From Roseivirga sp. (GTDB lineage Bacteria > Bacteroidota > Bacteroidia > Cytophagales > Cyclobacteriaceae): 64,000 bases of DNA. The notes under the pieces are model-generated. The model was not told the DNA's origin. It saw nothing but the letters and a program-made list of their open reading frames with translations, and ran no database searches. Shown in pieces: positions 1 through 64,000 of the stretch. The stretch is taken from NCBI GenBank assembly GCA_021404565.1, contig JAAWWF010000083.1:18747-82746 (forward strand). The letters run 5' to 3'. Made by a program: the position numbers and the translations under genes. Each line of letters starts with the position of its first letter. The stretch's first letter is position 1.

Positions 1-339
1 ACCTCCCCAAGGCCTAACAGGTGCCCAGAAACCACCCAATGTCTTCACAGTGGCTGAGGAACTACCCAATGTTAGAATCAGCGTATCCTTTTTGATACTG
101 GCTGAATGTTCTCCCTCTACATAAATGTGGTTTTTGGCCAATACTTCTTTAGTGAATAACCCCAACAGGGTATCAACTTTGAGTAGGCCGGCCCCGTAGC
201 ACCAACCCGAATTTTCTTTCACCACCTCCAACAATTGAGCAGTGTTTTTTGCGGACTCAACTTTGCAGAGTTGAGAATCGCAGGCGTCTTTTTGCTTGGC
301 AAAGTCAACGCACTTTTGTTTAGCATCCTTAAACTTCAT
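1..339 (-). CDS. Phage-type hypothetical protein, cut by window start
   Basis: I do not recognise a named family. The reading frame is open from an ATG at 339 down to base 1, so the C-terminus lies outside the window. The 113 visible residues are soluble and start MKFKDAKQKC. There are five Cys residues, the last four spread over positions 10-47, and a Trp-Cys pair (GWCYG) near residue 46. It is third in a leftward set with 372-584 and 596-940 and is probably co-transcribed with them as part of the element's early operon. The function is unknown. Confidence 0.6.
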   Translation of the reverse strand, partial: MKFKDAKQKCVDFAKQKDACDSQLCKVESAKNTAQLLEVVKENSGWCYGAGLLKVDTLLGLFTKEVLAKNHIYVEGEHSASIKKDTLILTLGSSSATVKTLGGFWAPVRPWGG

Positions 340-371
340 TTTCCTTAATTTTTGTATGATGTAATTGTGGC

Positions 372-584
372 TTACGCCTTGATTTCTTCCTCTAATGGGT
401 AACCCTTAGCCTCCAACCCCGCATCCATCACCTCTCTGAAAACCTCAGCCATCTGTACTGGCTTATAATCATCCTCCTCCTGATCCGTGTTGGCTTTCTT
501 AGTCATGCTTAGAATTCGCTTCTTTTGATCCGCGTAAATCCACACACTCCCTGACTTCACCATCTCTCTTTTATCTTCCGCCAT
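372..584 (-). CDS. Small hypothetical protein of the early operon
   Basis: This is a 70-residue charged, soluble protein. It contains a segment (about residues 13-30: VWIYADQKKRILSMTKKA) that looks like a short strand followed by a basic helix, then an acidic stretch and a Glu/Lys-rich tail. The size and layout recall small ribbon-helix-helix or phage accessory proteins, but I cannot assign a family. It lies 11 nt after the gene at 596-940 and 32 nt before the partial gene at the window edge, which suggests one leftward operon. Confidence 0.5.
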   Translation of the reverse strand: MAEDKREMVKSGSVWIYADQKKRILSMTKKANTDQEEDDYKPVQMAEVFREVMDAGLEAKGYPLEEEIKA

Positions 585-595
585 TGCTATGGGTT

Positions 596-940
596 TTAAA
601 TTTTCTCGTCAATCAATTTGAACTCATGTATGTCATAGTTTCCATCAAAACAGCTTTCTATAAATTCAAAGTCTGTATTTTCAGTCAGCCCCAAATTGAG
701 GCAAACATGGGCCAACTTTCTCTCTCCAATACCGGAAACCTTTTTGCCATGTTCGCTCCGCTTAAGAGTTAAAACACTATCTCTAAGAGTTCCATAAACG
801 AACTCTGTTTCAGGGTCACGGATATCCAGTAATTCAACCACCTCTTTGGTTAGATTCAATTGATTTCTGTACCGCCTGGCGGTGCCAATGTTTCCATTCC
901 AATTGGAAACCTTAACTGATATGATCAATTCACTACTCAT
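596..940 (-). CDS. Hypothetical protein, first gene of the leftward early operon
   Basis: This is a 114-residue soluble protein without signal peptide or membrane segment, not recognised as a named family. It begins MSSELIISVK. It is the first gene of the leftward set and is transcribed away from the HTH repressor at 1113. The 170 bases between the two genes carry two operator-like repeats. In temperate phages this arrangement separates early lytic genes from the lysogeny repressor, so an early phage role is inferred from position only. Confidence 0.55.
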   Translation of the reverse strand: MSSELIISVKVSNWNGNIGTARRYRNQLNLTKEVVELLDIRDPETEFVYGTLRDSVLTLKRSEHGKKVSGIGERKLAHVCLNLGLTENTDFEFIESCFDGNYDIHEFKLIDEKI

Positions 941-1046
941 AATGCATTCACATCTAATTTTTTGTCACTCACACTACAAGCCATTTATTAAGCCATTATA
1001 CTATTGGCTCAATTCTTGTATCTTGGGGTGACATTGAGACTAAGGT

Positions 1047-1096
1047 ATTTCTAAATATTCGAAATTTCAAAGTCCAATTTCTAAATATTTGAAATT
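1047..1096. promoter_or_regulatory. Two operator-like repeats between repressor and early operon
   Basis: A 20-bp word, ATTTCTAAATATTCGAAATT, occurs at 1047-1066 and recurs at 1077-1096 with one change (C to T). The copies are exactly 30 bp apart, about three helical turns. Each has dyad-symmetric ends (ATTTC / GAAAT). The position between divergent genes, just upstream of an HTH gene, fits binding sites for that repressor. Binding is inferred, not shown. Confidence 0.6.
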
Positions 1097-1112
1097 ATTA
1101 ACACGATAATCG

Positions 1113-1559
1113 GTGGAAAAAACTGAAAATCAGAGACTTACGGAGGCTCTAAGTTTTTTAAAAAATTCGAAATTAATTCAGAACAATCTCAATTTTCTGG
1201 AATTGTCAGGCATAAAGCAGGGAAGACTGAGTTATTTAAAATCTGACAGCAGAGCCTCTTTGACCTCAGATGAGGTATTGATACTAGAGGAAAAATTCCC
1301 ACAAATCAATTGGGGAAGCTGGGTCAAGCTAGGAAAAGGCGAGCCCATTAATCACGAAAGCAACTCATCCAAACCGGTTCAATCATCTATAGATGATAGA
1401 TTGACTGCAATTCAATCCAAGCACAATAAGCTTGTAAGAGCGATAGAACAATCATTAGCAGGGAACCCGTTGGAAACAGAAATTCGAGAGTTCATTGATC
1501 ATTCTGACAGTGTTCTCTCAAAGTTCGTCAGGCTTATTGAGGGAATGCAACAAAAATAG
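1113..1559 (+). CDS. Phage-type HTH repressor
   Basis: This 148-residue DNA-binding protein is likely the lysogeny repressor of the integrated element. Residues about 8-65 form a helix-turn-helix domain (LELSGIKQGRLSYLKS as turn and recognition region), followed by NWGSWVKLGKGEP. The latter resembles the Trp-Leu-x-x-Gly-x-Gly motif that ends the HTH domain of Bacteroidota phage repressors. There is no S24 peptidase domain; the C-terminal 60 residues look helical and may oligomerise. The start is GTG at 1113, with no better ATG downstream. The two repeats ending 17 nt upstream suggest autoregulation and control of the divergent operon. Confidence 0.7.
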   Translation: MEKTENQRLTEALSFLKNSKLIQNNLNFLELSGIKQGRLSYLKSDSRASLTSDEVLILEEKFPQINWGSWVKLGKGEPINHESNSSKPVQSSIDDRLTAIQSKHNKLVRAIEQSLAGNPLETEIREFIDHSDSVLSKFVRLIEGMQQK

Positions 1560-1584
1560 AATCCCTACCTATTGGCAGGGATTC
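1559..1584 (+). terminator. Hairpin after the repressor gene
   Basis: GAATCCCT at 1559-1566 pairs perfectly with AGGGATTC at 1577-1584 across a 10-nt loop. It starts at the repressor stop codon. There is no T-run after it, so it may be a weak terminator or an mRNA-stabilising hairpin. Confidence 0.35.
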
Positions 1585-1652
1585 CCGGCAAAATTAGAGT
1601 TATCGTCTTGTACGAAACAACAACATCCATATGCACACAATGTCTTTATCAC

Positions 1653-1859
1653 TTACAACACCGAATCAATCAAGTCCTGGTTTTGATTCAACACTTCTTG
1701 CCGGCCCTTCTCAATCAGTGCCTTGTCTCTATAGCATTGCTCAGCGTCTCTCCTCCTCCGCTCAGTCCGCTGCCCCAGCTTGTAGGCCAGCCACAACGCA
1801 AGACCAAAGCCCACAAGCCAGGCTAATGATCCGAGTAAGACAGTTAAGAGATTATGCAC
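1653..1859 (-). CDS. Small single-pass membrane protein
   Basis: This 68-residue protein has a hydrophobic helix at about residues 4-27, then an Arg-rich stop-transfer (QRTERRRRDAEQ) and a charged helical tail. Such proteins are common in phage lysis or accessory regions (spanin- or holin-associated sizes), but no family is recognised. Overlapping frames on the other strand lack any protein-like composition, so I take the minus strand as coding. It is convergent with the repressor gene. Confidence 0.45.
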   Translation of the reverse strand: MHNLLTVLLGSLAWLVGFGLALWLAYKLGQRTERRRRDAEQCYRDKALIEKGRQEVLNQNQDLIDSVL

Positions 1860-2101
1860 TTCGGTGTTCGTTTTTAAACCAACTCAATGGGATAGACGAC
1901 ACTCCAATAACTTATTTCCGCCTCTTAACCCTGATTGAGTATAAAACAAATGAGAAAAATAATATTAAGAATGCAAAACCAGCTTCACATTAATTAAATA
2001 TCTTTTTTAGACCATTAATTACTGGATTCAAATTTCCGTGAAATGCCACGATTTGCCACGCCAGTTTAGTATATTAGACCTAAAACAAAAGCACTTACAT
2101 A

Positions 2102-2470
2102 ATGAAAATTAACCCACAAGGAAAAGAGGTAACAGCAGAACACGCAGAAAGATGTATCTCAAGAGCAAGAACATCTAAGGAAATCATCCTACCTAGTGAC
2201 GCATCTATTGATATTGATTTACCGGCACTTAACGCATGTATCGAAGAATGCAACGGCAGCGGGTATAGTATCACCTTTGGCAAGGTTCCACCAAACAAGA
2301 CTAAATGCTTAGCTCAGGGGATGGATGCAGCAGCAGTTGATAAAATGCCAGATGCAACCGTTGCAGTATTTACAATAACTGATCATGAAGGTCAAGAATT
2401 GGCATACTTTGAAGATATCTTTTGGTGTCCCCCTTTCTGTAATGGAGACACAGACCTTTATGTTGAGTAA
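2102..2470 (+). CDS. Hypothetical protein, first gene of a three-gene cassette
   Basis: This is a 122-residue soluble, acidic protein with no recognised family. It has two Cys-containing clusters (NACIEEC near residue 45 and WCPPFC near 110) and no signal peptide or membrane helix. Its stop codon overlaps the start of the next gene by one base (TAATG at 2468-2472), so the two are almost certainly translationally coupled. It lies inside the integrated element, away from structural genes, in the position typical of a phage cargo (moron) gene. Its role is unknown; interaction with the downstream membrane proteins is an inference from the coupling. Confidence 0.6.
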   Translation: MKINPQGKEVTAEHAERCISRARTSKEIILPSDASIDIDLPALNACIEECNGSGYSITFGKVPPNKTKCLAQGMDAAAVDKMPDATVAVFTITDHEGQELAYFEDIFWCPPFCNGDTDLYVE

Positions 2471-3105
2471 TGAATTTTAGTAACTGGATACCCTACTTAC
2501 AATTTTCCGGGATTTACTCCACGGTCCTGGTTCTGGTTATTGCGCTTGTCGTGGTATGCCAAGGAAAGAACCTGCATGGTAACGGCTGGTTGTTAATAGG
2601 GTATTTGGTCTACTCTGCTGCTAAAAGCATTTTTGCCTACTACTCCTCCAGGCAAGGCAATAACCTCATTTGGTCTCACCTTACACCCATCCTCGATGCG
2701 GCAATCTTAATACCACTCCTGTACCCCGGTACAAGAAAAAGAGCCCTTCAAGGTATTTGTTTAATTGTCTTAGCAAGTCTTACAGAATACCTATTTGGCA
2801 GCAATGTTCAAAGATTTAATTTTACTGCAACAATACTATCAACCGGATTGATAACATTTTCAGCGATATCTAGAGTCATACATATAAGAGACAACTCAGA
2901 AAATCAGGTCTACAAAGTGCCCTTTTCGTTTGTAGCCATTGGAGCTGCTGCGTTTTACTTGTGCTCCTTTTTCGTAGCCCCTTTTAGGGAGGGGCTTTTA
3001 ACAATCTCACAGGAAAGTTTTGGATACATTCTAATTTCAATCGCTACCGTTTATTGGTTGTTCTTTATGCTGCCAGTAGCCATAGCCTTAATCAGAGCGA
3101 AATGA
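2470..3105 (+). CDS. Polytopic membrane protein of the cassette
   Basis: This 211-residue protein has about six to seven hydrophobic segments spread along its length (roughly 15-32, 40-57, 72-82, 95-108, 116-132, 150-166, 180-205) and short polar loops. I do not recognise the family. It shares one base with the upstream stop codon and ends in ATGA, giving its own stop and the next gene's start, so it is the middle gene of a coupled three-gene unit. No catalytic motif is visible. A sensor, transporter or defence effector are all possible. Confidence 0.6.
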   Translation: MNFSNWIPYLQFSGIYSTVLVLVIALVVVCQGKNLHGNGWLLIGYLVYSAAKSIFAYYSSRQGNNLIWSHLTPILDAAILIPLLYPGTRKRALQGICLIVLASLTEYLFGSNVQRFNFTATILSTGLITFSAISRVIHIRDNSENQVYKVPFSFVAIGAAAFYLCSFFVAPFREGLLTISQESFGYILISIATVYWLFFMLPVAIALIRAK

Positions 3106-3443
3106 TATATGTAGTCCTATTCATATCGATATTTATTAACATAGGGCTAGGGTTGTATATTTTCCTCAAACGTTCTCAAAAGAAATCTGTGCTCAGGCTC
3201 TCTGGTATTGAAGCCAAAAAGATGGCAAGAGAGGGGGTTGAATACAAAACCAATTACTCATACGAAAATGGCGCTCTCAGGCAACTTTACAAAATGTACG
3301 TTGAAACCGGTCAAATCAACCTCCCCTCCTTTAGCTCAGTACAGAAAAAACTTAGAGATAGTTATAAAACAGATCCTAAGCTGTTGAAAATCATAATTGA
3401 GTTTTGCTATGATGATGGAAGAATAGTCGGTAAAATAGACTAG
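3102..3443 (+). CDS. Single-pass membrane protein with cytoplasmic domain
   Basis: I place the start at the ATG at 3102, which overlaps the previous stop (ATGA, 3102-3105). An in-frame GTG-type start at 3054 would run 51 nt into the upstream gene. The resulting 113-residue protein has one N-terminal membrane helix (about 2-20), a basic stretch (KRSQKKS), then a soluble domain rich in aromatic and charged residues (for example YSYENGALRQLYKMY). The family is not recognised. Anchored downstream of a polytopic membrane protein, it may be the cytoplasmic partner of that protein. Confidence 0.55.
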   Translation: MIYVVLFISIFINIGLGLYIFLKRSQKKSVLRLSGIEAKKMAREGVEYKTNYSYENGALRQLYKMYVETGQINLPSFSSVQKKLRDSYKTDPKLLKIIIEFCYDDGRIVGKID

Positions 3444-3489
3444 CCCGCAGACCTTTCATACATTCCCTGATAATAGTATATTCGTTATT

Positions 3490-3993
3490 ATGAAATTCAT
3501 ATACACCATTTCTCTCTTAATGACCTCAGCTGCGTGCTTCGCACAATGGACCTACAAATCAGGAGGCAACGACTTTGATGGAAAATATAAAACCTGTTCT
3601 GTAGAAGGTACAGGCGGTAAATCACCATACACAACCCCAGGTTTTTACATTAACCATTTCGAAAATCAGGACGACATTAACATGTACTTTACTGGAGTTG
3701 GATATCTCGGGTGCAGCTCAAATAGGATTCTGTTAAAATTCCCGAACGATTCAATTATCTACAAGGTTCTGCGGCCAGGCACCGATGAAGAAAAGGAAGC
3801 TCTATTCATTAATGAAATATACAATTTGGAGATCAACGAATTTCTTAAAAAACTAATGGAAAACAATTCAGTCAGTGTTAGGGTGCAAAGTTCCTGTAAC
3901 AAAAACGACTATAAATTTTCCCTGAAGGGATCAAGTAAAGCCATCACGTTTGTTACCAAAGACTTAAAGGACAAATATTTTCTCGACAACTAA
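3490..3993 (+). CDS. Secreted hypothetical protein
   Basis: This 167-residue protein has a clear Sec signal peptide (about 1-18, MKFIYTISLLMTSAACFA) followed by a beta-rich domain beginning WTYKSGGNDFDGKY. It has four Cys residues after the signal, which could form two disulfides in the periplasm. No enzyme motif is visible and no family is claimed. It lies 46 nt after the three-gene cassette in the same direction and may be transcribed with it. A periplasmic protein carried by a phage-like element could be a surface-exclusion or stress protein, but this is a guess from location. Confidence 0.55.
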   Translation: MKFIYTISLLMTSAACFAQWTYKSGGNDFDGKYKTCSVEGTGGKSPYTTPGFYINHFENQDDINMYFTGVGYLGCSSNRILLKFPNDSIIYKVLRPGTDEEKEALFINEIYNLEINEFLKKLMENNSVSVRVQSSCNKNDYKFSLKGSSKAITFVTKDLKDKYFLDN

Positions 3994-4009
3994 AAAGTCT
4001 CTTTTCTAA

Positions 4010-4129
4010 TCAAGACGTAACAATAACAAACATCCTGATCATTGTTGTCAAGATTATACCCACAAATAGTATCGAAACTATCCACCGGTTTCTCATCTGC
4101 CTCCTTGTTGGCTTCAGATCGTTTCCCAT
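4010..4129 (-). CDS. Tiny membrane peptide
   Basis: A 39-codon frame on the minus strand starts with ATG at 4129. It encodes a basic N-terminus (MGNDLKPTRRQMRNRW) and one hydrophobic helix ending near the stop. It begins 28 nt after the end of the next small membrane gene (4158-4370) in the same direction, so the two may be an operon. There is no homology claim; support is the composition and the spacing. Confidence 0.35.
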   Translation of the reverse strand: MGNDLKPTRRQMRNRWIVSILFVGIILTTMIRMFVIVTS

Positions 4130-4157
4130 ATAGTAATTTAAGGAATAGATTATAGTT

Positions 4158-4370
4158 TCACACATCGCCTTGCTCTTGACTATCTGACCTCTTCAGCCTT
4201 CTATACTCTCTGATAAAAATCAAAACCGCGGTGCATAGAGAAAAAACCGCGGTGACGGCCCCAACAATTGGGATGAAATAGGTGCTAATCCAACTAACCG
4301 TATTGAGCCCCAACAAAATGGTAAATTCCTGCTTGTACCTTACCAGTGTGTCCATGAGTAGTGATATCAT
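4158..4370 (-). CDS. Small two-helix membrane protein, holin-sized
   Basis: This 70-residue protein has two hydrophobic segments (about 17-35 and 36-53) and a short charged tail (EYRRLKRSDSQEQGDV). The size and topology match small phage holins and other phage membrane accessory proteins, but the sequence does not identify it. It is the upstream member of a possible leftward pair with the 39-residue peptide at 4010-4129. Confidence 0.45.
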   Translation of the reverse strand: MISLLMDTLVRYKQEFTILLGLNTVSWISTYFIPIVGAVTAVFSLCTAVLIFIREYRRLKRSDSQEQGDV

Positions 4371-4443
4371 AAATAAAAATACAATCGGCCACCTTTATTA
4401 ATTCTTTATTGCATTAATGGCAGTTCAAAAAATAGCTCTAAAA

Positions 4444-4492
4444 TTAATCTGCAAACATTTGTTTGCAGATTAAAATATTATGCTTACATTTG
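4444..4492 (+). promoter_or_regulatory. Palindromic operator overlapping a Bacteroidota promoter
   Basis: A perfect inverted repeat of 14-bp arms (TTAATCTGCAAACA, two-base centre, complement) spans 4444-4473. Inside the right arm is TTTG (4462-4465). Exactly 19 bp later is TACATTTG (4485-4492). TTTG-N19-TAnnTTTG is the Bacteroidota housekeeping promoter consensus. The -33 box therefore sits within the palindrome, so a bound dimer would block the promoter. This also shows that the ATG at 4480 is upstream of the transcript. Confidence 0.75.
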
Positions 4493-4512
4493 TTTACATA
4501 AAAGATAGAAAT

Positions 4513-4791
4513 ATGATAGCAATTAAGTATTCACCCGAAACAGTTAACCTCTTGTCAAACCAGTTCAGCAAAGACGTTAGAACGGAACTAAAAGAACATC
4601 TTGACACGATTAATAAAAGAAATGAGACCTATGGAGAAGCATGTGCAACACATGACTTTTGTGACGCAAATGAGATCATGTGGGAGTCATTCGAAAGGGT
4701 ATTTGGTATTGAATTGAATTTTCAAGATGATGATCACATGGCCATTACAAATGCAGCTTGGGGCACCTCAAAAGAAAAGAAATTCCAATAG
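4513..4791 (+). CDS. Small hypothetical protein behind the palindromic promoter
   Basis: The start is taken at ATG 4513, because an upstream in-frame ATG at 4480 lies inside the -7 box region and cannot be in the mRNA. The 92-residue product (MIAIKYSPETVNLL...) is soluble and acidic in its C-terminal half, with two Cys residues in the middle. I do not recognise it. It is followed four bases later by a small HTH gene, and the pair reads like a phage or plasmid regulatory module. One of the two may bind the palindrome. Confidence 0.55.
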   Translation: MIAIKYSPETVNLLSNQFSKDVRTELKEHLDTINKRNETYGEACATHDFCDANEIMWESFERVFGIELNFQDDDHMAITNAAWGTSKEKKFQ

Positions 4792-4795
4792 TACT

Positions 4796-4978
4796 ATGGA
4801 AATACAAGAGTATATCACAGAGCGCCCAGCGTTGAATCATAGGGCACTTTGTAAGCTAATTGATTGGTCGCCCTCTTCCTTTCATCAGTGGATGAATGGA
4901 AATAGACCAATTCCAGAAGAAAAAAAGAAGTTGTTAACGGAAGTTCTGAGAGACTATGGATATACAGAACAGATATGA
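4796..4978 (+). CDS. Small HTH-type DNA-binding protein
   Basis: The ATG at 4796 is four bases after the preceding stop and gives a 60-residue protein. Residues about 14-45 (RALCKLIDWSPSSFHQWMNGNRPIPEEKK) have the layout of a minimal helix-turn-helix: a helix, a turn at WSPSS and a recognition helix containing HQWMNG. The remainder is a short amphipathic helix. It could be the autorepressor acting on the palindrome at 4444-4473, or an excisionase-like factor given that the recombinase gene follows immediately. No named family is certain. Confidence 0.55.
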   Translation: MEIQEYITERPALNHRALCKLIDWSPSSFHQWMNGNRPIPEEKKKLLTEVLRDYGYTEQI

Positions 4979-4992
4979 AAATTGGGTCACCA

Positions 4993-6414
4993 CTAAAAGT
5001 TTATACGTTTAACCATGTCGGCATATTCTTCCAAATGCCAGCCAATGTATGCTCTTGTAACCGCGCTACTGCTATGACCATAGTATTGACTTAATGACTC
5101 AATATCATTATGCTGTTCCATCCACCTCCGGCCAAATGACTTTCTGGCCGTATGAGTAGTTATCATTGAGTACTTTGGTTCAATTTCAACAAGCCTTTCA
5201 GAGCCACTGAATGAAACCCTTTCTGATACCCCACTTAATCCAGATTCTTGAAAACAAGCCTTTATCAATCTGTCCTTGTCTTGTTGGGAAATCTTTGGTA
5301 AATATCTATTGTACTTGTCTGCAATCTTCATAGCCTCATTGGAAATAGGCATAAAGAAGTTTCTCCCATTCTTGAGCATATTAAAATCAATATGCCAAAC
5401 CCCATCCAGTTCAGTGAAATGATGAGGCATAAATTGGGCTGAATCCTGATGACGAACACCGGTTTTATATCTGAAAAGCCATTCATCTTTTATCCGTTCC
5501 TTGGGACAAAATATGGTATTAACAAAGTCCGGGACCGCCTCTTTTAATGAATCAAATACATCTTGCCACTTCGGGCTATCTCTGCGGGTTGCAAGCAAAT
5601 CAGAAAGAACCTCATTTTCAAAACCACCATAGTCCCTGACCCTGGCCAAAACTGCTTTGTTATCAATTCTCTTTTCCCAATCAAATTGATGAAGCTCTAA
5701 AAGTTTAACCTCCTCTTTTTTCAACCAAAAAGATTTCCCCTCTTTGACTTTCACATTCTTCGGACGTGAATATGTTAGGTCCAGGGTGTAAAGGTGTGAA
5801 CTGTTGGTTAGTGCATGCTTAATGAATTTCAAATGTTTATGAATAGTAGCATCTTTAAACCCTTCATGCAGCATCCATTTCCTATATTCCTTTATGTATG
5901 CCTCCCCAACTCTATCCACTCTAACATCACGAATTGCGGCAACAACTTCATTAGTGGGTTTACCTTTGTAAGATTTACCATGAAGGAAATTGATGACTTG
6001 TTGAAATCCATCAAGATAATTGTCAGATAATGAACCCCGCATGTCCTCCTCGAAATCTTTAACCAATTCGCTCAGCCTGGGTATGCTCTTTTCTCTTTTC
6101 AGTACCGGGCTTATGATCTCCTGAAGTTTTAATTTTAATTCAGGCTTTTCAAGGTCTCGGTGCTTCATAAACCCCAGCTCAACATTGGCCTTTAATTTCT
6201 GTAATTCAGCGTTCTTTTCTGGAGCCCCTTTGGCGCTAGACCTGTAACACTTCGCTTTGAAATTCCATTCACCTGGGACAACCCTAATATCCGTATTCAA
6301 TGGAATTCTGACACTCTTTGAAATAGTGACATAAAGGTATATTGGTCTTTCTGTTTTTCTTAACTTCCCATTGCCATCCTTGGGATTCTTTACATAAAAA
6401 TTGAATGAGGCCAT
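4993..6414 (-). CDS. Tyrosine recombinase / phage integrase
   Basis: This 473-residue site-specific recombinase integrates and excises the element. The N-terminal region (about 1-100) carries the short arm-binding and SAM-like parts common in Bacteroidota integrases. The catalytic C-terminal domain shows an Arg in TGVRHQD (about residue 320), His421-x-x-Arg424 (HTAR), Gly-His447 (YYGHSS) and the nucleophile Tyr456 (AYIGWH). All five core residues are present and the length is typical, so it should be active. It is transcribed toward the element's interior and its start lies next to the presumed attachment region at 6422-6600. It converges on the HTH gene ending at 4978. Confidence 0.93.
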   Translation of the reverse strand: MASFNFYVKNPKDGNGKLRKTERPIYLYVTISKSVRIPLNTDIRVVPGEWNFKAKCYRSSAKGAPEKNAELQKLKANVELGFMKHRDLEKPELKLKLQEIISPVLKREKSIPRLSELVKDFEEDMRGSLSDNYLDGFQQVINFLHGKSYKGKPTNEVVAAIRDVRVDRVGEAYIKEYRKWMLHEGFKDATIHKHLKFIKHALTNSSHLYTLDLTYSRPKNVKVKEGKSFWLKKEEVKLLELHQFDWEKRIDNKAVLARVRDYGGFENEVLSDLLATRRDSPKWQDVFDSLKEAVPDFVNTIFCPKERIKDEWLFRYKTGVRHQDSAQFMPHHFTELDGVWHIDFNMLKNGRNFFMPISNEAMKIADKYNRYLPKISQQDKDRLIKACFQESGLSGVSERVSFSGSERLVEIEPKYSMITTHTARKSFGRRWMEQHNDIESLSQYYGHSSSAVTRAYIGWHLEEYADMVKRINF

Positions 6415-6421
6415 TATATAC

Positions 6422-6547
6422 GGTTACACATTGGTTACACTTTTATTACTTTTTGATACTCTTCACTACTCTAAAAGTAGTGACTAACATCCCAAAAAAC
6501 CTAATTTAAGAGCGATTTGTAAGTAATAGAACGTAACGGAGTGTAAC
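6422..6547. other. Presumed attachment region with recombinase-binding repeats
   Basis: GGTTACAC occurs twice in direct repeat (6422-6429 and 6433-6440), and a near-complement GTGTAACt lies at 6541-6548. Between them, TCACTACT (6463-6470) and AGTAGTGA (6476-6483) form an 8-bp inverted repeat around a 5-nt centre. Short repeats plus one core palindrome next to an integrase gene are what arm and core sites of tyrosine recombinases look like. The exact core cannot be fixed without the left junction, which is outside the window. Confidence 0.4.
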
Positions 6548-6577
6548 TAGTTAAGCCCTAGTAGACCAACAAGTACT

Positions 6578-6605
6578 AAAACCGCTCATTTTGAGCGGTT
6601 TTTTT
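6578..6605 (+). terminator. Strong rho-independent terminator
   Basis: AAAACCGCTCA (6578-6588) pairs with TGAGCGGTTTT (6592-6602) over a 3-nt loop, followed by T residues to 6605. The strong orientation is rightward, yet no rightward gene precedes it in the window. It may belong to a host gene whose 3' end was the integration target, now separated by the element. Confidence 0.75.
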
Positions 6606-6712
6606 ATTGCCTACTTTTTAACCTCCTTATAATCAGGAATTTGAGGATTCGAGCTCTATTGGAACGAATAAAATGTCCACTTGTACACCTGATCATTTTT
6701 GTAACTTGTACT

Positions 6713-7537
6713 ATGTCTGTTCAAAATAATCAGAATACCATTTTCAAAGTCAGTGAAGAAATTCCGATTCACTCCGATTTCATGACTGATAATCTACATG
6801 AATATTCCCTAACAATCAGTGTTGAAAATAAGGCAGACACGGTCGGGAACCCAGCAAAGGCATTCGAACAACTTGAAAATGAGAAACTCAGAGTTAGAAG
6901 ATTGTTAGTAAAGAATACCTTTCAAAATCCAGATCTTTTATACATGATCGCTGAGTTACCTAACCAGCAACAAATCAACCTGTATGAGTGTGTTAGTGAT
7001 TCTGCTGAACTATTTAGAAAGACAGTCGAAAAGACCTATCAAGATTTTAAGAAAAAAAGAATAACCATAGATGACCTCAGTGACCAGGTCATGTTAGAAC
7101 TACAAAAGAGACCTAAAGAAATACAGTCGCTTAGTTCTTATAAATTCGAATTATTTGTTGGCTCACTTCTAGAGGACCAAGGTTGGAATATAGAAATGAC
7201 GCCCAAAACCAGAGATCATGGGCGGGATATTATTGCAACTATCAAAGTATCAGGTTTCAGTATTCTCACAGTTGTTGAGTGCAAAAAATGGAGGGAGGAC
7301 CGCCCTGTTGGAATTGACGTATTAGAGAGGTTCATTTTTACAGTGCGTGAAAGAGATCGAGCGAATTTTGGCCTTCTCGCAACTTCTTCCTACTTCTCAA
7401 GAGATTCAAGAGATTTATCGTCTGAATATAATTGGTTGATAAAACTTGAGGACTTCGAAGGTCTTAAAAAAATTTTAACCAATTATGGAAAGCTGAAACA
7501 GGACGGTATATCAGGACTTTGGTTACCAGATCAATAG
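6713..7537 (+). CDS. Mrr-type restriction endonuclease
   Basis: This is a nuclease of the Mrr/restriction-endonuclease-like (PD-(D/E)xK) family. The catalytic domain occupies about residues 140-235. It shows the family order FE-x-FVGSLLEDQGW, then TPKTRDHGRDIIA with the catalytic Asp, then VVECKKW with the Glu-x-Lys pair, then NFGLLATSSYFSRDSRD. The N-terminal 130 residues are unassigned and may be a target-recognition part. I prefer the ATG at 6713 over the TTG at 6641, since the extra 24 residues are hydrophobic and unlike the family. It stands alone, with no methylase beside it, which fits Mrr enzymes that cut modified DNA. It lies just outside the integrated element. Confidence 0.85.
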   Translation: MSVQNNQNTIFKVSEEIPIHSDFMTDNLHEYSLTISVENKADTVGNPAKAFEQLENEKLRVRRLLVKNTFQNPDLLYMIAELPNQQQINLYECVSDSAELFRKTVEKTYQDFKKKRITIDDLSDQVMLELQKRPKEIQSLSSYKFELFVGSLLEDQGWNIEMTPKTRDHGRDIIATIKVSGFSILTVVECKKWREDRPVGIDVLERFIFTVRERDRANFGLLATSSYFSRDSRDLSSEYNWLIKLEDFEGLKKILTNYGKLKQDGISGLWLPDQ

Positions 7538-8004
7538 CTTAGTATAACCGGTTCAATGTTCTGCCTTTTGTGTATCAACAAGCAAAGCTTAATTCAATAA
7601 AGATATAGTAAAAAGTCTTAACCTCGCATCCTAGAGTCCAAATTGGTTCGATACTCAGACTATTGGGGCAACTCGAGAAGCTTCACAGAAATGTGAGGCA
7701 TTTTTGTGGGTCGACCCCTCCTCTACTCCTCATTTACACCCTTTAGGTTTGCTAGATATTAATATCCCAAGAAGCTGTTACTTGAAAAAGCGTAAGCTTT
7801 GAGGTTCTAATGAGTTTCGGAATTACTCATCTGTCATGCCCTCTCCTAGACTCATTTGAATTTCTGCGAATATGGGTATAGCGTCTTCTATCTAATATGG
7901 ACCGTAGGCAGATAAACCACTTATTTATAGTTATCACTACCCAAATCGGAAAGTATTTTTTGGCTTTATAAAAATATCATTACTACATTGTACTTATCAA
8001 TAAG
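7538..8004. other. Gene-free stretch
   Basis: No protein-like frame of useful length is seen on either strand, and no repeat or strong hairpin. At its right edge there is a weak promoter-like pair (TTTTTTGG near 7956-7963 and TACATTG at 7984-7990) that could serve the next gene. Confidence 0.4.
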
Positions 8005-8736
8005 ATTAGTGAAACCAAAACAGAGACACCGAAGTTAGGCCTATGGCTTGGTCTTGCTATTCTTTTAGTCATACTGATTTGGGCACTGGCACCAGTTATC
8101 ATCTTTAACTCCGCCAGCTCTCCAACTGAGGCTGGACAATTCGGAGACTCATTCGGAGCCATCAACGCTCTGTTCTCCTCTCTAGCATTCGCATTTTTGA
8201 TCTACACAGCTCTTATGCAAAAGCAGGAGCTGGAATTTCAGCGGAGAGAATTGGAGTTGACACGAGAGCAACTAGAGAGGTCAGCAGAGGCACAAGAAAA
8301 GATGGCCGACTTCGCGAGCAAGGAGTTGAAATTGAAAGAGTTGGAATTGACAAAAGTGACCAATTCAATGGAGGTGGTTCCAAGGTTTGAGCTGCAGAAT
8401 CTCCGGTTCAACATGGATAATTGTCAATTGGTTATATCCATGTTGGTTAGATCGAATAGCCTTAAATATAAAAAAGTAGTGATTCCGGAATCTGATTTTG
8501 ACATTGAACACTCTACGGAGAATCAACTCTTAAATTCGATCATACATCAAGGAACAAAGCTCGTTCTGGTTTTTAAAACAAAATTGCCAAACCTTGCGTT
8601 CATTCACGGTGAAAAATTTGAGTTACATTTCGAGGACTTAGATGGAAAAACCTATCGTCAGGTCCTACATATTGATCAGCAAGAATCAGTTATGTCAAGC
8701 CCGGAAAGAGTGATCAGTATGGAACCTTCTATCTAA
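8005..8736 (+). CDS. Abi-like membrane/coiled-coil protein without a standard start codon
   Basis: The frame is open from 7972 to 8736. Before the first usable start (TTG at 8197) it already encodes a full membrane helix (about 8041-8103) and the segment GQFGDSFGAINALFSSLAFA. That segment is characteristic of a family of small membrane proteins that includes putative phage abortive-infection (AbiC-like) proteins. After it comes a coiled coil (about 8215-8360) and a 120-residue soluble domain. No ATG, GTG or TTG exists in frame upstream of 8197. I therefore mark the start at an ATT (8005), which is uncertain. Either a rare start codon is used, or the start codon was lost by mutation and the gene is decaying. 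It sits beside an Mrr nuclease and a prophage end. Confidence 0.55.
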   Translation: MSETKTETPKLGLWLGLAILLVILIWALAPVIIFNSASSPTEAGQFGDSFGAINALFSSLAFAFLIYTALMQKQELEFQRRELELTREQLERSAEAQEKMADFASKELKLKELELTKVTNSMEVVPRFELQNLRFNMDNCQLVISMLVRSNSLKYKKVVIPESDFDIEHSTENQLLNSIIHQGTKLVLVFKTKLPNLAFIHGEKFELHFEDLDGKTYRQVLHIDQQESVMSSPERVISMEPSI

Positions 8737-8856
8737 GGAATTATTGCTCCCTTCTACTCCTCGTTTGCAACCAGGAGTAACGGAATAAGCATTCGTAATG
8801 CTCTACCAAAAAAAAGTTCGTGTAATTCTCATTGCCTTAGAAACGTAGAACTCAAA

Positions 8857-8879
8857 CACCTGCGTTGCAAACGCAGGTG
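8857..8879 (-). terminator. Hairpin downstream of floA
   Basis: CACCTGCGTT (8857-8866) and AACGCAGGTG (8870-8879) form a perfect 10-bp stem with a 3-nt loop. Read on the minus strand it lies 21 nt after the floA stop and is followed by TTTG. It probably ends floA transcription. Confidence 0.6.
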
Positions 8880-8900
8880 AGGTTTTAACAGAGTAGGCTA

Positions 8901-9839
8901 TCACTCATCCGTTCTACCCTTCATAAAACCGCGGCCCAGGTTGCCCTTACGGAAGGAACCAGAGAGTGCAACAGGAATTTGCGCCTGGTTTTGGATCAGT
9001 TGAGTCTTAGCCTCCTGCACCCTAGCCGCCTGTTCCTGCTCCGCAGCAACGGCCATGGCACGTCTTTCTTCAGCTTTTGCCTTAGCTACGCTTAAATCTG
9101 CCAAAGCCTGGTCCGTCTGAAGCTCAGCACCAATGTTTTTACCGATGTTGATATCTGCTATATCAATGGAGAGAATCTCATAAGCGGTACCTGAATCCAG
9201 GCCGTTGTCCAGCACCAGTTTTGAGATATCAGCGGGGTTCTCCAGCACCTCTAAATAGGTTTCAGCATTACCAATACAAGAGATAATCCCCTGCCCTACA
9301 CGGGCCTTAATGGTTTCTTCACCGGCACCACCCACCAATTGCTCGAGGTTTGTGCGTACGGTTACACGGGCTTCACCGATCAGTTGAATACCATCCAGTG
9401 CTACACCGGTGATTGCCGGTACTAAAATCATATAGGGCGTAACAGAAACCTGTACAGCCTCCAATACATTTCTTCCTGCCAAGTCAATGGCCGTGGCTTG
9501 CTTAAAGGTTAGCTTCAGATTGGCTTTATCCGCTACGATCAGGGCATTGATAACCGCCTTGAGATTTCCATGCGCCAGGTGATGCGTCTCCATTTGCTGG
9601 GTACTGATTTCTTCAATACCCGCCTTGGTCGCGATGATCATACTTCTGGCTATCAGGCGTGGTGGCACCTTTCTGATACGCATAAATACCATCTCTACCA
9701 GGCCAATCCGCACTCCCGAAAAGCGGGCTGTGATCCACAGATCTACAGGAAAAATGAAGAGGAAGAGCCAAAGGCCAATAATGGAGGCCACCAGGGTAAT
9801 GATAAGCGTACTAGTCATAGTAAATAGGGTTATTACCAA
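8901..9839 (-). CDS. floA: Flotillin-like protein FloA
   Basis: This is a membrane-associated scaffold of the UPF0365/FloA family, which organises lipid domains in bacterial membranes. It has an N-terminal hydrophobic hairpin (about residues 8-32, interrupted by PVD) and a basic SPFH-like region. A long stretch ([43 protein letters not shown]) is typical of the family, followed by an Ala/Glu-rich coiled coil (about 245-290). The 312 residues are close to the usual 320-330. The ATG at 9818 is an alternative start. The usual NfeD-like partner gene is not adjacent; instead a LytTR two-component pair lies upstream on the same strand, 81 nt away. Confidence 0.93.
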
Positions 9840-9920
9840 TGTAGCAGAACTCGGGCGGTAATTTTAGCGGATTTCCGTTTATATTTTACGGAACCCTCCA
9901 GTTCAGTAAAGGGATAGGCG

Positions 9921-10607
9921 TTAGTTTCCTCCCAATCTTTCAAGTACCTCCTCTTTATAGCTGCGGCTCAACACCAACACTTTCTTACTTACCTCAACCG
10001 ATTCATTGGTAAAGGCGGTTACCTTATCCATGGCCACCACATAAGATCGATGAATACGCAGAAAGGCCGCTTTGGGCAGCTGAGCACTGAGTTTACTGAT
10101 GGACTCTCTTGTCACAAGAACACCCTCAGACAAATGGATTTTTACATAATCACTATAGCTCTCCAGGTACAGGATATCCGCAAAGTCGACCCTTACCATT
10201 TTACGATCAGCCCGCACAAACAAATGACTGATCTCGTGCCTGGGGTCGTCCTGAAGCTCCTGAAACTTTGCCACAGCCTTGATGAGCCGCTCCAGGGTAA
10301 CAGGCTTCAGCAGGTAGTCCACGGCATTCAGATCAAACCCCTCCAGCGCATATTCCCTGTGTGCAGTTGTGAAAATTACCTTCACCTTATCACCCAACAT
10401 ACTTGTAAGGCTAAGGCCTGAAATATCAGGCATATTGATGTCCAGAAATACGAGATCAATACCTCCCTGCTCAATTCTGTTCAGTGCAGAAATAGCATCT
10501 TCATATGATCCATCGACAGATACATAATCAAGCCTGTTCAGGTGTGTTTCTATGATCTCCCTGGCAATGGGCTCATCATCTACTACGATGCAATTGATCT
10601 GTTTCAT
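9921..10607 (-). CDS. LytTR-family response regulator
   Basis: This is a 228-residue two-component regulator. Residues 1-120 form a receiver domain with the acidic pair near residues 11-12 (VVDDEP), the phosphoacceptor Asp in DLVFLDINMPD (about 57), and the conserved Lys in LLKPVTLERL (about 107). Residues about 130-228 form a LytTR DNA-binding domain (DFADILYLESYSDYVKIHL and FLRIHRSYVVAMDKV). The gene starts directly after the histidine kinase stop, so the two form a cognate pair. The targets are unknown. Confidence 0.93.
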   Translation of the reverse strand: MKQINCIVVDDEPIAREIIETHLNRLDYVSVDGSYEDAISALNRIEQGGIDLVFLDINMPDISGLSLTSMLGDKVKVIFTTAHREYALEGFDLNAVDYLLKPVTLERLIKAVAKFQELQDDPRHEISHLFVRADRKMVRVDFADILYLESYSDYVKIHLSEGVLVTRESISKLSAQLPKAAFLRIHRSYVVAMDKVTAFTNESVEVSKKVLVLSRSYKEEVLERLGGN

Positions 10608-11693
10608 TTATGCTGTCCTGTTTTCCTTAACCTCTCGCCAGTCTAATCGCAGTTTGACAGCATACCAGTCTGCCTCACTCGAAATTTCCAGCTCTTGATG
10701 TTCTCCATAAAGTAGCTGCAGTCTGCGCTGGGTATTGCTCAACCCGATGCCCTGGTGGTCGTTTTCCGCTTGCTCTTTCTGATAATTACGGATTTCAACA
10801 GCCAAATGGGAAGTATCTGCCTGGAGTTTTATTTCGACAGCGTGCTTTCCATCACGCTTGCCTCCATGCTTAAAGCTGTTCTCAATAAAGGGAATCAAAA
10901 GCATTGGTGGTAACATTACTGCTTCGAGCTCTCCTTCTATATCTAAATCAACCAGCAGCTTATCACCAAATCTAATCTTCTCCAGCTCAATATAGTCTTT
11001 GATATGTTCCAGCTCTCTTGCCAGTGTTACCAGCTGATCTGCCGGCTGATACAATACGTAGTCCAGCAGGTTGGACAATTTCACAATAGCATCCGGTGTG
11101 GCCTCTGACTTTTTCAAAGCCATACCATACAGCGTATTCAGCGAGTTGAAGAGAAAATGCGGCTTGATCTGGTTTTTAAGATACTGAAGCTCCTGAACCT
11201 TCGCTTTCAAGTTAGTTTCCAGTACCTCATTAGACAGGCGCTGATTCTCAGTAATCGCTCTGTTGGTTTCTCTTAAGAGGCTTACCACTGCATTGCTGAT
11301 TACCACCAGATACACCGCTATTATCACAAAGATAAGGTCACGTCCCATGGGAGTCAGGTTAATCAGTCTCAGATCAGCTATCAGGTAAAAGGACACGGTA
11401 TAGGAGGCTATAATCAACCAACTGGAGAAGATGAGTGCCCCTGCCAGGTATAGGCCAAACCAGCCCCAGCGTTTTGTGAAATAATACCGGGGTATCAGCA
11501 CCTTGTTCACATAATAGGCAGTAGCAATGGTAGCCGGCAACAGCGTGCAGGAAAAAACGAAAGACAACCAAAACTCACCACCCTTATACCCAAAAAAGAA
11601 GGTATAGAAAGACAGACTCGCCAAAGCAAGCCATAACCAGCTCCTGAGATCGAAGCCGGTTCTTGATTTTCCAGTGGTTTGATCAGCCCTCAT
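10608..11693 (-). CDS. LytS/YehU-like sensor histidine kinase
   Basis: This 361-residue membrane sensor kinase has four hydrophobic segments in the first 150 residues, a short coiled coil, then the His_kinase (PF06580) domain. The phosphoacceptor His is in LKNQIKPHFLFNSLN (about residue 181). A GHKL ATPase region follows (LIPFIENSFKHGG as N-box and GIGLSNTQRRL as G-box). It abuts the LytTR response regulator with no intergenic space. The membrane part has no separate extracytoplasmic domain, so the signal is probably sensed within the membrane. The TPR gene upstream is 48 nt away in the same direction. Confidence 0.92.
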   Translation of the reverse strand: MRADQTTGKSRTGFDLRSWLWLALASLSFYTFFFGYKGGEFWLSFVFSCTLLPATIATAYYVNKVLIPRYYFTKRWGWFGLYLAGALIFSSWLIIASYTVSFYLIADLRLINLTPMGRDLIFVIIAVYLVVISNAVVSLLRETNRAITENQRLSNEVLETNLKAKVQELQYLKNQIKPHFLFNSLNTLYGMALKKSEATPDAIVKLSNLLDYVLYQPADQLVTLARELEHIKDYIELEKIRFGDKLLVDLDIEGELEAVMLPPMLLIPFIENSFKHGGKRDGKHAVEIKLQADTSHLAVEIRNYQKEQAENDHQGIGLSNTQRRLQLLYGEHQELEISSEADWYAVKLRLDWREVKENRTA

Positions 11694-11741
11694 GGGAGAT
11701 GCTCAATTTGATACGTTCTGATAATCCGGTCACAGCCTCTG

Positions 11742-12659
11742 CTATTTCTTCTGCTCAATGGTCCAGTCAAAATTGATTTTGCGCTTCAAATATACCTTTA
11801 AAGGTTCCAATCCAATGGCTGTCCTTCTCTGATCTACGTATTCGGGGTTTTCGACCGGGAAAGGCTCCAGTTTTCGATCTTTGCCATAGCGAAACTGCAT
11901 ACCATAGATCTGGAGTTCACCTTTGTTTACCAGGATCCGATCCTGAATCTTGGCATATTCCATACAGCTACCCTCACCTGCCTCACAGGCCGATTTTATC
12001 TGATCGATAAACAGTTCTCGTACTTCATCGCTCTCGTGGTGATTAATTGCCAGTAACAAAGCATCCGCAGCCAGTTCCCCCACCTTAGAGTAGTTGGGCC
12101 AGCCTTTTTCCTGGAGCAGTTGCTGGAGTCGTTCAAAATTGCCCGCTCCGATCTGAGATTTCATTTTGCCCAATGGGTAATACCAATGAGGGACTATGCC
12201 ATTTTTTGCAAAATGGGCTTTAGCCATATCAATATAGTAATCCAGCGCCTGATCGTCTCCGATCATGGAAAGGAGTTCCCGTGCATATTCCGGATCTTTC
12301 AAAGGACCATTTGCCTTCTGGTACTTGCGCAGCTGTTGCTGTTCAATACCTTTCCAGCGTGTATCTTCTTTCAGCGAAATCATGTCGGTATCGGCCAGCA
12401 CCCAAAGACTGCTGTCTGTTTTCAGGGCTAGATCCAGATAATGGAAGGCAGAATCAGGCATCTGGTAAAGTAAAGCTATAGTCGATGCGAGACTATAGGT
12501 ATTTTTCTGGTCAGCGGGGCTTTCTGAATAGGCTTTTCTGTAAGCTCTTATGGCGCCTTCCAGATCACCTTCGCTTCTCAGCTTATCTCCTTCGCTTTGC
12601 TGTGCCGTCAAGATTCCCGGGCTTACAAAAATCAATATGGCAGTTAGTATCTTTTTCAT
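11742..12659 (-). CDS. Exported TPR protein
   Basis: This 305-residue protein has a Sec signal peptide (about 1-19, MKKILTAILIFVSPGILTA) and tetratricopeptide repeats near the N-terminus (GDKLRSEGDLEGAIRAYRKAY and the next about 40 residues). The C-terminal 180 residues are helical and end with a motif (NPEYVDQRRTAIGLEPLKVYL) seen in other Bacteroidota periplasmic TPR proteins of unknown role. It lies 24 nt downstream of the small channel-like gene and 48 nt upstream of the LytS-type kinase, so the four genes may be transcribed together. The periplasmic TPR part could feed a signal to the kinase, which is speculation. Confidence 0.75.
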   Translation of the reverse strand: MKKILTAILIFVSPGILTAQQSEGDKLRSEGDLEGAIRAYRKAYSESPADQKNTYSLASTIALLYQMPDSAFHYLDLALKTDSSLWVLADTDMISLKEDTRWKGIEQQQLRKYQKANGPLKDPEYARELLSMIGDDQALDYYIDMAKAHFAKNGIVPHWYYPLGKMKSQIGAGNFERLQQLLQEKGWPNYSKVGELAADALLLAINHHESDEVRELFIDQIKSACEAGEGSCMEYAKIQDRILVNKGELQIYGMQFRYGKDRKLEPFPVENPEYVDQRRTAIGLEPLKVYLKRKINFDWTIEQKK

Positions 12660-12683
12660 AATGATGGATTGAATGATAATATA

Positions 12684-13058
12684 TTAGGCCTGGTTTAATT
12701 GAGGTTTTGGTGCAGAAAAAACCATTAGTAACCTACTGATTGTGAACAGGATAAGACCATATGTAGGCGATATCAGGGTTCTGGATAGTCCGCTGAACAC
12801 TAAGCCCGGTGCAACTCCTGATGATGCTCCGATAAAGTAAAAGCTATGTAACAGCCCCAGTAACAAAGACAGTACGCTCAGCATGATGACGGTAAAAGAA
12901 AGCTGAGTAAGCAGCTTGTTGGCCTTATCTATCACAAAGCTGTCGACCGCTTTCCTCCTTTTTATAATTTGCACCACGATGATGATAAACAAGAGTGTAT
13001 TGGCGATCATAAATTTGGGATCCCCTCCCATCAAAAACTCCATTAAAGGCATTCTCAT
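12684..13058 (-). CDS. MotA/TolQ/ExbB-like small membrane protein
   Basis: This 124-residue protein has three hydrophobic segments (about 13-30, 51-75, 92-113). The last two resemble the TolQ/ExbB core (LLGLLHSFYFIGASSGVAP, then GLSRTLISPTYGLILFTISRL). The N-terminal MEFLMGGDPKFMI also fits how many Bacteroidota ExbB-like proteins begin. It is shorter than true TolQ/ExbB (about 200 or more) and has no partner ExbD/TolR gene nearby, so a proton-channel function is not shown. It is the first gene of the leftward run to 9921. The 259 bases upstream (to 13317) contain no clear feature. Confidence 0.6.
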   Translation of the reverse strand: MRMPLMEFLMGGDPKFMIANTLLFIIIVVQIIKRRKAVDSFVIDKANKLLTQLSFTVIMLSVLSLLLGLLHSFYFIGASSGVAPGLVFSGLSRTLISPTYGLILFTISRLLMVFSAPKPQLNQA

Positions 13059-13317
13059 AATTCTTGGTTTAATTGTGAAACTTAGGCCAAGATTAAAGAG
13101 TAGTCTGTTTCAATTCAGGTTTATGCGGTGAAGTGACCTGTTTGACCCGGATTCTACAGAAAGAGGAAGGTGAAAGAATATGAGCATCTCACGCCCCCCC
13201 AGGCTGAGCGGGTTTCTGGAAATTGTGAACATCAGCCAGGCAAGCCCACAGGCTATAGACAGCGTCAAATAAACCCCTTGGTTAGACAAGCCGCTCCAAT
13301 TTCATTTTATTAGCAAC

Positions 13318-14406
13318 ATGTTCCGTTCTCCATCATATACCGAGACAAAACTGATCTCCCGACTTTTGTTTTTTCTTATCACAATCAGCCTTAGCCTGAA
13401 CCTTCAAGGCCAACAATGGAGCCTTAGCGAGGTAGGAACGTTACCAGAAGCCGTTTCTAACAATGCTATTTGTGAAGGACTCGTAGGTGACAGCCCATTC
13501 GTCTTCTCATTCGGAGGTTTGGACAAAACCAAAATCTATACCGGCATACACCTGAGATCCTTCAGGTTCAACACGCTTAGTGGTAAAAGCGAGCGGATAC
13601 CCGATCTACCGGATACACTGGGCAAGGTAGCAGCAGGTGCCAGCAATGTAAAGGGCAAAATCTATATCATTGGAGGCTACCATGTTTTCAGCAATGGCTC
13701 TGAGCTTTCTTCCAACAAAGTGCATCGCTACGACCCCCAAAGCAATTCCTATCTGACTGATGGAACCCCGGTGCCCGTAGCCATTGATGACCACGTACAA
13801 GCCGTCTGGCGAGACAGCCTCATCTACGTCATTACCGGCTGGAGTGATAAAGCCAATGTGCCCGCAGTGCAGATTTATAACCCTGCGAAAGATCGCTGGA
13901 TGACGGGTACTTCCACCCCCGATGACCATCAGTATAAATCCTTTGGGGCCTCTGGTGTTATCAGGGGAGATACGATCTTTTACTTTGGCGGGGCCTCCAT
14001 GGGCAAAAACTTCCCCATTCAAAACCAACTGCGGGTCGGCATTATCAACCCGGAGAATCCGGCTGAAATCGAATGGTCAGTGGAAACACCAGATGAACAG
14101 ATTACCGGCTATCGCATGGCCTCTGTCCTGGTAGATGAGCAGGTACAATGGCTTGGTGGCAGCGAGGTCACCTACAACTATAATGGCATCGCCTACAATA
14201 AAACCGGTGGTGTCCCCCCTGCCGGACGAGTGTTGATACTAGACTCAACCCAAAACCCAAAGCTCACATACATGAAGGTGTCAGGCCTCCCCATGGACCT
14301 CCGCGGCATTGCCTCAATAAGCAACAGCGTAAAGTATCTTGCCGGAGGTATGCTCGCGGGTCAGGAAGTCACAAATAAGATCTTCAAACTGGAATGGAAG
14401 AAATAG
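13318..14406 (+). CDS. Exported Kelch-repeat protein
   Basis: This 362-residue secreted beta-propeller has a signal sequence of about 30 residues, ending near NLQGQQ. Repeated Kelch blades follow, each with a Gly-Gly pair and later aromatic residues (for example FSFGGLDKTKIYTG, KIYIIGGYHVF, LIYVITGWSD, TIFYFGGASMG, KYLAGGML). The family includes sialate epimerases and many proteins of unknown role; no catalytic signature separates these here. It stands alone, with a hairpin downstream (14438-14456). Confidence 0.8.
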   Translation: MFRSPSYTETKLISRLLFFLITISLSLNLQGQQWSLSEVGTLPEAVSNNAICEGLVGDSPFVFSFGGLDKTKIYTGIHLRSFRFNTLSGKSERIPDLPDTLGKVAAGASNVKGKIYIIGGYHVFSNGSELSSNKVHRYDPQSNSYLTDGTPVPVAIDDHVQAVWRDSLIYVITGWSDKANVPAVQIYNPAKDRWMTGTSTPDDHQYKSFGASGVIRGDTIFYFGGASMGKNFPIQNQLRVGIINPENPAEIEWSVETPDEQITGYRMASVLVDEQVQWLGGSEVTYNYNGIAYNKTGGVPPAGRVLILDSTQNPKLTYMKVSGLPMDLRGIASISNSVKYLAGGMLAGQEVTNKIFKLEWKK

Positions 14407-14437
14407 GACAAGTACTCCATTCAGAGTCTAAAAGAAT

Positions 14438-14456
14438 CTCCTCCTGCTAGGAGGAG
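14438..14456 (+). terminator. Hairpin after the Kelch gene
   Basis: CTCCTCCT (14438-14445) pairs with AGGAGGAG (14449-14456) over a 3-nt loop, 32 nt after the stop codon. There is no T-run, so termination strength is uncertain. Confidence 0.35.
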
Positions 14457-14551
14457 TGCCCTTCGCCAGACTTGGAAATTGAGTAAAACAGATTTGGGCG
14501 AGGAGGTCATTTAGAGTAGAAACCAAGCATCATTTTTAAATATTTTCAATT

Positions 14552-14569
14552 TTACCAAACGTTCGGAAA
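14552..14569. promoter_or_regulatory. TetR-type operator upstream of the TetR gene
   Basis: TTACCAAACGTTCGGAAA is an imperfect version of the palindrome found again at 15180-15197 (both share TTACC, CGTTCGG and a terminal AA). It lies 31 nt before the TetR start codon, consistent with autoregulation. Confidence 0.6.
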
Positions 14570-14599
14570 CTTTTCTTTGAGCACTTCGGTTAGTAGTGC

Positions 14600-15160
14600 A
14601 TGAGACCACAAAAAGTAGATGATCAACAGCTGATGACAGGACTAATGGCAGTGCTCAGATCCAAGGGGTTTGACGGAGCCAGTATGAATGATTTGTCAGA
14701 AGCTACCGGCCTGAAGAAGGCCAGTCTCTATCATCGCTTCCCCGGAGGCAAAAAGGAAATTGCGGAAGCAGTACTGGCCTATACCGGTGACTGGAGTGAG
14801 ATCAACATCTATCAGGTCCTTACTGACCAATCCAAACCTCCATTGGTGCGATTACAGGAAGTTATTGCCAACATTCGGGTATTATATAATGACGGTCAGG
14901 CCATTTGTATCCTGCGTGCCCTGACCATGGATTCGAGCCTTCCTCTCTTTGGCAATCTTATTGAAGAGCGCTTTAAAGTGTGGATTGATGCCTTTGTGCA
15001 GGTAGGGAAAGACTTTGGTTTCACTAATGAAAAGGCGCAAAAGCTGGCCCTGGAAACCCTCGTCAGGGTGCAAGGTTCACTGGTATTATCCAAAGCACTG
15101 GATGACGTGGCTCCTTTCCAGGAAAACCTGATCGAAATCGAAAGAATTTATACGATATAA
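14600..15160 (+). CDS. TetR/AcrR-family repressor
   Basis: This 186-residue regulator has an N-terminal TetR HTH domain (about 8-55, with FDGASMNDLSEATGLKKASLYHRFPGGKKEI). The GGK variant of the turn is typical of the TetR subgroup that includes LmrA/YxaF-like repressors. The C-terminal ligand-binding half is helical. The gene is flanked on both sides by related palindromes, one before itself and one before the alpha/beta hydrolase gene 50 nt downstream. It therefore likely represses both, released by a small hydrophobic ligand. Confidence 0.9.
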   Translation: MRPQKVDDQQLMTGLMAVLRSKGFDGASMNDLSEATGLKKASLYHRFPGGKKEIAEAVLAYTGDWSEINIYQVLTDQSKPPLVRLQEVIANIRVLYNDGQAICILRALTMDSSLPLFGNLIEERFKVWIDAFVQVGKDFGFTNEKAQKLALETLVRVQGSLVLSKALDDVAPFQENLIEIERIYTI

Positions 15161-15179
15161 AAAAATTTACATATCAATT

Positions 15180-15197
15180 TTACCGATCGTTCGGTAA
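15180..15197. promoter_or_regulatory. TetR-type operator before the hydrolase gene
   Basis: TTACCGATCGTTCGGTAA has perfect 7-bp arms around a 4-nt centre and ends 13 nt before the hydrolase start codon. It resembles the imperfect site at 14552-14569, so the same repressor probably binds both. Confidence 0.7.
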
Positions 15198-15210
15198 TAA
15201 ATAAAACATT

Positions 15211-16221
15211 ATGAAAACAAACATCACTCAATGGACACCAAACCAGGTTTGGAACCATATCAATCGACTTACCCTATTTGCAGTTGTACTTTTACTTACA
15301 AGCTTTAATGCTCTGGCCACAGAGAAAGATACTGATGGCAAAAAGAACAAAGGTCACTACCCTACCTTACACAAAACCGTAGAAGTCAATGGGGTCGAGA
15401 TATTTTACAGAGAAGCCGGCAATAAGAACAAGCCTACCATTCTGCTGCTACACGGCTACCCTACCTCTTCCCATATGTTCAGAAACCTGATTGCCGACCT
15501 GTCCGACAAATATCATTTGCTGGCTCCCGACTATCCTGGCTATGGACGTAGTGAGCAGCCTCCTATGTCGGAATTTGCCTATACGTTTGACAATATGGCC
15601 AACATTGTAGAGGGCTTTATTGAGGCCATGCAAGTGGACAAATTCAGCATATACCTGATGGATTATGGTGCCCCGATCGGCTATCGCATTGCTCACAAAT
15701 ATCCTGAAAGAGTGCAATCGCTTATCGTACAAAATGGCAATGCCTACGTGGAGGGAATGACTGAATTCTGGGATCCTCTGAGAAAATACTGGAAAGACCG
15801 CAGTAGTGAAAACGGCAAAGCTTTGGAGCCCTTTCATCAAATCGGAGGCCTGCAATGGCAATACCTGCATGGGGTACAGGACAGTTCTAAAATCAGCCCT
15901 GACAACTGGTATGTAGACTTACAGCACCTAACCCGTCCTGAAAACAATGAAATTCAGTTGGCCATGTTTTACGACTACCAAAACAATGTAAAACTCTACC
16001 CCCAGTGGCAAGCCTACTTCAGAGCCTATCAACCTCCTACCCTGATCGTATGGGGAAAGAATGATCACATATTCCCGGCCTCTGGTGCACACCCCTATAA
16101 AAAGGACATCAGAAAGGTGGATTTTCATCTGCTGAATACCGGTCACTTCGCCCTTGAAGAGGAAGGTGATACGATAGCCGGATATATCGATGTTTTTATG
16201 AGAAAAAACAAGATCAGATAA
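15211..16221 (+). CDS. Exported alpha/beta hydrolase (epoxide hydrolase / dehalogenase type)
   Basis: This 336-residue hydrolase has a signal-like hydrophobic segment at about 18-37, then the alpha/beta fold. It has LLHGYPTSSHMFRNL (oxyanion hole), PDYPGYGRSEQP, and a nucleophile elbow where the nucleophile is Asp (YLMDYGAPIG, about residue 147). The acid is probably in WGKNDHIFP and the catalytic His in NTGHFALEEE. An Asp nucleophile points to epoxide hydrolase, haloalkane or haloacid dehalogenase relatives rather than a serine esterase. Transcription is probably controlled by the adjacent TetR through the palindrome just upstream. Confidence 0.85.
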   Translation: MKTNITQWTPNQVWNHINRLTLFAVVLLLTSFNALATEKDTDGKKNKGHYPTLHKTVEVNGVEIFYREAGNKNKPTILLLHGYPTSSHMFRNLIADLSDKYHLLAPDYPGYGRSEQPPMSEFAYTFDNMANIVEGFIEAMQVDKFSIYLMDYGAPIGYRIAHKYPERVQSLIVQNGNAYVEGMTEFWDPLRKYWKDRSSENGKALEPFHQIGGLQWQYLHGVQDSSKISPDNWYVDLQHLTRPENNEIQLAMFYDYQNNVKLYPQWQAYFRAYQPPTLIVWGKNDHIFPASGAHPYKKDIRKVDFHLLNTGHFALEEEGDTIAGYIDVFMRKNKIR

Positions 16222-16235
16222 AGACAACCTTATCC

Positions 16236-16272
16236 CCCTCTCTGTGGTTCAGGAACTAACAGGGAGGGTTTT
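16236..16272 (+). terminator. Terminator after the hydrolase gene
   Basis: CCCTCTCTGT (16236-16245) pairs with ACAGGGAGGG (16259-16268) with one wobble, followed by TTTT. It ends the TetR-hydrolase unit. Confidence 0.6.
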
Positions 16273-16298
16273 AACTTTCAAATTTAAACCAGCATACC

Positions 16299-16886
16299 AT
16301 GTCACAGAATTTTATGCAACTGGCTTTTACAGATAGTGTAAAAGAAGAGCAGGAGAAATACGGGTCCAGGGTCAGCTATCAGCGGATGGAAGACCGTAAT
16401 CCGAACCAGACCAAACTCTCTATCAGAGAAACTCACTTTATAGAACAACGAGACGGTTTTTATCTCTCCACTGTGGGAGAAAACGGCTGGCCTTATGTGC
16501 AGTTCCGTGGAGGGCCAAGGGGCTTTCTCAAATCGGTTGATGCCAATACCCTGGCCTATGCCGACTTTCGGGGTAATATGCAGTACATCAGCAGTGGCAA
16601 CATGAAAACCACCAAGAAGGCAGCACTTATTCTGCTGGACTACGCTTCACGTACCCGTATTAAAATCTGGGCTGAGACAGAAATACTTGACCCTGAAGAG
16701 CATCCGGAAATGCTGGAAAAACTCACCAATGATAACTATCAGGCCAAAATCGAGCGGATCGTAGTGTTTCGTATCAAGGGCTTTGACTGGAACTGTCCTC
16801 AACATATTACACCAAAATTCACTTTTGAAGAGATGAAAGAACTGGTGAAACAAAACCCGGAGTTGCTCGAAGAATTGAAGGGTTGA
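16299..16886 (+). CDS. Pyridoxamine 5'-phosphate oxidase-family flavoprotein
   Basis: This 195-residue protein has the split-barrel fold of the PNPOx family. Visible blocks are FIEQRDGFYLSTVGENGWPYVQFRGGPRGF (the strand pair that usually starts the FMN site), LAYADFRGNMQYISSGN, and ALILLDYASRTRIKIWAETEI. The conserved C-terminal Arg/Trp set of true PdxH is missing, so it is more likely a general FMN-binding oxidoreductase of the stand-alone family than a pyridoxine biosynthesis enzyme. It may be co-expressed with the deaminase gene that follows after a hairpin. Confidence 0.85.
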   Translation: MSQNFMQLAFTDSVKEEQEKYGSRVSYQRMEDRNPNQTKLSIRETHFIEQRDGFYLSTVGENGWPYVQFRGGPRGFLKSVDANTLAYADFRGNMQYISSGNMKTTKKAALILLDYASRTRIKIWAETEILDPEEHPEMLEKLTNDNYQAKIERIVVFRIKGFDWNCPQHITPKFTFEEMKELVKQNPELLEELKG

Positions 16887-16916
16887 GTAAAGTCAGGAGA
16901 ACGCAACAGGACATCG

Positions 16917-16937
16917 GTCGAAGCGAGACGCTTCGAC
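16917..16937. repeat. Intergenic hairpin
   Basis: GTCGAAGCG (16917-16925) and CGCTTCGAC (16929-16937) form a perfect 9-bp stem over AGA. It sits between two same-direction genes without a T-run, so it is more likely an mRNA processing or attenuating hairpin than a full terminator. Confidence 0.4.
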
Positions 16938-16961
16938 TGGTCAGCACAAACCCGATACAAA

Positions 16962-17429
16962 ATGAATGAACACGAAAAATACATGAGCCAATGCCTGAAA
17001 CTTGGCAGAGAATCCATGAAACTGGGGAATGCTCCTGTCGGCTCCGTTCTGGTTTTGAATGGAAAGATTATCGGGGAAGGTCTCGAGTTGGGTAAAACCA
17101 AAAACGACATCACCTACCATGCGGAAATCGAAGCAATCCGCGATGCCCTGAAGAACCTGAAGACCTCTAAACTCACAGGAGCAATACTATATACCACGCA
17201 TGAACCTTGCCTGATGTGTTCCTATGCCATTCGGCACTATGAAATAGCAGAGGTGCATTATGGGCTGGCAACGGGAGAAATTGGAGGGCATTCGTCAGAA
17301 CACAAAATACTGCAAACAAAGCAGATCTCCCGTTGGTCAGGTCCTCCGGTGATACAAGGAGGAGTGCTGGAACAGGCATGTCAGGAGTTACACAACGAGT
17401 TTGTAGCAGCCAAAGAAGCAAATCAATGA
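16962..17429 (+). CDS. Nucleoside/CMP-type deaminase
   Basis: This 155-residue zinc enzyme belongs to the cytidine/deoxycytidylate deaminase superfamily. The zinc site is complete: His-Ala-Glu in TYHAEIEAIRDAL (about residues 49-51) and Pro-Cys-x-x-Cys in HEPCLMCSYAI (about 82-86). The N-terminal helix (YMSQCLKLGRESMKLGNAPVGSVLV) is like TadA and guanine deaminases. Substrate cannot be settled: a housekeeping tRNA adenosine deaminase would keep a more typical TadA core, so a free-base or nucleoside deaminase is likelier. Its stop overlaps the start of the next gene (ATGA). Confidence 0.88.
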   Translation: MNEHEKYMSQCLKLGRESMKLGNAPVGSVLVLNGKIIGEGLELGKTKNDITYHAEIEAIRDALKNLKTSKLTGAILYTTHEPCLMCSYAIRHYEIAEVHYGLATGEIGGHSSEHKILQTKQISRWSGPPVIQGGVLEQACQELHNEFVAAKEANQ

Positions 17430-17662
17430 TTATCCTCTATCATCCGGAAGGAATACCTGAAGCGGACAAATGGAAGGATCAGTTGGAACAAATGAATGCG
17501 GCCCATCTGTTAGTGAAGTCAGAGCAGGGAGCACCTTACCTCAAAGAAGGAAAACGGGAAGTGAAAGGAGTTGCGGCAATTGATGCCTTTCTGGCTGAGT
17601 ATAAAACCTTTATGTCTAGCTGGAATCAGGACCGCTGTGATATGTGGTTCTTTGATGAATAA
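17426..17662 (+). CDS. Small hypothetical protein coupled to the deaminase
   Basis: The ATG at 17426 overlaps the deaminase stop (ATGA at 17426-17429), giving a 78-residue soluble protein starting MIILYHPEGIPEADKW. It has a beta-alpha pattern somewhat like a small thioredoxin or glutaredoxin half (a KEGKREVKGVAAIDAFL segment like the end of a thioredoxin fold) but no CxxC motif. No function is assigned. Translational coupling suggests a role related to the deaminase. Confidence 0.6.
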   Translation: MIILYHPEGIPEADKWKDQLEQMNAAHLLVKSEQGAPYLKEGKREVKGVAAIDAFLAEYKTFMSSWNQDRCDMWFFDE

Positions 17663-17709
17663 GCCAGACCATCCTGTCAACCAGAACGGTCTGTCCCATT
17701 CGGTCCTGA

Positions 17710-18039
17710 TCAACGGGCTACTGTATAAGCAGCAACAGCGTTATCACCTTTGGTGATGGTGGCATTAATGGTAGGGCCAAAAGATTGTTTAAATGTGGCA
17801 CTGTTGTCTTTTCCATTCAACGTGAAATAGAGAAAGATGAAATTATTCAGGGCGATCGTGCCCTTAATTTCACCTCCCTCCTCAATGGTGCCTGTTGCTG
17901 AAAAATGAGCTATGACTCCCTTTTTAATCACCTTGGGTAATTTCGTAGTCCATTCAGCACCTCCTGTCAGGCTGGCTTCCGTCACATCAGTGCTGTCTGA
18001 GTCGGTGTAGTCAATCGTTCCTTTTACTGATACTTGCAT
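17710..18039 (-). CDS. Hypothetical beta-rich protein
   Basis: This 109-residue protein has no signal peptide and alternating hydrophobic/polar residues typical of an all-beta sandwich, with many Thr and Gly and no Cys. I do not recognise the family. It is convergent with the preceding gene pair, and the neighbouring MFS gene lies on the same strand, ending 85 nt upstream of its start. No motif hints at a function. Confidence 0.5.
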   Translation of the reverse strand: MQVSVKGTIDYTDSDSTDVTEASLTGGAEWTTKLPKVIKKGVIAHFSATGTIEEGGEIKGTIALNNFIFLYFTLNGKDNSATFKQSFGPTINATITKGDNAVAAYTVAR

Positions 18040-18123
18040 AGTGTTTTGATTTATAAATTAAAAAGTACCAGCAAATTAGAACGATTCAGGGTCTCTTAAA
18101 GGATTTTATCAGGAAAACCGTCT

Positions 18124-19347
18124 CTAAGCTGTCTTTTTGGCCTGGTCGGTCAGTTTTTTCAAAAAGAACAGTGCTACAAGCAAAAGTCCCATGGGAATCA
18201 GGGTGTAAGTAAAAGCAGAACTGGCTCCCACCTCTTTGAATAAAATCCCGATTAACCTGGAGCCAAGCGAACCTCCCAAAGCTGAGAATATGATGATCAG
18301 ACCCGACATAGGGCTGTGCAGGCTTTTGGGCAAAGCGCTCAGTACCACTGAATTTAGAAGTGGGTAAATCGGAGCAATAAACAATCCTACAATAGGGAAT
18401 GCATAACCAATTAGCGGGATATCACCCAGTGTTTCAACACCACTGATGTTCGCCCCAACAGCCTTGGGTAATACGAAAACGACCACCCCCATTGCACCGA
18501 TAATACAGAAAACCAGTACTGTAACCCAGGAGAATTTCTGAGCGAGATATCCTGCAAGAATCCGCCCTACCCCAAGTGAAATTGCCAGGATGCTGGCCAT
18601 CATAATGGCAATGTTTTCCGGCAGGTTCAATACGGTATTGTTAAAGGTCGGCAGCCAGGTCATAATTCCCTGTTCGATCATAACAAAGAGGAAGGCACTG
18701 ACTACAAAAACGATCACCAGGATTCGGAACAGAAGTTGGAACATAGCTGCAAAGTCTTCCATCAGGTTGCTTCCGGGGATTTCTTCCTGCTCTGAAAAAT
18801 CTGCACGGAGCAAAAAGAGGAAGGACAGTATGGCCAGTCCGGAGAGTAACCAATAAACATTGAGCCAGGCATCAGGGTCGCTTTCGGAATTGAAGGCCGG
18901 AAAGAGAAAGTAAGCCAGGGCGATGCCAAACATAAAGAAACCCTCAATATTACTCATGAGGCTGTTATGCTCCTTCTCTCCATTGGTAACCAAACCGATG
19001 GACGCATAAACCGAGACCTTGACCAGTGCAAATGATACACCTACGCAGGCGAACAGGAGTTTTGCCGACCAAAAGGAATTACCAAAATACATGCTGACAC
19101 AGGCCACTGAAACAAGTCCCAACGCTATCAACATAGCCTTTTTATAGCCAATTCTCGGTAAAAAAGAGGCTACCAGAAAAGAGACAATGGCAATGGGCAT
19201 ATCTTTAAACAACTCCAGCACACTCGCTTCGACCTCATCTACCCCATAGATATTCTGGGATTTGAGAATAACAATGCCCACACTATTGAGCAAAATGGCA
19301 AAGACGAAATAATTGATATAAAGCGAGAGCTTAATCGGGTTTTTCAT
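18124..19347 (-). CDS. MFS transporter
   Basis: This 407-residue major facilitator has about twelve membrane segments. The N-terminal part carries a conserved loop between helices 2 and 3 (FLPRIGYKKAMLIALGL) like the MFS signature, and the VTNGEKEHNSLMSNIEGFFMFG stretch resembles the family that includes FucP-like sugar permeases. The substrate is not readable from sequence, and no sugar-catabolic gene adjoins. It is divergent from the serine carboxypeptidase gene, sharing a 169-nt intergenic region. Confidence 0.85.
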   Translation of the reverse strand: MKNPIKLSLYINYFVFAILLNSVGIVILKSQNIYGVDEVEASVLELFKDMPIAIVSFLVASFLPRIGYKKAMLIALGLVSVACVSMYFGNSFWSAKLLFACVGVSFALVKVSVYASIGLVTNGEKEHNSLMSNIEGFFMFGIALAYFLFPAFNSESDPDAWLNVYWLLSGLAILSFLFLLRADFSEQEEIPGSNLMEDFAAMFQLLFRILVIVFVVSAFLFVMIEQGIMTWLPTFNNTVLNLPENIAIMMASILAISLGVGRILAGYLAQKFSWVTVLVFCIIGAMGVVVFVLPKAVGANISGVETLGDIPLIGYAFPIVGLFIAPIYPLLNSVVLSALPKSLHSPMSGLIIIFSALGGSLGSRLIGILFKEVGASSAFTYTLIPMGLLLVALFFLKKLTDQAKKTA

Positions 19348-19516
19348 GGCGCGTTTCGTTAAGGAGGATTCGGTTAACTCATCAATTAATAAAAAAATCC
19401 TGAGTCAGGCACTGTTTGCGACAGACAAAAACTGTCCCCCACCTTCCTGCATACTTTAAATGCTCTTTCAGCAGAATTTAACTATTTTGAAGGAACACAA
19501 CCGAATATTTAAGACT

Positions 19517-21034
19517 ATGATCCGAAAAGCCAGCCTTAGTAGCATGCTCTTTATCTGCTGTACTCTCTTTGCATTCGCCCAGGAACGCAACATCTCTGAA
19601 AAACCCGATGTGGCAAAAAGCCGACAAACCCTTGCCATCAATGGCGAAACGCTTCAACTAAACACGGCAGCCGGAACAATGCGGGTACGCGATGAAAACA
19701 ACATACCAATTGCCAATTTCGGTTTTACCAGCTACAGCAAGGCAGACGGAAAAAGCGGCAATATTGACAAAAACCGACCGATTATGTTTGCCTATAATGG
19801 TGGTCCGGGGTCTTCCTCTTTCTGGCTCCATATGGGAGTATTGGGTCCAAAACGCATTGTGGTTGATGACCCAAACTTCAATAAGGCCGCCCCCTATCAG
19901 TTGGTTAATAACGAGTATTCTGTGCTGGACATGGCCGACCTGGTCATGATCGACCCTGTTGGCACGGGGCTGAGTGTACCTATAGGAGACGCTGAATTCA
20001 AAGATTTCTGGGGAGTTGATCAGGACATCCGAAGTATCAGCCTTTTTATCACCCAATACCTGATTGAGCATGGCCGTATGAACTCTCCCAAATACCTGTT
20101 AGGAGAAAGTTATGGGACCTTCAGAAATGCCGGTGTGATGAACAGGTTACTGAACCAGGGCATCGCGCTTAACGGGGTGATTATGGTTTCCGCAGTTTTT
20201 GATCTGCGTACGCTTATGTTTCCACCCGATGATGATATGCCTTATATCGTACACTTTCCCACCTACGCTGCCACTGCCTGGTACCACAATCAGGTAAAAG
20301 ATCGGCCCGATCAACTGGAGGCCTACCTGGATGTAATCAGACAATTTACCAGCGAGGTATATGTACCCGCGCTCTTTCTGGGCGATGCCATAGCCCCAGA
20401 GGCAAAAGAGGCAGTAGCCAGTAACCTGGCAGATTTCACCGGCATTGCTGCAGACTACTGGATGAAAGCAGACCTTCGGGTAACCGCCAGCGAGTTCTTT
20501 GCCGAGTTTTTAAGGGAAAACCGTGAAACGGTCGGTCGACTGGATTCTCGCTATACCGGCATCAGCCAGGATGGTATTGCCCAGAATGGTGCCTTCGATC
20601 CGCAAAGCTCAGCTATCTCTCCAGCCTATACCCAGGGATTTCTCAACTACCTGCATGAAACGCTTGGAGTTAGTAAGGAGCTCACCTATTCGATTACTGC
20701 CGGCCGCAGACCAGGCTTTGAATGGGACTGGACTCATCAGGGCAATGGTGGCTGGGGTGGCAGCATGGCAGCCATCAATACCGGACCAGATATGGCGCAG
20801 GCACTCTCACGCGACCCTAACCTAAAGGTTTTAATCCTCAATGGTTACTATGATGTGGCCACCGTATTCTACGGGGTAGAGCATTCAATCAACCACTTGG
20901 GCCTGCCCCCCGAAATCAGAAATAACATTATTATGGAGTACTATGAGGCAGGTCATATGATGTATACACATCAGCCTTCACTGGTTAAATTCAAAAAAGA
21001 TGTAGGAGACTTTATCAAGAATACGTCCAATTGA
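19517..21034 (+). CDS. Serine carboxypeptidase (S10 family)
   Basis: This exported peptidase is about 505 residues when started at ATG 19517, which gives a clean signal peptide (MIRKASLSSMLFICCTLFAFA). An upstream in-frame ATG at 19460 would add 19 charged residues before the signal. S10 blocks are present: FAYNGGPGSSSFWLHMGVLGP (oxyanion region), MIDPVGTGLSVP, nucleophile Ser in LLGESYGTFR, Asp in ILNGYYDVAT, and His in YEAGHMMYTH. It should release C-terminal residues from peptides in the periplasm. It is followed by lspA after 44 nt. Confidence 0.92.
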   Translation: MIRKASLSSMLFICCTLFAFAQERNISEKPDVAKSRQTLAINGETLQLNTAAGTMRVRDENNIPIANFGFTSYSKADGKSGNIDKNRPIMFAYNGGPGSSSFWLHMGVLGPKRIVVDDPNFNKAAPYQLVNNEYSVLDMADLVMIDPVGTGLSVPIGDAEFKDFWGVDQDIRSISLFITQYLIEHGRMNSPKYLLGESYGTFRNAGVMNRLLNQGIALNGVIMVSAVFDLRTLMFPPDDDMPYIVHFPTYAATAWYHNQVKDRPDQLEAYLDVIRQFTSEVYVPALFLGDAIAPEAKEAVASNLADFTGIAADYWMKADLRVTASEFFAEFLRENRETVGRLDSRYTGISQDGIAQNGAFDPQSSAISPAYTQGFLNYLHETLGVSKELTYSITAGRRPGFEWDWTHQGNGGWGGSMAAINTGPDMAQALSRDPNLKVLILNGYYDVATVFYGVEHSINHLGLPPEIRNNIIMEYYEAGHMMYTHQPSLVKFKKDVGDFIKNTSN

Positions 21035-21078
21035 GCAAATAATAATCGATTTTCACTAGCTTTCGGGAAATTTTCGGA

Positions 21079-21603
21079 ATGAACGCCAGACTAGTCAGAA
21101 CGCTTAGTATCATCTTGTTAATTGTCGCCAATATCAGCTGCGATCAGGTGAGTAAATCTATGGCCAGGGAACAGATAGAATACGGAGAGCAAATTGAAGT
21201 GGCAGGAAGGGCCCTGATGCTGACCAAAGTAGAAAATAAAGGGGCTTTTCTCGGACTGGGTTCCGACCTGCCCGAATGGCTGAAGGACATACTACTCCTT
21301 GGACTACCCGGCCTGGTGATGATAGGAATATTTGTTTTTCTACTCATCAAACCCGACCTGACCAAAACTACCATAGCCGGCCTTACTTTTATCGTAGGCG
21401 GGGGCATTGGTAATTTGTACGACCGTATTCTTTATGGAGAGGTCACCGACTTCCTTCATATGGACTTTGGCGGGGTTTTCAGAACGGGCATCTTCAATAT
21501 GGCAGATGTGTCGGTAATGGTAGGCACCGGTCTTATTCTGTTGGAAAGCTTCAAGAAGGATAAGTCGAAAGAAACCACGCCAGCCGATTCGGCACAGGCC
21601 TGA
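21079..21603 (+). CDS. lspA: Lipoprotein signal peptidase (signal peptidase II)
   Basis: This 174-residue inner-membrane aspartyl protease cleaves the signal of prolipoproteins. Four membrane segments are visible. The conserved motifs are in order: SCDQVSKSMA near the N-terminus (position of the family's D-Q-x-S/T-K), VENKGAFLGLG (usual N-x-G-A-x-G), the Asn/Asp block GGGIGNLYDRILYGEVTDFLH, and the catalytic Asp block FNMADVSVMVG. The last two carry the two catalytic Asp residues. It is convergent, 12 nt apart, with the esterase gene at 21616. Confidence 0.93.
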   Translation: MNARLVRTLSIILLIVANISCDQVSKSMAREQIEYGEQIEVAGRALMLTKVENKGAFLGLGSDLPEWLKDILLLGLPGLVMIGIFVFLLIKPDLTKTTIAGLTFIVGGGIGNLYDRILYGEVTDFLHMDFGGVFRTGIFNMADVSVMVGTGLILLESFKKDKSKETTPADSAQA

Positions 21604-21615
21604 TTTAACAGCTGA

Positions 21616-22467
21616 TCAATCAGCTGCAGATTTTTTCTTACTAAACATCCAGTTGAAAACGGACCTGTTAAAAGGATCGTTGAGTCGGTTTTCCTGCCCC
21701 ATTCCCGTTTCATCATAAGTTCGGGTCCAGGCATCGTGCCCCACTCCCGGATAGGTGGTAACCAGCGCCCTCACCTTAGGGTTGGCTGCATTAATAGCAT
21801 CTACAATTTGTTTAGAACCCCGTTCAAAGGGTATCACCCGGTCATCCTCCCCATGAAAAGCCCAGATAGGTACATCACCAAAGGTTGATACCAGGTTCTC
21901 TGCACCAGCACCGGCAATGGGTACTGCAGCCGCAGGTTTGGCCCGGCTCCCCAGGTTGCGGATGTATTCAAAAATGCCCACTCCACCAATGCTGATACCG
22001 GTAATATAGATACGCGAAGGGTTTACCCTATACTTACTTTCAAGGTGCTCTATAAAGCTATGCACCTTATTGGGTTGCCAGTCGAAATCGGTAATCATCA
22101 GTTGAGGCGAAGCCACCAGCATAGGGTACTCCGGATTCCAGCTACCCTCCTCAATCAGTTTAGGCGGACCGTTTCTCAATACCTTGAAGAGGTCATTTTG
22201 CTGTACGGGGTCACCAAAGTCGGAGATTCCGTGCAGATAGATCAGTAGTGGATAGTCCTCACCTACATTAGCATAGTCCCCCGGCTCGTACATATAGTAG
22301 GCGTAATCCGGCCCGTTGGCCTGTAAGGGAATAGCACTATGTGTGCCGCCTGTATCTCTGGCCAGTGATATCAGATCTGATTTGGCCGTATCGACAAACG
22401 GAGATTGTTCATCAGCCCCACAGGCTGATACGAGTAATATTAAAAATAACAGGCTGAAATACTTCAT
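21616..22467 (-). CDS. Lipoprotein alpha/beta hydrolase (esterase-like)
   Basis: This 283-residue protein has a lipoprotein signal with lipobox LVSAC (Cys about residue 16). The hydrolase fold shows LIYLHGISDFGDP (oxyanion), nucleophile Ser in YITGISIGGVGIFEY (about 156), Asp in FHGEDDRVIPFE and His in YPGVGHDAW. This arrangement is found in the PHB-depolymerase/phospholipase-like and carboxylesterase relatives. The true substrate is unknown. It is probably anchored in the outer membrane facing the periplasm or outside. Confidence 0.83.
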   Translation of the reverse strand: MKYFSLLFLILLVSACGADEQSPFVDTAKSDLISLARDTGGTHSAIPLQANGPDYAYYMYEPGDYANVGEDYPLLIYLHGISDFGDPVQQNDLFKVLRNGPPKLIEEGSWNPEYPMLVASPQLMITDFDWQPNKVHSFIEHLESKYRVNPSRIYITGISIGGVGIFEYIRNLGSRAKPAAAVPIAGAGAENLVSTFGDVPIWAFHGEDDRVIPFERGSKQIVDAINAANPKVRALVTTYPGVGHDAWTRTYDETGMGQENRLNDPFNRSVFNWMFSKKKSAAD

Positions 22468-22644
22468 AAGTGCTTTTCCGGAAGTCTATCAAGATAGATA
22501 CAGCGTTTCTGTTCTTTGGTCAGGCAACACACCAAGTATTACATTAGTCTTCAGAAACCTTCTTCCTTTTGGAAGATATGATATAATCACAAATAATTAT
22601 TAGTTTCCCTTAGTATTCGTTCATACAACTAACCAGACCTGAGA

Positions 22645-23202
22645 ATGTTGATTTCAGGTCTTCTTTACAACAGCAAGGTGGTATACTATTCAGTGATTGA
22701 CGTGATCTTCCCAATTGTTTTTGGGGCTTTCCTGCCATTTATTATCATCCTCTTGGTACGACTGTATAAGGAAGTCAGAGTCATTCAACAGTCACCGGAA
22801 CCAAATCAGTTTATCTTTAAGCAGAGTATCTGGGAGGTACTGTTCCCCATCCTCTTCCTGATCAGCATGACTCTTCCTAATTGGGATAGGATAAGAACAA
22901 TCCATTTTATTTTCGGTGTAATAGTCCTCTTGCTTGTAGTTTTTCGATTCTTCTCAAACAAGCTCATCATCGTCTTTGAAAAAGAAGGATTGAGAACAAA
23001 CAACCAGCGTTTAAAGGTTAAATCTGCCAACATCAGGGCTATCAGAATTTCGGATCATGAGGTGACTTTTCATACAGCAAAGTTCCCAAAACGCCACAGG
23101 TTGTATATAGAAAAGCTTGAGGGCAAAGAATGGAAAGAGCTTCAGGAAGAGGTCTCCAGATATGCTTCCCAATTTGATCACATTGAAATTGAAAGGGTAT
23201 GA
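22645..23202 (+). CDS. Small membrane protein with C-terminal PH-like domain, paralogue 1 of 3
   Basis: This 185-residue protein has three hydrophobic segments (about 17-40, 66-84, 90-108), then a soluble beta-rich domain ending SRYASQFDHIEIERV. The tail is nearly identical to the end of the gene at 23353 (YASQFDHIEVERA). Both share SPE-x-N-x-FIF after the first helix, and the gene at 24969 has the same plan. The C-terminal domain looks like the bacterial PH-like fold found in small membrane proteins of this phylum. Function unknown. The three genes arose by duplication. Confidence 0.7.
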   Translation: MLISGLLYNSKVVYYSVIDVIFPIVFGAFLPFIIILLVRLYKEVRVIQQSPEPNQFIFKQSIWEVLFPILFLISMTLPNWDRIRTIHFIFGVIVLLLVVFRFFSNKLIIVFEKEGLRTNNQRLKVKSANIRAIRISDHEVTFHTAKFPKRHRLYIEKLEGKEWKELQEEVSRYASQFDHIEIERV

Positions 23203-23287
23203 CTCACCAGGTGTTCAGGATGATTAAACCCGATTACCTACTGTTAATTAGCATACAACACAAATTCAATTAATAGGTATATTTAAC

Positions 23288-23311
23288 CATGAACCAAGTG
23301 CTTGGTTCATG
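23288..23311. promoter_or_regulatory. Perfect palindrome between paralogous genes
   Basis: CATGAACCAAG (23288-23298), two bases, and the exact complement (23301-23311) give 11-bp arms. It lies 42 nt before the start of the second paralogue. The size and spacing match a dimeric repressor site; no T-run follows. Confidence 0.55.
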
Positions 23312-23352
23312 CGCGAGTAGTGTCGTTTTTCACATTTCCAGTTCAGCGTAAT

Positions 23353-23868
23353 ATGACATTTGTCGAAGAATACTATTTTCTGTTTCTCAGCCTTATTTTA
23401 GCTATAGTCCTCAGCTCGATAGTGAGGGATACACTGGCGATAAAAGCAATCCGTAAATCACCTGAGTCCAATGAGTTCATTTTCAGACGTAATCGATGGT
23501 CAGTTTTATGGATAACTGTTTTTATAGCTGGTAACTCATTGACTCATTGGGAGGGCTGGACTTTGGGAATTATACTCCTGCTTACCTTATTTTCTATAGT
23601 GGTTGCTATATCGCTAATCTATAACTCTGAGGTTGTTCGACTCAACTCTGACTCAATAACTATTAACGGCAGTCGCGAAAAGGTCAAAGTAGCCGATATT
23701 ACCGGTGTTAGCATTACGGATAGTGAAATCGCTATTCACACGAAAAAATACATCAACCATCATCGCTTAATGACCAAAGATCTGATGGATAAGAAGTGGC
23801 CGGACTTTCAGACAGCCCTGGAGCAATATGCGTCTCAATTTGATCACATTGAAGTTGAACGGGCATAA
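23353..23868 (+). CDS. Small membrane protein with C-terminal PH-like domain, paralogue 2 of 3
   Basis: The start is taken at ATG 23353 (MTFVEEYYF). An upstream TTG at 23302 would place the start inside the palindrome. The 171-residue protein has a first helix (about 9-27), the KSPESNEFIFRRNRW segment shared with paralogue 1, two more helices, and a soluble domain ending YASQFDHIEVERA. It is probably a tandem duplicate, functionally unknown. The palindrome in front suggests it is regulated separately from paralogue 1. Confidence 0.68.
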   Translation: MTFVEEYYFLFLSLILAIVLSSIVRDTLAIKAIRKSPESNEFIFRRNRWSVLWITVFIAGNSLTHWEGWTLGIILLLTLFSIVVAISLIYNSEVVRLNSDSITINGSREKVKVADITGVSITDSEIAIHTKKYINHHRLMTKDLMDKKWPDFQTALEQYASQFDHIEVERA

Positions 23869-23925
23869 CCATTTGGGAAGTGTTAAGAACAACCCTTTTT
23901 CAGGCCGTAAAAGATAAAGACTGGA

Positions 23926-24081
23926 TTACAATAACAACCACAGCAAAATCACCAGAAGCAGCAATACAGCCACCCAGATCGTCCCCTTCGCCTGGGTCGG
24001 AAACTCATATTGACAAATAGGACAAACCTCTTCAGTCTGATCTATTTCCATAGCACAGGAGGGACATTCTTTCTTCTTCAT
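23926..24081 (-). CDS. Zinc-ribbon membrane peptide
   Basis: A 51-residue frame starts with ATG at 24081. It has two Cys pairs (ECPSC at 5-9 and VCPICQYEF at 19-27) that form a treble-clef-like zinc ribbon, followed by one membrane helix of Leu/Val to the C-terminus. Small ribbon-plus-helix proteins are common in Bacteroidota. It lies between paralogue 2 and the CPBP protease, on the opposite strand. Confidence 0.6.
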   Translation of the reverse strand: MKKKECPSCAMEIDQTEEVCPICQYEFPTQAKGTIWVAVLLLLVILLWLLL

Positions 24082-24181
24082 GACTATTATTGTCTTTGAA
24101 AGCTAGTGCTTCGCCAGAGGAAAGCAAAATTTTCTCATCTTGATTGCTAACCATCGCCTCCCTTAAGGGACTAAAAAACGC

Positions 24182-24871
24182 ATGACCAAAACGCTGATCA
24201 AAGACGAATTTATTTGTTTAAGGCAACTGCTTACCAGGCGAACCCCTGTCGCCTCTATTGGTCTGCCCCCTAAAAGCAATGGTAAAAAGCTTATTCTCCT
24301 TCTCAGCGTATACCTGGTTCTGGATCTGACAATCACCATTATAATTGGCTGGCCCATCCATGTGATTTTTCCGGAAATTGATGAGGCATATGGAGCTATG
24401 GAGGGTTTCACTGCACTGGAATTCATGTTAATGGCGGTTTTCCTGGCCCCTCCTATTGAAGAGTTTCTCTTCAGGCTCCCTTTACGATATAGTAAACGTA
24501 ACCTCCGCATCTGGCTCGTTCTATCCGCTCTGTTTGTCCTGGTCTTTCAATATATCGTCAGTCTTGTCCTTTTTTCTTTGTGGCTCTACTGGCTGACAAG
24601 GGGAAAGGACCGGCAATTTGACGTAAAAGTAATGAGGTTCTACAAGCGTTTCGGGGTAGCTATCTTCTGGTTCTTTGCCCTGTTTTTTGCCGCAATACAC
24701 CTTTCCAATTTCACTGCGAACAGCCTCCCTATTCATTTGTATCTGCCGGCCATTGTACCGCAAATTATTGCCGGAATCTCACTGGGTGTAACCCGCCTCA
24801 GATTGGGTTTCTGGTGGGCCATGTTATTACACGCCCTTTTTAACCTGATCGTATCACTCCCTTCATTATAG
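24182..24871 (+). CDS. CPBP-family intramembrane protease
   Basis: This 229-residue membrane protein is of the CAAX/CPBP (Abi) family. It has motif 1 Glu-Glu-x-x-x-Arg in PPIEEFLFRLPL (about 95-100), motif 2 His in FFAAIHLSNF, and motif 3 His-x-x-x-Asn in LLHALFNLI near the C-terminus, spread over six to seven helices. In bacteria such proteins are often involved in bacteriocin immunity or protein processing. Lying among three paralogous small membrane proteins, it may process one of them, which is inference. Confidence 0.85.
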   Translation: MTKTLIKDEFICLRQLLTRRTPVASIGLPPKSNGKKLILLLSVYLVLDLTITIIIGWPIHVIFPEIDEAYGAMEGFTALEFMLMAVFLAPPIEEFLFRLPLRYSKRNLRIWLVLSALFVLVFQYIVSLVLFSLWLYWLTRGKDRQFDVKVMRFYKRFGVAIFWFFALFFAAIHLSNFTANSLPIHLYLPAIVPQIIAGISLGVTRLRLGFWWAMLLHALFNLIVSLPSL

Positions 24872-24968
24872 AAGAGGTTACTCTGAAATGCCATGAGAGA
24901 AGTTCACCAGTAATTGACGAACTGGAATAACCACTATAATATCTTAATTTCACTATTACCAAATTGAT

Positions 24969-25523
24969 ATGGAAACCTACGACCTCCTATATATTGGCCT
25001 CTCTGGCCTCGTTATCTTTATCTTGATCAGGGAAGCCATCAGGCTCTTCAGGTACAAAACGGAGGAAAAGAGCATTGAAGGTGGGAGTGATAAAACCAAC
25101 TTCTTATTTTTCAGCTACAGCTGGGTAGATAACATTATTCGAAATATTCTTATCCTTTGGATTCTCTGGCGGCAACCGTTAGACAATGGACAAGTTTACC
25201 CACTCTTGCTGATGGTAGTTTTCGCATCGTATACCGTTCTTATAATCATTAAATGGCCTTCGGAAGTTATGACCATAGGTACTGACAGCCTGGAATTCAG
25301 GTTGGGGAAATCAAGAAGTCTGAGTGATATCAAGGCAGTGACCATAGAGCAGGACCGATTAGTGATTTACGCAAAGAATCACCCTAAGAAAACGAAGCTG
25401 ATCAAGAGCAGATTTAAAGGTGATTGGGAACTACTAGAGTCCTCTATCATCAATTTTGTATCTCAAAACCCGGAAATAGAGATCAAAGGCACCGCTCCCG
25501 GGCCCGTTAAAGCAGAGGTCTGA
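24969..25523 (+). CDS. Small membrane protein, paralogue 3 of 3
   Basis: This 184-residue protein has the same plan as the genes at 22645 and 23353: an N-terminal helix (about 6-23), a charged loop, two further helices (about 56-68 and 78-95), then a PH-like domain (LEFRLGKSRSLSDIKAVTIEQDRLVIYAKNHPKKTKLI...). The final tail differs (EIKGTAPGPVKAEV). Identity to the other two is lower, so it is an older copy. The function is unknown. Confidence 0.62.
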   Translation: METYDLLYIGLSGLVIFILIREAIRLFRYKTEEKSIEGGSDKTNFLFFSYSWVDNIIRNILILWILWRQPLDNGQVYPLLLMVVFASYTVLIIIKWPSEVMTIGTDSLEFRLGKSRSLSDIKAVTIEQDRLVIYAKNHPKKTKLIKSRFKGDWELLESSIINFVSQNPEIEIKGTAPGPVKAEV

Positions 25524-25561
25524 ATACTTCCCCTGTACTTACCTGCTTAATTCAATTCTGA

Positions 25562-26410
25562 TTAGCCTATACCCAAAACTGATTTGGCCTTGTTCAGATA
25601 GCTGGTTCTGTCATCCAACCCGTTGAGTCCTCCGTTGATGCGCTTGGTAACCGTCTCCACGTCATCATTGTCGGCATGTGTATTCAGCGAGCGTGAGTTC
25701 CAAAACCAAAGGGAGGCAGCTACGGCAGCATGGGCATCGGTAGCCAGCTGATCAGGATCGTTCAGCAAATCTCTGCCAATTCCTTTTCCGCAATTGGTGT
25801 AGTTTTCTGTGCCAGTCAGCTGAATAAGGCCTCTGCCTCTGAACTTCCAGCCGTCACCGCTGGCTTCGTCACCATTGCCCATGCGGCTGGCATATACCCT
25901 GTTGGCTATTTTCTCAGGCTGTCGGGCATAAGCTTCGGCTGTTTCATCATCAGGAAAATACTTCCCGAAAACAGCTCTTAAAGCAGCGGCACTATAATTC
26001 AGATTCTCTGAGCTATATCGAAAGCTACCACTCTCATGGGCTATTTGTGCAATAAAATGGGCGGTACGTAGAGGGGTATGCACCTCAAATTTCTTCATTT
26101 CATCATTTAGGGCAGCAGCATACTTATTGATGTTTTCATCAGTGGCATTCGTCATGATTTGCTTCAACTGCTCGATGGTAATGACCACAAACTCTGCTGG
26201 TGGCACAGGAGCCACACTCGCTGCGGGTTCAGGTGCAGGACTCGCTTCCGGGCTCTCCCCTGGAATCACAAGCTCCTGCCCTACTCTGAGGGCATTGGGA
26301 TTATCCATATTGTTTGCCTGAGCAATCTCCATGTACTTCGAAGCACTCCCTAAAAATTTTGCAGCAATTTTTCCCAGTGTATCTCCGGGTTGAACAGTGT
26401 ATTTGGCCAT
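25562..26410 (-). CDS. LysM + glycoside hydrolase family 19 enzyme without signal peptide
   Basis: This 282-residue enzyme has an N-terminal LysM domain (about 4-50, TVQPGDTLGKIAAKFLG) that binds peptidoglycan or chitin, a Pro/Ala linker, and a GH19 lytic domain (about 80-280). The domain has the catalytic Glu in FIAQIAHESGSF and family blocks KFRGRGLIQLTG and NGGLNGLDDR. There is no Sec signal or lipobox: the start MAKYTVQPGD goes straight into LysM. That is typical of phage lysins or cargo released by lysis or a dedicated secretion route, and unusual for a housekeeping wall enzyme. It has no phage genes beside it. Confidence 0.88.
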   Translation of the reverse strand: MAKYTVQPGDTLGKIAAKFLGSASKYMEIAQANNMDNPNALRVGQELVIPGESPEASPAPEPAASVAPVPPAEFVVITIEQLKQIMTNATDENINKYAAALNDEMKKFEVHTPLRTAHFIAQIAHESGSFRYSSENLNYSAAALRAVFGKYFPDDETAEAYARQPEKIANRVYASRMGNGDEASGDGWKFRGRGLIQLTGTENYTNCGKGIGRDLLNDPDQLATDAHAAVAASLWFWNSRSLNTHADNDDVETVTKRINGGLNGLDDRTSYLNKAKSVLGIG

Positions 26411-26562
26411 AGGTTCTGATGTTTTGGGCTATCAAGTTAAAATATTTTGATAGGACTATAAGGATTTAAAAGACCAATATTTGATTAATTTATCCATCAG
26501 GGTTCTTCGAGTTGGAAGCTCCTTTGACAACAAAATGAAAAACAGAAGAGTAAAAGGATAAC

Positions 26563-27276
26563 ATGCCCAAAGCAATTGTCATAGGAGCCTCCTCAGGCAT
26601 AGGCAAAGCCCTCGCCCATCTGCTGGCCTCTGATGGATACCAGGTGGGTATTACTGGGCGCAGACTCGATTTGCTGGAGGCTATTCGTAAAACCAGTCCT
26701 GATCGGTTCATCGTCAGGTCTTTTGATTGTACCCTGGACAATAACCTTTCTGAGCTGGAAGCGCTGGTTGAGGAGCTGGGAGGCCTGGACTTGCTCATGG
26801 TTAGCGCTGGTACCGGAGACCTCAATGAAACGCTTGATGCTTCTATAGAAAATAAAACCAACCTCCTGAACGTAGCAGCCTTCACCCAAATTGTCGGCTG
26901 GGCTTATAACCACTTCCAGTCACAGAAAAAGGGGCACCTGATTGCGATAAGCTCGATTGCAGGGTTTCGGGGAAATAAAATGGCCCCGGCCTATGGTGCT
27001 TCCAAAGCCTACCAGATCAATTACCTGGAAGGTTTACGACAAAAAGCCCATAGTGAGGGTGGTCATGTGCTTATCACCGACATTCGTCCGGGTTTTGTCG
27101 ATACAGACATGGCCAAGGGTCCTGGGCAATTCTGGGTGGCCAGCCCGGAAAAAGCGGCTCGTCAGATCTATCGTCATATCAGGAATAAACGGAAAGTCGC
27201 CTATGTCACGAATCGCTGGAGGTTGTTTGCACTGCTGATGAAGTGGATGCCCCGGGGACTTTATAAACGATTCTAG
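26563..27276 (+). CDS. Short-chain dehydrogenase/reductase
   Basis: This 237-residue SDR has the NAD(P)-binding motif near the N-terminus (IGASSGIGKALA) with Arg residues in TGRRLDLL that favour NADPH. The catalytic Ser is in LIAISSIAG and the Tyr-x-x-x-Lys pair in AYGASKAYQ. The C-terminal part ends in a basic helix (KWMPRGLYKRF) that may touch the membrane. The substrate is not readable. The AraC regulator gene follows in the same direction 85 nt later. Confidence 0.88.
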   Translation: MPKAIVIGASSGIGKALAHLLASDGYQVGITGRRLDLLEAIRKTSPDRFIVRSFDCTLDNNLSELEALVEELGGLDLLMVSAGTGDLNETLDASIENKTNLLNVAAFTQIVGWAYNHFQSQKKGHLIAISSIAGFRGNKMAPAYGASKAYQINYLEGLRQKAHSEGGHVLITDIRPGFVDTDMAKGPGQFWVASPEKAARQIYRHIRNKRKVAYVTNRWRLFALLMKWMPRGLYKRF

Positions 27277-27361
27277 CAGTCTCTCCCCTGCCTACTAACA
27301 TTCGCAATTGAGATCAAAAAAATCTCCACTGAAGGCTGTATCATTGCAATAAGAAACAGAG

Positions 27362-28261
27362 ATGAGCACAGCGACCGAAGCAACCCATGCCCAACGCATT
27401 GAAAAAACACTCGATTTTATTGAGCGAGGGCTTAAAGATCCTCTGAATCTTGACCAGGTAGCCGAGGAGGCCTGTTATTCAAAATATCACCTGATCAGGT
27501 TGTTTGGGGAGGTATTGGGAGAGACCGTTATGGATTACATACGCAAGCGCAGGATTTCGGCTTCTACCAAAGAGTTGATTGCCACGGATGATTCTATCCT
27601 TTCCATTGCCCTGACTTATCAGTTCGAATCTCAGGAAGCCTATACCCGCTCTTTTCAGCAGGTGCTGGGCATGCCACCCGGTAAGTATAGAAGAAAAGGA
27701 AACAGACATCAGATACGGACAGATCGCTATACCCTCTCACCCGACAACATTAAAGACTTAGAAAATTTCAGTATGGAACCACGCATTGTAGAAGTAGCAG
27801 AAAGAAAACTGGTAGGTATGAAAACGGAAACATGCCTGATGAATAACCAAATACCTACGCTTTGGAAAACCTTTATGCCCCAACGATTTGCTATCAAAAA
27901 CAGCCTGTTGACCGGATTCTTTGCCGTACATGAGCGTGATACTAATGCGACCTTTCAAAGTTTCACACCCGCCACAGTCTACACCAGCTGGGCCACCATA
28001 GAGGTTTCCTCACATGAGCAAATTCCTGAAGGAATGGAGGCTCGAACGTTATCAGGAGGACTGTATGCCATTTTCATCCATAAAGGACCGGCTCAGAACT
28101 TTAAAGCCACTATGGATTTTATCTATGGCCAGTGGCTACCAAACTCTCCATACGAAATGGATAACCGGGATCAGTTCGAAATCATGGCAGAGGATTACCT
28201 GGGGCCTCAGCATCCCGAAGCTGAAGAGGATGTCTGGGTACCGATAAGACTAAGGGGATAA
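27362..28261 (+). CDS. AraC-family regulator with GyrI-like ligand domain
   Basis: This 299-residue transcription factor has two HTH units at the N-terminus (about 8-112, with YSKYHLIRLFGEVLGET and SQEAYTRSFQQVLGMPPGKYRRKG) and a C-terminal effector-binding domain of the GyrI/SOUL type (about 135-298, GLYAIFIHKGPAQNFKATMDFIYGQWLPNSPYE). This domain order matches Rob/MarA-like activators that bind hydrophobic compounds. It is the last gene before a 470-bp stretch of decayed repeats. It may control the SDR gene upstream. Confidence 0.9.
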   Translation: MSTATEATHAQRIEKTLDFIERGLKDPLNLDQVAEEACYSKYHLIRLFGEVLGETVMDYIRKRRISASTKELIATDDSILSIALTYQFESQEAYTRSFQQVLGMPPGKYRRKGNRHQIRTDRYTLSPDNIKDLENFSMEPRIVEVAERKLVGMKTETCLMNNQIPTLWKTFMPQRFAIKNSLLTGFFAVHERDTNATFQSFTPATVYTSWATIEVSSHEQIPEGMEARTLSGGLYAIFIHKGPAQNFKATMDFIYGQWLPNSPYEMDNRDQFEIMAEDYLGPQHPEAEEDVWVPIRLRG

Positions 28262-28333
28262 GGGATTAATGGCCTAAGGTCATCTCTCCGAAAGCTATAA
28301 TGCCTGAATTGGTGATTGGTGGCAATCAATTGC

Positions 28334-28706
28334 TTTGACGGAGGAAATGTTGAAGGATTAATGTTGAATGGAGCAGGAAATCGGTCAATCGTTTTGTCAG
28401 CATCTGATTAGACAGCGATTATGCTATCTCCAGCAAGTTATCAGTGATTGGTTAATAGTGATTTGGGATTTTGACAAAAGAAATGTCAAAGGATTAATGT
28501 TGAATGGCTTGAAGGAGTGTTCATTTTGAAAACAAAAACCAATCCCATCCTTTTTAAGGAGGGGTGGCCAGGGAAAAAGGTCGAAATTGGGAGCAAGTAA
28601 TCTGGCCGGGGTGGTTGGCGCATTTAATAATGAAATTCTCATCTCCAACTCAGTAAACATCTAATGCAGCTTAATCACACCAGCAAGTTATTGGTGATTG
28701 CTTAAC
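28334..28706. repeat. Decayed repeat region without genes
   Basis: Two imperfect direct repeats are seen. AAGGATTAATGTTGAATGG occurs identically at 28353-28371 and 28489-28507, with weaker similarity extending about 19 bp upstream. A 26-bp word beginning CCAGCAAGTTAT lies at 28430-28455 and again, with three changes, at 28680-28705. Between them (about 28540-28615) lies a stretch with inverted C-rich and G-rich words (CCTTTTTAAGGAGGGG) of the sort that borders DUF559 genes. The area 28262-28728 holds no convincing gene. Confidence 0.5.
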
Positions 28707-28728
28707 TTAGCCGCAAACCAGGAAGCCC

Positions 28729-29238
28729 ATGAAAAGAGTATTGATTCTCCTCTATCTGTTTGTCTTAATAAGCCTGTCTGCTCTTGCTCAGGGAGCCGAT
28801 CAAAGGCAGGCAGAAATTGATAATCAGGTATGGAAGCCCTTTCATGCTGCTTTTGAAGCCAGGGATGCCAAAGCTCTAAATGCACTTTATGCAGAACAGG
28901 TACTTCGTGTTACCCCGGCTGGTGTAGATACAAGGAACCTATTCAAACAGCAGAATATTGACAGTTATGCGAATACCAATGCCAGTGGTACCAAGACTTC
29001 TCTGGACTTTTGGTTTGAAAGTCGTCAAACCAGCGATGATACCTCTTATGAAATAGGCATTTTTAAAATCACCGCTGAAACCAATGGCAACAGCAGCACC
29101 TTTTATGGTCAGTTTCATATCGTGATTAAGAAAATTGATGGGGTATGGAAAATAACCCAGGACTGGGATTCGCCCAATATCAATGGCAGGCCTATTACTG
29201 CAAAAGACTTCAGCCGTAAGTCACCTCTTCAATTCTGA
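28729..29238 (+). CDS. Exported SnoaL/NTF2-like protein
   Basis: This 169-residue protein has a signal peptide (about 1-19, ending SALAQG) and an NTF2-like fold. It opens with VWKPFHAAFEARDAKALNALYAEQVLRVTP and ends with the strand pair FYGQFHIVIKKIDGVWKITQDWD. The family has a pocket used by many ketosteroid-isomerase and polyketide-cyclase-like enzymes, but a catalytic pair is not visible here. It is convergent with, and overlaps by ten bases, the TolB-TPR gene on the other strand. Confidence 0.78.
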   Translation: MKRVLILLYLFVLISLSALAQGADQRQAEIDNQVWKPFHAAFEARDAKALNALYAEQVLRVTPAGVDTRNLFKQQNIDSYANTNASGTKTSLDFWFESRQTSDDTSYEIGIFKITAETNGNSSTFYGQFHIVIKKIDGVWKITQDWDSPNINGRPITAKDFSRKSPLQF

Positions 29239-31634
29239 GGGTTGGCAATTTTCCCTCTCAGTTCCTCCTCCGGTCTCTTCACCAGCACAGACAACCTCGA
29301 ATAAGCATCATCCACCCAGGGATCATACATCTCATCTCCTTGCTGATAGGCTGCTACAAATGTATTGTAGTAAGCAATTGCTTCGTCCTTTCGGTCTAAC
29401 TTATCATACATTTGGGCGATGCGATAGACGTTAAAACCCCAGGTAATGCTAGAGAATACAATATTGAACGATTGTGATTCTAAGGTGTTGAGATAAATTT
29501 CTAAGGCTTCCTCGTACTGACCCTCCTTGATTTTCAATTCTGCCAAATGAAAATTTCGTGGTTTCGCCAGGGCTGTGGCATAGTCCAAAGCCACCCCCTT
29601 TACCCTGGTCACTGCCGAATCGAATTTGACCTGTGCACTCTCCATATCTCCACTAGTGTAATCTATAAAACCCGCCAAATTGAAGTATAACAATCTCGCC
29701 TGATCCTTTACTTTTCCCAAAGGAGTCACCCTTTCATCGTCAAAGTAAGTCTTGATTATTTCAAGCCGCTCATTGGCTTCAGCCAAATTATCATCATACA
29801 ACAAGGCTAAGCCTAACATGTAATCCATATCTACCAGGGGCCTATCGGGAGACACCTTGGTTAACACTTCCTTAGTTGCCGCAAGCTTGGGTATGAGGTC
29901 ATGAGCATATTTCTTCCAAAGTGGAATCCCCTCGAAACTGGCTTGAACCATAAGCAAAAGGAGATCACGTAGTACCCCGGTTCGATCAAAAGATGTAAAG
30001 CCTTTTACAACCAAGGTATCATGCTGTCCGCCAAAGTGGGATTCCATAAAACCAAACCAATTGTCTAAACCAGAAAAACTATCATCGATTGCCTGTATTC
30101 TTTTCCCTACCTTAAATCCATCATAGATTTGAATTTTTTGGCGAGCGATAAAGCCAAAATCAGGCTTTAAAACCTGAGACAATTCCATGATATCCTGATC
30201 AGAGACTGAATCCTGAAGCATTACTCGCCTAAAAGCCATGCCGTATTGCTGCTCAGACTCCGGGTTCAAGCGGGCAGCATAGGCATTGAAGGATTCAAGA
30301 TCGCCTTCATCCTCCTCAATTTGTATGATATGAATAAAGTATTCGTCCTTAGTAGAATCAAGTTCAATCAATCGCTCAAAATAAGGTTTGGCGTCCGCCT
30401 GGTTACCTGCAACTATGGGCCGATGATGAAAAATCGACTCTGCCAGCCCGTTTAGAATTTCCAGTGATTCTCCATATTTCTTAAGCAGTTTGCGGAACTG
30501 GTCTTCGGAGGAGATGTCTGAATTAAGATAAGCTAACCTCGCTCGCACGACCTCACCATTTTTACCTTTCAGGTCTTTACTCAGTGCTTCTAATCGATTG
30601 AAATAGGGACTATATTCCGTTATTCTTCTTGCAGAATTTCTAACATCATTTATCCAACCTGCGTTTTCAACATATCGATAATAACCCAGGACAAAATTGG
30701 TATCTGCCTCTACACTTTCTCTTAAAAAGCCCAATGCCTCTTTATGTTTCCCGACCCTTGCCAGCTGTATGCCTCGTAGAAAAGGAATAATGCTCTCCAG
30801 ATTATTTGTAGTGAGCACTGCTTCGCTGTCAAATGCACTACCCTGTTCTTCTAACTCATCTGCTACCAGCCTTCGAATGATATTGTCCACACGACTTAAA
30901 AGCTCTGCAGCGGTACCGTCTTCGATGATCGCATCGCCTACCGGTTGACCGGCATTATCATACTTGGAAATCTTTACTTCGAGTAAGTCTCCTGCTTGCG
31001 TAATACTGCCTAAAATCACCCTATTCGCCCCCAGCTCTTCAGCCGCTTCTGCAGCAGCCACAGGGTTTCGATTGTCTAAACCTTCGGCATTAGCAACACT
31101 CAGAATAATGTTGGGATCGGTAGCATTCAAACCTGGCATTGCGTCCAGCTTGCTGCTGATCAGGTCTACCATTCCTTCCTTGAGGTATTGTATGTCCTGA
31201 CCACCCTGAATAGAAAACGGAAAAACAGCAATAGATTCCGTTTTCCGGATTTCTGTTTCCGCGGGAGTACTGAGATAGAATTTGTCTATCAGCAGAAATA
31301 CAACAGCAAGACTCAGGATCACAATGGTAAGTCTGTTGATGGTTTTACCTGTCTTGACCGTAATTGACTTTTCCCGGTCTACTGAATCGGTTTTTTTTAA
31401 TCCATCCGTAGTGAGCTCATAAATCCAGGAAACGATAAGGACGACTGGCAGCCCCACCAGTAAAACCACAATAACCACCGTAACTGACCACTTGGGAAAA
31501 TTCAAATAAGGAAAAGTGGTGGCTGCAAACTGGATGATGAGCCAGGCAGTAACAGAATAAAAAATGAGGGCTTTTACTACATTACGCTTCTTAAGCTCTT
31601 CCCAGAAGTTGTTGAATTTGTCAAATTCTGACAT
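29229..31634 (-). CDS. TolB-like/TPR inner-membrane protein
   Basis: This 801-residue protein has an N-terminal cytoplasmic helix (FWEELKKRNVVKALIFY), three hydrophobic segments (about 22-42, 51-72, 102-120) and a TolB-like/FlgO-type domain (ESIAVFPFSIQ...YLKEGMVDLISSKL...GANRVILGSITQ). A C-terminal half made of TPR-like helices follows. The layout occurs in many Gram-negative bacteria, sometimes behind an adenylate cyclase or CadC domain that is absent here. Role unknown. A second gene with the same architecture is at 48265. Confidence 0.82.
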   Translation of the reverse strand: MSEFDKFNNFWEELKKRNVVKALIFYSVTAWLIIQFAATTFPYLNFPKWSVTVVIVVLLVGLPVVLIVSWIYELTTDGLKKTDSVDREKSITVKTGKTINRLTIVILSLAVVFLLIDKFYLSTPAETEIRKTESIAVFPFSIQGGQDIQYLKEGMVDLISSKLDAMPGLNATDPNIILSVANAEGLDNRNPVAAAEAAEELGANRVILGSITQAGDLLEVKISKYDNAGQPVGDAIIEDGTAAELLSRVDNIIRRLVADELEEQGSAFDSEAVLTTNNLESIIPFLRGIQLARVGKHKEALGFLRESVEADTNFVLGYYRYVENAGWINDVRNSARRITEYSPYFNRLEALSKDLKGKNGEVVRARLAYLNSDISSEDQFRKLLKKYGESLEILNGLAESIFHHRPIVAGNQADAKPYFERLIELDSTKDEYFIHIIQIEEDEGDLESFNAYAARLNPESEQQYGMAFRRVMLQDSVSDQDIMELSQVLKPDFGFIARQKIQIYDGFKVGKRIQAIDDSFSGLDNWFGFMESHFGGQHDTLVVKGFTSFDRTGVLRDLLLLMVQASFEGIPLWKKYAHDLIPKLAATKEVLTKVSPDRPLVDMDYMLGLALLYDDNLAEANERLEIIKTYFDDERVTPLGKVKDQARLLYFNLAGFIDYTSGDMESAQVKFDSAVTRVKGVALDYATALAKPRNFHLAELKIKEGQYEEALEIYLNTLESQSFNIVFSSITWGFNVYRIAQMYDKLDRKDEAIAYYNTFVAAYQQGDEMYDPWVDDAYSRLSVLVKRPEEELRGKIANPQN

Positions 31635-31840
31635 ATGTAGTTTTAGTGATTTGTTAAACCTCTCTCGTCTTTGCTTCCTGGTTTATTATACACCTGTGCT
31701 ACTTGATAAACATTTGGTACAGGATTCCATAAGCCTGGTCCCTTCTGAATGGTTAATCCAGGGATAAACGGAGCAATACGATAGATTCAACACGAGTTAA
31801 GTCTATGAAATATAGCCTATTACAGCATTTGTTTTAAGTT

Positions 31841-31862
31841 TCTGAACGCATTTTTTTATTCC
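31841..31862. promoter_or_regulatory. 22-bp shared upstream element, copy 1
   Basis: A 22-bp segment beginning TCTGAACGC and ending ATTCC lies 39 nt before the first TetR gene. It matches 20 of 22 bases with 33045-33066, upstream of the SRPBCC gene. Close behind is TAAATTTC (31867-31874), near the Bacteroidota -7 box. Confidence 0.55.
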
Positions 31863-31901
31863 CCGATAAATTTCGTTTACTATTGACCTGATTGATACTC
31901 A

Positions 31902-32486
31902 ATGCGCTACAAAGAATTTAACCGAAACAGAGTTCTGGAGATATGCCTGTCTCTATTTTGGCAGCAGGGCTCTGGTGGTGTAGCCATCAGTGATATTGTA
32001 GAGGCCACCAATGTTAATCGTTTTTCACTCTATGAGGAATTCAAAAACAAGGAAGGTATTCTCCAGGCGGTAATCGATTTGTATCGCGAAAGATACAGTG
32101 CTGCCAAGCTTGAGTTGTTGGAAGCTTCAGGGCCCACATTAGAAGTACTGAAGGATTTCTACCTCAGCTTTCTAAACCCCAACTATAAACATGAGGGTTG
32201 TTTTATTATCCACATCGGTACCGAATTGGCCGATACAGACCCCGTTATCAAAGCTAAACTTAAAGACTACCTTAAGGAAATTGAAAACCTGATTTCCGGG
32301 TTATTAATGCGTGACCCGGATCTGACTGCTCATCATCAAACTTATGCAAAACACCTGACTGGCTTGTTCTGCACCTCGATGAGCTTTTGCCTGATTCATT
32401 CTGAAAAAGAGCGTTTAGAGCACATTACCAATAGCATTCAAGTCATCACTAATAAAAGCAGAAAACATGCCACAGGTACTGAATAA
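31902..32486 (+). CDS. TetR-family regulator, first of an overlapping pair
   Basis: This 194-residue TetR-type regulator has its HTH at about residues 6-55 (LFWQQGSGGVAISDIVEATNVNRFSLYEEFKNKEGI), with the FSLYEEF recognition helix. The C-terminal half is the helical TetR ligand/dimer domain. Its last 20 bases overlap the start of a second TetR gene, so the two are translated together and may form a heterodimer or a relay. The shared 22-bp element upstream may be its operator. Confidence 0.88.
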   Translation: MRYKEFNRNRVLEICLSLFWQQGSGGVAISDIVEATNVNRFSLYEEFKNKEGILQAVIDLYRERYSAAKLELLEASGPTLEVLKDFYLSFLNPNYKHEGCFIIHIGTELADTDPVIKAKLKDYLKEIENLISGLLMRDPDLTAHHQTYAKHLTGLFCTSMSFCLIHSEKERLEHITNSIQVITNKSRKHATGTE

Positions 32487-33042
32487 TTCGTATGAAGAGC
32501 TCGTGCAAAAAGCGCAAGAGCTGTTTTGGATCAAAGGTTATAAAGGTGCAAGCGTTAAGGACCTCGCTGACTACCTGAATGTGAGCACCTCCACGATTTA
32601 CAATAAGTATTCAAAGGAGATGCTGTTCATTGATTCTTTAGAGTACTATAATCAAACCTGCTCTGACCCTTTCTTAAAGGGGCTGAGAGACAACACCAAC
32701 GGACTTGAATCTCTCAGAGATTTCTTTTATGCTCTCATTGACGCCTTGCTCGACAAGTCCTTCCCCAGAAGCTGCCTGATGGTCAATACAGTGGTTGAGC
32801 TCAGAAACGAGAATCCTCATGTGACCAAATTATATGATCAGTATTTCGATAATCTGGTTACGAGTTACAATGTTGTTTTAGACAAGGCGATTGAGATGGG
32901 GGAAATCAAATTCCCTGAGAAAAGAGATGAATACTCTCAGTTTTTGCTGGGTGTAATTTTTAGCCTGAGCATCTTATTCAAAATCAACGAACCAGACGAA
33001 TTGAGATTGTTTGTAGACGAGCAACTGGCCTTTATCAAATAG
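32467..33042 (+). CDS. TetR-family regulator, second of an overlapping pair
   Basis: This 191-residue regulator has the N-terminal TetR HTH (LFWIKGYKGASVKDLADYLNVSTSTIYNKYS) and a C-terminal helical domain with FPRSCLMVNTVVEL, a pattern shared with the upstream gene's HEGCFIIHIGTEL. The two are therefore sister regulators rather than unrelated ones. It overlaps the first gene by 20 bases in another frame. The SRPBCC gene 82 nt downstream carries the second copy of the shared upstream element and is the likely target. Confidence 0.88.
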   Translation: MPQVLNNSYEELVQKAQELFWIKGYKGASVKDLADYLNVSTSTIYNKYSKEMLFIDSLEYYNQTCSDPFLKGLRDNTNGLESLRDFFYALIDALLDKSFPRSCLMVNTVVELRNENPHVTKLYDQYFDNLVTSYNVVLDKAIEMGEIKFPEKRDEYSQFLLGVIFSLSILFKINEPDELRLFVDEQLAFIK

Positions 33043-33044
33043 TA

Positions 33045-33089
33045 TCTGAACGCCATTTTTTATTCCTCACCCGGTCTGCAATAGATTTG
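33045..33089 (+). promoter_or_regulatory. 22-bp shared upstream element, copy 2, with -7 box
   Basis: The element at 33045-33066 differs from 31841-31862 at two positions. It is followed by TAGATTTG (33082-33089), an exact TAnnTTTG box, 35 nt before the SRPBCC start. The distance from element to box is 11 bp longer than in copy 1, about one helical turn. Confidence 0.6.
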
Positions 33090-33124
33090 TCATGTAAGAT
33101 TTTTAACCACAAAAAGATAAAGAC

Positions 33125-33547
33125 ATGACTGAAGTAAATGTAACTAAGACCATTCAAGCCCCGGCCAATAAAATTTGGGAAACGATCTCATCATTCAGAG
33201 GTATTGAAAAATTCTCACCCATTGCCAAATCCGTAACCGAAGGAGAAGGTGCTGGTGCCAAACGCACCTGCTATATGCCCGATGGTGCCGAAATTCACGA
33301 AGTACTGACAGAAGTAGATCAGGATGTGATGCAGCTTCAGTATATCATTACAGAAGGTCCTTTCCCGGTTCAGGGTTATCTTAGCACTGTGAAAGTTACT
33401 GAGGTAGACCAAAATAGCTGTACTGTTTCATGGGGCTCACAGTACGAGGTAAGTGATGAGGCTGCTCCGGACATGAAGGAACTCTTCGAAGGCTTCTATA
33501 ACGTTATCATCGACAGCCTGGAAACGCTATCAAAGGGTAGTAATTAA
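33125..33547 (+). CDS. SRPBCC-family (polyketide cyclase-like) protein
   Basis: This 140-residue protein has the START/Bet v 1-like fold. It has an N-terminal strand and helix (VTKTIQAPANKIWETISSFRGIEKFSP), a central beta sheet and a long C-terminal helix (APDMKELFEGFYNVIIDSLETL). The fold binds a hydrophobic ligand in a central cavity, and no catalytic residue is clear. It is closed by a terminator at 33573 and carries the promoter element shared with the TetR pair. It is probably the regulated output of that pair. Confidence 0.85.
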   Translation: MTEVNVTKTIQAPANKIWETISSFRGIEKFSPIAKSVTEGEGAGAKRTCYMPDGAEIHEVLTEVDQDVMQLQYIITEGPFPVQGYLSTVKVTEVDQNSCTVSWGSQYEVSDEAAPDMKELFEGFYNVIIDSLETLSKGSN

Positions 33548-33572
33548 GTTCTTATTGACCCATTCAGATTGC

Positions 33573-33594
33573 AAGCCCCACCCGGGGCTTTTAT
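33573..33594 (+). terminator. Terminator after the SRPBCC gene
   Basis: AAGCCCC (33573-33579) pairs with GGGGCTT (33584-33590) over a 4-nt loop, then TTTATT. A compact rho-independent terminator. Confidence 0.75.
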
Positions 33595-33708
33595 TATGAC
33601 CCATAGGGAAAACTAAAGGTAGAATCATCTCACACCTCCCCCATCTTGCACTCTCTGCATTAATCCCTATCTTTCTTTATTAAGACCGAATCAACCTTAA
33701 TTACCTTT

Positions 33709-35436
33709 ATGAAACCGCGGTTTGCCTGCCTGGTGATTCTCTTGCTCTCTGTTACACTCAATAGTAAGGCCCAGAACCTGAGTGAAGACTATATTGAAGC
33801 CTGGAAAAATTTCTATCCCTCCCGTGCGCTGAGCAGTGGCATGCACCCCTCCATTTTCTCGTATGAAGACCGCTCTGATGGTAACATCAAAGACTGGATC
33901 ACCTACAATATGATCACCCTGATAAAACTCTCTGACAGGAATGGATACACCTCCAAAAACCCAATAGACGCCAGGTTGCTTAAAGTTCAGGTGCAATCAG
34001 AGATTGATACCTGGCAAAAGCAAATGCTTCATACTAACTCATTATCACTTTATGCCTCGCTGATCAGTAATGCCATAAGTACTGTACTTGAAGCTGACTT
34101 TCTAAGCGTTCCGGAAAAAACCAGGCTCGTTGTCTCCAGAATGGAGGCTGTGCGCAAACTTTCCAAACAGGCCCGATCCAACCTGGATGTACTTGACAGG
34201 GCGGATGCGGAAAGAGCTATCAGAAGACTTAAGAACATTGAAAACTTCTACAAAAAAGAGCTGGAGTTAACACTGAAGGAAAAAGGTATCAGCCACACTC
34301 AAACAGACTTTGACTCTCAAGTTGAGAACACCACCAGGGATATAGGAGCCCTGATCTATCATGTTGAAAATACGCTCTTACCCAAAGCAGTAAAATCACT
34401 GGATGTTCTTGGACGTAAGGAGTATGCACGACAACTCTCTTTATACACCGACAGTAAGCTAAGCCCTGAAGGACTGGCCCGAATGGCCCTGAAGGAGATT
34501 GAGACTGTAAGAGCACTTATAGGCAGTGTCTCTGAATCTTATCTGAGTACCACCTACCCTGGCAAGCCCATACCCAAAGATTATGAGGCCCTGACCAGAA
34601 GCGCTTTAGGAGACATGGAAAAGGATGCTCCGATCAATGCTGCGGATTACCTGGAATTCTGGCAGACGCTTTCTGAACAGGCGGTCTCATTTATCGAGGA
34701 GCACAACATAGCCACCCTGCCGAAAAACCAGACCCTGAGGATCATGACCGCACCTGAAAGCGCAGGTGCTGCTGCAAGAATCGGCTGGGTAGCCAGTGCG
34801 CCACCCTTTGCTCCCAACCCCATGACTACCCTTTACCTGCCCTCTATTCCTGAGACACTACCCAAGCAAGAGCAGATTGACTTCTGGGCCTCCTTTAATA
34901 AGCCCTTCAACAGAATGATTGTGATCCATGAGCTCTTCCCCGGTCACTATATGCAAATGAAGATCAGTCGCGAAAGCCCCCACCCCATACGGTTGCTCTT
35001 CCCTTACGGCATTTATACAGAGGGCTGGGCCACTTTTACTGAAAGAGTATTGCTGGATGCCGGTTGGGAAAAAGAGAATCCTCTGACCCTGCTGGCACAC
35101 CTGAGAAAGCGACTTGAAAATGCTAACAGGGCCTATACTTCCGTTCAGGTACATACACAAGGCTGGACCCAGCAGCAGGTGATGGAATTCTCCACTAAAA
35201 CATCTCTGGTGGCGCCCCAGTTTGCCAAAAGTCTCTGGGGACGCATCATGCGGTCCCCCATGCAGCTTACCTCCTACTTTCTGGGAGGAGCCCAATTCAC
35301 CGAACTGTTGGCCTCCGAAAAAGCCAGACTGGGAACAAAATTCGACCTGACACTCTTTATGGATACCATTATGAAAGCCGGCCCGATTCCCATAGATGAA
35401 TTTCATAGGATCTTTCAGCAAACCATTTCAAAGTAG
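33709..35436 (+). CDS. Exported DUF885-family metallopeptidase-like protein
   Basis: This 575-residue protein has a signal peptide (about 1-22) and the DUF885 fold. The zinc-binding His-Glu-x-x-x-x-His variant is seen in VIHELFPGHYMQ (about 407-415), with a downstream Glu in YTEGWATFTE as expected for the third ligand. Members act as carboxypeptidase-like or dipeptidase-like enzymes on short peptides. It is the first gene of a run of five (to 39332) with almost no spacing, so its product may supply peptides or amino acids to the following steps. The aldo/keto reductase frame overlaps its end by 41 bases. Confidence 0.85.
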   Translation: MKPRFACLVILLLSVTLNSKAQNLSEDYIEAWKNFYPSRALSSGMHPSIFSYEDRSDGNIKDWITYNMITLIKLSDRNGYTSKNPIDARLLKVQVQSEIDTWQKQMLHTNSLSLYASLISNAISTVLEADFLSVPEKTRLVVSRMEAVRKLSKQARSNLDVLDRADAERAIRRLKNIENFYKKELELTLKEKGISHTQTDFDSQVENTTRDIGALIYHVENTLLPKAVKSLDVLGRKEYARQLSLYTDSKLSPEGLARMALKEIETVRALIGSVSESYLSTTYPGKPIPKDYEALTRSALGDMEKDAPINAADYLEFWQTLSEQAVSFIEEHNIATLPKNQTLRIMTAPESAGAAARIGWVASAPPFAPNPMTTLYLPSIPETLPKQEQIDFWASFNKPFNRMIVIHELFPGHYMQMKISRESPHPIRLLFPYGIYTEGWATFTERVLLDAGWEKENPLTLLAHLRKRLENANRAYTSVQVHTQGWTQQQVMEFSTKTSLVAPQFAKSLWGRIMRSPMQLTSYFLGGAQFTELLASEKARLGTKFDLTLFMDTIMKAGPIPIDEFHRIFQQTISK

Positions 35437-36493
35437 CAAAGTATTGGAAAGAATAGAACTACAACCCGGATACTCCATTTCGCGCGTGATCAAAGGAGGA
35501 TGGCACCTGGCCGGTGGACATGGTAGTATTGACGAGCCACAGGCAATCGAAGACATGCACGCCTTTGTAAAAGCAGGCATCACCACTTTCGACTGCGCGG
35601 ACATCTATACCGGTGTGGAAGAGCTTATCGGTAAATTCCTGAAGCAATACCATGCACAATTCACAGCCGGAGAGCTCCCTGCTGTTCAGATTCACACCAA
35701 ATATGTACCGGATTACGATAAGCTGGCCAGTCTCAGTTTTGCCGATACCCAGCGGGTGATTGACAGGTCCCTGAAACGATTGGGGGTAGAAAGACTGGAC
35801 CTTGTTCAGTTTTGCTGGTGGGACTATCAGTTTCCCAAATATGTAGAAGCCGCTACTCATCTGGCCGAACTACAGCGTCAGGGAAAAATCCGGCATATCG
35901 GGGTCACCAATTTTGATGCTGCTCACCTGACAGAGATTGTAGAAGCAGGTGTCTCTATTGCCTCCAATCAGGTACAGTATTCTGTCCTGGATCACAGGCC
36001 GGAAAAAGACATGGAACCCCTGGCAGTAGCACATAACATTCCCTTCCTCTGCTATGGCACCGTAGCCGGTGGTTTTTTAAGCGATCGCTATCTGGGTGCC
36101 CCTGACCCAAAAGCTCCACTGGAAAACCGATCTCTGATCAAATATCGTCTGATCATTGACGAATTCGGAGGCTATGGATCGTTTCAAAACGCATTACAAA
36201 CTCTGCGAATCCTGGCTGATAAATACCAGGTAGGTATTGCCGAGGTGGCCAGCCGTTATATTCTGCAAAAACCCAAAGTAGGCGGGGTGATCATTGGGGT
36301 AAGAAACCGCAATCACCTCGCAGCTTTGCAGCAATTGTCAGGCTTCGAACTGCAGCAGGAGGATATGGGGATCATCCGCCAGTTGGTGGCCAAAAGTGCA
36401 GGCCCGAACGGCCATGTGTATGATCTGGAACGTGATAAGGAAGGTAAACATGGCCGGATCATGCGCTACAACCTCAATGAACCTGAAGCATAA
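35396..36493 (+). CDS. Aldo/keto reductase with altered catalytic His
   Basis: This 365-residue AKR has a TIM barrel with the catalytic Asp and Tyr in TFDCADIYTGVEELIG and the Lys in IHTKYVPD. At the position of the usual catalytic His (QLHWW) it reads QFCWW, so Cys replaces His. The NADPH-binding Arg/Lys region near the C-terminus (VGGVIIGVRNRNHLAAL) is normal. The ATG at 35396 overlaps the upstream gene; TTG at 35444 is an alternative start just behind the DUF885 stop. The substrate is unknown. It abuts the NhaC gene directly. Confidence 0.82.
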   Translation: MNFIGSFSKPFQSSKVLERIELQPGYSISRVIKGGWHLAGGHGSIDEPQAIEDMHAFVKAGITTFDCADIYTGVEELIGKFLKQYHAQFTAGELPAVQIHTKYVPDYDKLASLSFADTQRVIDRSLKRLGVERLDLVQFCWWDYQFPKYVEAATHLAELQRQGKIRHIGVTNFDAAHLTEIVEAGVSIASNQVQYSVLDHRPEKDMEPLAVAHNIPFLCYGTVAGGFLSDRYLGAPDPKAPLENRSLIKYRLIIDEFGGYGSFQNALQTLRILADKYQVGIAEVASRYILQKPKVGGVIIGVRNRNHLAALQQLSGFELQQEDMGIIRQLVAKSAGPNGHVYDLERDKEGKHGRIMRYNLNEPEA

Positions 36494-37900
36494 ATGGACC
36501 TGGAACTACCCGAAAAAGAAAACCAACAATCGCTCACTTTCTATGGAGGTGTAGCGGGAGCATTGCTGCCTTTTCTGGTTTTTGTAACAGGCGTGATTAC
36601 AATTGCGCTTTCGGGAGCACCAGATGAACGTGGCTTCTGGCCCGTGCTGATTGTCGCCCTGGCCATAGGCCTGCTGATGGCCAAAAACAGAAAGGCTTTC
36701 TCAGAAGTGGTGATCGAAGGCATGGCCAATAAGATTGTGATGGTTATGATCACTGCCTGGATTCTGGCCTCCACCATTGGTATTCTGATGCAGATTACCG
36801 GTTTTGTAGATGCCCTGATCTGGACCTCTGCTCAGCTAAGTCTGAACGGACCGGGCTTTGTCATTGCCACCTTTCTCATCTGCTGCATTGTATCACTCTC
36901 CACAGGTTCTAGCTTTGCGACCATCCTCATCTGCAGTCCACTGCTCTATCCGGCTGGCGGACAGCTCGGAGCACATCTACCCACCCTGGCCGGAGCCATC
37001 ATCGGAGGGGCCACGGTTGGCGATTTTATCGCTCCCGTCTCCGACACCACCATTGTGAGCGCGTTAAGCCAGAAAGCTGAAATGGGAACTACCGTCAAAA
37101 GTCGGGTTAAATATATCGTACCTGCTGCTTTAGTAGCCTTGGTAGCCTTCGCTGTAAGTGCGATCCTTTCCGAAAGTACTGCCCAAACGCAAGTAGCTGC
37201 ACTTAGCGGAAGCCCCAAAGGCCTGCCCATGCTACTGGTGCCGGCATTGATCATTTACCTCTTTCTCAAGGGCAAGCACCTCTTTGTAGGGCTGCTTACC
37301 GGTTTAATGTTCGGTATACTGTTTGGGCTGGTGCTTGGACTGCTGCCCATGAATCAGCTGATCTCACTCGACCTTGACAACTTCACTGCCCGGAGCTTTA
37401 TCATAGATGGCATTAACCGGGCCGTGGGCATCAGCTTTTTCACGATTCTTCTGATGGGCTTGGTAGCCACTCTCAAAGCCAGCGGGCTCATCAAAAAGCT
37501 GGTTGATTTCGCTACAGCGCGAAGCAAGACCAAAAGACACACCGAGCTTTGGATCTCAGGAACCATCAGCGCAGCCGTATTACTCACCACCCATAGTGCG
37601 GTGGCCATTCTTATGGTATCGGAATTCGCCAATAAGACTGGTGAGAAAATGGGAATCAGTCGCACCAGAAGAGCCAATTTACTGAGCCTGGTCGCCTGTA
37701 CCTTTCCCTTTCTGCTACCCTATTTCATCCCTGTGATTCTTATGACCAATATGAGTCATTCGGGAGAAGAGTTTGGCATTCCTTCGGTGTCGCCATTGGA
37801 GATAGGACTTTACAATTTCGTATCCTGGGCCTTATTGGTGATCGTCATCATTGTGGTTATATTCGGTATTGGCAGCAAAGCAAAAAGCAAACATGAGTGA
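36494..37900 (+). CDS. NhaC-family antiporter
   Basis: This 468-residue membrane protein has about eleven to twelve helices and family blocks such as CIVSLSTGSSFATILICSPLLYP and the Asp-rich GGATVGDFIAPVSDTTIVSAL. These motifs mark the NhaC/MleN group, which exchanges Na+ for H+ or, in some members, moves organic or amino acids. Lying between peptide-degrading and asparagine-degrading genes, an amino-acid or organic-acid role is plausible. It starts at the base after the AKR stop, and its last 8 bases overlap the next gene. Confidence 0.85.
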   Translation: MDLELPEKENQQSLTFYGGVAGALLPFLVFVTGVITIALSGAPDERGFWPVLIVALAIGLLMAKNRKAFSEVVIEGMANKIVMVMITAWILASTIGILMQITGFVDALIWTSAQLSLNGPGFVIATFLICCIVSLSTGSSFATILICSPLLYPAGGQLGAHLPTLAGAIIGGATVGDFIAPVSDTTIVSALSQKAEMGTTVKSRVKYIVPAALVALVAFAVSAILSESTAQTQVAALSGSPKGLPMLLVPALIIYLFLKGKHLFVGLLTGLMFGILFGLVLGLLPMNQLISLDLDNFTARSFIIDGINRAVGISFFTILLMGLVATLKASGLIKKLVDFATARSKTKRHTELWISGTISAAVLLTTHSAVAILMVSEFANKTGEKMGISRTRRANLLSLVACTFPFLLPYFIPVILMTNMSHSGEEFGIPSVSPLEIGLYNFVSWALLVIVIIVVIFGIGSKAKSKHE

Positions 37901-38261
37901 TTCTAAAGAGTTAAGACCGGATCAGTTTGAGCTCTACGACCTGACAGTCGTGGTGGAGAAAATTGAAGGCAAATGTACCTGTGAAATGGCCATCGGTGAT
38001 TGTTTCCACCTGAAGGGAGGAAAACTCTCTATGCCTGAGGGGAAGAACTTCTGCCTCTATGCGCTTCAGTCTACCCTGCCCCTGCTACCTGCCAAGCAAC
38101 GAAGAAACCACCCCGCAGACTGGATGGAAACCGACTCACGAGTGATCTGCCCTGACCCGGCCTGCCAGCTTGTAATGCGCATAGACCGGGATAAGCTGCG
38201 TGTGCTCAACCATGATGATGTCAGCCCGATTGAGTGGGATGGAATCGGTACTAAAGATTAA
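37893..38261 (+). CDS. TIGR04076-family protein
   Basis: The start is the ATG at 37893, inside the end of the NhaC gene. The 122-residue protein has Cys residues grouped as GKCTCEMAIGDCF and later FCLYAL, ICPDPAC and an Arg-rich helix, with the family hallmark ALQSTLPLLPAKQR. TIGR04076 proteins are small, Cys-rich and of unknown role, often near amino-acid or metal metabolism genes. It is followed 3 nt later by the asparaginase. Confidence 0.75.
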   Translation: MSDSKELRPDQFELYDLTVVVEKIEGKCTCEMAIGDCFHLKGGKLSMPEGKNFCLYALQSTLPLLPAKQRRNHPADWMETDSRVICPDPACQLVMRIDRDKLRVLNHDDVSPIEWDGIGTKD

Positions 38262-38264
38262 ACC

Positions 38265-39332
38265 ATGATCAGATTCTTTAGGAAAATCCGACCGGGCCAG
38301 CCAAAGTCATTTTACTTTCTTCTTTTCATCCCGGCCCTTTGGTTATGTGCTGGCACAGCTTATGGTCAAAACCCGGGAAAGCCCAAAGTCCTGATTATCA
38401 CCACAGGGGGTACTATCGCCAATCAGACCAATGCACCGCTCATTGAAGGTCATGAGCTGATCCAGGCCGTACCCGAACTAACCACCTATGGGGATATCGA
38501 AGTAGAGGAATTTGTGAATATCGGGTCTTCCAAAATGACTCCTGAAATTTGACTAAAGCTGGTCAAACGCATTAAAGTCATTGTGGATGAGCAACCGAAT
38601 CTGACCTGTATCATCATTACCCATGGCACCGATACCATGGAGGAAACTGCCTTTTTCCTCAACCTGACGCACAAGGTACAGACTCCCATTGTCATGGTTG
38701 GTTCTATGAGGTCTTCTAATGAAATTTCAGCCGATGGTCCGGCCAACCTTATCAACGCAGTACGAGTGGGCATCTCTCCTGAGGCCATTGGCAAAGGGGT
38801 AATGGTAGTACTGAATGATAATATCAGCGCTGCACGGGATCTGTTAAAAATGAACAATCGCAGAGTCGATGCATTCCCCGCTACAGAACGTGGGTTTCTG
38901 GGCTTCGTAGATCCTGAACGAGTGAGCTTTTATCGCTACCCTACCAACCCGCACACAGTCAATAGTGAGTTTGATGTATATAGCTTAAACAGCCTGCCTC
39001 TAGTTGATATCATTCAGGATTATGCCGGCATTGCCCCTGAGGTTCTGTCCTATTTCCTCAAAAGACCTAATCAAGGTCTGGTTATCAGTTCTTTTGCCGG
39101 AGGGCGGATGAGTAAGGGGATGTCGGCCATCAACAAGCTTCCTGAAGGGTATAAACCGATTGTCATCGCTTCCAGCATTAAGAGTGGTAGAGTTATGGGT
39201 ACAAACCCTGAGAATAGCTCCATCGTCATTGCCAACGATCTCCCCCCCAACAAGGCGCGGATCCTGCTGATGCTGGCGCTAACCCAAACTTCTGACATCG
39301 CCACCATACAAGCCTACTTTCAGAAGTATTAG
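38265..39332 (+). pseudogene. L-asparaginase (type II-like) interrupted by one in-frame TGA
   Basis: The frame is continuous from ATG 38265 to the stop at 39332 except for TGA at 38550-38552 (codon 96). Before it are a hydrophobic N-terminus typical of an exported enzyme, then TTGGTIA with the nucleophile Thr (about residue 47). After it come the second catalytic motif HGTDTMEET (Thr122-Asp123) and SMRSSNEISADGP. At this point related enzymes have Trp (MTPEIW then LKLVKRI), so TGG changed to TGA by one base. Everything else is intact, so this is a very recent nonsense mutation, a sequencing error, or read-through. If translated it would hydrolyse asparagine to aspartate in the periplasm. Confidence 0.85.
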
Positions 39333-39356
39333 TTTAATGGGCCTATGGAAAAATTG

Positions 39357-40694
39357 CTACAAAAACGACTGCAAAAACACCACCAGGATAAGAATGGGAC
39401 AGACTACCTTTAGGAAGATGGGCCAGACTTTATAGAAGAAGCTGCCTTCCAATTCAGGATAACCATTTTTTAGTTCGTTGAGCAAAACGTTTTTCTTCAG
39501 TACCCAGCCAGCAAAAATGGCAATGGCCAAACCAAGAAAGGGCTGACTGTAAACCGTAGTGGCCGTCACAACCAGATCGAATAGCGCCTGGTAGTTAAAC
39601 ACAATGATCAGGCTTACGAGCCAGAAGAATCCACCGGTAAACCAGGTAGCTTTTTCCCGCTTAATCTTGCGACTATCCACGACATAGGCTACAACCGGTT
39701 CCAACATGGCAATGGATGAGGTTAGGGCAGCAATACTCATCAATAGAAAAAACACAAACGCCACCCAGATCCCAATCGAGCCCATGGAATCGAAAAGTCC
39801 GGGCAGCACCTGAAAGATCAGGTTGGGTCCGGAGATCAAAGCGCCACTGGCATCGAAAATCTCGGTACCCAGGTTAGAGGCAGCATACATGGCCGGGATG
39901 ATGAGCAAACCGGCTATAAAGGCTACCCCGATATCGCAAAGCGTCACCAACCAGCCCAGCCGGGTGAGGTTGGCATCTTTACTGGTATAGGACCCATACA
40001 CCAGCATTCCCCCTACTCCTAATGAAAGTGAGAAAAAGGCTTGCCCCATGGCGCTGGTAAGCAACTTGGGATCCAATATTTTACTAAAATCAGGAAGCAG
40101 GTATACCTTCACTCCTTCCATGGCCCCGTCCAGCGTGAGCACATAAATTACCAATACAGCGAAGAGCACAAACAGCATGGGCATAAAACGTTTTGACCAC
40201 TTTTCGATCCCCTTATTCACCCCTCCCGATACAATAAGTATGGTAAACAGAAAGAAGATGGATGTAAAAACGAGGTTGCTGGTTTCCCCCTGGCTGATTA
40301 CCCAATCGGCAAAAGCATCGAGACCCAGGGCCCTGCCCACAGGCTCCACAAAATAGGCAACCATGCCTCCGGCTATGATAGAGTAAAAGCTCAGAATAAA
40401 GCCCACAGTGACCAGGCCTAAAATGCCAATCCAGAAATAGGACTTACCTCCACCGAGTTTTTTATAAGCATCGGGTGGCGCCAGACGAGTGTATCTACCG
40501 ATCGTGAATTCAGCCATCAGCACCGGATATCCCACCAGAAAGGCCAGTATGATGTATACCAGTACGAAAGCGGCCCCTCCATTCCCGGCAGTCTGAGTGG
40601 GGAAACCCCAGATATTACCCAGCCCTACTGCCGACCCGGCAGCGGCCATCACAAAACCGAAAGAAGATTTAAACTCACCGCGAGAAGAAGCCAT
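39357..40694 (-). CDS. Sodium-dependent (NSS-family) transporter
   Basis: This 445-residue NSS/SNF carrier begins FGFVMAAAGSAVGLGNIWGFP, the unwound helix 1 that holds the Na+ sites. Eleven to twelve helices follow, with an FFSLSLGVGGMLVYGSY block in helix 6. This bacterial group moves amino acids with Na+. The substrate is unknown. It is convergent with the asparaginase gene, 24 nt apart. Confidence 0.9.
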   Translation of the reverse strand: MASSRGEFKSSFGFVMAAAGSAVGLGNIWGFPTQTAGNGGAAFVLVYIILAFLVGYPVLMAEFTIGRYTRLAPPDAYKKLGGGKSYFWIGILGLVTVGFILSFYSIIAGGMVAYFVEPVGRALGLDAFADWVISQGETSNLVFTSIFFLFTILIVSGGVNKGIEKWSKRFMPMLFVLFAVLVIYVLTLDGAMEGVKVYLLPDFSKILDPKLLTSAMGQAFFSLSLGVGGMLVYGSYTSKDANLTRLGWLVTLCDIGVAFIAGLLIIPAMYAASNLGTEIFDASGALISGPNLIFQVLPGLFDSMGSIGIWVAFVFFLLMSIAALTSSIAMLEPVVAYVVDSRKIKREKATWFTGGFFWLVSLIIVFNYQALFDLVVTATTVYSQPFLGLAIAIFAGWVLKKNVLLNELKNGYPELEGSFFYKVWPIFLKVVCPILILVVFLQSFL

Positions 40695-40819
40695 AGGTCA
40701 ATTTTTAGCTAACAATACCGGTGAATATACATTTTATGAACCAGATAATTGACCGGAAAAAGTATCTCCGGAAGAAGGGATAATGATTACTCCCCCATTC
40801 ACTGAAAGGATTCTATGAA

Positions 40820-41800
40820 TCAGCTCTCATTCCAGGTGTAGAGTTTCAGGCGCCTAAGCACTTCAATAGCCAAAATAAAGCTCACACAAACTGTTAAAAA
40901 AGTCATCAGCATTTCTGCCAGAGGTAAGTCTTCCCAACCGGTGGATTCCATGACAAAGTTGACCAATCGATCGATGATGAAGGCCAGGACCGCCACCACT
41001 AAAATGCGTAATGCCCGTTGCCAAATCTTCCCTGCATCGGAAGGGAATCCAACCTTCACCAGATAAGCCATCACAGCGAGAAGCCCCAGCAATCTCCCTG
41101 CATTTTCGTTATGGAGCAAAGGTACCCAGGGTGCCATTAAGGCCAGGGGAATGGCAATGCAGGCAAAAGGTAACAGTGCCTCTGGCTTTAAAGACTTATA
41201 ATCTGACCTGATCAAAGGCCTCAATAAAAGAGCCGCCAGTACCACTCCCGCCACTCCTACTAATACTCCGCCCAGTACATCAGCCAGAAAATGCCTGCCC
41301 AAATACATGCGCGACAAGGCCATTAACGGCACCCAAATTGCAGAGAAGACAAACAGGCCCCTGGAACGAAAGAAGAAAGCGATGCCCACAAAAAAGGCAG
41401 TGGCAGCACTGACATGTCCTGAGGGCAGCCCATAGCTCCAGTCCGGTTGGGCAGCAACAGCCTTAAGCGCCCCCTGAGACGGAAGTGACCAAAAACCAGT
41501 TGCTCCACCATTTTCCACCAGGGGATTAATCTGTACCTGACCAGGTTCCACGACACTCACATCCACCTGACTGGGGCGGGGAAATTTGATGCTGTTTTTA
41601 AGGGTAAAAGTCAAAATACCCACAATGGAGGCTGCCACAATTACAGACAGACTCTGTTTCAGCCGAAAGCCAAATATGATAATGGTCATCAGGATGCCAT
41701 AAACAATGGAGTACCCAAGGTCTGAAACAGTTGTCATTAACCAGTTCAGGGCGGGTGATTCAAAAGATTGTAGCCATATAATCAGTTCTGTCTGAAACAT
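40820..41800 (-). CDS. PAP2-family membrane phosphatase
   Basis: This 326-residue phosphatidic-acid-phosphatase-type protein has motif 1 KNSIKFPRPSQ, motif 2 PSGHVSAATAFF and motif 3 SRMYLGRHFLADVLGG, within six or more membrane helices. About 120 extra C-terminal residues form further helices (membrane part without motif). Likely substrates are undecaprenyl diphosphate or lipid phosphates on the outer face of the inner membrane. Confidence 0.9.
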   Translation of the reverse strand: MFQTELIIWLQSFESPALNWLMTTVSDLGYSIVYGILMTIIIFGFRLKQSLSVIVAASIVGILTFTLKNSIKFPRPSQVDVSVVEPGQVQINPLVENGGATGFWSLPSQGALKAVAAQPDWSYGLPSGHVSAATAFFVGIAFFFRSRGLFVFSAIWVPLMALSRMYLGRHFLADVLGGVLVGVAGVVLAALLLRPLIRSDYKSLKPEALLPFACIAIPLALMAPWVPLLHNENAGRLLGLLAVMAYLVKVGFPSDAGKIWQRALRILVVAVLAFIIDRLVNFVMESTGWEDLPLAEMLMTFLTVCVSFILAIEVLRRLKLYTWNES

Positions 41801-41851
41801 GCGTTCATCATTTACTATTTGGAAAAAATGTGAAATAGAAGAGCTGTCGTA

Positions 41852-42448
41852 CTATTGATCTTCGGTCAGCACCCCGTTTTTGAATGTGAGAGACTGCTCC
41901 TCACCATCACGGTAAAAAAGCGTACCAGTACCATGGCGTTTGCCTGCTTTCCACGCTCCAACATATTTGAGGAAACGGCTTGTCGGCTCATACCAGTAGG
42001 TACCCCTACCAGACCTCAGTCCATTCAGAAAGGTGCCCTCAAAGTAATCGCCCTCATCGTTGTAGGAACGGCCAGGACCATGCGCCAACCCACCCTGATA
42101 ATTGCCCTCATAGGTATCACCATCCAACATGGTAGATTTTCCAAAGCCCTGTGCTTTCCCTTTCAACAGAGTGCCGTCAAAAGTATGATACTTATATCCG
42201 TTTTGTAGCAGGATGAGCTTCCCCTTGCCATGGGCAAAACCATCAACACAAGCTCCGTCCCAGGTGAAGCTTCGGTTTTCGTAATTGGTGAAGGTGAAAG
42301 CTTTGCAGCCTGTTTTTTCTTCCAACATCCAACCGGCATTTCCTGTAGTTCCACTAAAACGTATAACAAAAAACAAGATGATTCCGATAGGTACCAACTG
42401 AATGAGCATCCATGTCAAAAACCGTATGTTTTTTAAAAGCCTGATCAT
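41852..42448 (-). CDS. MORN-repeat membrane protein
   Basis: This 198-residue protein has one N-terminal helix (about 12-30) followed by six MORN repeats from about residue 58. Each has the Tyr/Phe-x-Gly-x-Trp/Asp-x-x-Gly-x-x-x-Gly-x-Gly pattern (for example YEGNYQGGLAHGPGRSYNDEGD, YFEGTFLNGLRSGRGTYWYEP). MORN repeats form beta sheets that often bind lipids or scaffold proteins. Its exact role is unknown. It is flanked by PAP2 and LytTR genes on the same strand. Confidence 0.85.
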   Translation of the reverse strand: MIRLLKNIRFLTWMLIQLVPIGIILFFVIRFSGTTGNAGWMLEEKTGCKAFTFTNYENRSFTWDGACVDGFAHGKGKLILLQNGYKYHTFDGTLLKGKAQGFGKSTMLDGDTYEGNYQGGLAHGPGRSYNDEGDYFEGTFLNGLRSGRGTYWYEPTSRFLKYVGAWKAGKRHGTGTLFYRDGEEQSLTFKNGVLTEDQ

Positions 42449-42527
42449 CTCACATCAAAATCAGGGACAACTTAATAGCGACAGGAAAGATTCGAAAACC
42501 CATGTTACGAACTGCATTACTTTGTGA

Positions 42528-43415
42528 TTAACTGCTTTTCGATTCGGCCGTTTTTTCCAGGATGGTTCTCAAGAGCTTAATTTTGGGCCGGGCAACGGGG
42601 ATTTTCTCTTCTGAGCCATCCACTTTGATAAACAGTCCCTGGGAATTGCCCTGTGACGATTCAATGGCCTGGAGGTTGACTATAAATGAGCGGTGACACC
42701 TGAAGAATTCGGGCAAACCCAGCATTTGTTCCTCTACCTGCTTCATCGTGGCCCGATACAAAGGAGGTGCTGCTTTGGTCTCATCTCTAAAATGCAAGGC
42801 AATGTAATTACCTTCTGCCCTGATATACGTCAATTCATTGGGACCAACTTTCACCAGATTACCCTCCAGCATTAGTTCAATGACTCCCGCTTTTCCGGCA
42901 TCACTGGCTAGCTTCCCAGACTCCAGATTCTGATTTAAGGATTGTGAGAGTTCAAGGTGCCGTCTTGCCAGCAGGTTGTACCTGAAGAGAACTAAAAAGA
43001 GCGAGGCAGCCAGCCCGATGATCATTATTTTCAACAGAGATTCGAGTAACTGCGGGCCCGAAGTCATGAGAAAAATATTCTGCTGGACAAAGAAGATGCT
43101 ATAGATATGATTCCATAGTCCGAGAATCAGAAAATTATAAGACAGGAATAAGAGTGCTTTGCCAACCGTCCATTTTTTCTCCTCAAAAAAGGATGGAAAA
43201 AGCCCTGGCACCCAGTAATAATTGATGCCTGCAGTAAGACTCCCAATAAGAAAATAGACAAGAAAGTGTTGTGTCTGATGAACCACTGAAAAACCAAAGG
43301 GCTGCAATACCACAAGGATCAGACCTCCAAAAAGCGAGAGTGTTAAGATGGTATCTCGCTTCTCACGGTTCGTTTTTTCGAAGGGGTATCTCGCTTTCAG
43401 CCAGGTTGAACTCAT
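42528..43415 (-). CDS. Membrane-bound LytTR transcription factor
   Basis: This 295-residue protein has four hydrophobic segments in the first 155 residues and a C-terminal LytTR DNA-binding domain (about 180-290: KVGPNELTYIRAEGNYIALHF and FFRCHRSFIVNLQAI). There is no receiver domain, so the membrane region is probably the sensor and the factor acts from the membrane. A small frame at 43441-43539 lies just upstream on the same strand. Targets may include the MORN and PAP2 genes downstream. Confidence 0.88.
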   Translation of the reverse strand: MSSTWLKARYPFEKTNREKRDTILTLSLFGGLILVVLQPFGFSVVHQTQHFLVYFLIGSLTAGINYYWVPGLFPSFFEEKKWTVGKALLFLSYNFLILGLWNHIYSIFFVQQNIFLMTSGPQLLESLLKIMIIGLAASLFLVLFRYNLLARRHLELSQSLNQNLESGKLASDAGKAGVIELMLEGNLVKVGPNELTYIRAEGNYIALHFRDETKAAPPLYRATMKQVEEQMLGLPEFFRCHRSFIVNLQAIESSQGNSQGLFIKVDGSEEKIPVARPKIKLLRTILEKTAESKSS

Positions 43416-43440
43416 GACAATTCATTTGGTAATTCCGGGA

Positions 43441-43539
43441 TCACTCCCCGAACTTCAATCTATAAAGTCCGAAAACGACAATGGAAATCAAAACCATAGC
43501 CGAATTAAGCCACTTTAGCCACCAGTCGACTGCTATCAA
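43441..43539 (-). CDS. Possible tiny membrane peptide
   Basis: A 32-codon frame with a TTG start at 43539 encodes one hydrophobic helix bordered by Trp and Lys (DWWLKWLN then MVLISIVVFGLY). It ends 25 nt before the LytTR gene start. No ATG is available and there is no homology claim. Confidence 0.25.
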   Translation of the reverse strand: MIAVDWWLKWLNSAMVLISIVVFGLYRLKFGE

Positions 43540-43583
43540 AATGCCTATCTTAAGAGCTTAATGATAAATGGTATCGCTTTTTC

Positions 43584-43610
43584 ATGATCAAATGGCTTAG
43601 AAAAATGAGA
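43584..43610 (+). repeat. 27-bp direct repeat, left copy
   Basis: It matches 44098-44124 at 26 of 27 bases. It contains ATG and the first nine codons that match the start of the lipoprotein gene at 44098. After it, this copy reads on for 11 codons to a stop at 43644, leaving an orphan start. Confidence 0.9.
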
Positions 43611-44097
43611 GCTCAGTATAAATCACGGATAGCCCCCGGCCCCTAAAGGGGTGCCTGTAAGACGCTGTTATGGAAAATAACAAACAATTTCCAGGGATGC
43701 ATGCCGGAGCCTCTGCAAGAATTTTCCAGCTTGCCAGAAAGCTCAGGGACAATATGACCATTCCCGAAAAGAGGCTTTGGGAATTTCTAAAGAGTAGACC
43801 CAATGGTTTCAAATTCAGAAGACAGCACCCCTGTGGTGAATACATTCTTGATTTTTACTGTCATGAAAAACGACTCTCAATTGAAGTGGACGGAGAAAGT
43901 CATAACAAAGCCAATCAAGTGGAAAAGGATGCTACCAGAACTGATTTTTTAAGACAAATTGGTATTAAGGAATTAAGATTTCAGAATGAGGACGTTTTGA
44001 ACCAATTGGAACGAATAGTCTCAGCAATAACCCTTGAACTGTGCGAGGGATCCCTTCAGGGAAAACAAGGGCGCGCGTTGGAAGAAAACAAAGAGAA
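43611..44097 (+). mobile_element. Presumed inserted DUF559 element
   Basis: The 487 bp between the two 27-bp copies holds only the DUF559 gene with its short flanks, including the G/C-rich word CCCCGGCCCCTAAAGGGG at 43634-43651 which often borders DUF559 genes. Removing this segment and one copy of the repeat restores an uninterrupted 5' end of the next gene. No transposase is inside, so if mobile it moves by its own endonuclease or by other means. Confidence 0.6.
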
Positions 44098-44101
44098 ATG
44101 A
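43670..44101 (+). CDS. DUF559 (Vsr-like) endonuclease-domain protein
   Basis: This 143-residue protein has the DUF559 nuclease fold related to very-short-patch-repair endonucleases. It opens with ARKLRDNMTIPEKRLWEFLKSRPNGFKFRRQHPCGEYILDFYC, where Glu and Asp sit in the PD-(D/E)xK positions, then LSIEVDGESHNK with the Glu, then RTDFLRQIGIKELRFQNEDVL. The stop codon is the TGA of ATGATC, which belongs to the duplicated target sequence, so the gene's end is defined by the insertion. The last about 15 residues come from flanking G-rich sequence and are not part of the fold. Confidence 0.88.
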   Translation: MENNKQFPGMHAGASARIFQLARKLRDNMTIPEKRLWEFLKSRPNGFKFRRQHPCGEYILDFYCHEKRLSIEVDGESHNKANQVEKDATRTDFLRQIGIKELRFQNEDVLNQLERIVSAITLELCEGSLQGKQGRALEENKEK

Positions 44102-44124
44102 TCAAATGTCTTAGAAAAATGAGA
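44098..44124 (+). repeat. 27-bp direct repeat, right copy
   Basis: It matches 43584-43610 with one change (T for G at 44109). It forms the first nine codons of the lipoprotein gene. With the left copy it brackets the DUF559 segment exactly, as a target-site duplication would. Confidence 0.9.
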
Positions 44125-45003
44125 CAACGGAGTACGCCTCATTACAAAACCACACCACTTGGCCTAGTGGTCATTCCGCTAATCCTGACTGCTTTTTCCT
44201 GCAATCAATCCCCGAATATGGATACAACCTATGACTACGGTACCGAAAGTGATTCAGCACGCTATTATTTTATACTAGGCTGGGAAGAAATTTTAGACAA
44301 TGGTCGCTGGACTGAATCGGAAACGGCTTTTCGCAAAGCCATGGAGTTTGATGGAGACTGGGCAGTGGGCAAAAGTCTGGTGGGTCGGATTACGCAAAAT
44401 CTGGAAGAGCGACAGAAATTGATTATAGACTTAGAAGCTGTGAAAGATAAGGTCGGTATGGATGAGCGCATATTGCTGGATATTTTCATGCCCTCTATGC
44501 AAGCTATGAACAACCGGGATCAGGGAATCAGCACCTCCCCTGAGGACCGTAAAGCGAGAAGAACTCAAGCTGAGGCTAACTTTCGCAGATTCGTTCACAA
44601 GTACCCTGAGGAAAGCTATATCAAAGCAGAGTACATAGAGACACTCCATGCCAATCATGGCGCAAAGACCGCCCTGGACAGCTTAAATATACTAGCTTCT
44701 GAGGAGCAGACTGTTCTAGGTTTCTATATCAGCTACCGAGCGACATTAGGGCTTGAGCTCGGAAACACAGAATACGCCACAGAAAAGCTTCAGTCATATC
44801 GCTCTCTTTTCTCCGACCTCTCTTATACCACCACCTATATGCTGCAAGCTCAGATTTTAATGGCCCAAGACAGTCTTCAAAAAGCCAGCGAGCTGGTCAA
44901 CAAAGTAGTGACTATGGACCCCAATCATTTGATTGCGGTGGGTATGCAAAGGAGGATTAAGGCTGAGCTTGAAAAGGAAATCAAATCGAATCCCGGAAAC
45001 TAA
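44098..45003 (+). CDS. Lipoprotein with TPR-like repeats
   Basis: The start is at ATG 44098, which lies in the duplicated repeat. An earlier in-frame start at 44041 would lie inside the DUF559 gene. The 301-residue product has a long basic N-terminus, then a lipobox (ILTAFSC, Cys about 37), then TPR-like helices (GTESDSARYYFILGWEEILDNGRWTESETAFRKAME, YATEKLQSYRSLFSDL, DSLQKASELVNKVV). It is probably an outer-membrane scaffold. The promoter is presumably now separated by the DUF559 segment. Confidence 0.78.
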   Translation: MIKCLRKMRQRSTPHYKTTPLGLVVIPLILTAFSCNQSPNMDTTYDYGTESDSARYYFILGWEEILDNGRWTESETAFRKAMEFDGDWAVGKSLVGRITQNLEERQKLIIDLEAVKDKVGMDERILLDIFMPSMQAMNNRDQGISTSPEDRKARRTQAEANFRRFVHKYPEESYIKAEYIETLHANHGAKTALDSLNILASEEQTVLGFYISYRATLGLELGNTEYATEKLQSYRSLFSDLSYTTTYMLQAQILMAQDSLQKASELVNKVVTMDPNHLIAVGMQRRIKAELEKEIKSNPGN

Positions 45004-45072
45004 ATTTAACCCAAACAAAATAGCGGTTATATGCTATCGTTAACCATTCTCATGAACTCTTAACAAGCAACC

Positions 45073-45804
45073 ATGCGAAACATCTCGCTTATCATACTAT
45101 TGGCCGTTACCGCATGCAACACCTCTCCCGAAGGCAACCTGGTTTACCAATCGGAAACGCTTGAGGTAAGAAAAATAGCAGCGGGTACTTATGTACACAT
45201 CACCTTTCTGGAGTTACCGGATTATGGCTCCGTTCCCTGCAACGGCTTAATCTTTACCGATGCCGGTGAAGCGGCCGTATTCGATACTCCCTCAGAAAAT
45301 GAGGTCTCTGCCGAGCTGATAGACTGGATTGAATCAGCACTAAATGCCAAAGTAAAAGCGGTGGTTGCCAATCATTTTCATGACGACTGTCTCGGAGGTA
45401 TCAGGGAGTTTCACCGAAGAAGTATCCCCTCCTATGCAAGTCAGGCGACCATCGATCTGGCGAAGAATGGAGATTTAGGAATTCCCGAAAATGGCTTTGA
45501 AATGCTTCAGGAGTTGACCATTGGCAATAAAAACGTAATCAACCGCTTTATGGGAGAAGCGCATACGCGAGACAACATCATCAGCTACATTCCTTCTGCG
45601 AATGTATTGTTCGGTGGCTGTATGATCAAAGCTTTGGGTGCCGGCAGAGGCAACCTGAACGATGCCAATATCAATACCTGGTCTGGCACCGTACAATCCA
45701 TAAAAGACGCTTACCCGAAGCTTGAACATGTGGTACCCGGCCATGGTAGAGTGGGCGGAACGGAGCTACTGGACTTTACCGCGGAGATGTTTAAGAACGA
45801 CTGA
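45073..45804 (+). CDS. Lipoprotein subclass B1 metallo-beta-lactamase
   Basis: This 243-residue protein has a lipobox (LAVTAC, Cys15) and the alpha-beta-beta-alpha fold. All six zinc ligands of subclass B1 are present in order: His101, His103, Asp105 (NHFHDDCLGG), His164 (GEAHTRDN), Cys183 (FGGCMIK) and His224 (VPGHGRVGG). Lys186 and the NLNDANINTW stretch (Asn of the substrate-binding loop) also match B1 enzymes. It should hydrolyse beta-lactams, likely including carbapenems, from the periplasmic face of a membrane. No mobile gene is directly beside it; a fragment of a second copy is at 48004. Confidence 0.9.
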   Translation: MRNISLIILLAVTACNTSPEGNLVYQSETLEVRKIAAGTYVHITFLELPDYGSVPCNGLIFTDAGEAAVFDTPSENEVSAELIDWIESALNAKVKAVVANHFHDDCLGGIREFHRRSIPSYASQATIDLAKNGDLGIPENGFEMLQELTIGNKNVINRFMGEAHTRDNIISYIPSANVLFGGCMIKALGAGRGNLNDANINTWSGTVQSIKDAYPKLEHVVPGHGRVGGTELLDFTAEMFKND

Positions 45805-45832
45805 CATTTCTAACATACACAAACAGTCTTCA

Positions 45833-47317
45833 TTATCGCCTTAAGTACCTCAGCAATCGGTAAGAGCCAAAAGCAATACATATAATTAAGACCAGGACAA
45901 TTCCCAAGCCGATCTTCGCCATTTTAGGAAGGCCATTGCGGATATTAAAATTAAAGACCGAAGGTTCAGGCCTCAAACCAGTGAATTCACCACGATAAAA
46001 CTGCGGCATTGACTGCTTCACGTCCTTTCGGTAAAGGATATCTGCTACATGACCAAGCCCTCTGAATTTCACTAACTGACCATTGGGCAGCTTAGGCATC
46101 AGTTTTTCCTCAATGTTGTGGGTGGGTGTGGAAAAATCCAGTGTGCCATTTAGCAAAAGAACCGGTGTCTGAATTACTCTGTCTTCGTTAAAATCTGGTT
46201 GTTTTGTGGGCCATTCCTTACCAGTATCCATGATGAGCGCTGATAAAGGCGAGCCCAGCGCTGTCTTCTTTTCCTCTTCCATTTCATTAAAGTAGTCCAC
46301 ATCAGGGTTATAGTCGATCAGCCCTTTGGCCAGAAAATCACCCCAAACCATCATCTTGGGAAACGTGAAATTATAGGCCAGACTTATCAGGGCTATACCG
46401 CTATAGTCTCCATCGGCCGCCATGAGATAGGCGTCAACCACTTGTTGAGCAGTCTCTACATGGTATAGCATCCCAAAGGTTGCGGTTCTTACCTTACCAA
46501 CATCAATCCCCAACAGCAGCCAGTGCCCGGGAGCATTATCCAATACTGTATTCATGGTTCCAGCCAGATCGGAGGTCTTTTGGCTACAATAAGGGTCTGC
46601 CTGGCAGAGGATATTGAGCTCATCCAGTTGTTTTTTAAACTCCGCTTCTGTCCATACAAAACCACCTGGCACACCAGTGCCCACCAAAATGGCCCTGCTA
46701 ATAACAGAAGGATGTTCTTGCATGTAAATCTGTGAAACACGTGTACCATAACTCCCTGCCAAAAGATTGATCTTTTCATACCCCAGGGCCTCACGTGCGG
46801 CTTCCATATCTTTAATGGTCTGCTCAATCGTAAAGCCATCTAAATCAATTCCAGATGCCTTCAATCGAATTGCACACTGTTGTGCAGCCTCCAGTAACCC
46901 TTTTTGTGATTTTTGACTGAGCAGGTTTTTCCCAACGCCTTTAAGCGCCTTTTCCATTTCCTCACAATTCAATTTGATTTTGCCATCGACTCCCCGATAC
47001 CCCACTTCCACGACATCGTAAAAAGACGTAAGCTCTGCAGGGGGATTATAGCTTAGATTAGTCTGCCCGGGACCACCCGAAAACCAAAAGACAGCCCCCA
47101 AAGAACTGTCAGCCATAGATTTAAAAATCCTCACCGGCAATTCCAGCTTTTTATCCGAAGGTGAATTCCAATTTTGAGGAACAATGAGTTTACCGCATAC
47201 CAGGTTCGGACGTTCAGCATCGCAACGTTCGTCACTTATATCAAGTTGTTGTGATTGTAATGCAGCACAACAACAGAGTAACAAAATCGAAGTATAGATT
47301 ATTTTAAATGACCACAT
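45833..47317 (-). CDS. Exported alpha/beta hydrolase with TAP-like C-terminus
   Basis: This 494-residue protein has a signal peptide (about 1-22), an alpha/beta hydrolase domain with GGPGQTNLSY (oxyanion), nucleophile Ser in LLAGSYGTRVSQ (about 190) and a C-terminal TAP-like part (TPVLLLNGTLDFSTPTHN... FRGLGHVADI). A C-terminal membrane helix (about 466-487) ends in RLLRYLRR. Relatives include tripeptidyl aminopeptidases and proline iminopeptidase-like enzymes. The tail helix would anchor it with the enzyme on the periplasmic side. It is divergent from the Crp gene. Confidence 0.85.
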   Translation of the reverse strand: MWSFKIIYTSILLLCCCAALQSQQLDISDERCDAERPNLVCGKLIVPQNWNSPSDKKLELPVRIFKSMADSSLGAVFWFSGGPGQTNLSYNPPAELTSFYDVVEVGYRGVDGKIKLNCEEMEKALKGVGKNLLSQKSQKGLLEAAQQCAIRLKASGIDLDGFTIEQTIKDMEAAREALGYEKINLLAGSYGTRVSQIYMQEHPSVISRAILVGTGVPGGFVWTEAEFKKQLDELNILCQADPYCSQKTSDLAGTMNTVLDNAPGHWLLLGIDVGKVRTATFGMLYHVETAQQVVDAYLMAADGDYSGIALISLAYNFTFPKMMVWGDFLAKGLIDYNPDVDYFNEMEEEKKTALGSPLSALIMDTGKEWPTKQPDFNEDRVIQTPVLLLNGTLDFSTPTHNIEEKLMPKLPNGQLVKFRGLGHVADILYRKDVKQSMPQFYRGEFTGLRPEPSVFNFNIRNGLPKMAKIGLGIVLVLIICIAFGSYRLLRYLRR

Positions 47318-47370
47318 ATTATCCTTGTTGCTTTGAACTGCAAGTTTAGCCCTCTAATTTCCATGAGCAC

Positions 47371-47384
47371 TTAACAATTGTTAA
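47371..47384. promoter_or_regulatory. 14-bp palindrome before the Crp gene
   Basis: TTAACAATTGTTAA is a perfect palindrome ending 3 nt before the ATG at 47388 and 54 nt from the divergent hydrolase start. It could be an autoregulatory site for the regulator. AT-rich composition raises the chance of coincidence. Confidence 0.4.
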
Positions 47385-47387
47385 TAA

Positions 47388-47978
47388 ATGGAATTGCCAG
47401 AGCCAGACAAGGAGCAAATCAAAACCCTGTTCGACCACATTTATCAAATTGATGAACAAGCATGGGCATCAACTGTTCAGATCATTGAATTCCAGAGTCT
47501 TCAAAAAAACCAATTACTGGCTCAGGCAGGCAAGAACTTTGTTTATGAAGTACTAATCGTAGAGGGCGTTATCAGAAGTTTTATAACAGATGAAAAAGGG
47601 GCAGATTATACACTGGAATTCTATCGAACCGGTGATTTTTTAGCGCCACATTTTTCCAGAACCCATGAGGCCAGGAGTTTTGTGAGCCTGGAAGCTTTGG
47701 GGCCTACCAGAATAATTCTCTTAGAAGCAACACAATTCACTCAGTTGAGGCGAAGGCATGATTCACTTATGAACTTCGGGGCCAAAATATCGGAAGCCGA
47801 ACTGTTCAGAAAAACCAACAAAGAGATCAGAATGGCCACACGTACAGCCAAAGAAAGATACTTCGATTTTCAGAAACGGTATTCAAAACTGGAAAATCTC
47901 ATACCTCAAACTGTAATCGCTTCTTATCTGGGCATTAGCCCGGTCTCATTGAGCAGACTAAGAGCTGAGAAACAATGA
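47388..47978 (+). CDS. Crp/Fnr-family regulator
   Basis: This 196-residue protein has an N-terminal cyclic-nucleotide-binding-like barrel (FQSLQKNQLLAQAGKNFVYEVLIVEGVIRSFITDEKG) and a C-terminal HTH (NLIPQTVIASYLGISPVSLSRLRAEK). The barrel lacks the Arg-containing phosphate-binding cassette of true Crp, so it probably senses another ligand or acts without one. This branch is common in Bacteroidota. It is divergent from the alpha/beta hydrolase. Confidence 0.88.
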   Translation: MELPEPDKEQIKTLFDHIYQIDEQAWASTVQIIEFQSLQKNQLLAQAGKNFVYEVLIVEGVIRSFITDEKGADYTLEFYRTGDFLAPHFSRTHEARSFVSLEALGPTRIILLEATQFTQLRRRHDSLMNFGAKISEAELFRKTNKEIRMATRTAKERYFDFQKRYSKLENLIPQTVIASYLGISPVSLSRLRAEKQ

Positions 47979-48003
47979 TACATCCTCTGCCCGCTTCTGT
48001 TTT

Positions 48004-48108
48004 TCAAGGGTTGGCACAGAGGTGTCGGATTTTACGGCAGAGATGTTCAAAAAGATCTCGCTTATTCCGGTAAAGGCAGAACCACTTCACAATTCATTCC
48101 TGAAATAG
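48004..48108 (+). pseudogene. 3' remnant of a second metallo-beta-lactamase gene
   Basis: The frame reads SRVGTEVSDFTAEMFKKI then runs to a stop at 48106-48108. This matches the end of the intact enzyme at 45073 (GRVGGTELLDFTAEMFKND). The DNA also aligns (for example GATTTTACGGCAGAGATGTT against GACTTTACCGCGGAGATGTT). No zinc-binding motif is left upstream, where the Crp gene ends at 47978. It is a decayed end of a paralogue, not an active gene. Confidence 0.7.
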
Positions 48109-48264
48109 TCTTGTTTCCAGATTCACTACCTAACCAAGCTATAATTTCATGTCAGCTAAATTTATATCAATTGACCATCCTGATGTCTGACAATCAGGAA
48201 ATGCCGGATAAAATGTTAAGTTTGTTGATAAGCCAGTGGCTCATCAGGACCATCAACCAATCCA

Positions 48265-50370
48265 ATGCTCCGACTTTTTAAGGAACTCCAACGAAGAAAC
48301 GTAGTAAAAGCGGCCATCTCCTTTGTAGTACTCTCCTATGCCTTGTTGGAAATCGCCACCATCCTAACCCCCATCGTTGGTTTAGATAAGAGCTACACAA
48401 GAATCCTGCTAATCATACTCATTGTGGTTTTTCCCTTCTGGCTCATATTTGCCTACATCTATGAGTGGACCCCGGAAGGTTTTAAGCAAACAGATAAAGT
48501 CCCTGAAGAAGAATCACTTCACAAAGCCACCGACCGAAAGCTCAATCATTACATCATTGGTGGTTTATGCATCATTATCGCCCTGCTCATAGTTGACCGC
48601 GTTTTCAACTTCAGTGGTGACATTATTCAGAGTAGTAAAGAAAACATCATCGTGGTGCTTCCTTTTAGCCACCAGAGCCAGGAAGAAAATGATGAATTTT
48701 TCACGGAAGGCATTTACGATGATGTGATTATCAAGCTTTTGGCGGTAAAGAACTTCCGTATCATCTCTAAGTCGGTTGCTGCCGAGTACAAAGACCTGAA
48801 AGGCGATATGAAAGTGCTTGGGAAGCGGTTTAACGCCAGCTATGTACTTACCGGAGCCGTGAGAAAATACCAGCAACAGGTGCGCATTACCGCCCAGCTT
48901 ACCTCCACTGCAAATAACCAGACCGTATGGTCAGATGAATATGATGCCGAGCTTAAAAACGTCTTTGAGCTGCAATCAAACATTGCCACAGAAATTGCCA
49001 AAAAGCTACAAGCCAGTCTCACCACAAAAGAAAAGAAGGACATTGAGAGCGTTCCCACCAAGGTGCTGTCGGCCTATGAAGATTACCTCAGAGCCCGTTA
49101 TATGGTCAATCAGCCAAGGGCTACCTTCGATGTCTTACAGGAAGGTGTAAGACTGCTGAACAAGGCCGTGGAGGCCGACCCTCAGTTTGCCCAGGCCTGG
49201 GTACTTCTGGGGCAAGTGCATAGTGTAAGGTATTCCATGCTGATTAGAGACCCCAACCGGAAAGAAGAAGCTCGTCTGGCGGATAAAGCCACCATCGATG
49301 CTTTAGAAAGAGCAAAGAAACTATCACCGGATAGCTGGGAGCTGCTATCAGAAGAAGGTTTTTATCTGAAAAATGTGAAGAATGATCAATTAGGTGCACT
49401 CAAGGCATTTGAAAAGGCGGTAGAACAAAACCCGAGCGATGCTGTTTCCATGAGGGAACTATCCCATATCTACACCTTCCTCGGAGAACCAAAGAAATCT
49501 ATTGAGGTATTAGAGAAGGCATTTAAAGTAACCCAGAGTAACGGGTCGATCAGCGTGGGGCTCACATTTGCTTATGAGATTATGGGTGAATACGCCAAGA
49601 TGATACCCATGCTGGAAAAGCTTGCAGAGTTTTACCCGAAAGAGAAGCACTACCTCGTAGAAGCCAAATACTATCAGTTTTTACTGGATGGCAAATTATC
49701 CTCATTCCTCGCTTTCAAAGAAACGGTAGAAAATACACAAACAGAATTTCCGTGGGATGAGCGCGCTGTGAAGAATAAGGAAATGGTGGTAGCCATGTTT
49801 AACAACGAGTTTGACGCCTACCATGAAGACTGGAAGGGGCACATGAGTGCGCATACGCGAAGTCATAATGAATGGATCTGCCCCATGGTGGCCAATGACA
49901 ATATCAACCATGCACGATTGATGCTACAAATGGGAGACGCAAAAGAAGGACAACAACTACTTCAGCAAGTAAAAAACATTGTTCTTAAACCAATCAACCA
50001 TTTTTCTGTCTGCACTTTTGACCCCGAAGTCTATTTACCCAAACTGGACTTTCTGGCGGGAGACAAGGAGCTGGCGAAAGAAAAGCTCGAGGAAATCGCA
50101 ATGAAGGTAATCCCGAATAAGAGCTTTCCTACAGGAGCTGTAGAACGTGCTGTACTCGTACAGGCGGCAGACCTGGTTTATCCCGAAAAAGCCTATTCTT
50201 ACTACAAACAGATAACCGATAACTTCATCTCATTCCTGAGCTTCGAGGCCATTTGTGCAGACCCCTGGACCTACCCTAACCTAATCAGAGACCCCAGGTT
50301 TATCGAAGAGGTGAAAACCGATGGCCGCTTCGTTGAATTCTTAACAAAGTTCGGTTTTCTGGAAGGTTAA
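48265..50370 (+). CDS. TolB-like/TPR membrane protein, second copy
   Basis: This 701-residue protein has the same plan as that at 29229: a basic N-terminal helix (LFKELQRRNVVKAAISF), three membrane segments (about 15-33, 49-70, 95-113), and a TolB-N/FlgO-like domain (NIIVVLPFSHQ... FFTEGIYDDVIIKL... NASYVLTGAVRKYQQQVRITAQL). A run of TPRs follows (PRATFDVLQEGVRLLNKAVEADPQFAQAWVLLGQ and later). The domain resembles the one fused to adenylate cyclases and winged helices; neither is present here. The role is unknown. Confidence 0.83.
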   Translation: MLRLFKELQRRNVVKAAISFVVLSYALLEIATILTPIVGLDKSYTRILLIILIVVFPFWLIFAYIYEWTPEGFKQTDKVPEEESLHKATDRKLNHYIIGGLCIIIALLIVDRVFNFSGDIIQSSKENIIVVLPFSHQSQEENDEFFTEGIYDDVIIKLLAVKNFRIISKSVAAEYKDLKGDMKVLGKRFNASYVLTGAVRKYQQQVRITAQLTSTANNQTVWSDEYDAELKNVFELQSNIATEIAKKLQASLTTKEKKDIESVPTKVLSAYEDYLRARYMVNQPRATFDVLQEGVRLLNKAVEADPQFAQAWVLLGQVHSVRYSMLIRDPNRKEEARLADKATIDALERAKKLSPDSWELLSEEGFYLKNVKNDQLGALKAFEKAVEQNPSDAVSMRELSHIYTFLGEPKKSIEVLEKAFKVTQSNGSISVGLTFAYEIMGEYAKMIPMLEKLAEFYPKEKHYLVEAKYYQFLLDGKLSSFLAFKETVENTQTEFPWDERAVKNKEMVVAMFNNEFDAYHEDWKGHMSAHTRSHNEWICPMVANDNINHARLMLQMGDAKEGQQLLQQVKNIVLKPINHFSVCTFDPEVYLPKLDFLAGDKELAKEKLEEIAMKVIPNKSFPTGAVERAVLVQAADLVYPEKAYSYYKQITDNFISFLSFEAICADPWTYPNLIRDPRFIEEVKTDGRFVEFLTKFGFLEG

Positions 50371-50474
50371 CACTTCGGTTCTGAAGTTTTTGCTCCTTTT
50401 GATTAAATTAATGCCGGAGTTTACGGAAGGCTACCATGTCCTTCCCGTTCCTTGTTCATTTAACTAAAACCGTT

Positions 50475-51212
50475 ATGCTCAGGCTTACACCACTCCTTTT
50501 ATTACAAGGCTTTTGTATCTACCATGCCTATAAACACAAGGCGGACTGGAGGTGGTACCTTCTGATCATAATACTACCTCTGATTGGTTGTCTCATTTAT
50601 CTCTATGTCAACTTTGTCAATAAGCAGAATATCAATACCGTTTCGAAAGGGGTAAAGTCTGTCATCAATACAAGCTATGAGTTGGAACAACTTGAAAAAC
50701 AGATGGCCTTTTCAGATACCATTCAGAACAAAACCCTGGTAGCGGATAAATACGTGGAGCTGGAGCGCTATTCAGAGGCTATCGATTTGTACGAATCCTG
50801 CCTGGAAGGCTTCAACGAAAACGACCCTAAAATCATTAAGAAACTTACCTGGGTATGTTATCTCACCGAAAACTATGAGCGATCTGTTTTCTATGGAAAC
50901 AAGGTAAAAAGTGACCCCTATTTTCTAAAATCCAAAGATGCCATCGGCTATGCCTGGTCACTGTTTTATGTGGGTCAGCAGCAGCAATCAGAAGAGCTAT
51001 TCAGCAAAATGGATGTGGCCTTTGCTAACTATGTGCACCGCATGGAGTACGCTAAATTCCTGCACGAATCAGATCGGCAGACAGAGGCCATCAGCAAACT
51101 TGAAGAAGTGATGGCCGAGTTTGAGCATATGGAAGTACGCGAAAAGCGTGAACAAAGAGGCACCATAAGGGCTATTCAGCAGCTATATGACCAATATCTA
51201 AGAGGCACCTAA
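50475..51212 (+). CDS. Membrane protein with TPR-like C-terminus
   Basis: The start is taken at ATG 50475 (MLRLTPLLLLQGFCIYHAYKHK); an upstream ATG at 50436 would add 13 residues. The 245-residue protein has two hydrophobic segments (about 2-14 and 27-44) resembling the PLDc_N-like membrane hairpin, then a cytoplasmic TPR domain (SEAIDLYESCLEGFNENDPKI, QSEELFSKMD, EAISKLEEVMAEFEHM). It may be a scaffold; the family is not recognised. Confidence 0.72.
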   Translation: MLRLTPLLLLQGFCIYHAYKHKADWRWYLLIIILPLIGCLIYLYVNFVNKQNINTVSKGVKSVINTSYELEQLEKQMAFSDTIQNKTLVADKYVELERYSEAIDLYESCLEGFNENDPKIIKKLTWVCYLTENYERSVFYGNKVKSDPYFLKSKDAIGYAWSLFYVGQQQQSEELFSKMDVAFANYVHRMEYAKFLHESDRQTEAISKLEEVMAEFEHMEVREKREQRGTIRAIQQLYDQYLRGT

Positions 51213-51227
51213 CGATCGCTTAATGAG

Positions 51228-51400
51228 TGTCCGTCCACAGAGTAGGAGCCTGGACGAGAAAGTTCGCTGGTAAGGCTTGTGCTTGCGCATCATAGTGCTT
51301 CAGCACGCAGGTGTGAAATTTCAAAAGGCACAGCTTCCTGGTGGAAATGAGCATTTTTGAAATGAGCGTAACGCGGCCAGAGGACTTTATAGACAGACTC
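51228..51400. mobile_element. Possible MITE-like element
   Basis: TAATGAG occurs at 51221-51227 and 51401-51407, bracketing 173 bp. Just inside, TGTCCGTCCACAGAGT at the left and the reverse complement of the right end (AGTCTGTCTATAAAGT) agree at 11 of 16 positions, giving imperfect terminal inverted repeats. There is no gene inside. It lies against the stop codon of the coiled-coil gene. This is a suggestion from one copy only. Confidence 0.35.
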
Positions 51401-51798
51401 TAATGAGAATGTGAGGACCGTTCGAGGTCATCCAACTCTGATTCCAGTGAGTTTAATTCTCTGCTATTGTCAGAGCTTAAGCGTTTGATATCTTCAACAT
51501 CATCTTCCAGATCATCAAACTTGTCCTCCAGGTCATCTATATGATCTTCCAGGTCGTTGATACTGGTAGGAAAGAGTGATACGCTTCCCGTAAATCCATA
51601 GAGTTTTCTGTTCAAAGTCTTGACCTCTGCCTCCAGTTCCGTGATTTTCTGATACAACACCTGAAAGCTGGTGTCGTTTTTCGCAACCAACGGATCATTT
51701 GAAGACCCGACAAAAGCCGACCTTGTAGGACTGGTAAACTGAGAAAAAGCAAAAATTGTGATTACTGCAATGAGAAGTAAGTTTTTTAAGTTTTTCAT
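51400..51798 (-). CDS. Exported coiled-coil protein
   Basis: This 132-residue protein has a signal-like N-terminus (MKNLKNLLLIAVITIFAFSQF) and then long acidic/Leu heptads (FQVLYQKITELEAEVKTLNRKLYGF and DLEDHIDDLEDKFDDLEDDVEDIKRL). It forms a coiled coil of about 60 residues that resembles Lpp/myosin-like structural proteins. The final residues are SHSH. No other domain; it could brace the envelope. Confidence 0.72.
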   Translation of the reverse strand: MKNLKNLLLIAVITIFAFSQFTSPTRSAFVGSSNDPLVAKNDTSFQVLYQKITELEAEVKTLNRKLYGFTGSVSLFPTSINDLEDHIDDLEDKFDDLEDDVEDIKRLSSDNSRELNSLESELDDLERSSHSH

Positions 51799-52062
51799 GC
51801 CACAATCGTTGCAATAATCATTCCATTGCGTCTGTACTTCTAACTCAATCTTCCGAGTCCATCCCTCCTGCCACCAGCATAGCTACCCAATCTGTTTTAT
51901 ATGAATATAAGACAAATTGCGCCTCAAAAACTATTACTTAATAGATGTAGAAACTTAAGAATCTTATTATATTAATTAAAATTTATCTTAGTGCTATAAC
52001 CAATCACGCTCCCTTTAACGACTGTCGCTAAGTAGTCCGCTCAATCCATCGCCTCTGCACCT

Positions 52063-52734
52063 ATGCCTGCCTGTAAACCCGCCATTCTCAAGTACCCTAA
52101 TAAGTCGGCATCCAAAGTCGATACCACATCCCCTTCTCAGCCAAAGGGGGTGGTGCAAAAGGTTGGTTTGGCCATGCTAAAGAAGATGTTTAAAACTGCT
52201 CCGGTTGATGAACCACTAATTACAAGAAAGCATGGTAAAACAGCGGACGGGAGATTTGATAAAACAGGTGCACATGAATATAGAATAGACGGAGGAAAGG
52301 GCAAAGCGCACAAAGGAGTGGATTTAAAGGGAGAAACGGGCGATGATGTTTATGCAGCTGCCTGCGGTACAGTAGACTATATAGAGTCTACAGATACTTA
52401 CAAAAGCGGAAAAAAGGGAGGTGAATTTGGCAAATATGTACAAATACGCCATGCCTCAAATGTATACTCGATATATGCTCACCTTTCTGAGATTTCTGTA
52501 AAAAAGAACCAAAAAATATCCCTCGAAGATGGTAAGGTAAAAATCGGAGAGATTGGTAAAACAGGAAATGTGGGCGGGCATGCACATCTGCATTTTGAAA
52601 TAGCCATCTATGACTCAAAGAAACACAAGAAGTGGAAAAACAGAATTTTGATTGACCCCAAAGATATTTACGGCTTTAAACAGGAGCCGGAACCACCAAA
52701 AGTAGAAGCGAAACCAAAAGAACCTCAACCATAA
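52063..52734 (+). CDS. M23 metallopeptidase without a signal peptide
   Basis: This 223-residue protein has an N-terminal region (MPACKPAILKYPNKSASKV) with no hydrophobic signal and a lysostaphin-type M23 domain at about residues 75-205. It has His83-x-x-x-Asp87 (HKGVDL), GEIGKTGNVGGHAHLHFE with the second His motif (about 175-177) and a Pro/Lys-rich tail (EPEPPKVEAKPKEPQP). M23 enzymes cut peptide bridges of peptidoglycan and normally carry a signal or membrane anchor. Lacking one, this enzyme must leave by lysis or a special route, or be active in the cytosol on another substrate. It is first in a three-gene unit with 10 nt to the next gene. Confidence 0.85.
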   Translation: MPACKPAILKYPNKSASKVDTTSPSQPKGVVQKVGLAMLKKMFKTAPVDEPLITRKHGKTADGRFDKTGAHEYRIDGGKGKAHKGVDLKGETGDDVYAAACGTVDYIESTDTYKSGKKGGEFGKYVQIRHASNVYSIYAHLSEISVKKNQKISLEDGKVKIGEIGKTGNVGGHAHLHFEIAIYDSKKHKKWKNRILIDPKDIYGFKQEPEPPKVEAKPKEPQP

Positions 52735-52744
52735 TTAAAAAACC

Positions 52745-55700
52745 ATGGCCAGCCAGTTTTCAGAAATATTACAAATCAAGGAACCAGGAGGTATTGAGCT
52801 TACCGGAGAAAAAGAACATCAGGGCAGGGCTCCTATCGACATATCTATTTCCAGAACAAATTCAATCGAGTTTCCATGGGAAAGTGCCATCGGTATTTTG
52901 CCTGACGACATTGATGTGTTCAAGGAAACCATCAAGCTAAAGCTCAATATATCTGCCACCAGCAACTGGGAGTTGTTTAACCTCGATGGACTCATTTATA
53001 AAGTAAAAGATACTGACAAATTTTACTACACGGTGGTACAATGGGTTACAGCAGGAGAAGACACCCCACCCAGCCTGAAATCAGAGTCAAAAGTATTGAT
53101 TTATAATCAGTTGGATGGACACTACTTTGAGCCTTATCGACAAGAAGTCGTTGATGGTGCAGCGATATATACGCTTTATACAGAAACTGATTTTACGGCT
53201 GATACTATTTCAGAGACCTTTAACGGTATTACACACCTGAAAAGAGTCTTCAGGCCCGAGGCTCCTGATATACCGGAGTTTGAACTCCCTGGAGTAAGCA
53301 TTCCCAGACCTGTCAACCCTATCAGTGGTGGGCTTTTTCATATATTCAGCGGTTCATCCGCTCCAAATGGTGGAGGCCAGGCAGTGAGTCTTGCGGTAGG
53401 CAACCCATTGGGTCACTTTGGAATTCCCTCGGGTCCTGAGTTCACATTACCATCAGATGATTCTCAATTCATTACGGGTAATTTGGTAAAAACCCTCTTG
53501 GATGGTGCTAAATCCAGTCACTCAATACCAGACGCAGATCCCATCAGGGAAGTCATAAAAAAACCTTCAGATTGGAAAGCTCAGGAAAACCTGGAGTTTT
53601 TCTCATTGAAGCAGGATACGACCAGCACAAATAGCAACGCCCTTTTGCTTAAGAACACACTGGATACAACTGAGCAAAACCTCTTTTATGAATCAGTAGC
53701 TGACGAAAAAAACTGGATCGCACGGCTGAGCGATCGCTACTACCTCATCACCCTTGAAAAAGAAAACCTCAGCTTCAATACATTGAGTGCCTTCCTCAAC
53801 GATTGGGACACTGAAATACAAACCATTGACCTGATAGCCTATAAGCAAGGTTCTGGAAAAATGGTCAACACCCTTCCATCATCTCAGTACTTTGATGTGA
53901 CGCTGAGCGCCATTATGGACCTTTATCAAGATATACAGGCCTTGAAAAAGCTTTCGGGAGGGAGAGATGAACTGGCCAAAGCACTTGTATCAAAAATGAG
54001 TGGCATTGCCGATTTCGAGTTCTCAGAGTTCAAAGATGCCATTGAAAACATTGAAGAAAAGCATAACTCTCTGATAAATGCCAATAATGAACTGCTGAGG
54101 GAAGAGCGCATATTAAAAGACCGGGTAAAGAAGTTTGGATATGAAATAAGGGAAAAGGATGGCATAGCTGAGATTTACCAGAAATATACCGTACTGCGTA
54201 TGATCCGGGAGGCTTATCGCATTCGTATTGCACGCAGGATTCGCATAGGCCCTTTTAAAGTAAGGGTAGGCTACAGATGGATTACCCGTTACAGAAATAA
54301 GCAGATTACCGTTAACAAAGAACGGTTGATCAATGTACCGGAAACCCCCTGGGCGGATGAGGTAAAACAGCTGGAGGAAAACCAATTTGCTGTCCACATT
54401 TTTGCGCTAACCAATGACGGCTATGTTTCGAGAGAAGGCGAATCCTTAAATGCCATCATGCAGGAATGCGAGCTCTCTGAAACAATCAGAATGCGGACTG
54501 CAGTGATGATACCACAATATGAGCAAAGCGCCACCAGGGGGCTTCGTCTCATTGGTTTTGACCTGTTTGTGAGGCCATTACCAGGCGATGTGCCTTCTGC
54601 CATTCCGGACCTGAGTCTGGAAGAAAGTCTGGCCTACCGTGCCTCCTGGAAAGGCGTAGAATTGAGCGAGTTGATAGAGTCAATTAACCTGGCTCCGGGA
54701 GAGAGTAGAACCATTGCCATTAAGCAGAGCTTCGAATCGCAAAAAACACAAACACAATCGGTCACCACCATTCTGGACGTAACAGAAAAACAGTCATCCT
54801 CCTTTTCCGATTTCTTTGAACAAACTAACAGACAAACCAAAGAATCCGTCAAAACCAAAGAATGGAATGCCAAGGCCAAAGGTAGTTACGGTGGGTTTGG
54901 AGGGAGCGCCTCTGCCAGTGGCTCCAGCAAGCAAACCAACAAGTCCTTTGCTCAGCAAATCAAAAGAGCGGCTAATCAGTCATCACGCGAAATGAAGAAA
55001 CAGTCGAGGGTAGAAGTCAGCTCTAAACTCACCGAATCTTCTAAACTGGTAATAGATGAATCGATCACCAGCCAGGTGCAGAATATCAATGACGGGGTCT
55101 CTTTGAACCTGTTCTTCTACAGACTTGATAATATCTATGAGGGAGGTTTGCATCTGGAAGATCTCAAACTAACCTATACCCGACCTCAACCCCTGATAAA
55201 AGGCACCAACCTGCAGGATATCCGAACCTTCGATTTTTATGAGTTTGAGAGCTTTCTGGACATGATTACCAATGATTCGCTTTTGGTACTATCCAATGCC
55301 CTGAACGACATGGAATTACAACTCAAGGCCGTAGAAATCAGGTTTACCATCGTGTTCAAAGTATTTAAAAAAATATTTAAAGAATACTTCTATAATGTGC
55401 CTGACGAAGCGTTTATCAGCTATCCCGAAAGTCTGCAACCTACAGATTTGATCAATTCCAGCGAAAGCATTGATGCCTCACATGTGTCTTCTGCTTTGAC
55501 AGCCCTTACCAGGACTATGGAAGCACAAAAAGAAGACTATGAGAAGGTCAGGGACCAGTTAAAAGAATACCAACCCGATGATACATCATGGAAAAACACT
55601 TATCGAACGTTGTTTCAGAAACTACAGGATACCCAGGAAAGCATTGAACAAGACACCTTTAGGCTGCTGAATGGTATAGAATATAATTTTGTACCCGTTA

Positions 55701-56131
55701 GTGGAGCACACCTATTCAGTATACCAAGCAACGGTGCTTATCTTGATTGTGTGATTGGTAGTTCTACCGGGCTTGAAACTTATTCTGAAAATATGAGAAA
55801 TATGGAGCTGCAGAGAAGCAAAGCAGAAGTACGCTTGTTGAATGCCCAAACAGAGCAAATCAAGATGAATAAGGTATCCACAAGTTTCCCTGTGAAAGGA
55901 GTATCAGTAAGCAATGTCACTGCAAGTGATAATTCACTAACAGTAAGTTTCAACAAGGCCCTTCCTGCTGGTAACTGGCTGGTCGATATCAACAACAGAG
56001 TTTTTGGTGGAGAAATAGCTAATACAAGAAAATCTATGGTCATAAGCCCCTGGTCTGTAGATCTCAATGCAATTAATTCAATAAAAGTAATTGAAAGCGT
56101 AAGTGGAGTGTTTGTGGAGCGCCAGAATTAA
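52745..56131 (+). CDS. Large protein of unknown function (1128 residues)
   Basis: It is soluble, with no signal peptide, lipobox or membrane helix. It has a beta-rich N-terminal third and a Pro/Gly-rich stretch (about residues 178-210: PDIPEFELPGVSIPRPVNPI). A first coiled coil (about 435-475) is followed by a very basic segment (about 492-515, RIARRIRIGPFKVRVGYRW). A block (about 649-750) begins LAPGESRTIAIKQSFESQK and ends in a Gly/Ser-rich loop (GSYGGFGGSASASGSS). A second coiled coil (about 918-975) and a beta C-terminus follow. The LAPGESR-plus-Ser/Gly block resembles a group of large bacterial proteins with no known role; nothing names it. It is flanked by a signal-less M23 enzyme and a 98-residue protein. 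Confidence 0.75.
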   Translation: MASQFSEILQIKEPGGIELTGEKEHQGRAPIDISISRTNSIEFPWESAIGILPDDIDVFKETIKLKLNISATSNWELFNLDGLIYKVKDTDKFYYTVVQWVTAGEDTPPSLKSESKVLIYNQLDGHYFEPYRQEVVDGAAIYTLYTETDFTADTISETFNGITHLKRVFRPEAPDIPEFELPGVSIPRPVNPISGGLFHIFSGSSAPNGGGQAVSLAVGNPLGHFGIPSGPEFTLPSDDSQFITGNLVKTLLDGAKSSHSIPDADPIREVIKKPSDWKAQENLEFFSLKQDTTSTNSNALLLKNTLDTTEQNLFYESVADEKNWIARLSDRYYLITLEKENLSFNTLSAFLNDWDTEIQTIDLIAYKQGSGKMVNTLPSSQYFDVTLSAIMDLYQDIQALKKLSGGRDELAKALVSKMSGIADFEFSEFKDAIENIEEKHNSLINANNELLREERILKDRVKKFGYEIREKDGIAEIYQKYTVLRMIREAYRIRIARRIRIGPFKVRVGYRWITRYRNKQITVNKERLINVPETPWADEVKQLEENQFAVHIFALTNDGYVSREGESLNAIMQECELSETIRMRTAVMIPQYEQSATRGLRLIGFDLFVRPLPGDVPSAIPDLSLEESLAYRASWKGVELSELIESINLAPGESRTIAIKQSFESQKTQTQSVTTILDVTEKQSSSFSDFFEQTNRQTKESVKTKEWNAKAKGSYGGFGGSASASGSSKQTNKSFAQQIKRAANQSSREMKKQSRVEVSSKLTESSKLVIDESITSQVQNINDGVSLNLFFYRLDNIYEGGLHLEDLKLTYTRPQPLIKGTNLQDIRTFDFYEFESFLDMITNDSLLVLSNALNDMELQLKAVEIRFTIVFKVFKKIFKEYFYNVPDEAFISYPESLQPTDLINSSESIDASHVSSALTALTRTMEAQKEDYEKVRDQLKEYQPDDTSWKNTYRTLFQKLQDTQESIEQDTFRLLNGIEYNFVPVSGAHLFSIPSNGAYLDCVIGSSTGLETYSENMRNMELQRSKAEVRLLNAQTEQIKMNKVSTSFPVKGVSVSNVTASDNSLTVSFNKALPAGNWLVDINNRVFGGEIANTRKSMVISPWSVDLNAINSIKVIESVSGVFVERQN

Positions 56132-56228
56132 TACTCCTACCTTTAACACCCATCAAAATAAACGAGACTATGTAAGACAATTTTATGTAACTTAAATACT
56201 AAACATCAAACACTAATTTTTTAGATAT

Positions 56229-56525
56229 ATGTCCTATACACTCACACAACAGTTGAATCACATAAATGAAAACTCATGGGATGATACCATTACATCTGAC
56301 AATGCTCCTGGCTTGTTTATAGCAGTCACGGCCAATAGTATTGAAGCGGGGGCAGCACAGCGTGAAATGACTGTTCAGCTCTTTGAGTTGGAGCAGGCGC
56401 CCGAAGAAAATGTAACCAATTCGGGCCTCTATATACGTCAGGATGGAGAAACCAGTGTCAAAGCGGTGCTTCTGGACACCAGCGGTAAGGAAGTGGCTTC
56501 TAACGTAACTGACTACCCATTGTAG
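56229..56525 (+). CDS. Small hypothetical protein, third gene of the unit
   Basis: This 98-residue acidic, soluble protein (MSYTLTQQLNHINENSWDD...) is not recognised. It shows alternate hydrophobic/charged strands (EMTVQLFELEQAPEENVTNSGLYI) and no Cys. It lies 97 nt after the large gene and before a strong terminator, so it is the last gene of the same unit. In toxin-like units a small acidic gene in this place is sometimes an immunity or chaperone protein; no evidence beyond position. Confidence 0.6.
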   Translation: MSYTLTQQLNHINENSWDDTITSDNAPGLFIAVTANSIEAGAAQREMTVQLFELEQAPEENVTNSGLYIRQDGETSVKAVLLDTSGKEVASNVTDYPL

Positions 56526-56581
56526 AGACTTCCGTTTCGAAGTCAAATCATCAAAGACGAGTTCTTAACAAGACTAAAGTC

Positions 56582-56617
56582 ACAAAAAAGAAGGAGCATC
56601 GACTCCTTCTTTTTTGT
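56582..56617 (+). terminator. Strong terminator closing the M23/large-protein unit
   Basis: ACAAAAAAGAAGGAG (56582-56596) pairs perfectly with CTCCTTCTTTTTTGT (56603-56617) over a 6-nt loop, giving a 15-bp stem with a built-in T-run. It is the clearest hairpin in this part of the window. Confidence 0.85.
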
Positions 56618-56837
56618 AATACCCTGTAGGTAACGATCCATTAATAAAGACCGGGAGTCGGGCCATTACCGACTCGCACATCCGTTTTAACCGGCATTAT
56701 GCGTTGGAACTTTGTAATGAGTAGATAAGTCACACACCTGCCCGTTCCGTTCAGGCGGGGAATCAGGGAGTTTTATTCATTTTACTGATTCACAGTGAGT
56801 TGTCTACGGAATAGATTTTCTAATGCATATTCCGGGT

Positions 56838-57290
56838 TTAATGCATCATTCCATGTGACAGGCCATGAAACAAACCCGGAACCACCAGCTTCATGGCTAT
56901 AAAAGCCACCACCACGGCAGCGGCTATCATCCAGGGTTTATAAGATATTGGTTTTGATTTGGTGCGAGTCACCTTTAACCTGTATCCTTTTTTGGGAATC
57001 GTCTCTATCGCACATTCTACCCCCTGCTGCTCAAACACTTTTCTAATCTTGTAGATATTTTTAGTGAGGGCCTTGTTACCCACCCCGATATTACCTTCCC
57101 AAACCTCTTCAACAAGTTCTTGTCTCGTTACCAGACGATTCTTTTTGTCTGCAATGGCTTTGAGTAACTGCACCATCAGAGGTTCTATCCTTACCCTGTC
57201 ATCACCCATATCTGTTTTAAAAACCAACTCATTGGCCTCGGGCAACAGGTAGACTTTGGTAGAAATTTGGATGTGGTTGGAGTTTATCAT
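56838..57290 (-). CDS. CadC-like membrane transcription factor, short form
   Basis: This 150-residue protein has an N-terminal OmpR/CadC-type winged helix (about 10-105; LMVQLLKAIADKKNRLVTRQELVEEVWEG and NKALTKNIYKIRKVFEQQGVECAIETIPKKGYRLKV) and a membrane helix near 120-137. The C-terminal tail is only about 13 residues (rich in His and Met: GLFHGLSHGMMH). It lacks the large periplasmic sensor of CadC, so sensing would involve the helix or the His/Met tail, perhaps a metal. It is divergent from the S41 peptidase gene, 143 nt away, its likely target. Confidence 0.85.
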   Translation of the reverse strand: MINSNHIQISTKVYLLPEANELVFKTDMGDDRVRIEPLMVQLLKAIADKKNRLVTRQELVEEVWEGNIGVGNKALTKNIYKIRKVFEQQGVECAIETIPKKGYRLKVTRTKSKPISYKPWMIAAAVVVAFIAMKLVVPGLFHGLSHGMMH

Positions 57291-57433
57291 GTCAAAAAGG
57301 ATTTATAAAGGACATTTTTTCTGATACAGATATGCCTTTCAATTCAATTCTTTGAGGCATAGAGCTCACCCTAAGAGAGCAGTAACAGACACTGAGGGTT
57401 GCAGCAAAAGGTTACAAAATCAAACAACAAAAC

Positions 57434-59104
57434 ATGATGAAATTCAAAAATTTACTCTTGCTGGTATTTATTGCCACAATATCTGTTTGCAATGCCCAGC
57501 CCAATATTTCAGCTAAGCAATGGCAGCAAGACCTGGTCTATCTCCAAAAACTGATTGATGCAGATTACTCAGGCCTCTATAGTCAAATAAATAAAGAAGA
57601 CTTTCATAAATCAGTAGAAGCCTTGTACCAGAAAATCCCCCAACTAAGCGAGAATGATATCATGATCGGATTTGCCAAACTGATAGCCCTATTCAGGATT
57701 GGACATTCGGGCATTTCTCTGTCAACGGCTATGCACGGTGAGGAACTTAAAACAGGTTTTCATAATCTTCCGCTTAACTTCTACCTGTTTAAGGATGGGC
57801 TCTATATTCAGGCCGCTACAGATGAATATGCAGAAGCCGCAGGCGCCCGTGTATTGAAAATAGGTAACCTGAGAGTAGATAAGGCTATTGAAGCCATACG
57901 TCCGGTGGTCAGCATAGAAAATGAGCAGTTTTTCAAAGCCTACGGCATTCCGTTACTGGGCTCTCCGGAGGTACTGCAATCGCTGGGTATTGCCTCAAAA
58001 GGTGAACATATCCCCCTGCTCCTGTCAAAAAACGGAAAGGAGTTTAAAATGAAATTCCCCGTTAATGAAAGGTATCATGTGCCCGCTGAATATGGTATGG
58101 TAGAAGCTACAGAAGGTTGGACCAGCAGTCGTCAGGCCGGTGATGCTCCTTTATGGTTAAAGAATCTGAAACAACCCTATTCCTTCGATTATCTGCCGAA
58201 TGACAAGGCCTTGTATGTGAGACAAAATCAGATTCGGAACGGACATGGAGAAACAATTCACCAGTTTTACCAACGCGTTTTCGAGTTCACAGAACAAAAT
58301 GAGGTTGATAAACTCATCTTAGACCTGAGGCAGAACAGCGGTGGCAATAATTACCTGAACAAGCCTGCTATTCTGGGCCTTATCAAATCAAAACTCAATA
58401 AAAAAGGGCAGCTGTTTACCATCATTGGCAGGCGTACCTTCTCTGCTGCACAAAACCTGGTCAATGAACTGGAGTATTATACGGAAACCACATTTATAGG
58501 CGAACCTACGGCCGAGAATGTAAACTTCTGGGGTGATGTCAACATTGAAATTCTGCCCAATAGCGGCCTGCCGGTAAGGCTCTCGTTTATGTGGTGGCAA
58601 GACCTGGACCCACGAGACGAACGCCTTGCCACAGACCCGGAGATTACTGTAGAACCCAGCTTCATCGACTATCATACAAATCATGATCCGGTACTGGCCG
58701 CTGTACTTTCTTACAAAGTGCCCGACAATCAGTTGATCAAGGGACTGAAAGAGCTCTATGCTGCAGGCAAATACGACAAGGCTGAGGAGACCGTGAGGGC
58801 CTTTGTCAACGCAGAAGAAAACAAAAGCCTAATGAAACAAGTGGAGAGCAGCCTGAACAGGCTGGGCTACGAATTCCTTGACGAAAACACAGACACCTCC
58901 ACCGCCATTCTCGATCTGAACACCCGGCTCTTTCCTGAATCGGCCAATGCCTGGGATAGCCTGGGAGAAAGTTACCTCAATGCCAATGAATTTGATAAAG
59001 CCATCGCCTGTTATGAAAAGGCCATAGCATTAGACCCCAATGGCCCAACCGGTAGCCACGCCAGGGAAGTTCTGGAACGTATAAAAATGCATATGGGAAA
59101 GTAA
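57434..59104 (+). CDS. S41-family peptidase with TPR C-terminus
   Basis: This 556-residue exported protein has a signal peptide (about 1-21), an N-terminal helical part, a region (about 95-215) where a PDZ-like domain may sit (YAEAAGARVLKIGNLRVDKAIEAI), and an S41 core at about 255-400. The core has LILDLRQNSGGNNYLNKP and the catalytic Ser in IIGRRTFSAAQN. The C-terminal 110 residues include a TPR (ANEFDKAIACYEKAIALDPNGP). The family cleaves C-terminal ends of periplasmic proteins. The upstream gene on the other strand encodes a possible regulator. Confidence 0.87.
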   Translation: MMKFKNLLLLVFIATISVCNAQPNISAKQWQQDLVYLQKLIDADYSGLYSQINKEDFHKSVEALYQKIPQLSENDIMIGFAKLIALFRIGHSGISLSTAMHGEELKTGFHNLPLNFYLFKDGLYIQAATDEYAEAAGARVLKIGNLRVDKAIEAIRPVVSIENEQFFKAYGIPLLGSPEVLQSLGIASKGEHIPLLLSKNGKEFKMKFPVNERYHVPAEYGMVEATEGWTSSRQAGDAPLWLKNLKQPYSFDYLPNDKALYVRQNQIRNGHGETIHQFYQRVFEFTEQNEVDKLILDLRQNSGGNNYLNKPAILGLIKSKLNKKGQLFTIIGRRTFSAAQNLVNELEYYTETTFIGEPTAENVNFWGDVNIEILPNSGLPVRLSFMWWQDLDPRDERLATDPEITVEPSFIDYHTNHDPVLAAVLSYKVPDNQLIKGLKELYAAGKYDKAEETVRAFVNAEENKSLMKQVESSLNRLGYEFLDENTDTSTAILDLNTRLFPESANAWDSLGESYLNANEFDKAIACYEKAIALDPNGPTGSHAREVLERIKMHMGK

Positions 59105-59113
59105 ATACATCAG

Positions 59114-59136
59114 GAGGCGGGTTTGATATCCGCCTC
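59114..59136 (+). terminator. Hairpin after the S41 gene
   Basis: GAGGCGG (59114-59120) pairs with CCGCCTC (59130-59136) over a 9-nt loop, ten nt after the stop codon, followed by TTC. A likely terminator of moderate strength. Confidence 0.55.
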
Positions 59137-59167
59137 TTCATCATTATACCATGCTGAAACCGTGCCC

Positions 59168-59317
59168 CTACTTTGAGAACATCTTCACAATCCACAAAAT
59201 AAGGTAGAGGCCCACGCCAAAGCCCGCCAATAAAACTGCTAATACAAACCCTAGACGAGTCTGTTTTTCTGTTAGGCCGATTTTTTCACCAAACCAGCCG
59301 GATACACCTAATATCAT
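59168..59317 (-). CDS. PspC-like small membrane protein
   Basis: A 49-residue frame with ATG at 59317 reads GVSGWFGEKIGLTEKQTRLGFV then a membrane helix ending LYLILWIVKMF. This is the core pattern of the PspC domain, which is a membrane-bound stress protein. No partner psp genes are next to it. It lies in the gap between the S41 and TlpA genes, on the other strand. Confidence 0.65.
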   Translation of the reverse strand: MILGVSGWFGEKIGLTEKQTRLGFVLAVLLAGFGVGLYLILWIVKMFSK

Positions 59318-59498
59318 AATTCGAGTTGTTTCTCTTAAGATAAGTTCAGTCTGGTGTATTTACAAACCCTCAAAACCCAATTCCCTGCTTCAATCGGATT
59401 AATATTTCATAAAACCGCTTTTCTTCTCCGCAGAGACGCAGACCGACAGCTTAATTATTTCATTATTTCTTAACTTCTGCGTTCAAGACTTCAGCATC

Positions 59499-60263
59499 AT
59501 GAAAAAACGCTACACACCTTTTCTCATTCTACTGCTCATCCTTAGTCCGGTTCTGTTGCAAGCCCAGATAAGTAAGACGCTTCCAACTGACTATACCCAA
59601 ATGGCCATGCAGCAGGTAATGGACCTGGACCCAAGTGCCATGGCCAACCTTCCGGTATATGATCAGGAAGGAAAGCTGTTATCTCCGGAAGAAAGTGCCA
59701 AAATGATGACCAACGGAGATTTTGTACCGGAATACTATGCCGATGCAAACGGCAAACCAGCTGCCATAAAACTCAGGGAAATCACACAACAAGAGAAGGA
59801 TTTTTTCAAACAATTTGAAGAAGAACAAAAACGGATGGCTGCACTTATCGGTACGGAAGCTATGGACTTTGAAACTGTCGATATGGAAGGCAATCCGGTT
59901 AAGCTTTCTGACCTGAAAGGCTCAGTCGTAGCCATCAACTTTTGGTTTATCGGCTGTAAGCCCTGCATTATGGAAATGCCAGAACTCAATGAGATTGTAC
60001 ATAAGTTCAAAAATCAGGGAGTCAAATTCGTAGCCATTGCCACCGACAAGAAAGCCAGTTTGGAGAAATTTGCCCAAAGAAAGCAGTTTGACTATGATGT
60101 GATACCTGATGGTAAGGCACTCACCAAGCTCTATCAGATCAGCGGCTATCCTACCCATTGTATTGTAGACCAGGAAGGCAAGATTGCCTACTTCAAATCA
60201 GCCTACAGCCCTCAAACAGCCTCAGAACTGGAAGGTACGATTCAAGAACTCTTAGGGAAGTAA
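59499..60263 (+). CDS. Exported TlpA-like thiol-disulfide protein
   Basis: This 254-residue protein has a signal peptide (about 1-22), a linker of about 100 residues, and a thioredoxin-fold domain from about 115. The active-site motif is WFIGCKPCIMEMPEL (Cys-Lys-Pro-Cys) and the cis-Pro strand is ISGYPTHCIVDQEGKI. AhpC/TlpA-type proteins reduce or isomerise disulfides in the periplasm. The substrate is unknown. The next gene starts 24 nt later and may be co-transcribed. Confidence 0.88.
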   Translation: MKKRYTPFLILLLILSPVLLQAQISKTLPTDYTQMAMQQVMDLDPSAMANLPVYDQEGKLLSPEESAKMMTNGDFVPEYYADANGKPAAIKLREITQQEKDFFKQFEEEQKRMAALIGTEAMDFETVDMEGNPVKLSDLKGSVVAINFWFIGCKPCIMEMPELNEIVHKFKNQGVKFVAIATDKKASLEKFAQRKQFDYDVIPDGKALTKLYQISGYPTHCIVDQEGKIAYFKSAYSPQTASELEGTIQELLGK

Positions 60264-60286
60264 TCGAGATACTAAAACTCAGGTCT

Positions 60287-60781
60287 GTGACATGGACTGC
60301 CAAGAGTAGGCAATATATTATTTGGGGATTTCTTCCTATCATATGCATTTTTGGATTCTACATACCATTTAATCCCTCGCTAGTCATCATGGAATTATTT
60401 TACCTGATGATTCCATTGTTAATAGGTGCCATCATAAGCCTCATATTTCTTATCGGTTGCTTATTTTTCAATCAAAGTAAATTAAAACGAGCCTGGCTTC
60501 CCGCCTCCATCATCCCCATATTTATTATCTCGCAAATTCTCTCCGTTGTGGCTGTCGATCGTTTACAGAGGTTCAGAAGTAATCGCCTGATAGCCGAGGT
60601 CCAGAGTACACAAACCATTTCGGGTAAACTTCCACCTTCTTATGAGCTTTGGCCTGGGATACAGTATACCAAACAGGAAGATAAGTATAACTTCAAAGTA
60701 GAATATACTCGCGGCTTTCTTGTAACGGAGGAGTATTTGAGTCGCAGAGGAAGTTGGAACAGTCGGGGTTGGAATGATTAA
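60287..60781 (+). CDS. Hypothetical membrane protein
   Basis: There is no ATG early in this frame. I choose GTG at 60287, 24 nt after the TlpA stop; a longer frame would overlap the TlpA gene. The 164 residues have three hydrophobic segments (about 10-26, 34-58, 70-88) and a polar C-terminal part with YELWPGIQYTKQEDKYNFKVEYTR. No family is recognised. Co-transcription with the TlpA gene is likely from spacing. Confidence 0.5.
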   Translation: MTWTAKSRQYIIWGFLPIICIFGFYIPFNPSLVIMELFYLMIPLLIGAIISLIFLIGCLFFNQSKLKRAWLPASIIPIFIISQILSVVAVDRLQRFRSNRLIAEVQSTQTISGKLPPSYELWPGIQYTKQEDKYNFKVEYTRGFLVTEEYLSRRGSWNSRGWND

Positions 60782-61113
60782 CATCACCGATTATTATCTT
60801 TCATTTAGTTAATTATGGTAGTCAACTTAATCTATCCAAATGGATCAGCTCAAGGACATCGAACACAAACTGCGAGAGCCTCGTTTGCATTAAGAATGCC
60901 AGAGAGAAGCGTCCATAACGATTCCTTAGAAAGCCAGTTCATTATTCTCGTAAGGTTATCAGACGTAAAGATTGTTGTTCAAAAGTGATTAGACAGAGCA
61001 ATTGTCAACACAAAGCCTTAAAGTAATAATATATTCACCACCTTCATTTTGCCTGATGTCGATGGTATATTGAATTAGTATTTAACAACCATTTTCTTCA
61101 GAAAGACACAACT
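60782..61113. other. Gene-poor stretch
   Basis: The only notable frame is a 57-codon ATG frame at 60815-60988 with no recognisable features. No repeats or strong hairpins are seen. Confidence 0.3.
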
Positions 61114-61323
61114 ATGGAAATAGATAAAGAGGCCGAGGATGCCTGGCTTTTCAGGTTTGCCATCGAAAGCGAAAATGACTGCAAGTTGGAAAGAAAAAAA
61201 GCCGATCAATTAATGGATTTCATTACGGAATGGGCAGAGAATAATGGCTGCCAAATAGGTGGGGGTTATCGCGCTCCAGAAAAAGATGAATTTGATCCAG
61301 ATAAACTATTTGATGAGGATTAG
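61114..61323 (+). CDS. Small acidic protein, possibly YggL/DUF469-like
   Basis: This is a 69-residue soluble protein. The layout AWLFRFAIESENDCKLERKKADQLMDFITEWAENNGCQIGGGYRAPE has the helix and Gly-Gly-Gly turn of the YggL/DUF469 group, where a strand-helix precedes FITEWIE-x-NG. The assignment is tentative. It is followed 48 nt later by the SUKH gene. Confidence 0.45.
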   Translation: MEIDKEAEDAWLFRFAIESENDCKLERKKADQLMDFITEWAENNGCQIGGGYRAPEKDEFDPDKLFDED

Positions 61324-61371
61324 ACCAATACTCTTTGCTCTCTTACCGATCAGTAACTGACTAATTTCTAC

Positions 61372-61971
61372 ATGAATCAATTCATAAGGGTCAAAAACAA
61401 ACTAAAACGGCTAAAAAGGGCCGATAAAACGTATTCCGTATTTGGTGCCGAAAAGCACAAATACAAACTGAATGCACCCTTGAAGGAAAAGGCCATTGAT
61501 CGATTTGAAAAAGAATTCAATATCCGGCTTCCTGAAGACTATCGCCTTTTTTTAAAAGAACTGGGTAATGGTGGTGCCGGACCTTACTACGGTTTGGAAC
61601 CGTTGGAAAATGGTAGATATGCTGACTTACACTATAAGGATGCGGATGACCTGATAAACCCTGGTCTATCCTTCCCTCACACCGACCACTGGAATTTTCA
61701 GGAAGCTGAATTTATACCTGAGAATGAAGAGAAGTACTTTGACAACAAATGGGCCAACGGGTTACTCCGTATTGCAGATTATGGCTGTGGTATGTCCTTA
61801 AACCTCGTTGTAAACGGCCTCGCATACGGAAATATCTGGGTAGACAGCCGGGTCAATGATGCCGGCATTTTCCCTGATCCTTTTTTCAAACCAAATGGCA
61901 GGCTGAGTTTTCTGGAATGGTATGAAGCCTGGCTCGATCAGTCGATGGATGAAGCGTCAAATCAATATTGA
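61372..61971 (+). CDS. SMI1/KNR4 (SUKH)-family protein
   Basis: This 199-residue protein has the SUKH core in residues about 37-185: IDRFEKEFNIRLPEDYRLFLKELGNGGAGPYYGLEPLEN, then YGCGMSLNLVVNGLAYGNIWVDSR and a final FLEWYEAWLDQ. SUKH proteins are common immunity proteins for polymorphic toxins but also exist as stand-alone housekeeping proteins. No toxin gene is beside it, so an orphan immunity gene or a cellular role are both possible. Confidence 0.8.
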   Translation: MNQFIRVKNKLKRLKRADKTYSVFGAEKHKYKLNAPLKEKAIDRFEKEFNIRLPEDYRLFLKELGNGGAGPYYGLEPLENGRYADLHYKDADDLINPGLSFPHTDHWNFQEAEFIPENEEKYFDNKWANGLLRIADYGCGMSLNLVVNGLAYGNIWVDSRVNDAGIFPDPFFKPNGRLSFLEWYEAWLDQSMDEASNQY

Positions 61972-62469
61972 CGCCTCGTCTGAGTATAACTAATAACATA
62001 ACAGGCCAAAAGACCAGCACTCTTACGCCACTGTAATTTTATGTGCATAACTTTTACAAAATTCTTTTCCGTAATATCATTTTGATTTAAATTATTTTAA
62101 ATAAATTTATAGCAAGATCAGTTAATATATTGGGTTGTCGTTCAAATATTCGCTGTCGTTACTACTAACATATTCCGTTAGCGCGGATCACCAACATCAC
62201 AATTCTCTGAGGAAGCTTTTTGAGGGAAGAGATTCATTTAATATTCAGGACCTTTTGTCTTAAAAAGGAAGGAAAAAGGTCGGGCACTGAGGAAAGTCCG
62301 GTCAACCAGAATGTCGACCTGGGGTCGTCATCTTTTTAACGGAATACACGCATTATATCCGGTCCATCCACTGGGTAGAGTGCTCCATATATCATGCTCG
62401 CTTAGCCAGCATAAAACCGGTCTGGGGGCCTTTTAACCATATAGTTATCACACATTAAAACCAACCAAA
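61972..62469. other. Leader/gene-free region with an RNase P-like word
   Basis: The 0.5 kb before the surface protein gene has an AT-rich part (62030-62130) and a more structured part. GAGGAAAGTCCGG at 62289-62301 equals the conserved core I word of bacterial RNase P RNA, but the later matching word (ACAGAA) and the usual helices are not seen downstream. It could be a long 5' leader or a coincidental match. No gene is seen. Confidence 0.3.
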
Positions 62470-63906
62470 ATGAAAGCAAAGTTCTTATTCTCCGCCTTAT
62501 TAATGATCAGCGTACTGGGGCTTAAAGCTCAGGACGAAACCGTTAATGGTAACCTGACTGTTAAAGGGAAAACCATACTCAGTGTTGGTATTTCAAGCTT
62601 CATCACAGGAAGTGACGACCCGGCCGTCTATCGATCCCTGGGGCTATCTGGCCTCAGTGCGCCCTTCGATGTCGCTGGTAATCTCGTTTTACAAAGCAGG
62701 TCGAGCAGTCCACGGGGCATTTACTTTGTCACAGGAACCGTCCCCACCACCAGAATGGTCCTCAGTTCTTCCGGTAAACTCGGCATTGGCATAGACGCAC
62801 CAACAGTCTCTCTGGATGTAAGTGGTAGTGGTAAGTTTACCGGCTACCTTGAAATAGGTACAACAGGAAGTGCCAGAGCACTGCGCATTAATTCAGTCGA
62901 GCCCTTAATTGACTTGCGGAGCGGAGGGGATGTCAACAAAAGACTCTATGTAAAAGTAAACACCATATCAAATGAGGCTATTTATAATACTACTCTACTC
63001 AGACATTACTTCAATACAGATGTTCAGGCAAACGGCCTTCTTACCGTGAGGGCAGGTGATGTCAATACAACAAGTCTGACCTCAAATAGTGGTGACCTTA
63101 CTTTAGCAGCCGGAACAGATGATCTCTGGCTTAAAACCGGTGGATCCGGCTCAGAGGCGATTGGTTTTGTAGATAACGCAGGAAATATAAAGGCCCTGAT
63201 TGATATGGAAACAGGGAGATTCGGCATTGGCGAAACCAATCCAGGGGCTAAACTTCAGGTTCAGGGAAATACGGCCTTTAATGGAGGTGCCTATGGCTCT
63301 GCTGATATGACCTTAAGAGCAACAAATTCCTCATACGGATTTATCATTAAAGGAAATTCTAACCGAATGTTTTCTGTACTGGACAACAGTGATAACGACC
63401 AGTTTATGGTAGGAAGCAACGGCCACGTTGGCATTGGTACAGGCGATCCTTCAGAAGCCCTGGATGTAGTTGGAAATATTGAAATCAACGGCACTAGCGA
63501 GTTTACCGGCAAAATGACCGTAGACAACGACATTATCACCAAAAAACTCCGGGTAACTGCCAACCCTACAGCCGTACCGGATTACGTCTTCCAGCCGGGT
63601 TATAACCTTAAATCCCTGGCAGAAGTAGAAGCTTATATCAAAGCCAACTCGCACCTGCCTGGTATTGCCTCTGCCACCGAAATAGGCGCCAACGGACAGG
63701 ATGTGGGCGCCTTGCAGCTCAACCTGCTGGAAAAGATCGAGGAGCTGACGCTGTATACTATTGATCAGGAAAAGAAGATAGAAACTCAAAACGTTGAGAA
63801 CAAAGAGTTGAAGGCTAAGAACAAAGTTCTGGAGGATACTCTCTCGGAGCTGTTAAAGCGCGTGGAGCAGCTGGAGAACAAGGACAAAACCTCAAACGAC
63901 CAGTAA
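62470..63906 (+). CDS. Secreted tail-fibre-like surface protein
   Basis: This 478-residue protein has a signal peptide (about 1-20), a long stretch of short beta repeats with MTVDND/NGNLTVKGKT-like units (shaft-like), and a C-terminal region. That region holds VFQPGYNLKSLAEVEAYIKANSHLPGIASATEI and a coiled coil (LLEKIEELTLYTIDQEKKIETQN to LKRVEQLENK). It is the typical Bacteroidota tail-fibre/cell-surface family. The C-terminal block resembles the trimerisation or autoproteolysis part of phage tail fibres. It is probably secreted and surface located, and is followed after 3 nt by another secreted protein. Confidence 0.85.
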   Translation: MKAKFLFSALLMISVLGLKAQDETVNGNLTVKGKTILSVGISSFITGSDDPAVYRSLGLSGLSAPFDVAGNLVLQSRSSSPRGIYFVTGTVPTTRMVLSSSGKLGIGIDAPTVSLDVSGSGKFTGYLEIGTTGSARALRINSVEPLIDLRSGGDVNKRLYVKVNTISNEAIYNTTLLRHYFNTDVQANGLLTVRAGDVNTTSLTSNSGDLTLAAGTDDLWLKTGGSGSEAIGFVDNAGNIKALIDMETGRFGIGETNPGAKLQVQGNTAFNGGAYGSADMTLRATNSSYGFIIKGNSNRMFSVLDNSDNDQFMVGSNGHVGIGTGDPSEALDVVGNIEINGTSEFTGKMTVDNDIITKKLRVTANPTAVPDYVFQPGYNLKSLAEVEAYIKANSHLPGIASATEIGANGQDVGALQLNLLEKIEELTLYTIDQEKKIETQNVENKELKAKNKVLEDTLSELLKRVEQLENKDKTSNDQ

Positions 63907-63909
63907 GCC

Positions 63910-64000
63910 ATGAACATCAGAAAATATATAATAGCCCTGCTGGCTGTATGCCTCTGTGGCTTTGGATCTATGGCTCAGGTAGATTCCGGCATCGACCTGC
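63910..64000 (+). CDS. Secreted protein, cut by window end
   Basis: An ATG at 63910 is 3 nt after the previous stop. The 30 visible residues are a signal peptide (MNIRKYIIALLAVCLCGFGS, ending MAQ) followed by DSGIDL. It is probably an operon partner of the surface protein. The rest of the gene is outside the window. Confidence 0.65.
   Translation, partial: MNIRKYIIALLAVCLCGFGSMAQVDSGIDL

Follow-up and report, generated by a model that had tools for sequence, protein, structure and literature searches.

The segment 43584-44124 of the window (the whole stretch of 64,000 nucleotides of Roseivirga sp. DNA analysed here) is probably an inserted element, compact and with structured ends, which carries DUF559 and is accompanied by the copy of a gene start. 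We observe a duplication, an intact nuclease frame, ends common to a second copy in the same genome, and an architecture as well as gene-end copies which recur at other loci. The element would consist of one recognised gene (DUF559, with a predicted Vsr/homing-endonuclease fold) and of short inverted ends, each made of a hairpin plus a third block. It would have landed at the start of a DUF6090-type gene, so that the first 27 bp of this start now lie on both sides, and the right copy would read into a lipoprotein frame which remains open. We infer that the DUF559 nuclease makes a cut or nick close to the target and that the break is then repaired, by filling in of staggered ends or by template switching, with insertion of the element and duplication of the sequence from the break to the gene end. 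Selection would retain those insertions which spare the host gene, either through a copied end or by landing in frame. A wider idea, which we put forward only tentatively and consider rather doubtful, is that the BoxC/triplex repeats owe their mobility to the DUF559 enzyme, i.e. that there are transposase-less single-gene elements which enter genes in frame or with a copied gene end while the host gene survives.

The repeat pair and the DUF559 gene of the window

As the initial annotation had claimed, a 27-bp sequence occurs twice with one mismatch: the two copies (Table 1) agree at 26 of 27 bases, differ by a single G/T exchange and lie 514 nucleotides apart from start to start in the repeat search. 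It is the only direct pair in the 64-kb window with 26/27 matches at offsets between 30 and 2999. In the complete 8.57-Mb genome the 27-mer is found at these two places only, even if three mismatches are allowed, and the reversed-pattern control gives no match. A chance origin of the pair was rejected because of this uniqueness in the window and in the genome. Compared with six other gene starts of the MI..RKIR type in the genome each 27-mer shows 5-8 base differences; the two copies are therefore each other's closest relatives. The common ATG and nine codons described earlier are seen in both copies, which translate as MIKWLRKMR and MIKCLRKMR, respectively (ATG and eight further codons each), and the identity begins exactly at the ATG. 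The left copy is indeed an orphan start, opening a frame of 20 codons which is ended by TAA. The right copy opens the 301-aa lipoprotein frame, and its ATGA contains the TGA of the DUF559 gene; in these two respects its description as the real start of the lipoprotein gene holds, but it may not be the ancestral start. The 27-mers do not abut the ends of the element: the nearest terminal motif is 22 nt away on the left and 26 nt away on the right.

Table 1. Features of the DUF559 locus in the window (positions refer to the window).
Feature	Position	Strand	Remarks
Left 27-mer, orphan gene-start copy (MIKWLRKMR)	43584..43610	+	orphan frame to TAA at 43644-43646
Left terminal motif	43633..43651	+	outer C block, then hairpin CCCC-TAAA-GGGG
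DUF559 endonuclease-type gene, 143 aa	43670..44101	+	conserved E33, D61, E72, D74, H78, D87
Right terminal motif	44051..44071	+	hairpin TCCCT-TC-AGGGA, then G block; inside the DUF559 3' end
Right 27-mer	44098..44124	+	TGA stop of DUF559 and start of the next frame
Lipoprotein-type frame, 301 aa from 44098	44098..45003	+	TPR matches weak, below the Pfam cut-off

The gene between the 27-mers is assigned to DUF559 (PF04480) with an E value of 5.8e-32 and 110.2 bits (curated cut-off 20.6), and it is one of three DUF559 places in this genome. In 72 aligned relatives the residues E33, Q52, D61, F62, E72, G75, H78, D87 and R103 are invariant and D74 is conserved in at least 90%; the window's protein keeps the six residues given in Table 1. 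A profile search of the PDB returns 3hrl (E 2.7e-32) and 3r3p, annotated as 'mobile intron protein' (E 2.3e-6), whereas matches ranked fifth or lower, with E 0.24 and above, were treated as chance. The predicted structure (mean pLDDT 85.7) comes nearest to 3hrl and to the catalytic domain of I-Bth0305I (3r3p; TMt 0.78), which we take to be an EDxHD homing endonuclease, while the match to Vsr is weak. The catalytic domain is thus related to that of a homing endonuclease by profile and by fold. Due to the conserved residues and these relatives the product is a probable DNA nuclease, most likely one akin to homing endonucleases. YcjD of E. coli K-12 and NGO0050 (3hrl) are DUF559-type proteins like that of the window, and their database records name no function.

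Apart from DUF559, the ORF list and the Pfam search recognise no gene between the 27-mers and hence no transposase gene; an overlapping minus-strand frame of 82 aa has no Pfam match at 1e-6. The earlier characterisation as a putative endonuclease gene without transposase agrees with this.

Element ends and hairpin motifs

The terminal motifs, which consist of two hairpin arms and a third G/C block, were called in the window by a loose definition. The ends are supported by a relative in the same genome, C81, where an array of DUF6090-type genes contains a DUF559 pseudogene. Its protein is 50% identical to the window's and is decayed (late frame start, N at D61 and D74, D at E72). The similarity between both elements starts at 43629, and for left against left end as well as for right against right end the score is reached by none of 1000 shuffles. 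The left gene-start copy is absent from C81. Compared with each other, the left and right ends of the window's element are only weakly similar (their score is attained in 21 of 1000 shuffles), their single-strand folding is unremarkable (z 0.32 and -0.17), and across the whole window the loose motif is not enriched, with 8 left-type and 14 right-type occurrences (overlaps counted) compared to 6.4 and 5.8 in shuffles.

Motifs of this kind are frequent around DUF559 elsewhere. By the loose definition, 59 of 81 loci (80 from named genomes plus the window) carry a hairpin and a third G/C block on both sides, compared to 16 of 228 displaced controls; after dropping loci with short flanks the numbers are 51/71 and 11/289. 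For the best 80 Bacteroidota places, motifs on both sides were found in 54 of 78, where the matching control is too small for a comparison (8 pairs, one with both). An inverted match between the flanks with a score of at least 14 is present at 36/75 DUF559 loci and 7/696 controls, and the Lewinella locus L102 has a long, almost perfect inverted repeat at the element ends (0/1000 shuffles). At the level of whole genomes we counted a narrow motif, CCCCN{2,3}CCCCN{3,6}GGGG, and PF04480 in the same 148 Bacteroidota genomes. The motif count is above its control by three or more in 13 of the 78 genomes that have DUF559 and in 13 of the 70 that lack it, so there is no correlation between DUF559 and the narrow motif in this set. 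The occurrence of DUF559 relatives across bacteria, in or beside genes and often flanked by hairpins, suggests a compact mobile element that is able to leave host genes open.

Copied gene ends and in-frame copies at other DUF559 loci

The collection comprises 190 loci, including two pairs present in duplicate from two collections (L117/L021 and L133/L022), and 181 were usable after nine with short flanks had been left out. Plain direct repeats of at least 20 nt occur at 11 of these 181 loci and at 8 of 945 displaced controls, i.e. about seven times more frequently at DUF559. Flanking duplications, which the initial annotation had proposed to look for at other DUF559 genes with a length of 20-30 bp, are in excess but confined to a minority. 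Because the remaining 170 loci are without such a repeat, a universal target duplication was rejected. Among the 11 repeat loci, copies of gene ends are found in the window, at L192 and at one Algoriphagus site (L127, L129, L164); L216 has an exact intergenic repeat of 23 nt on both sides, and five loci (L115, L153, L198, L221, L239) are unexplained.

The Clp-type (clpB-type) gene at L192 has two orphan starts ahead of its real one. The DUF559 element follows the first orphan start, and a shorter element without DUF559 follows the second. The Algoriphagus element is situated behind an ABC-2 permease gene, whose 3' end recurs as an orphan copy to the right of the element, with a length of 22 nt in L127 (plus a further copy of 36 nt), 26 nt in L164, 20 nt in L129, about 30 nt in L104 and about 110 nt in L111. 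These loci represent one site in related species and are not independent. The closest DUF559 found in the genus (G009:C93, 54-55% identical to the window's) is separated from the next gene, an intact DUF6090 gene according to Pfam, by four decayed copies of this gene's start. The copies are identical at 42-44 of 66 bases (best of 2000 shuffles 30-33) and are arranged in tandem units, each of which pairs a start copy with a DUF559 3' end. The idea that this motif is unrelated to the DUF6090 start was abandoned on later comparison.

Copied gene ends at DUF559 are thus a real but minority feature. Since the copies run from about 20 to 110 nt, a target duplication of fixed length is not what these loci display. 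The proposal of an insertion with a long target duplication is supported as far as a compact insertion without transposase and the recurrence of gene-end copies are concerned; it is not supported as a general rule, because the copies vary in length, belong to a minority and were not seen at the in-frame copies described below. As a separate observation, another short palindromic unit (CATCCGGAGATCCCGAT...) lies beside copies of the same permease gene end (L129:2601-2700, L127:3510-3600). This gene end may therefore be a hot spot for several elements.

In 24 of the best 80 Bacteroidota places DUF559 lies within stop-free frames of more than 260 aa. A Pfam scan was made of 16 in-frame proteins, 14 of these 24 and two of the 80 loci from named genomes. 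DUF559 is found in RecG (L225, L227), MetH (L199, L205), ValRS (L122), HsdR (L191), HsdM (L195) and an Eco57I-type methylase (L222), and it is joined to N-formylglutamate amidohydrolase (L212) and to an amino acid kinase (L170). In the leucyl-tRNA synthetase LeuRS of Bacteroidota it precedes the editing domain in L186, L188 and L220 and lies behind it in L208, L213 and L219, so that this enzyme has been hit at two different places in different Bacteroidota. In the MetH linker the insert measures 156-171 aa in four loci, compared to linkers of 13-18 aa in 15 loci (30 family loci were fetched; 15 without a match to two anchors were not counted). In the printed flanks, inspected by eye, the in-frame DUF559 is bordered by stretches which resemble translated motif sequence. 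The 11 loci with long plain repeats include none of the 24 in-frame loci, and no copied gene sequence was seen by eye in the flanks of the latter; repeats are present in L184, L185 and L191 and are mostly made of motif sequence. Intein or splicing families were not found in any of the 16 scanned proteins (10 + 6).

Origin of the copied start and relation to known systems

The 27-mer resembles the starts of DUF6090-type genes, and the C81 and G009:C93 elements also precede such genes. With up to two mismatches the start motif occurs at 17 forward and three reverse places in the genome (controls 2 and 0). Eight places have no more than one mismatch and comprise four DUF6090-like frames, one of them confirmed by Pfam, the window's pair, an asparaginase frame and a frame of 22 codons. 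Six lipoprotein orthologue starts (L007-L012) were compared by eye: five are without a start of the 27-mer type, and L011 has a TTG-led start, LIKLLNRH, whose loose similarity is ambiguous. Orthologues gave matches in 11 of 59 genomes including the window's own, and because the others are at most 67% identical their starts can not be placed with certainty. A second in-frame ATG at 44119, which may be the native start of the lipoprotein gene, also gives a signal ending in Cys (by eye). Because of the DUF6090 resemblance, the orthologue starts and this alternative ATG, a DUF6090-type gene may be the source from which the present start was copied or brought in, and this start is then possibly not ancestral.

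Two further frames of this genome open in the same way. The asparaginase-type frame (PF00710, 38265-38552) begins with ATGATCAGATTCTTTAGGAAAATCCG (MIRFFRKIR), a DUF6090-type start; the gene looks broken or mis-sequenced, because reading appears to resume in another frame from 38583. In L062 (G000:C59:197293) a DUF6090-type start is fused to a short lipoprotein-like frame.

An empty site with a single 27-mer and no DUF559, which had been expected in close relatives, was searched via the lipoprotein orthologues in the 11 genomes with matches, and no clean one was found. The nearest orthologue locus (G009) has no DUF559 and instead a Y1-transposase-type stretch and other palindromes. This gap between the LytTR and lipoprotein genes (L007:1002-1235) contains the terminal part of a Y1 (IS200-like) transposase frame (PF01797) together with the palindromes. 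Likewise, in two E. coli strains that lack a ycjD match sapF is followed by an efflux operon, and these strains too gave no clean empty site.

The reading as a compact element is weakened by the lack of a clean empty site, by the weak match between the window's ends and by the missing link between DUF559 and the narrow motif at genome level, and other explanations have to be weighed. The 27-mers could be the starts of two adjacent DUF6090-type (MIKFFRKIR) genes, the first of which lost its body while DUF559 fell in between, so that the duplication would reflect the history of a gene family and no insertion. The recurrence of the start motif in the genome, the four DUF6090-like frames among the eight closest places, the gene array at C81 and a match that begins exactly at the ATG all speak for this scenario. 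We nevertheless consider it unlikely, as the two copies differ from each other by one base and from the six other starts by 5-8, as a DUF6090 signature within 1.6 kb of DUF559 was found at only three of 190 loci (L020, L034 and L023, the window not being one of them), and as start copies beside DUF559 recur at L192 with a Clp-type gene.

Alternatively, the element might have brought the start motif from a DUF6090 locus at both of its ends, with the ATG at 44119 as native start of the lipoprotein gene. The five orthologues lacking such a start (with L011 loosely similar), the tandem units of G009:C93 and the presence of the same start in front of asparaginase-type and short lipoprotein-like frames are in line with this, but in neither the C81 nor the L192 element is a DUF6090 start present at each end, and the orthologue starts are uncertain at the given identity; we regard such a transport as quite improbable. 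Least credible is a chance similarity or a plain tandem duplication in which the nuclease had no part. Plain repeats do occur in displaced controls too, but they are much rarer there than at DUF559 loci, the window has no second pair of this quality within 3 kb, and gene-end copies recur at G009:C93, L192 and in Algoriphagus. The insertion of a compact DUF559 element accompanied by a copied start is thus the reading we prefer.

Several known systems resemble such an element in part. In REP/RAYT systems short palindromes flank one small nuclease gene and the copies are clustered, and the DUF559 element is alike; the window differs in having a PF04480 gene and no Y1 transposase between the palindromes. 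Rickettsia palindromic elements are palindromic DNA which is read in frame inside proteins, as is the case with the in-frame DUF559, but to our knowledge they carry no nuclease gene. The homing endonuclease I-Bth0305I is alike in profile and fold; as a difference, no intein or splicing family turned up in the 16 scanned in-frame proteins. As to insertion sequences, no transposase gene is recognised between the 27-mers, and the copied gene ends do not form a target duplication of fixed length.

The BoxC/triplex motifs, also termed PIT, are similar to the ends of DUF559 elements in combining a hairpin with a third G/C block and in forming inverted pairs in five MG1655 cases. They are abundant and tied to genome instability, and 23 copies have been described in MG1655; this survey reports no mobility activities near them (Holder et al. 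2015, PMC4666352). The window differs in that the consensus published for E. coli is nowhere matched in it and in that its own end pair is weak. Among the matches listed in a literature search of titles and abstract openings, mostly outside subscription journals, no link between DUF559 and repeats appeared. The association of DUF559 with such motifs (E. coli ycjD, Bacteroidota and Chloroflexi loci) offers a concrete candidate enzyme for them, and from the in-frame copies in core enzymes and the copied gene ends one would learn how selfish DNA can enter genes without killing them.

E. coli ycjD loci match the published consensus: copy 9 of MG1655 (1351204-1351239) lies between fabI and ycjD, a DUF559 gene, and the other side of ycjD has no copy of the consensus. 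Inspection of this MG1655 locus by eye (L264:1030-1900) further revealed a long inverted repeat on the 5' side and, downstream, a decayed repeat of the ycjD 3' end which lies before BoxC copy 9.
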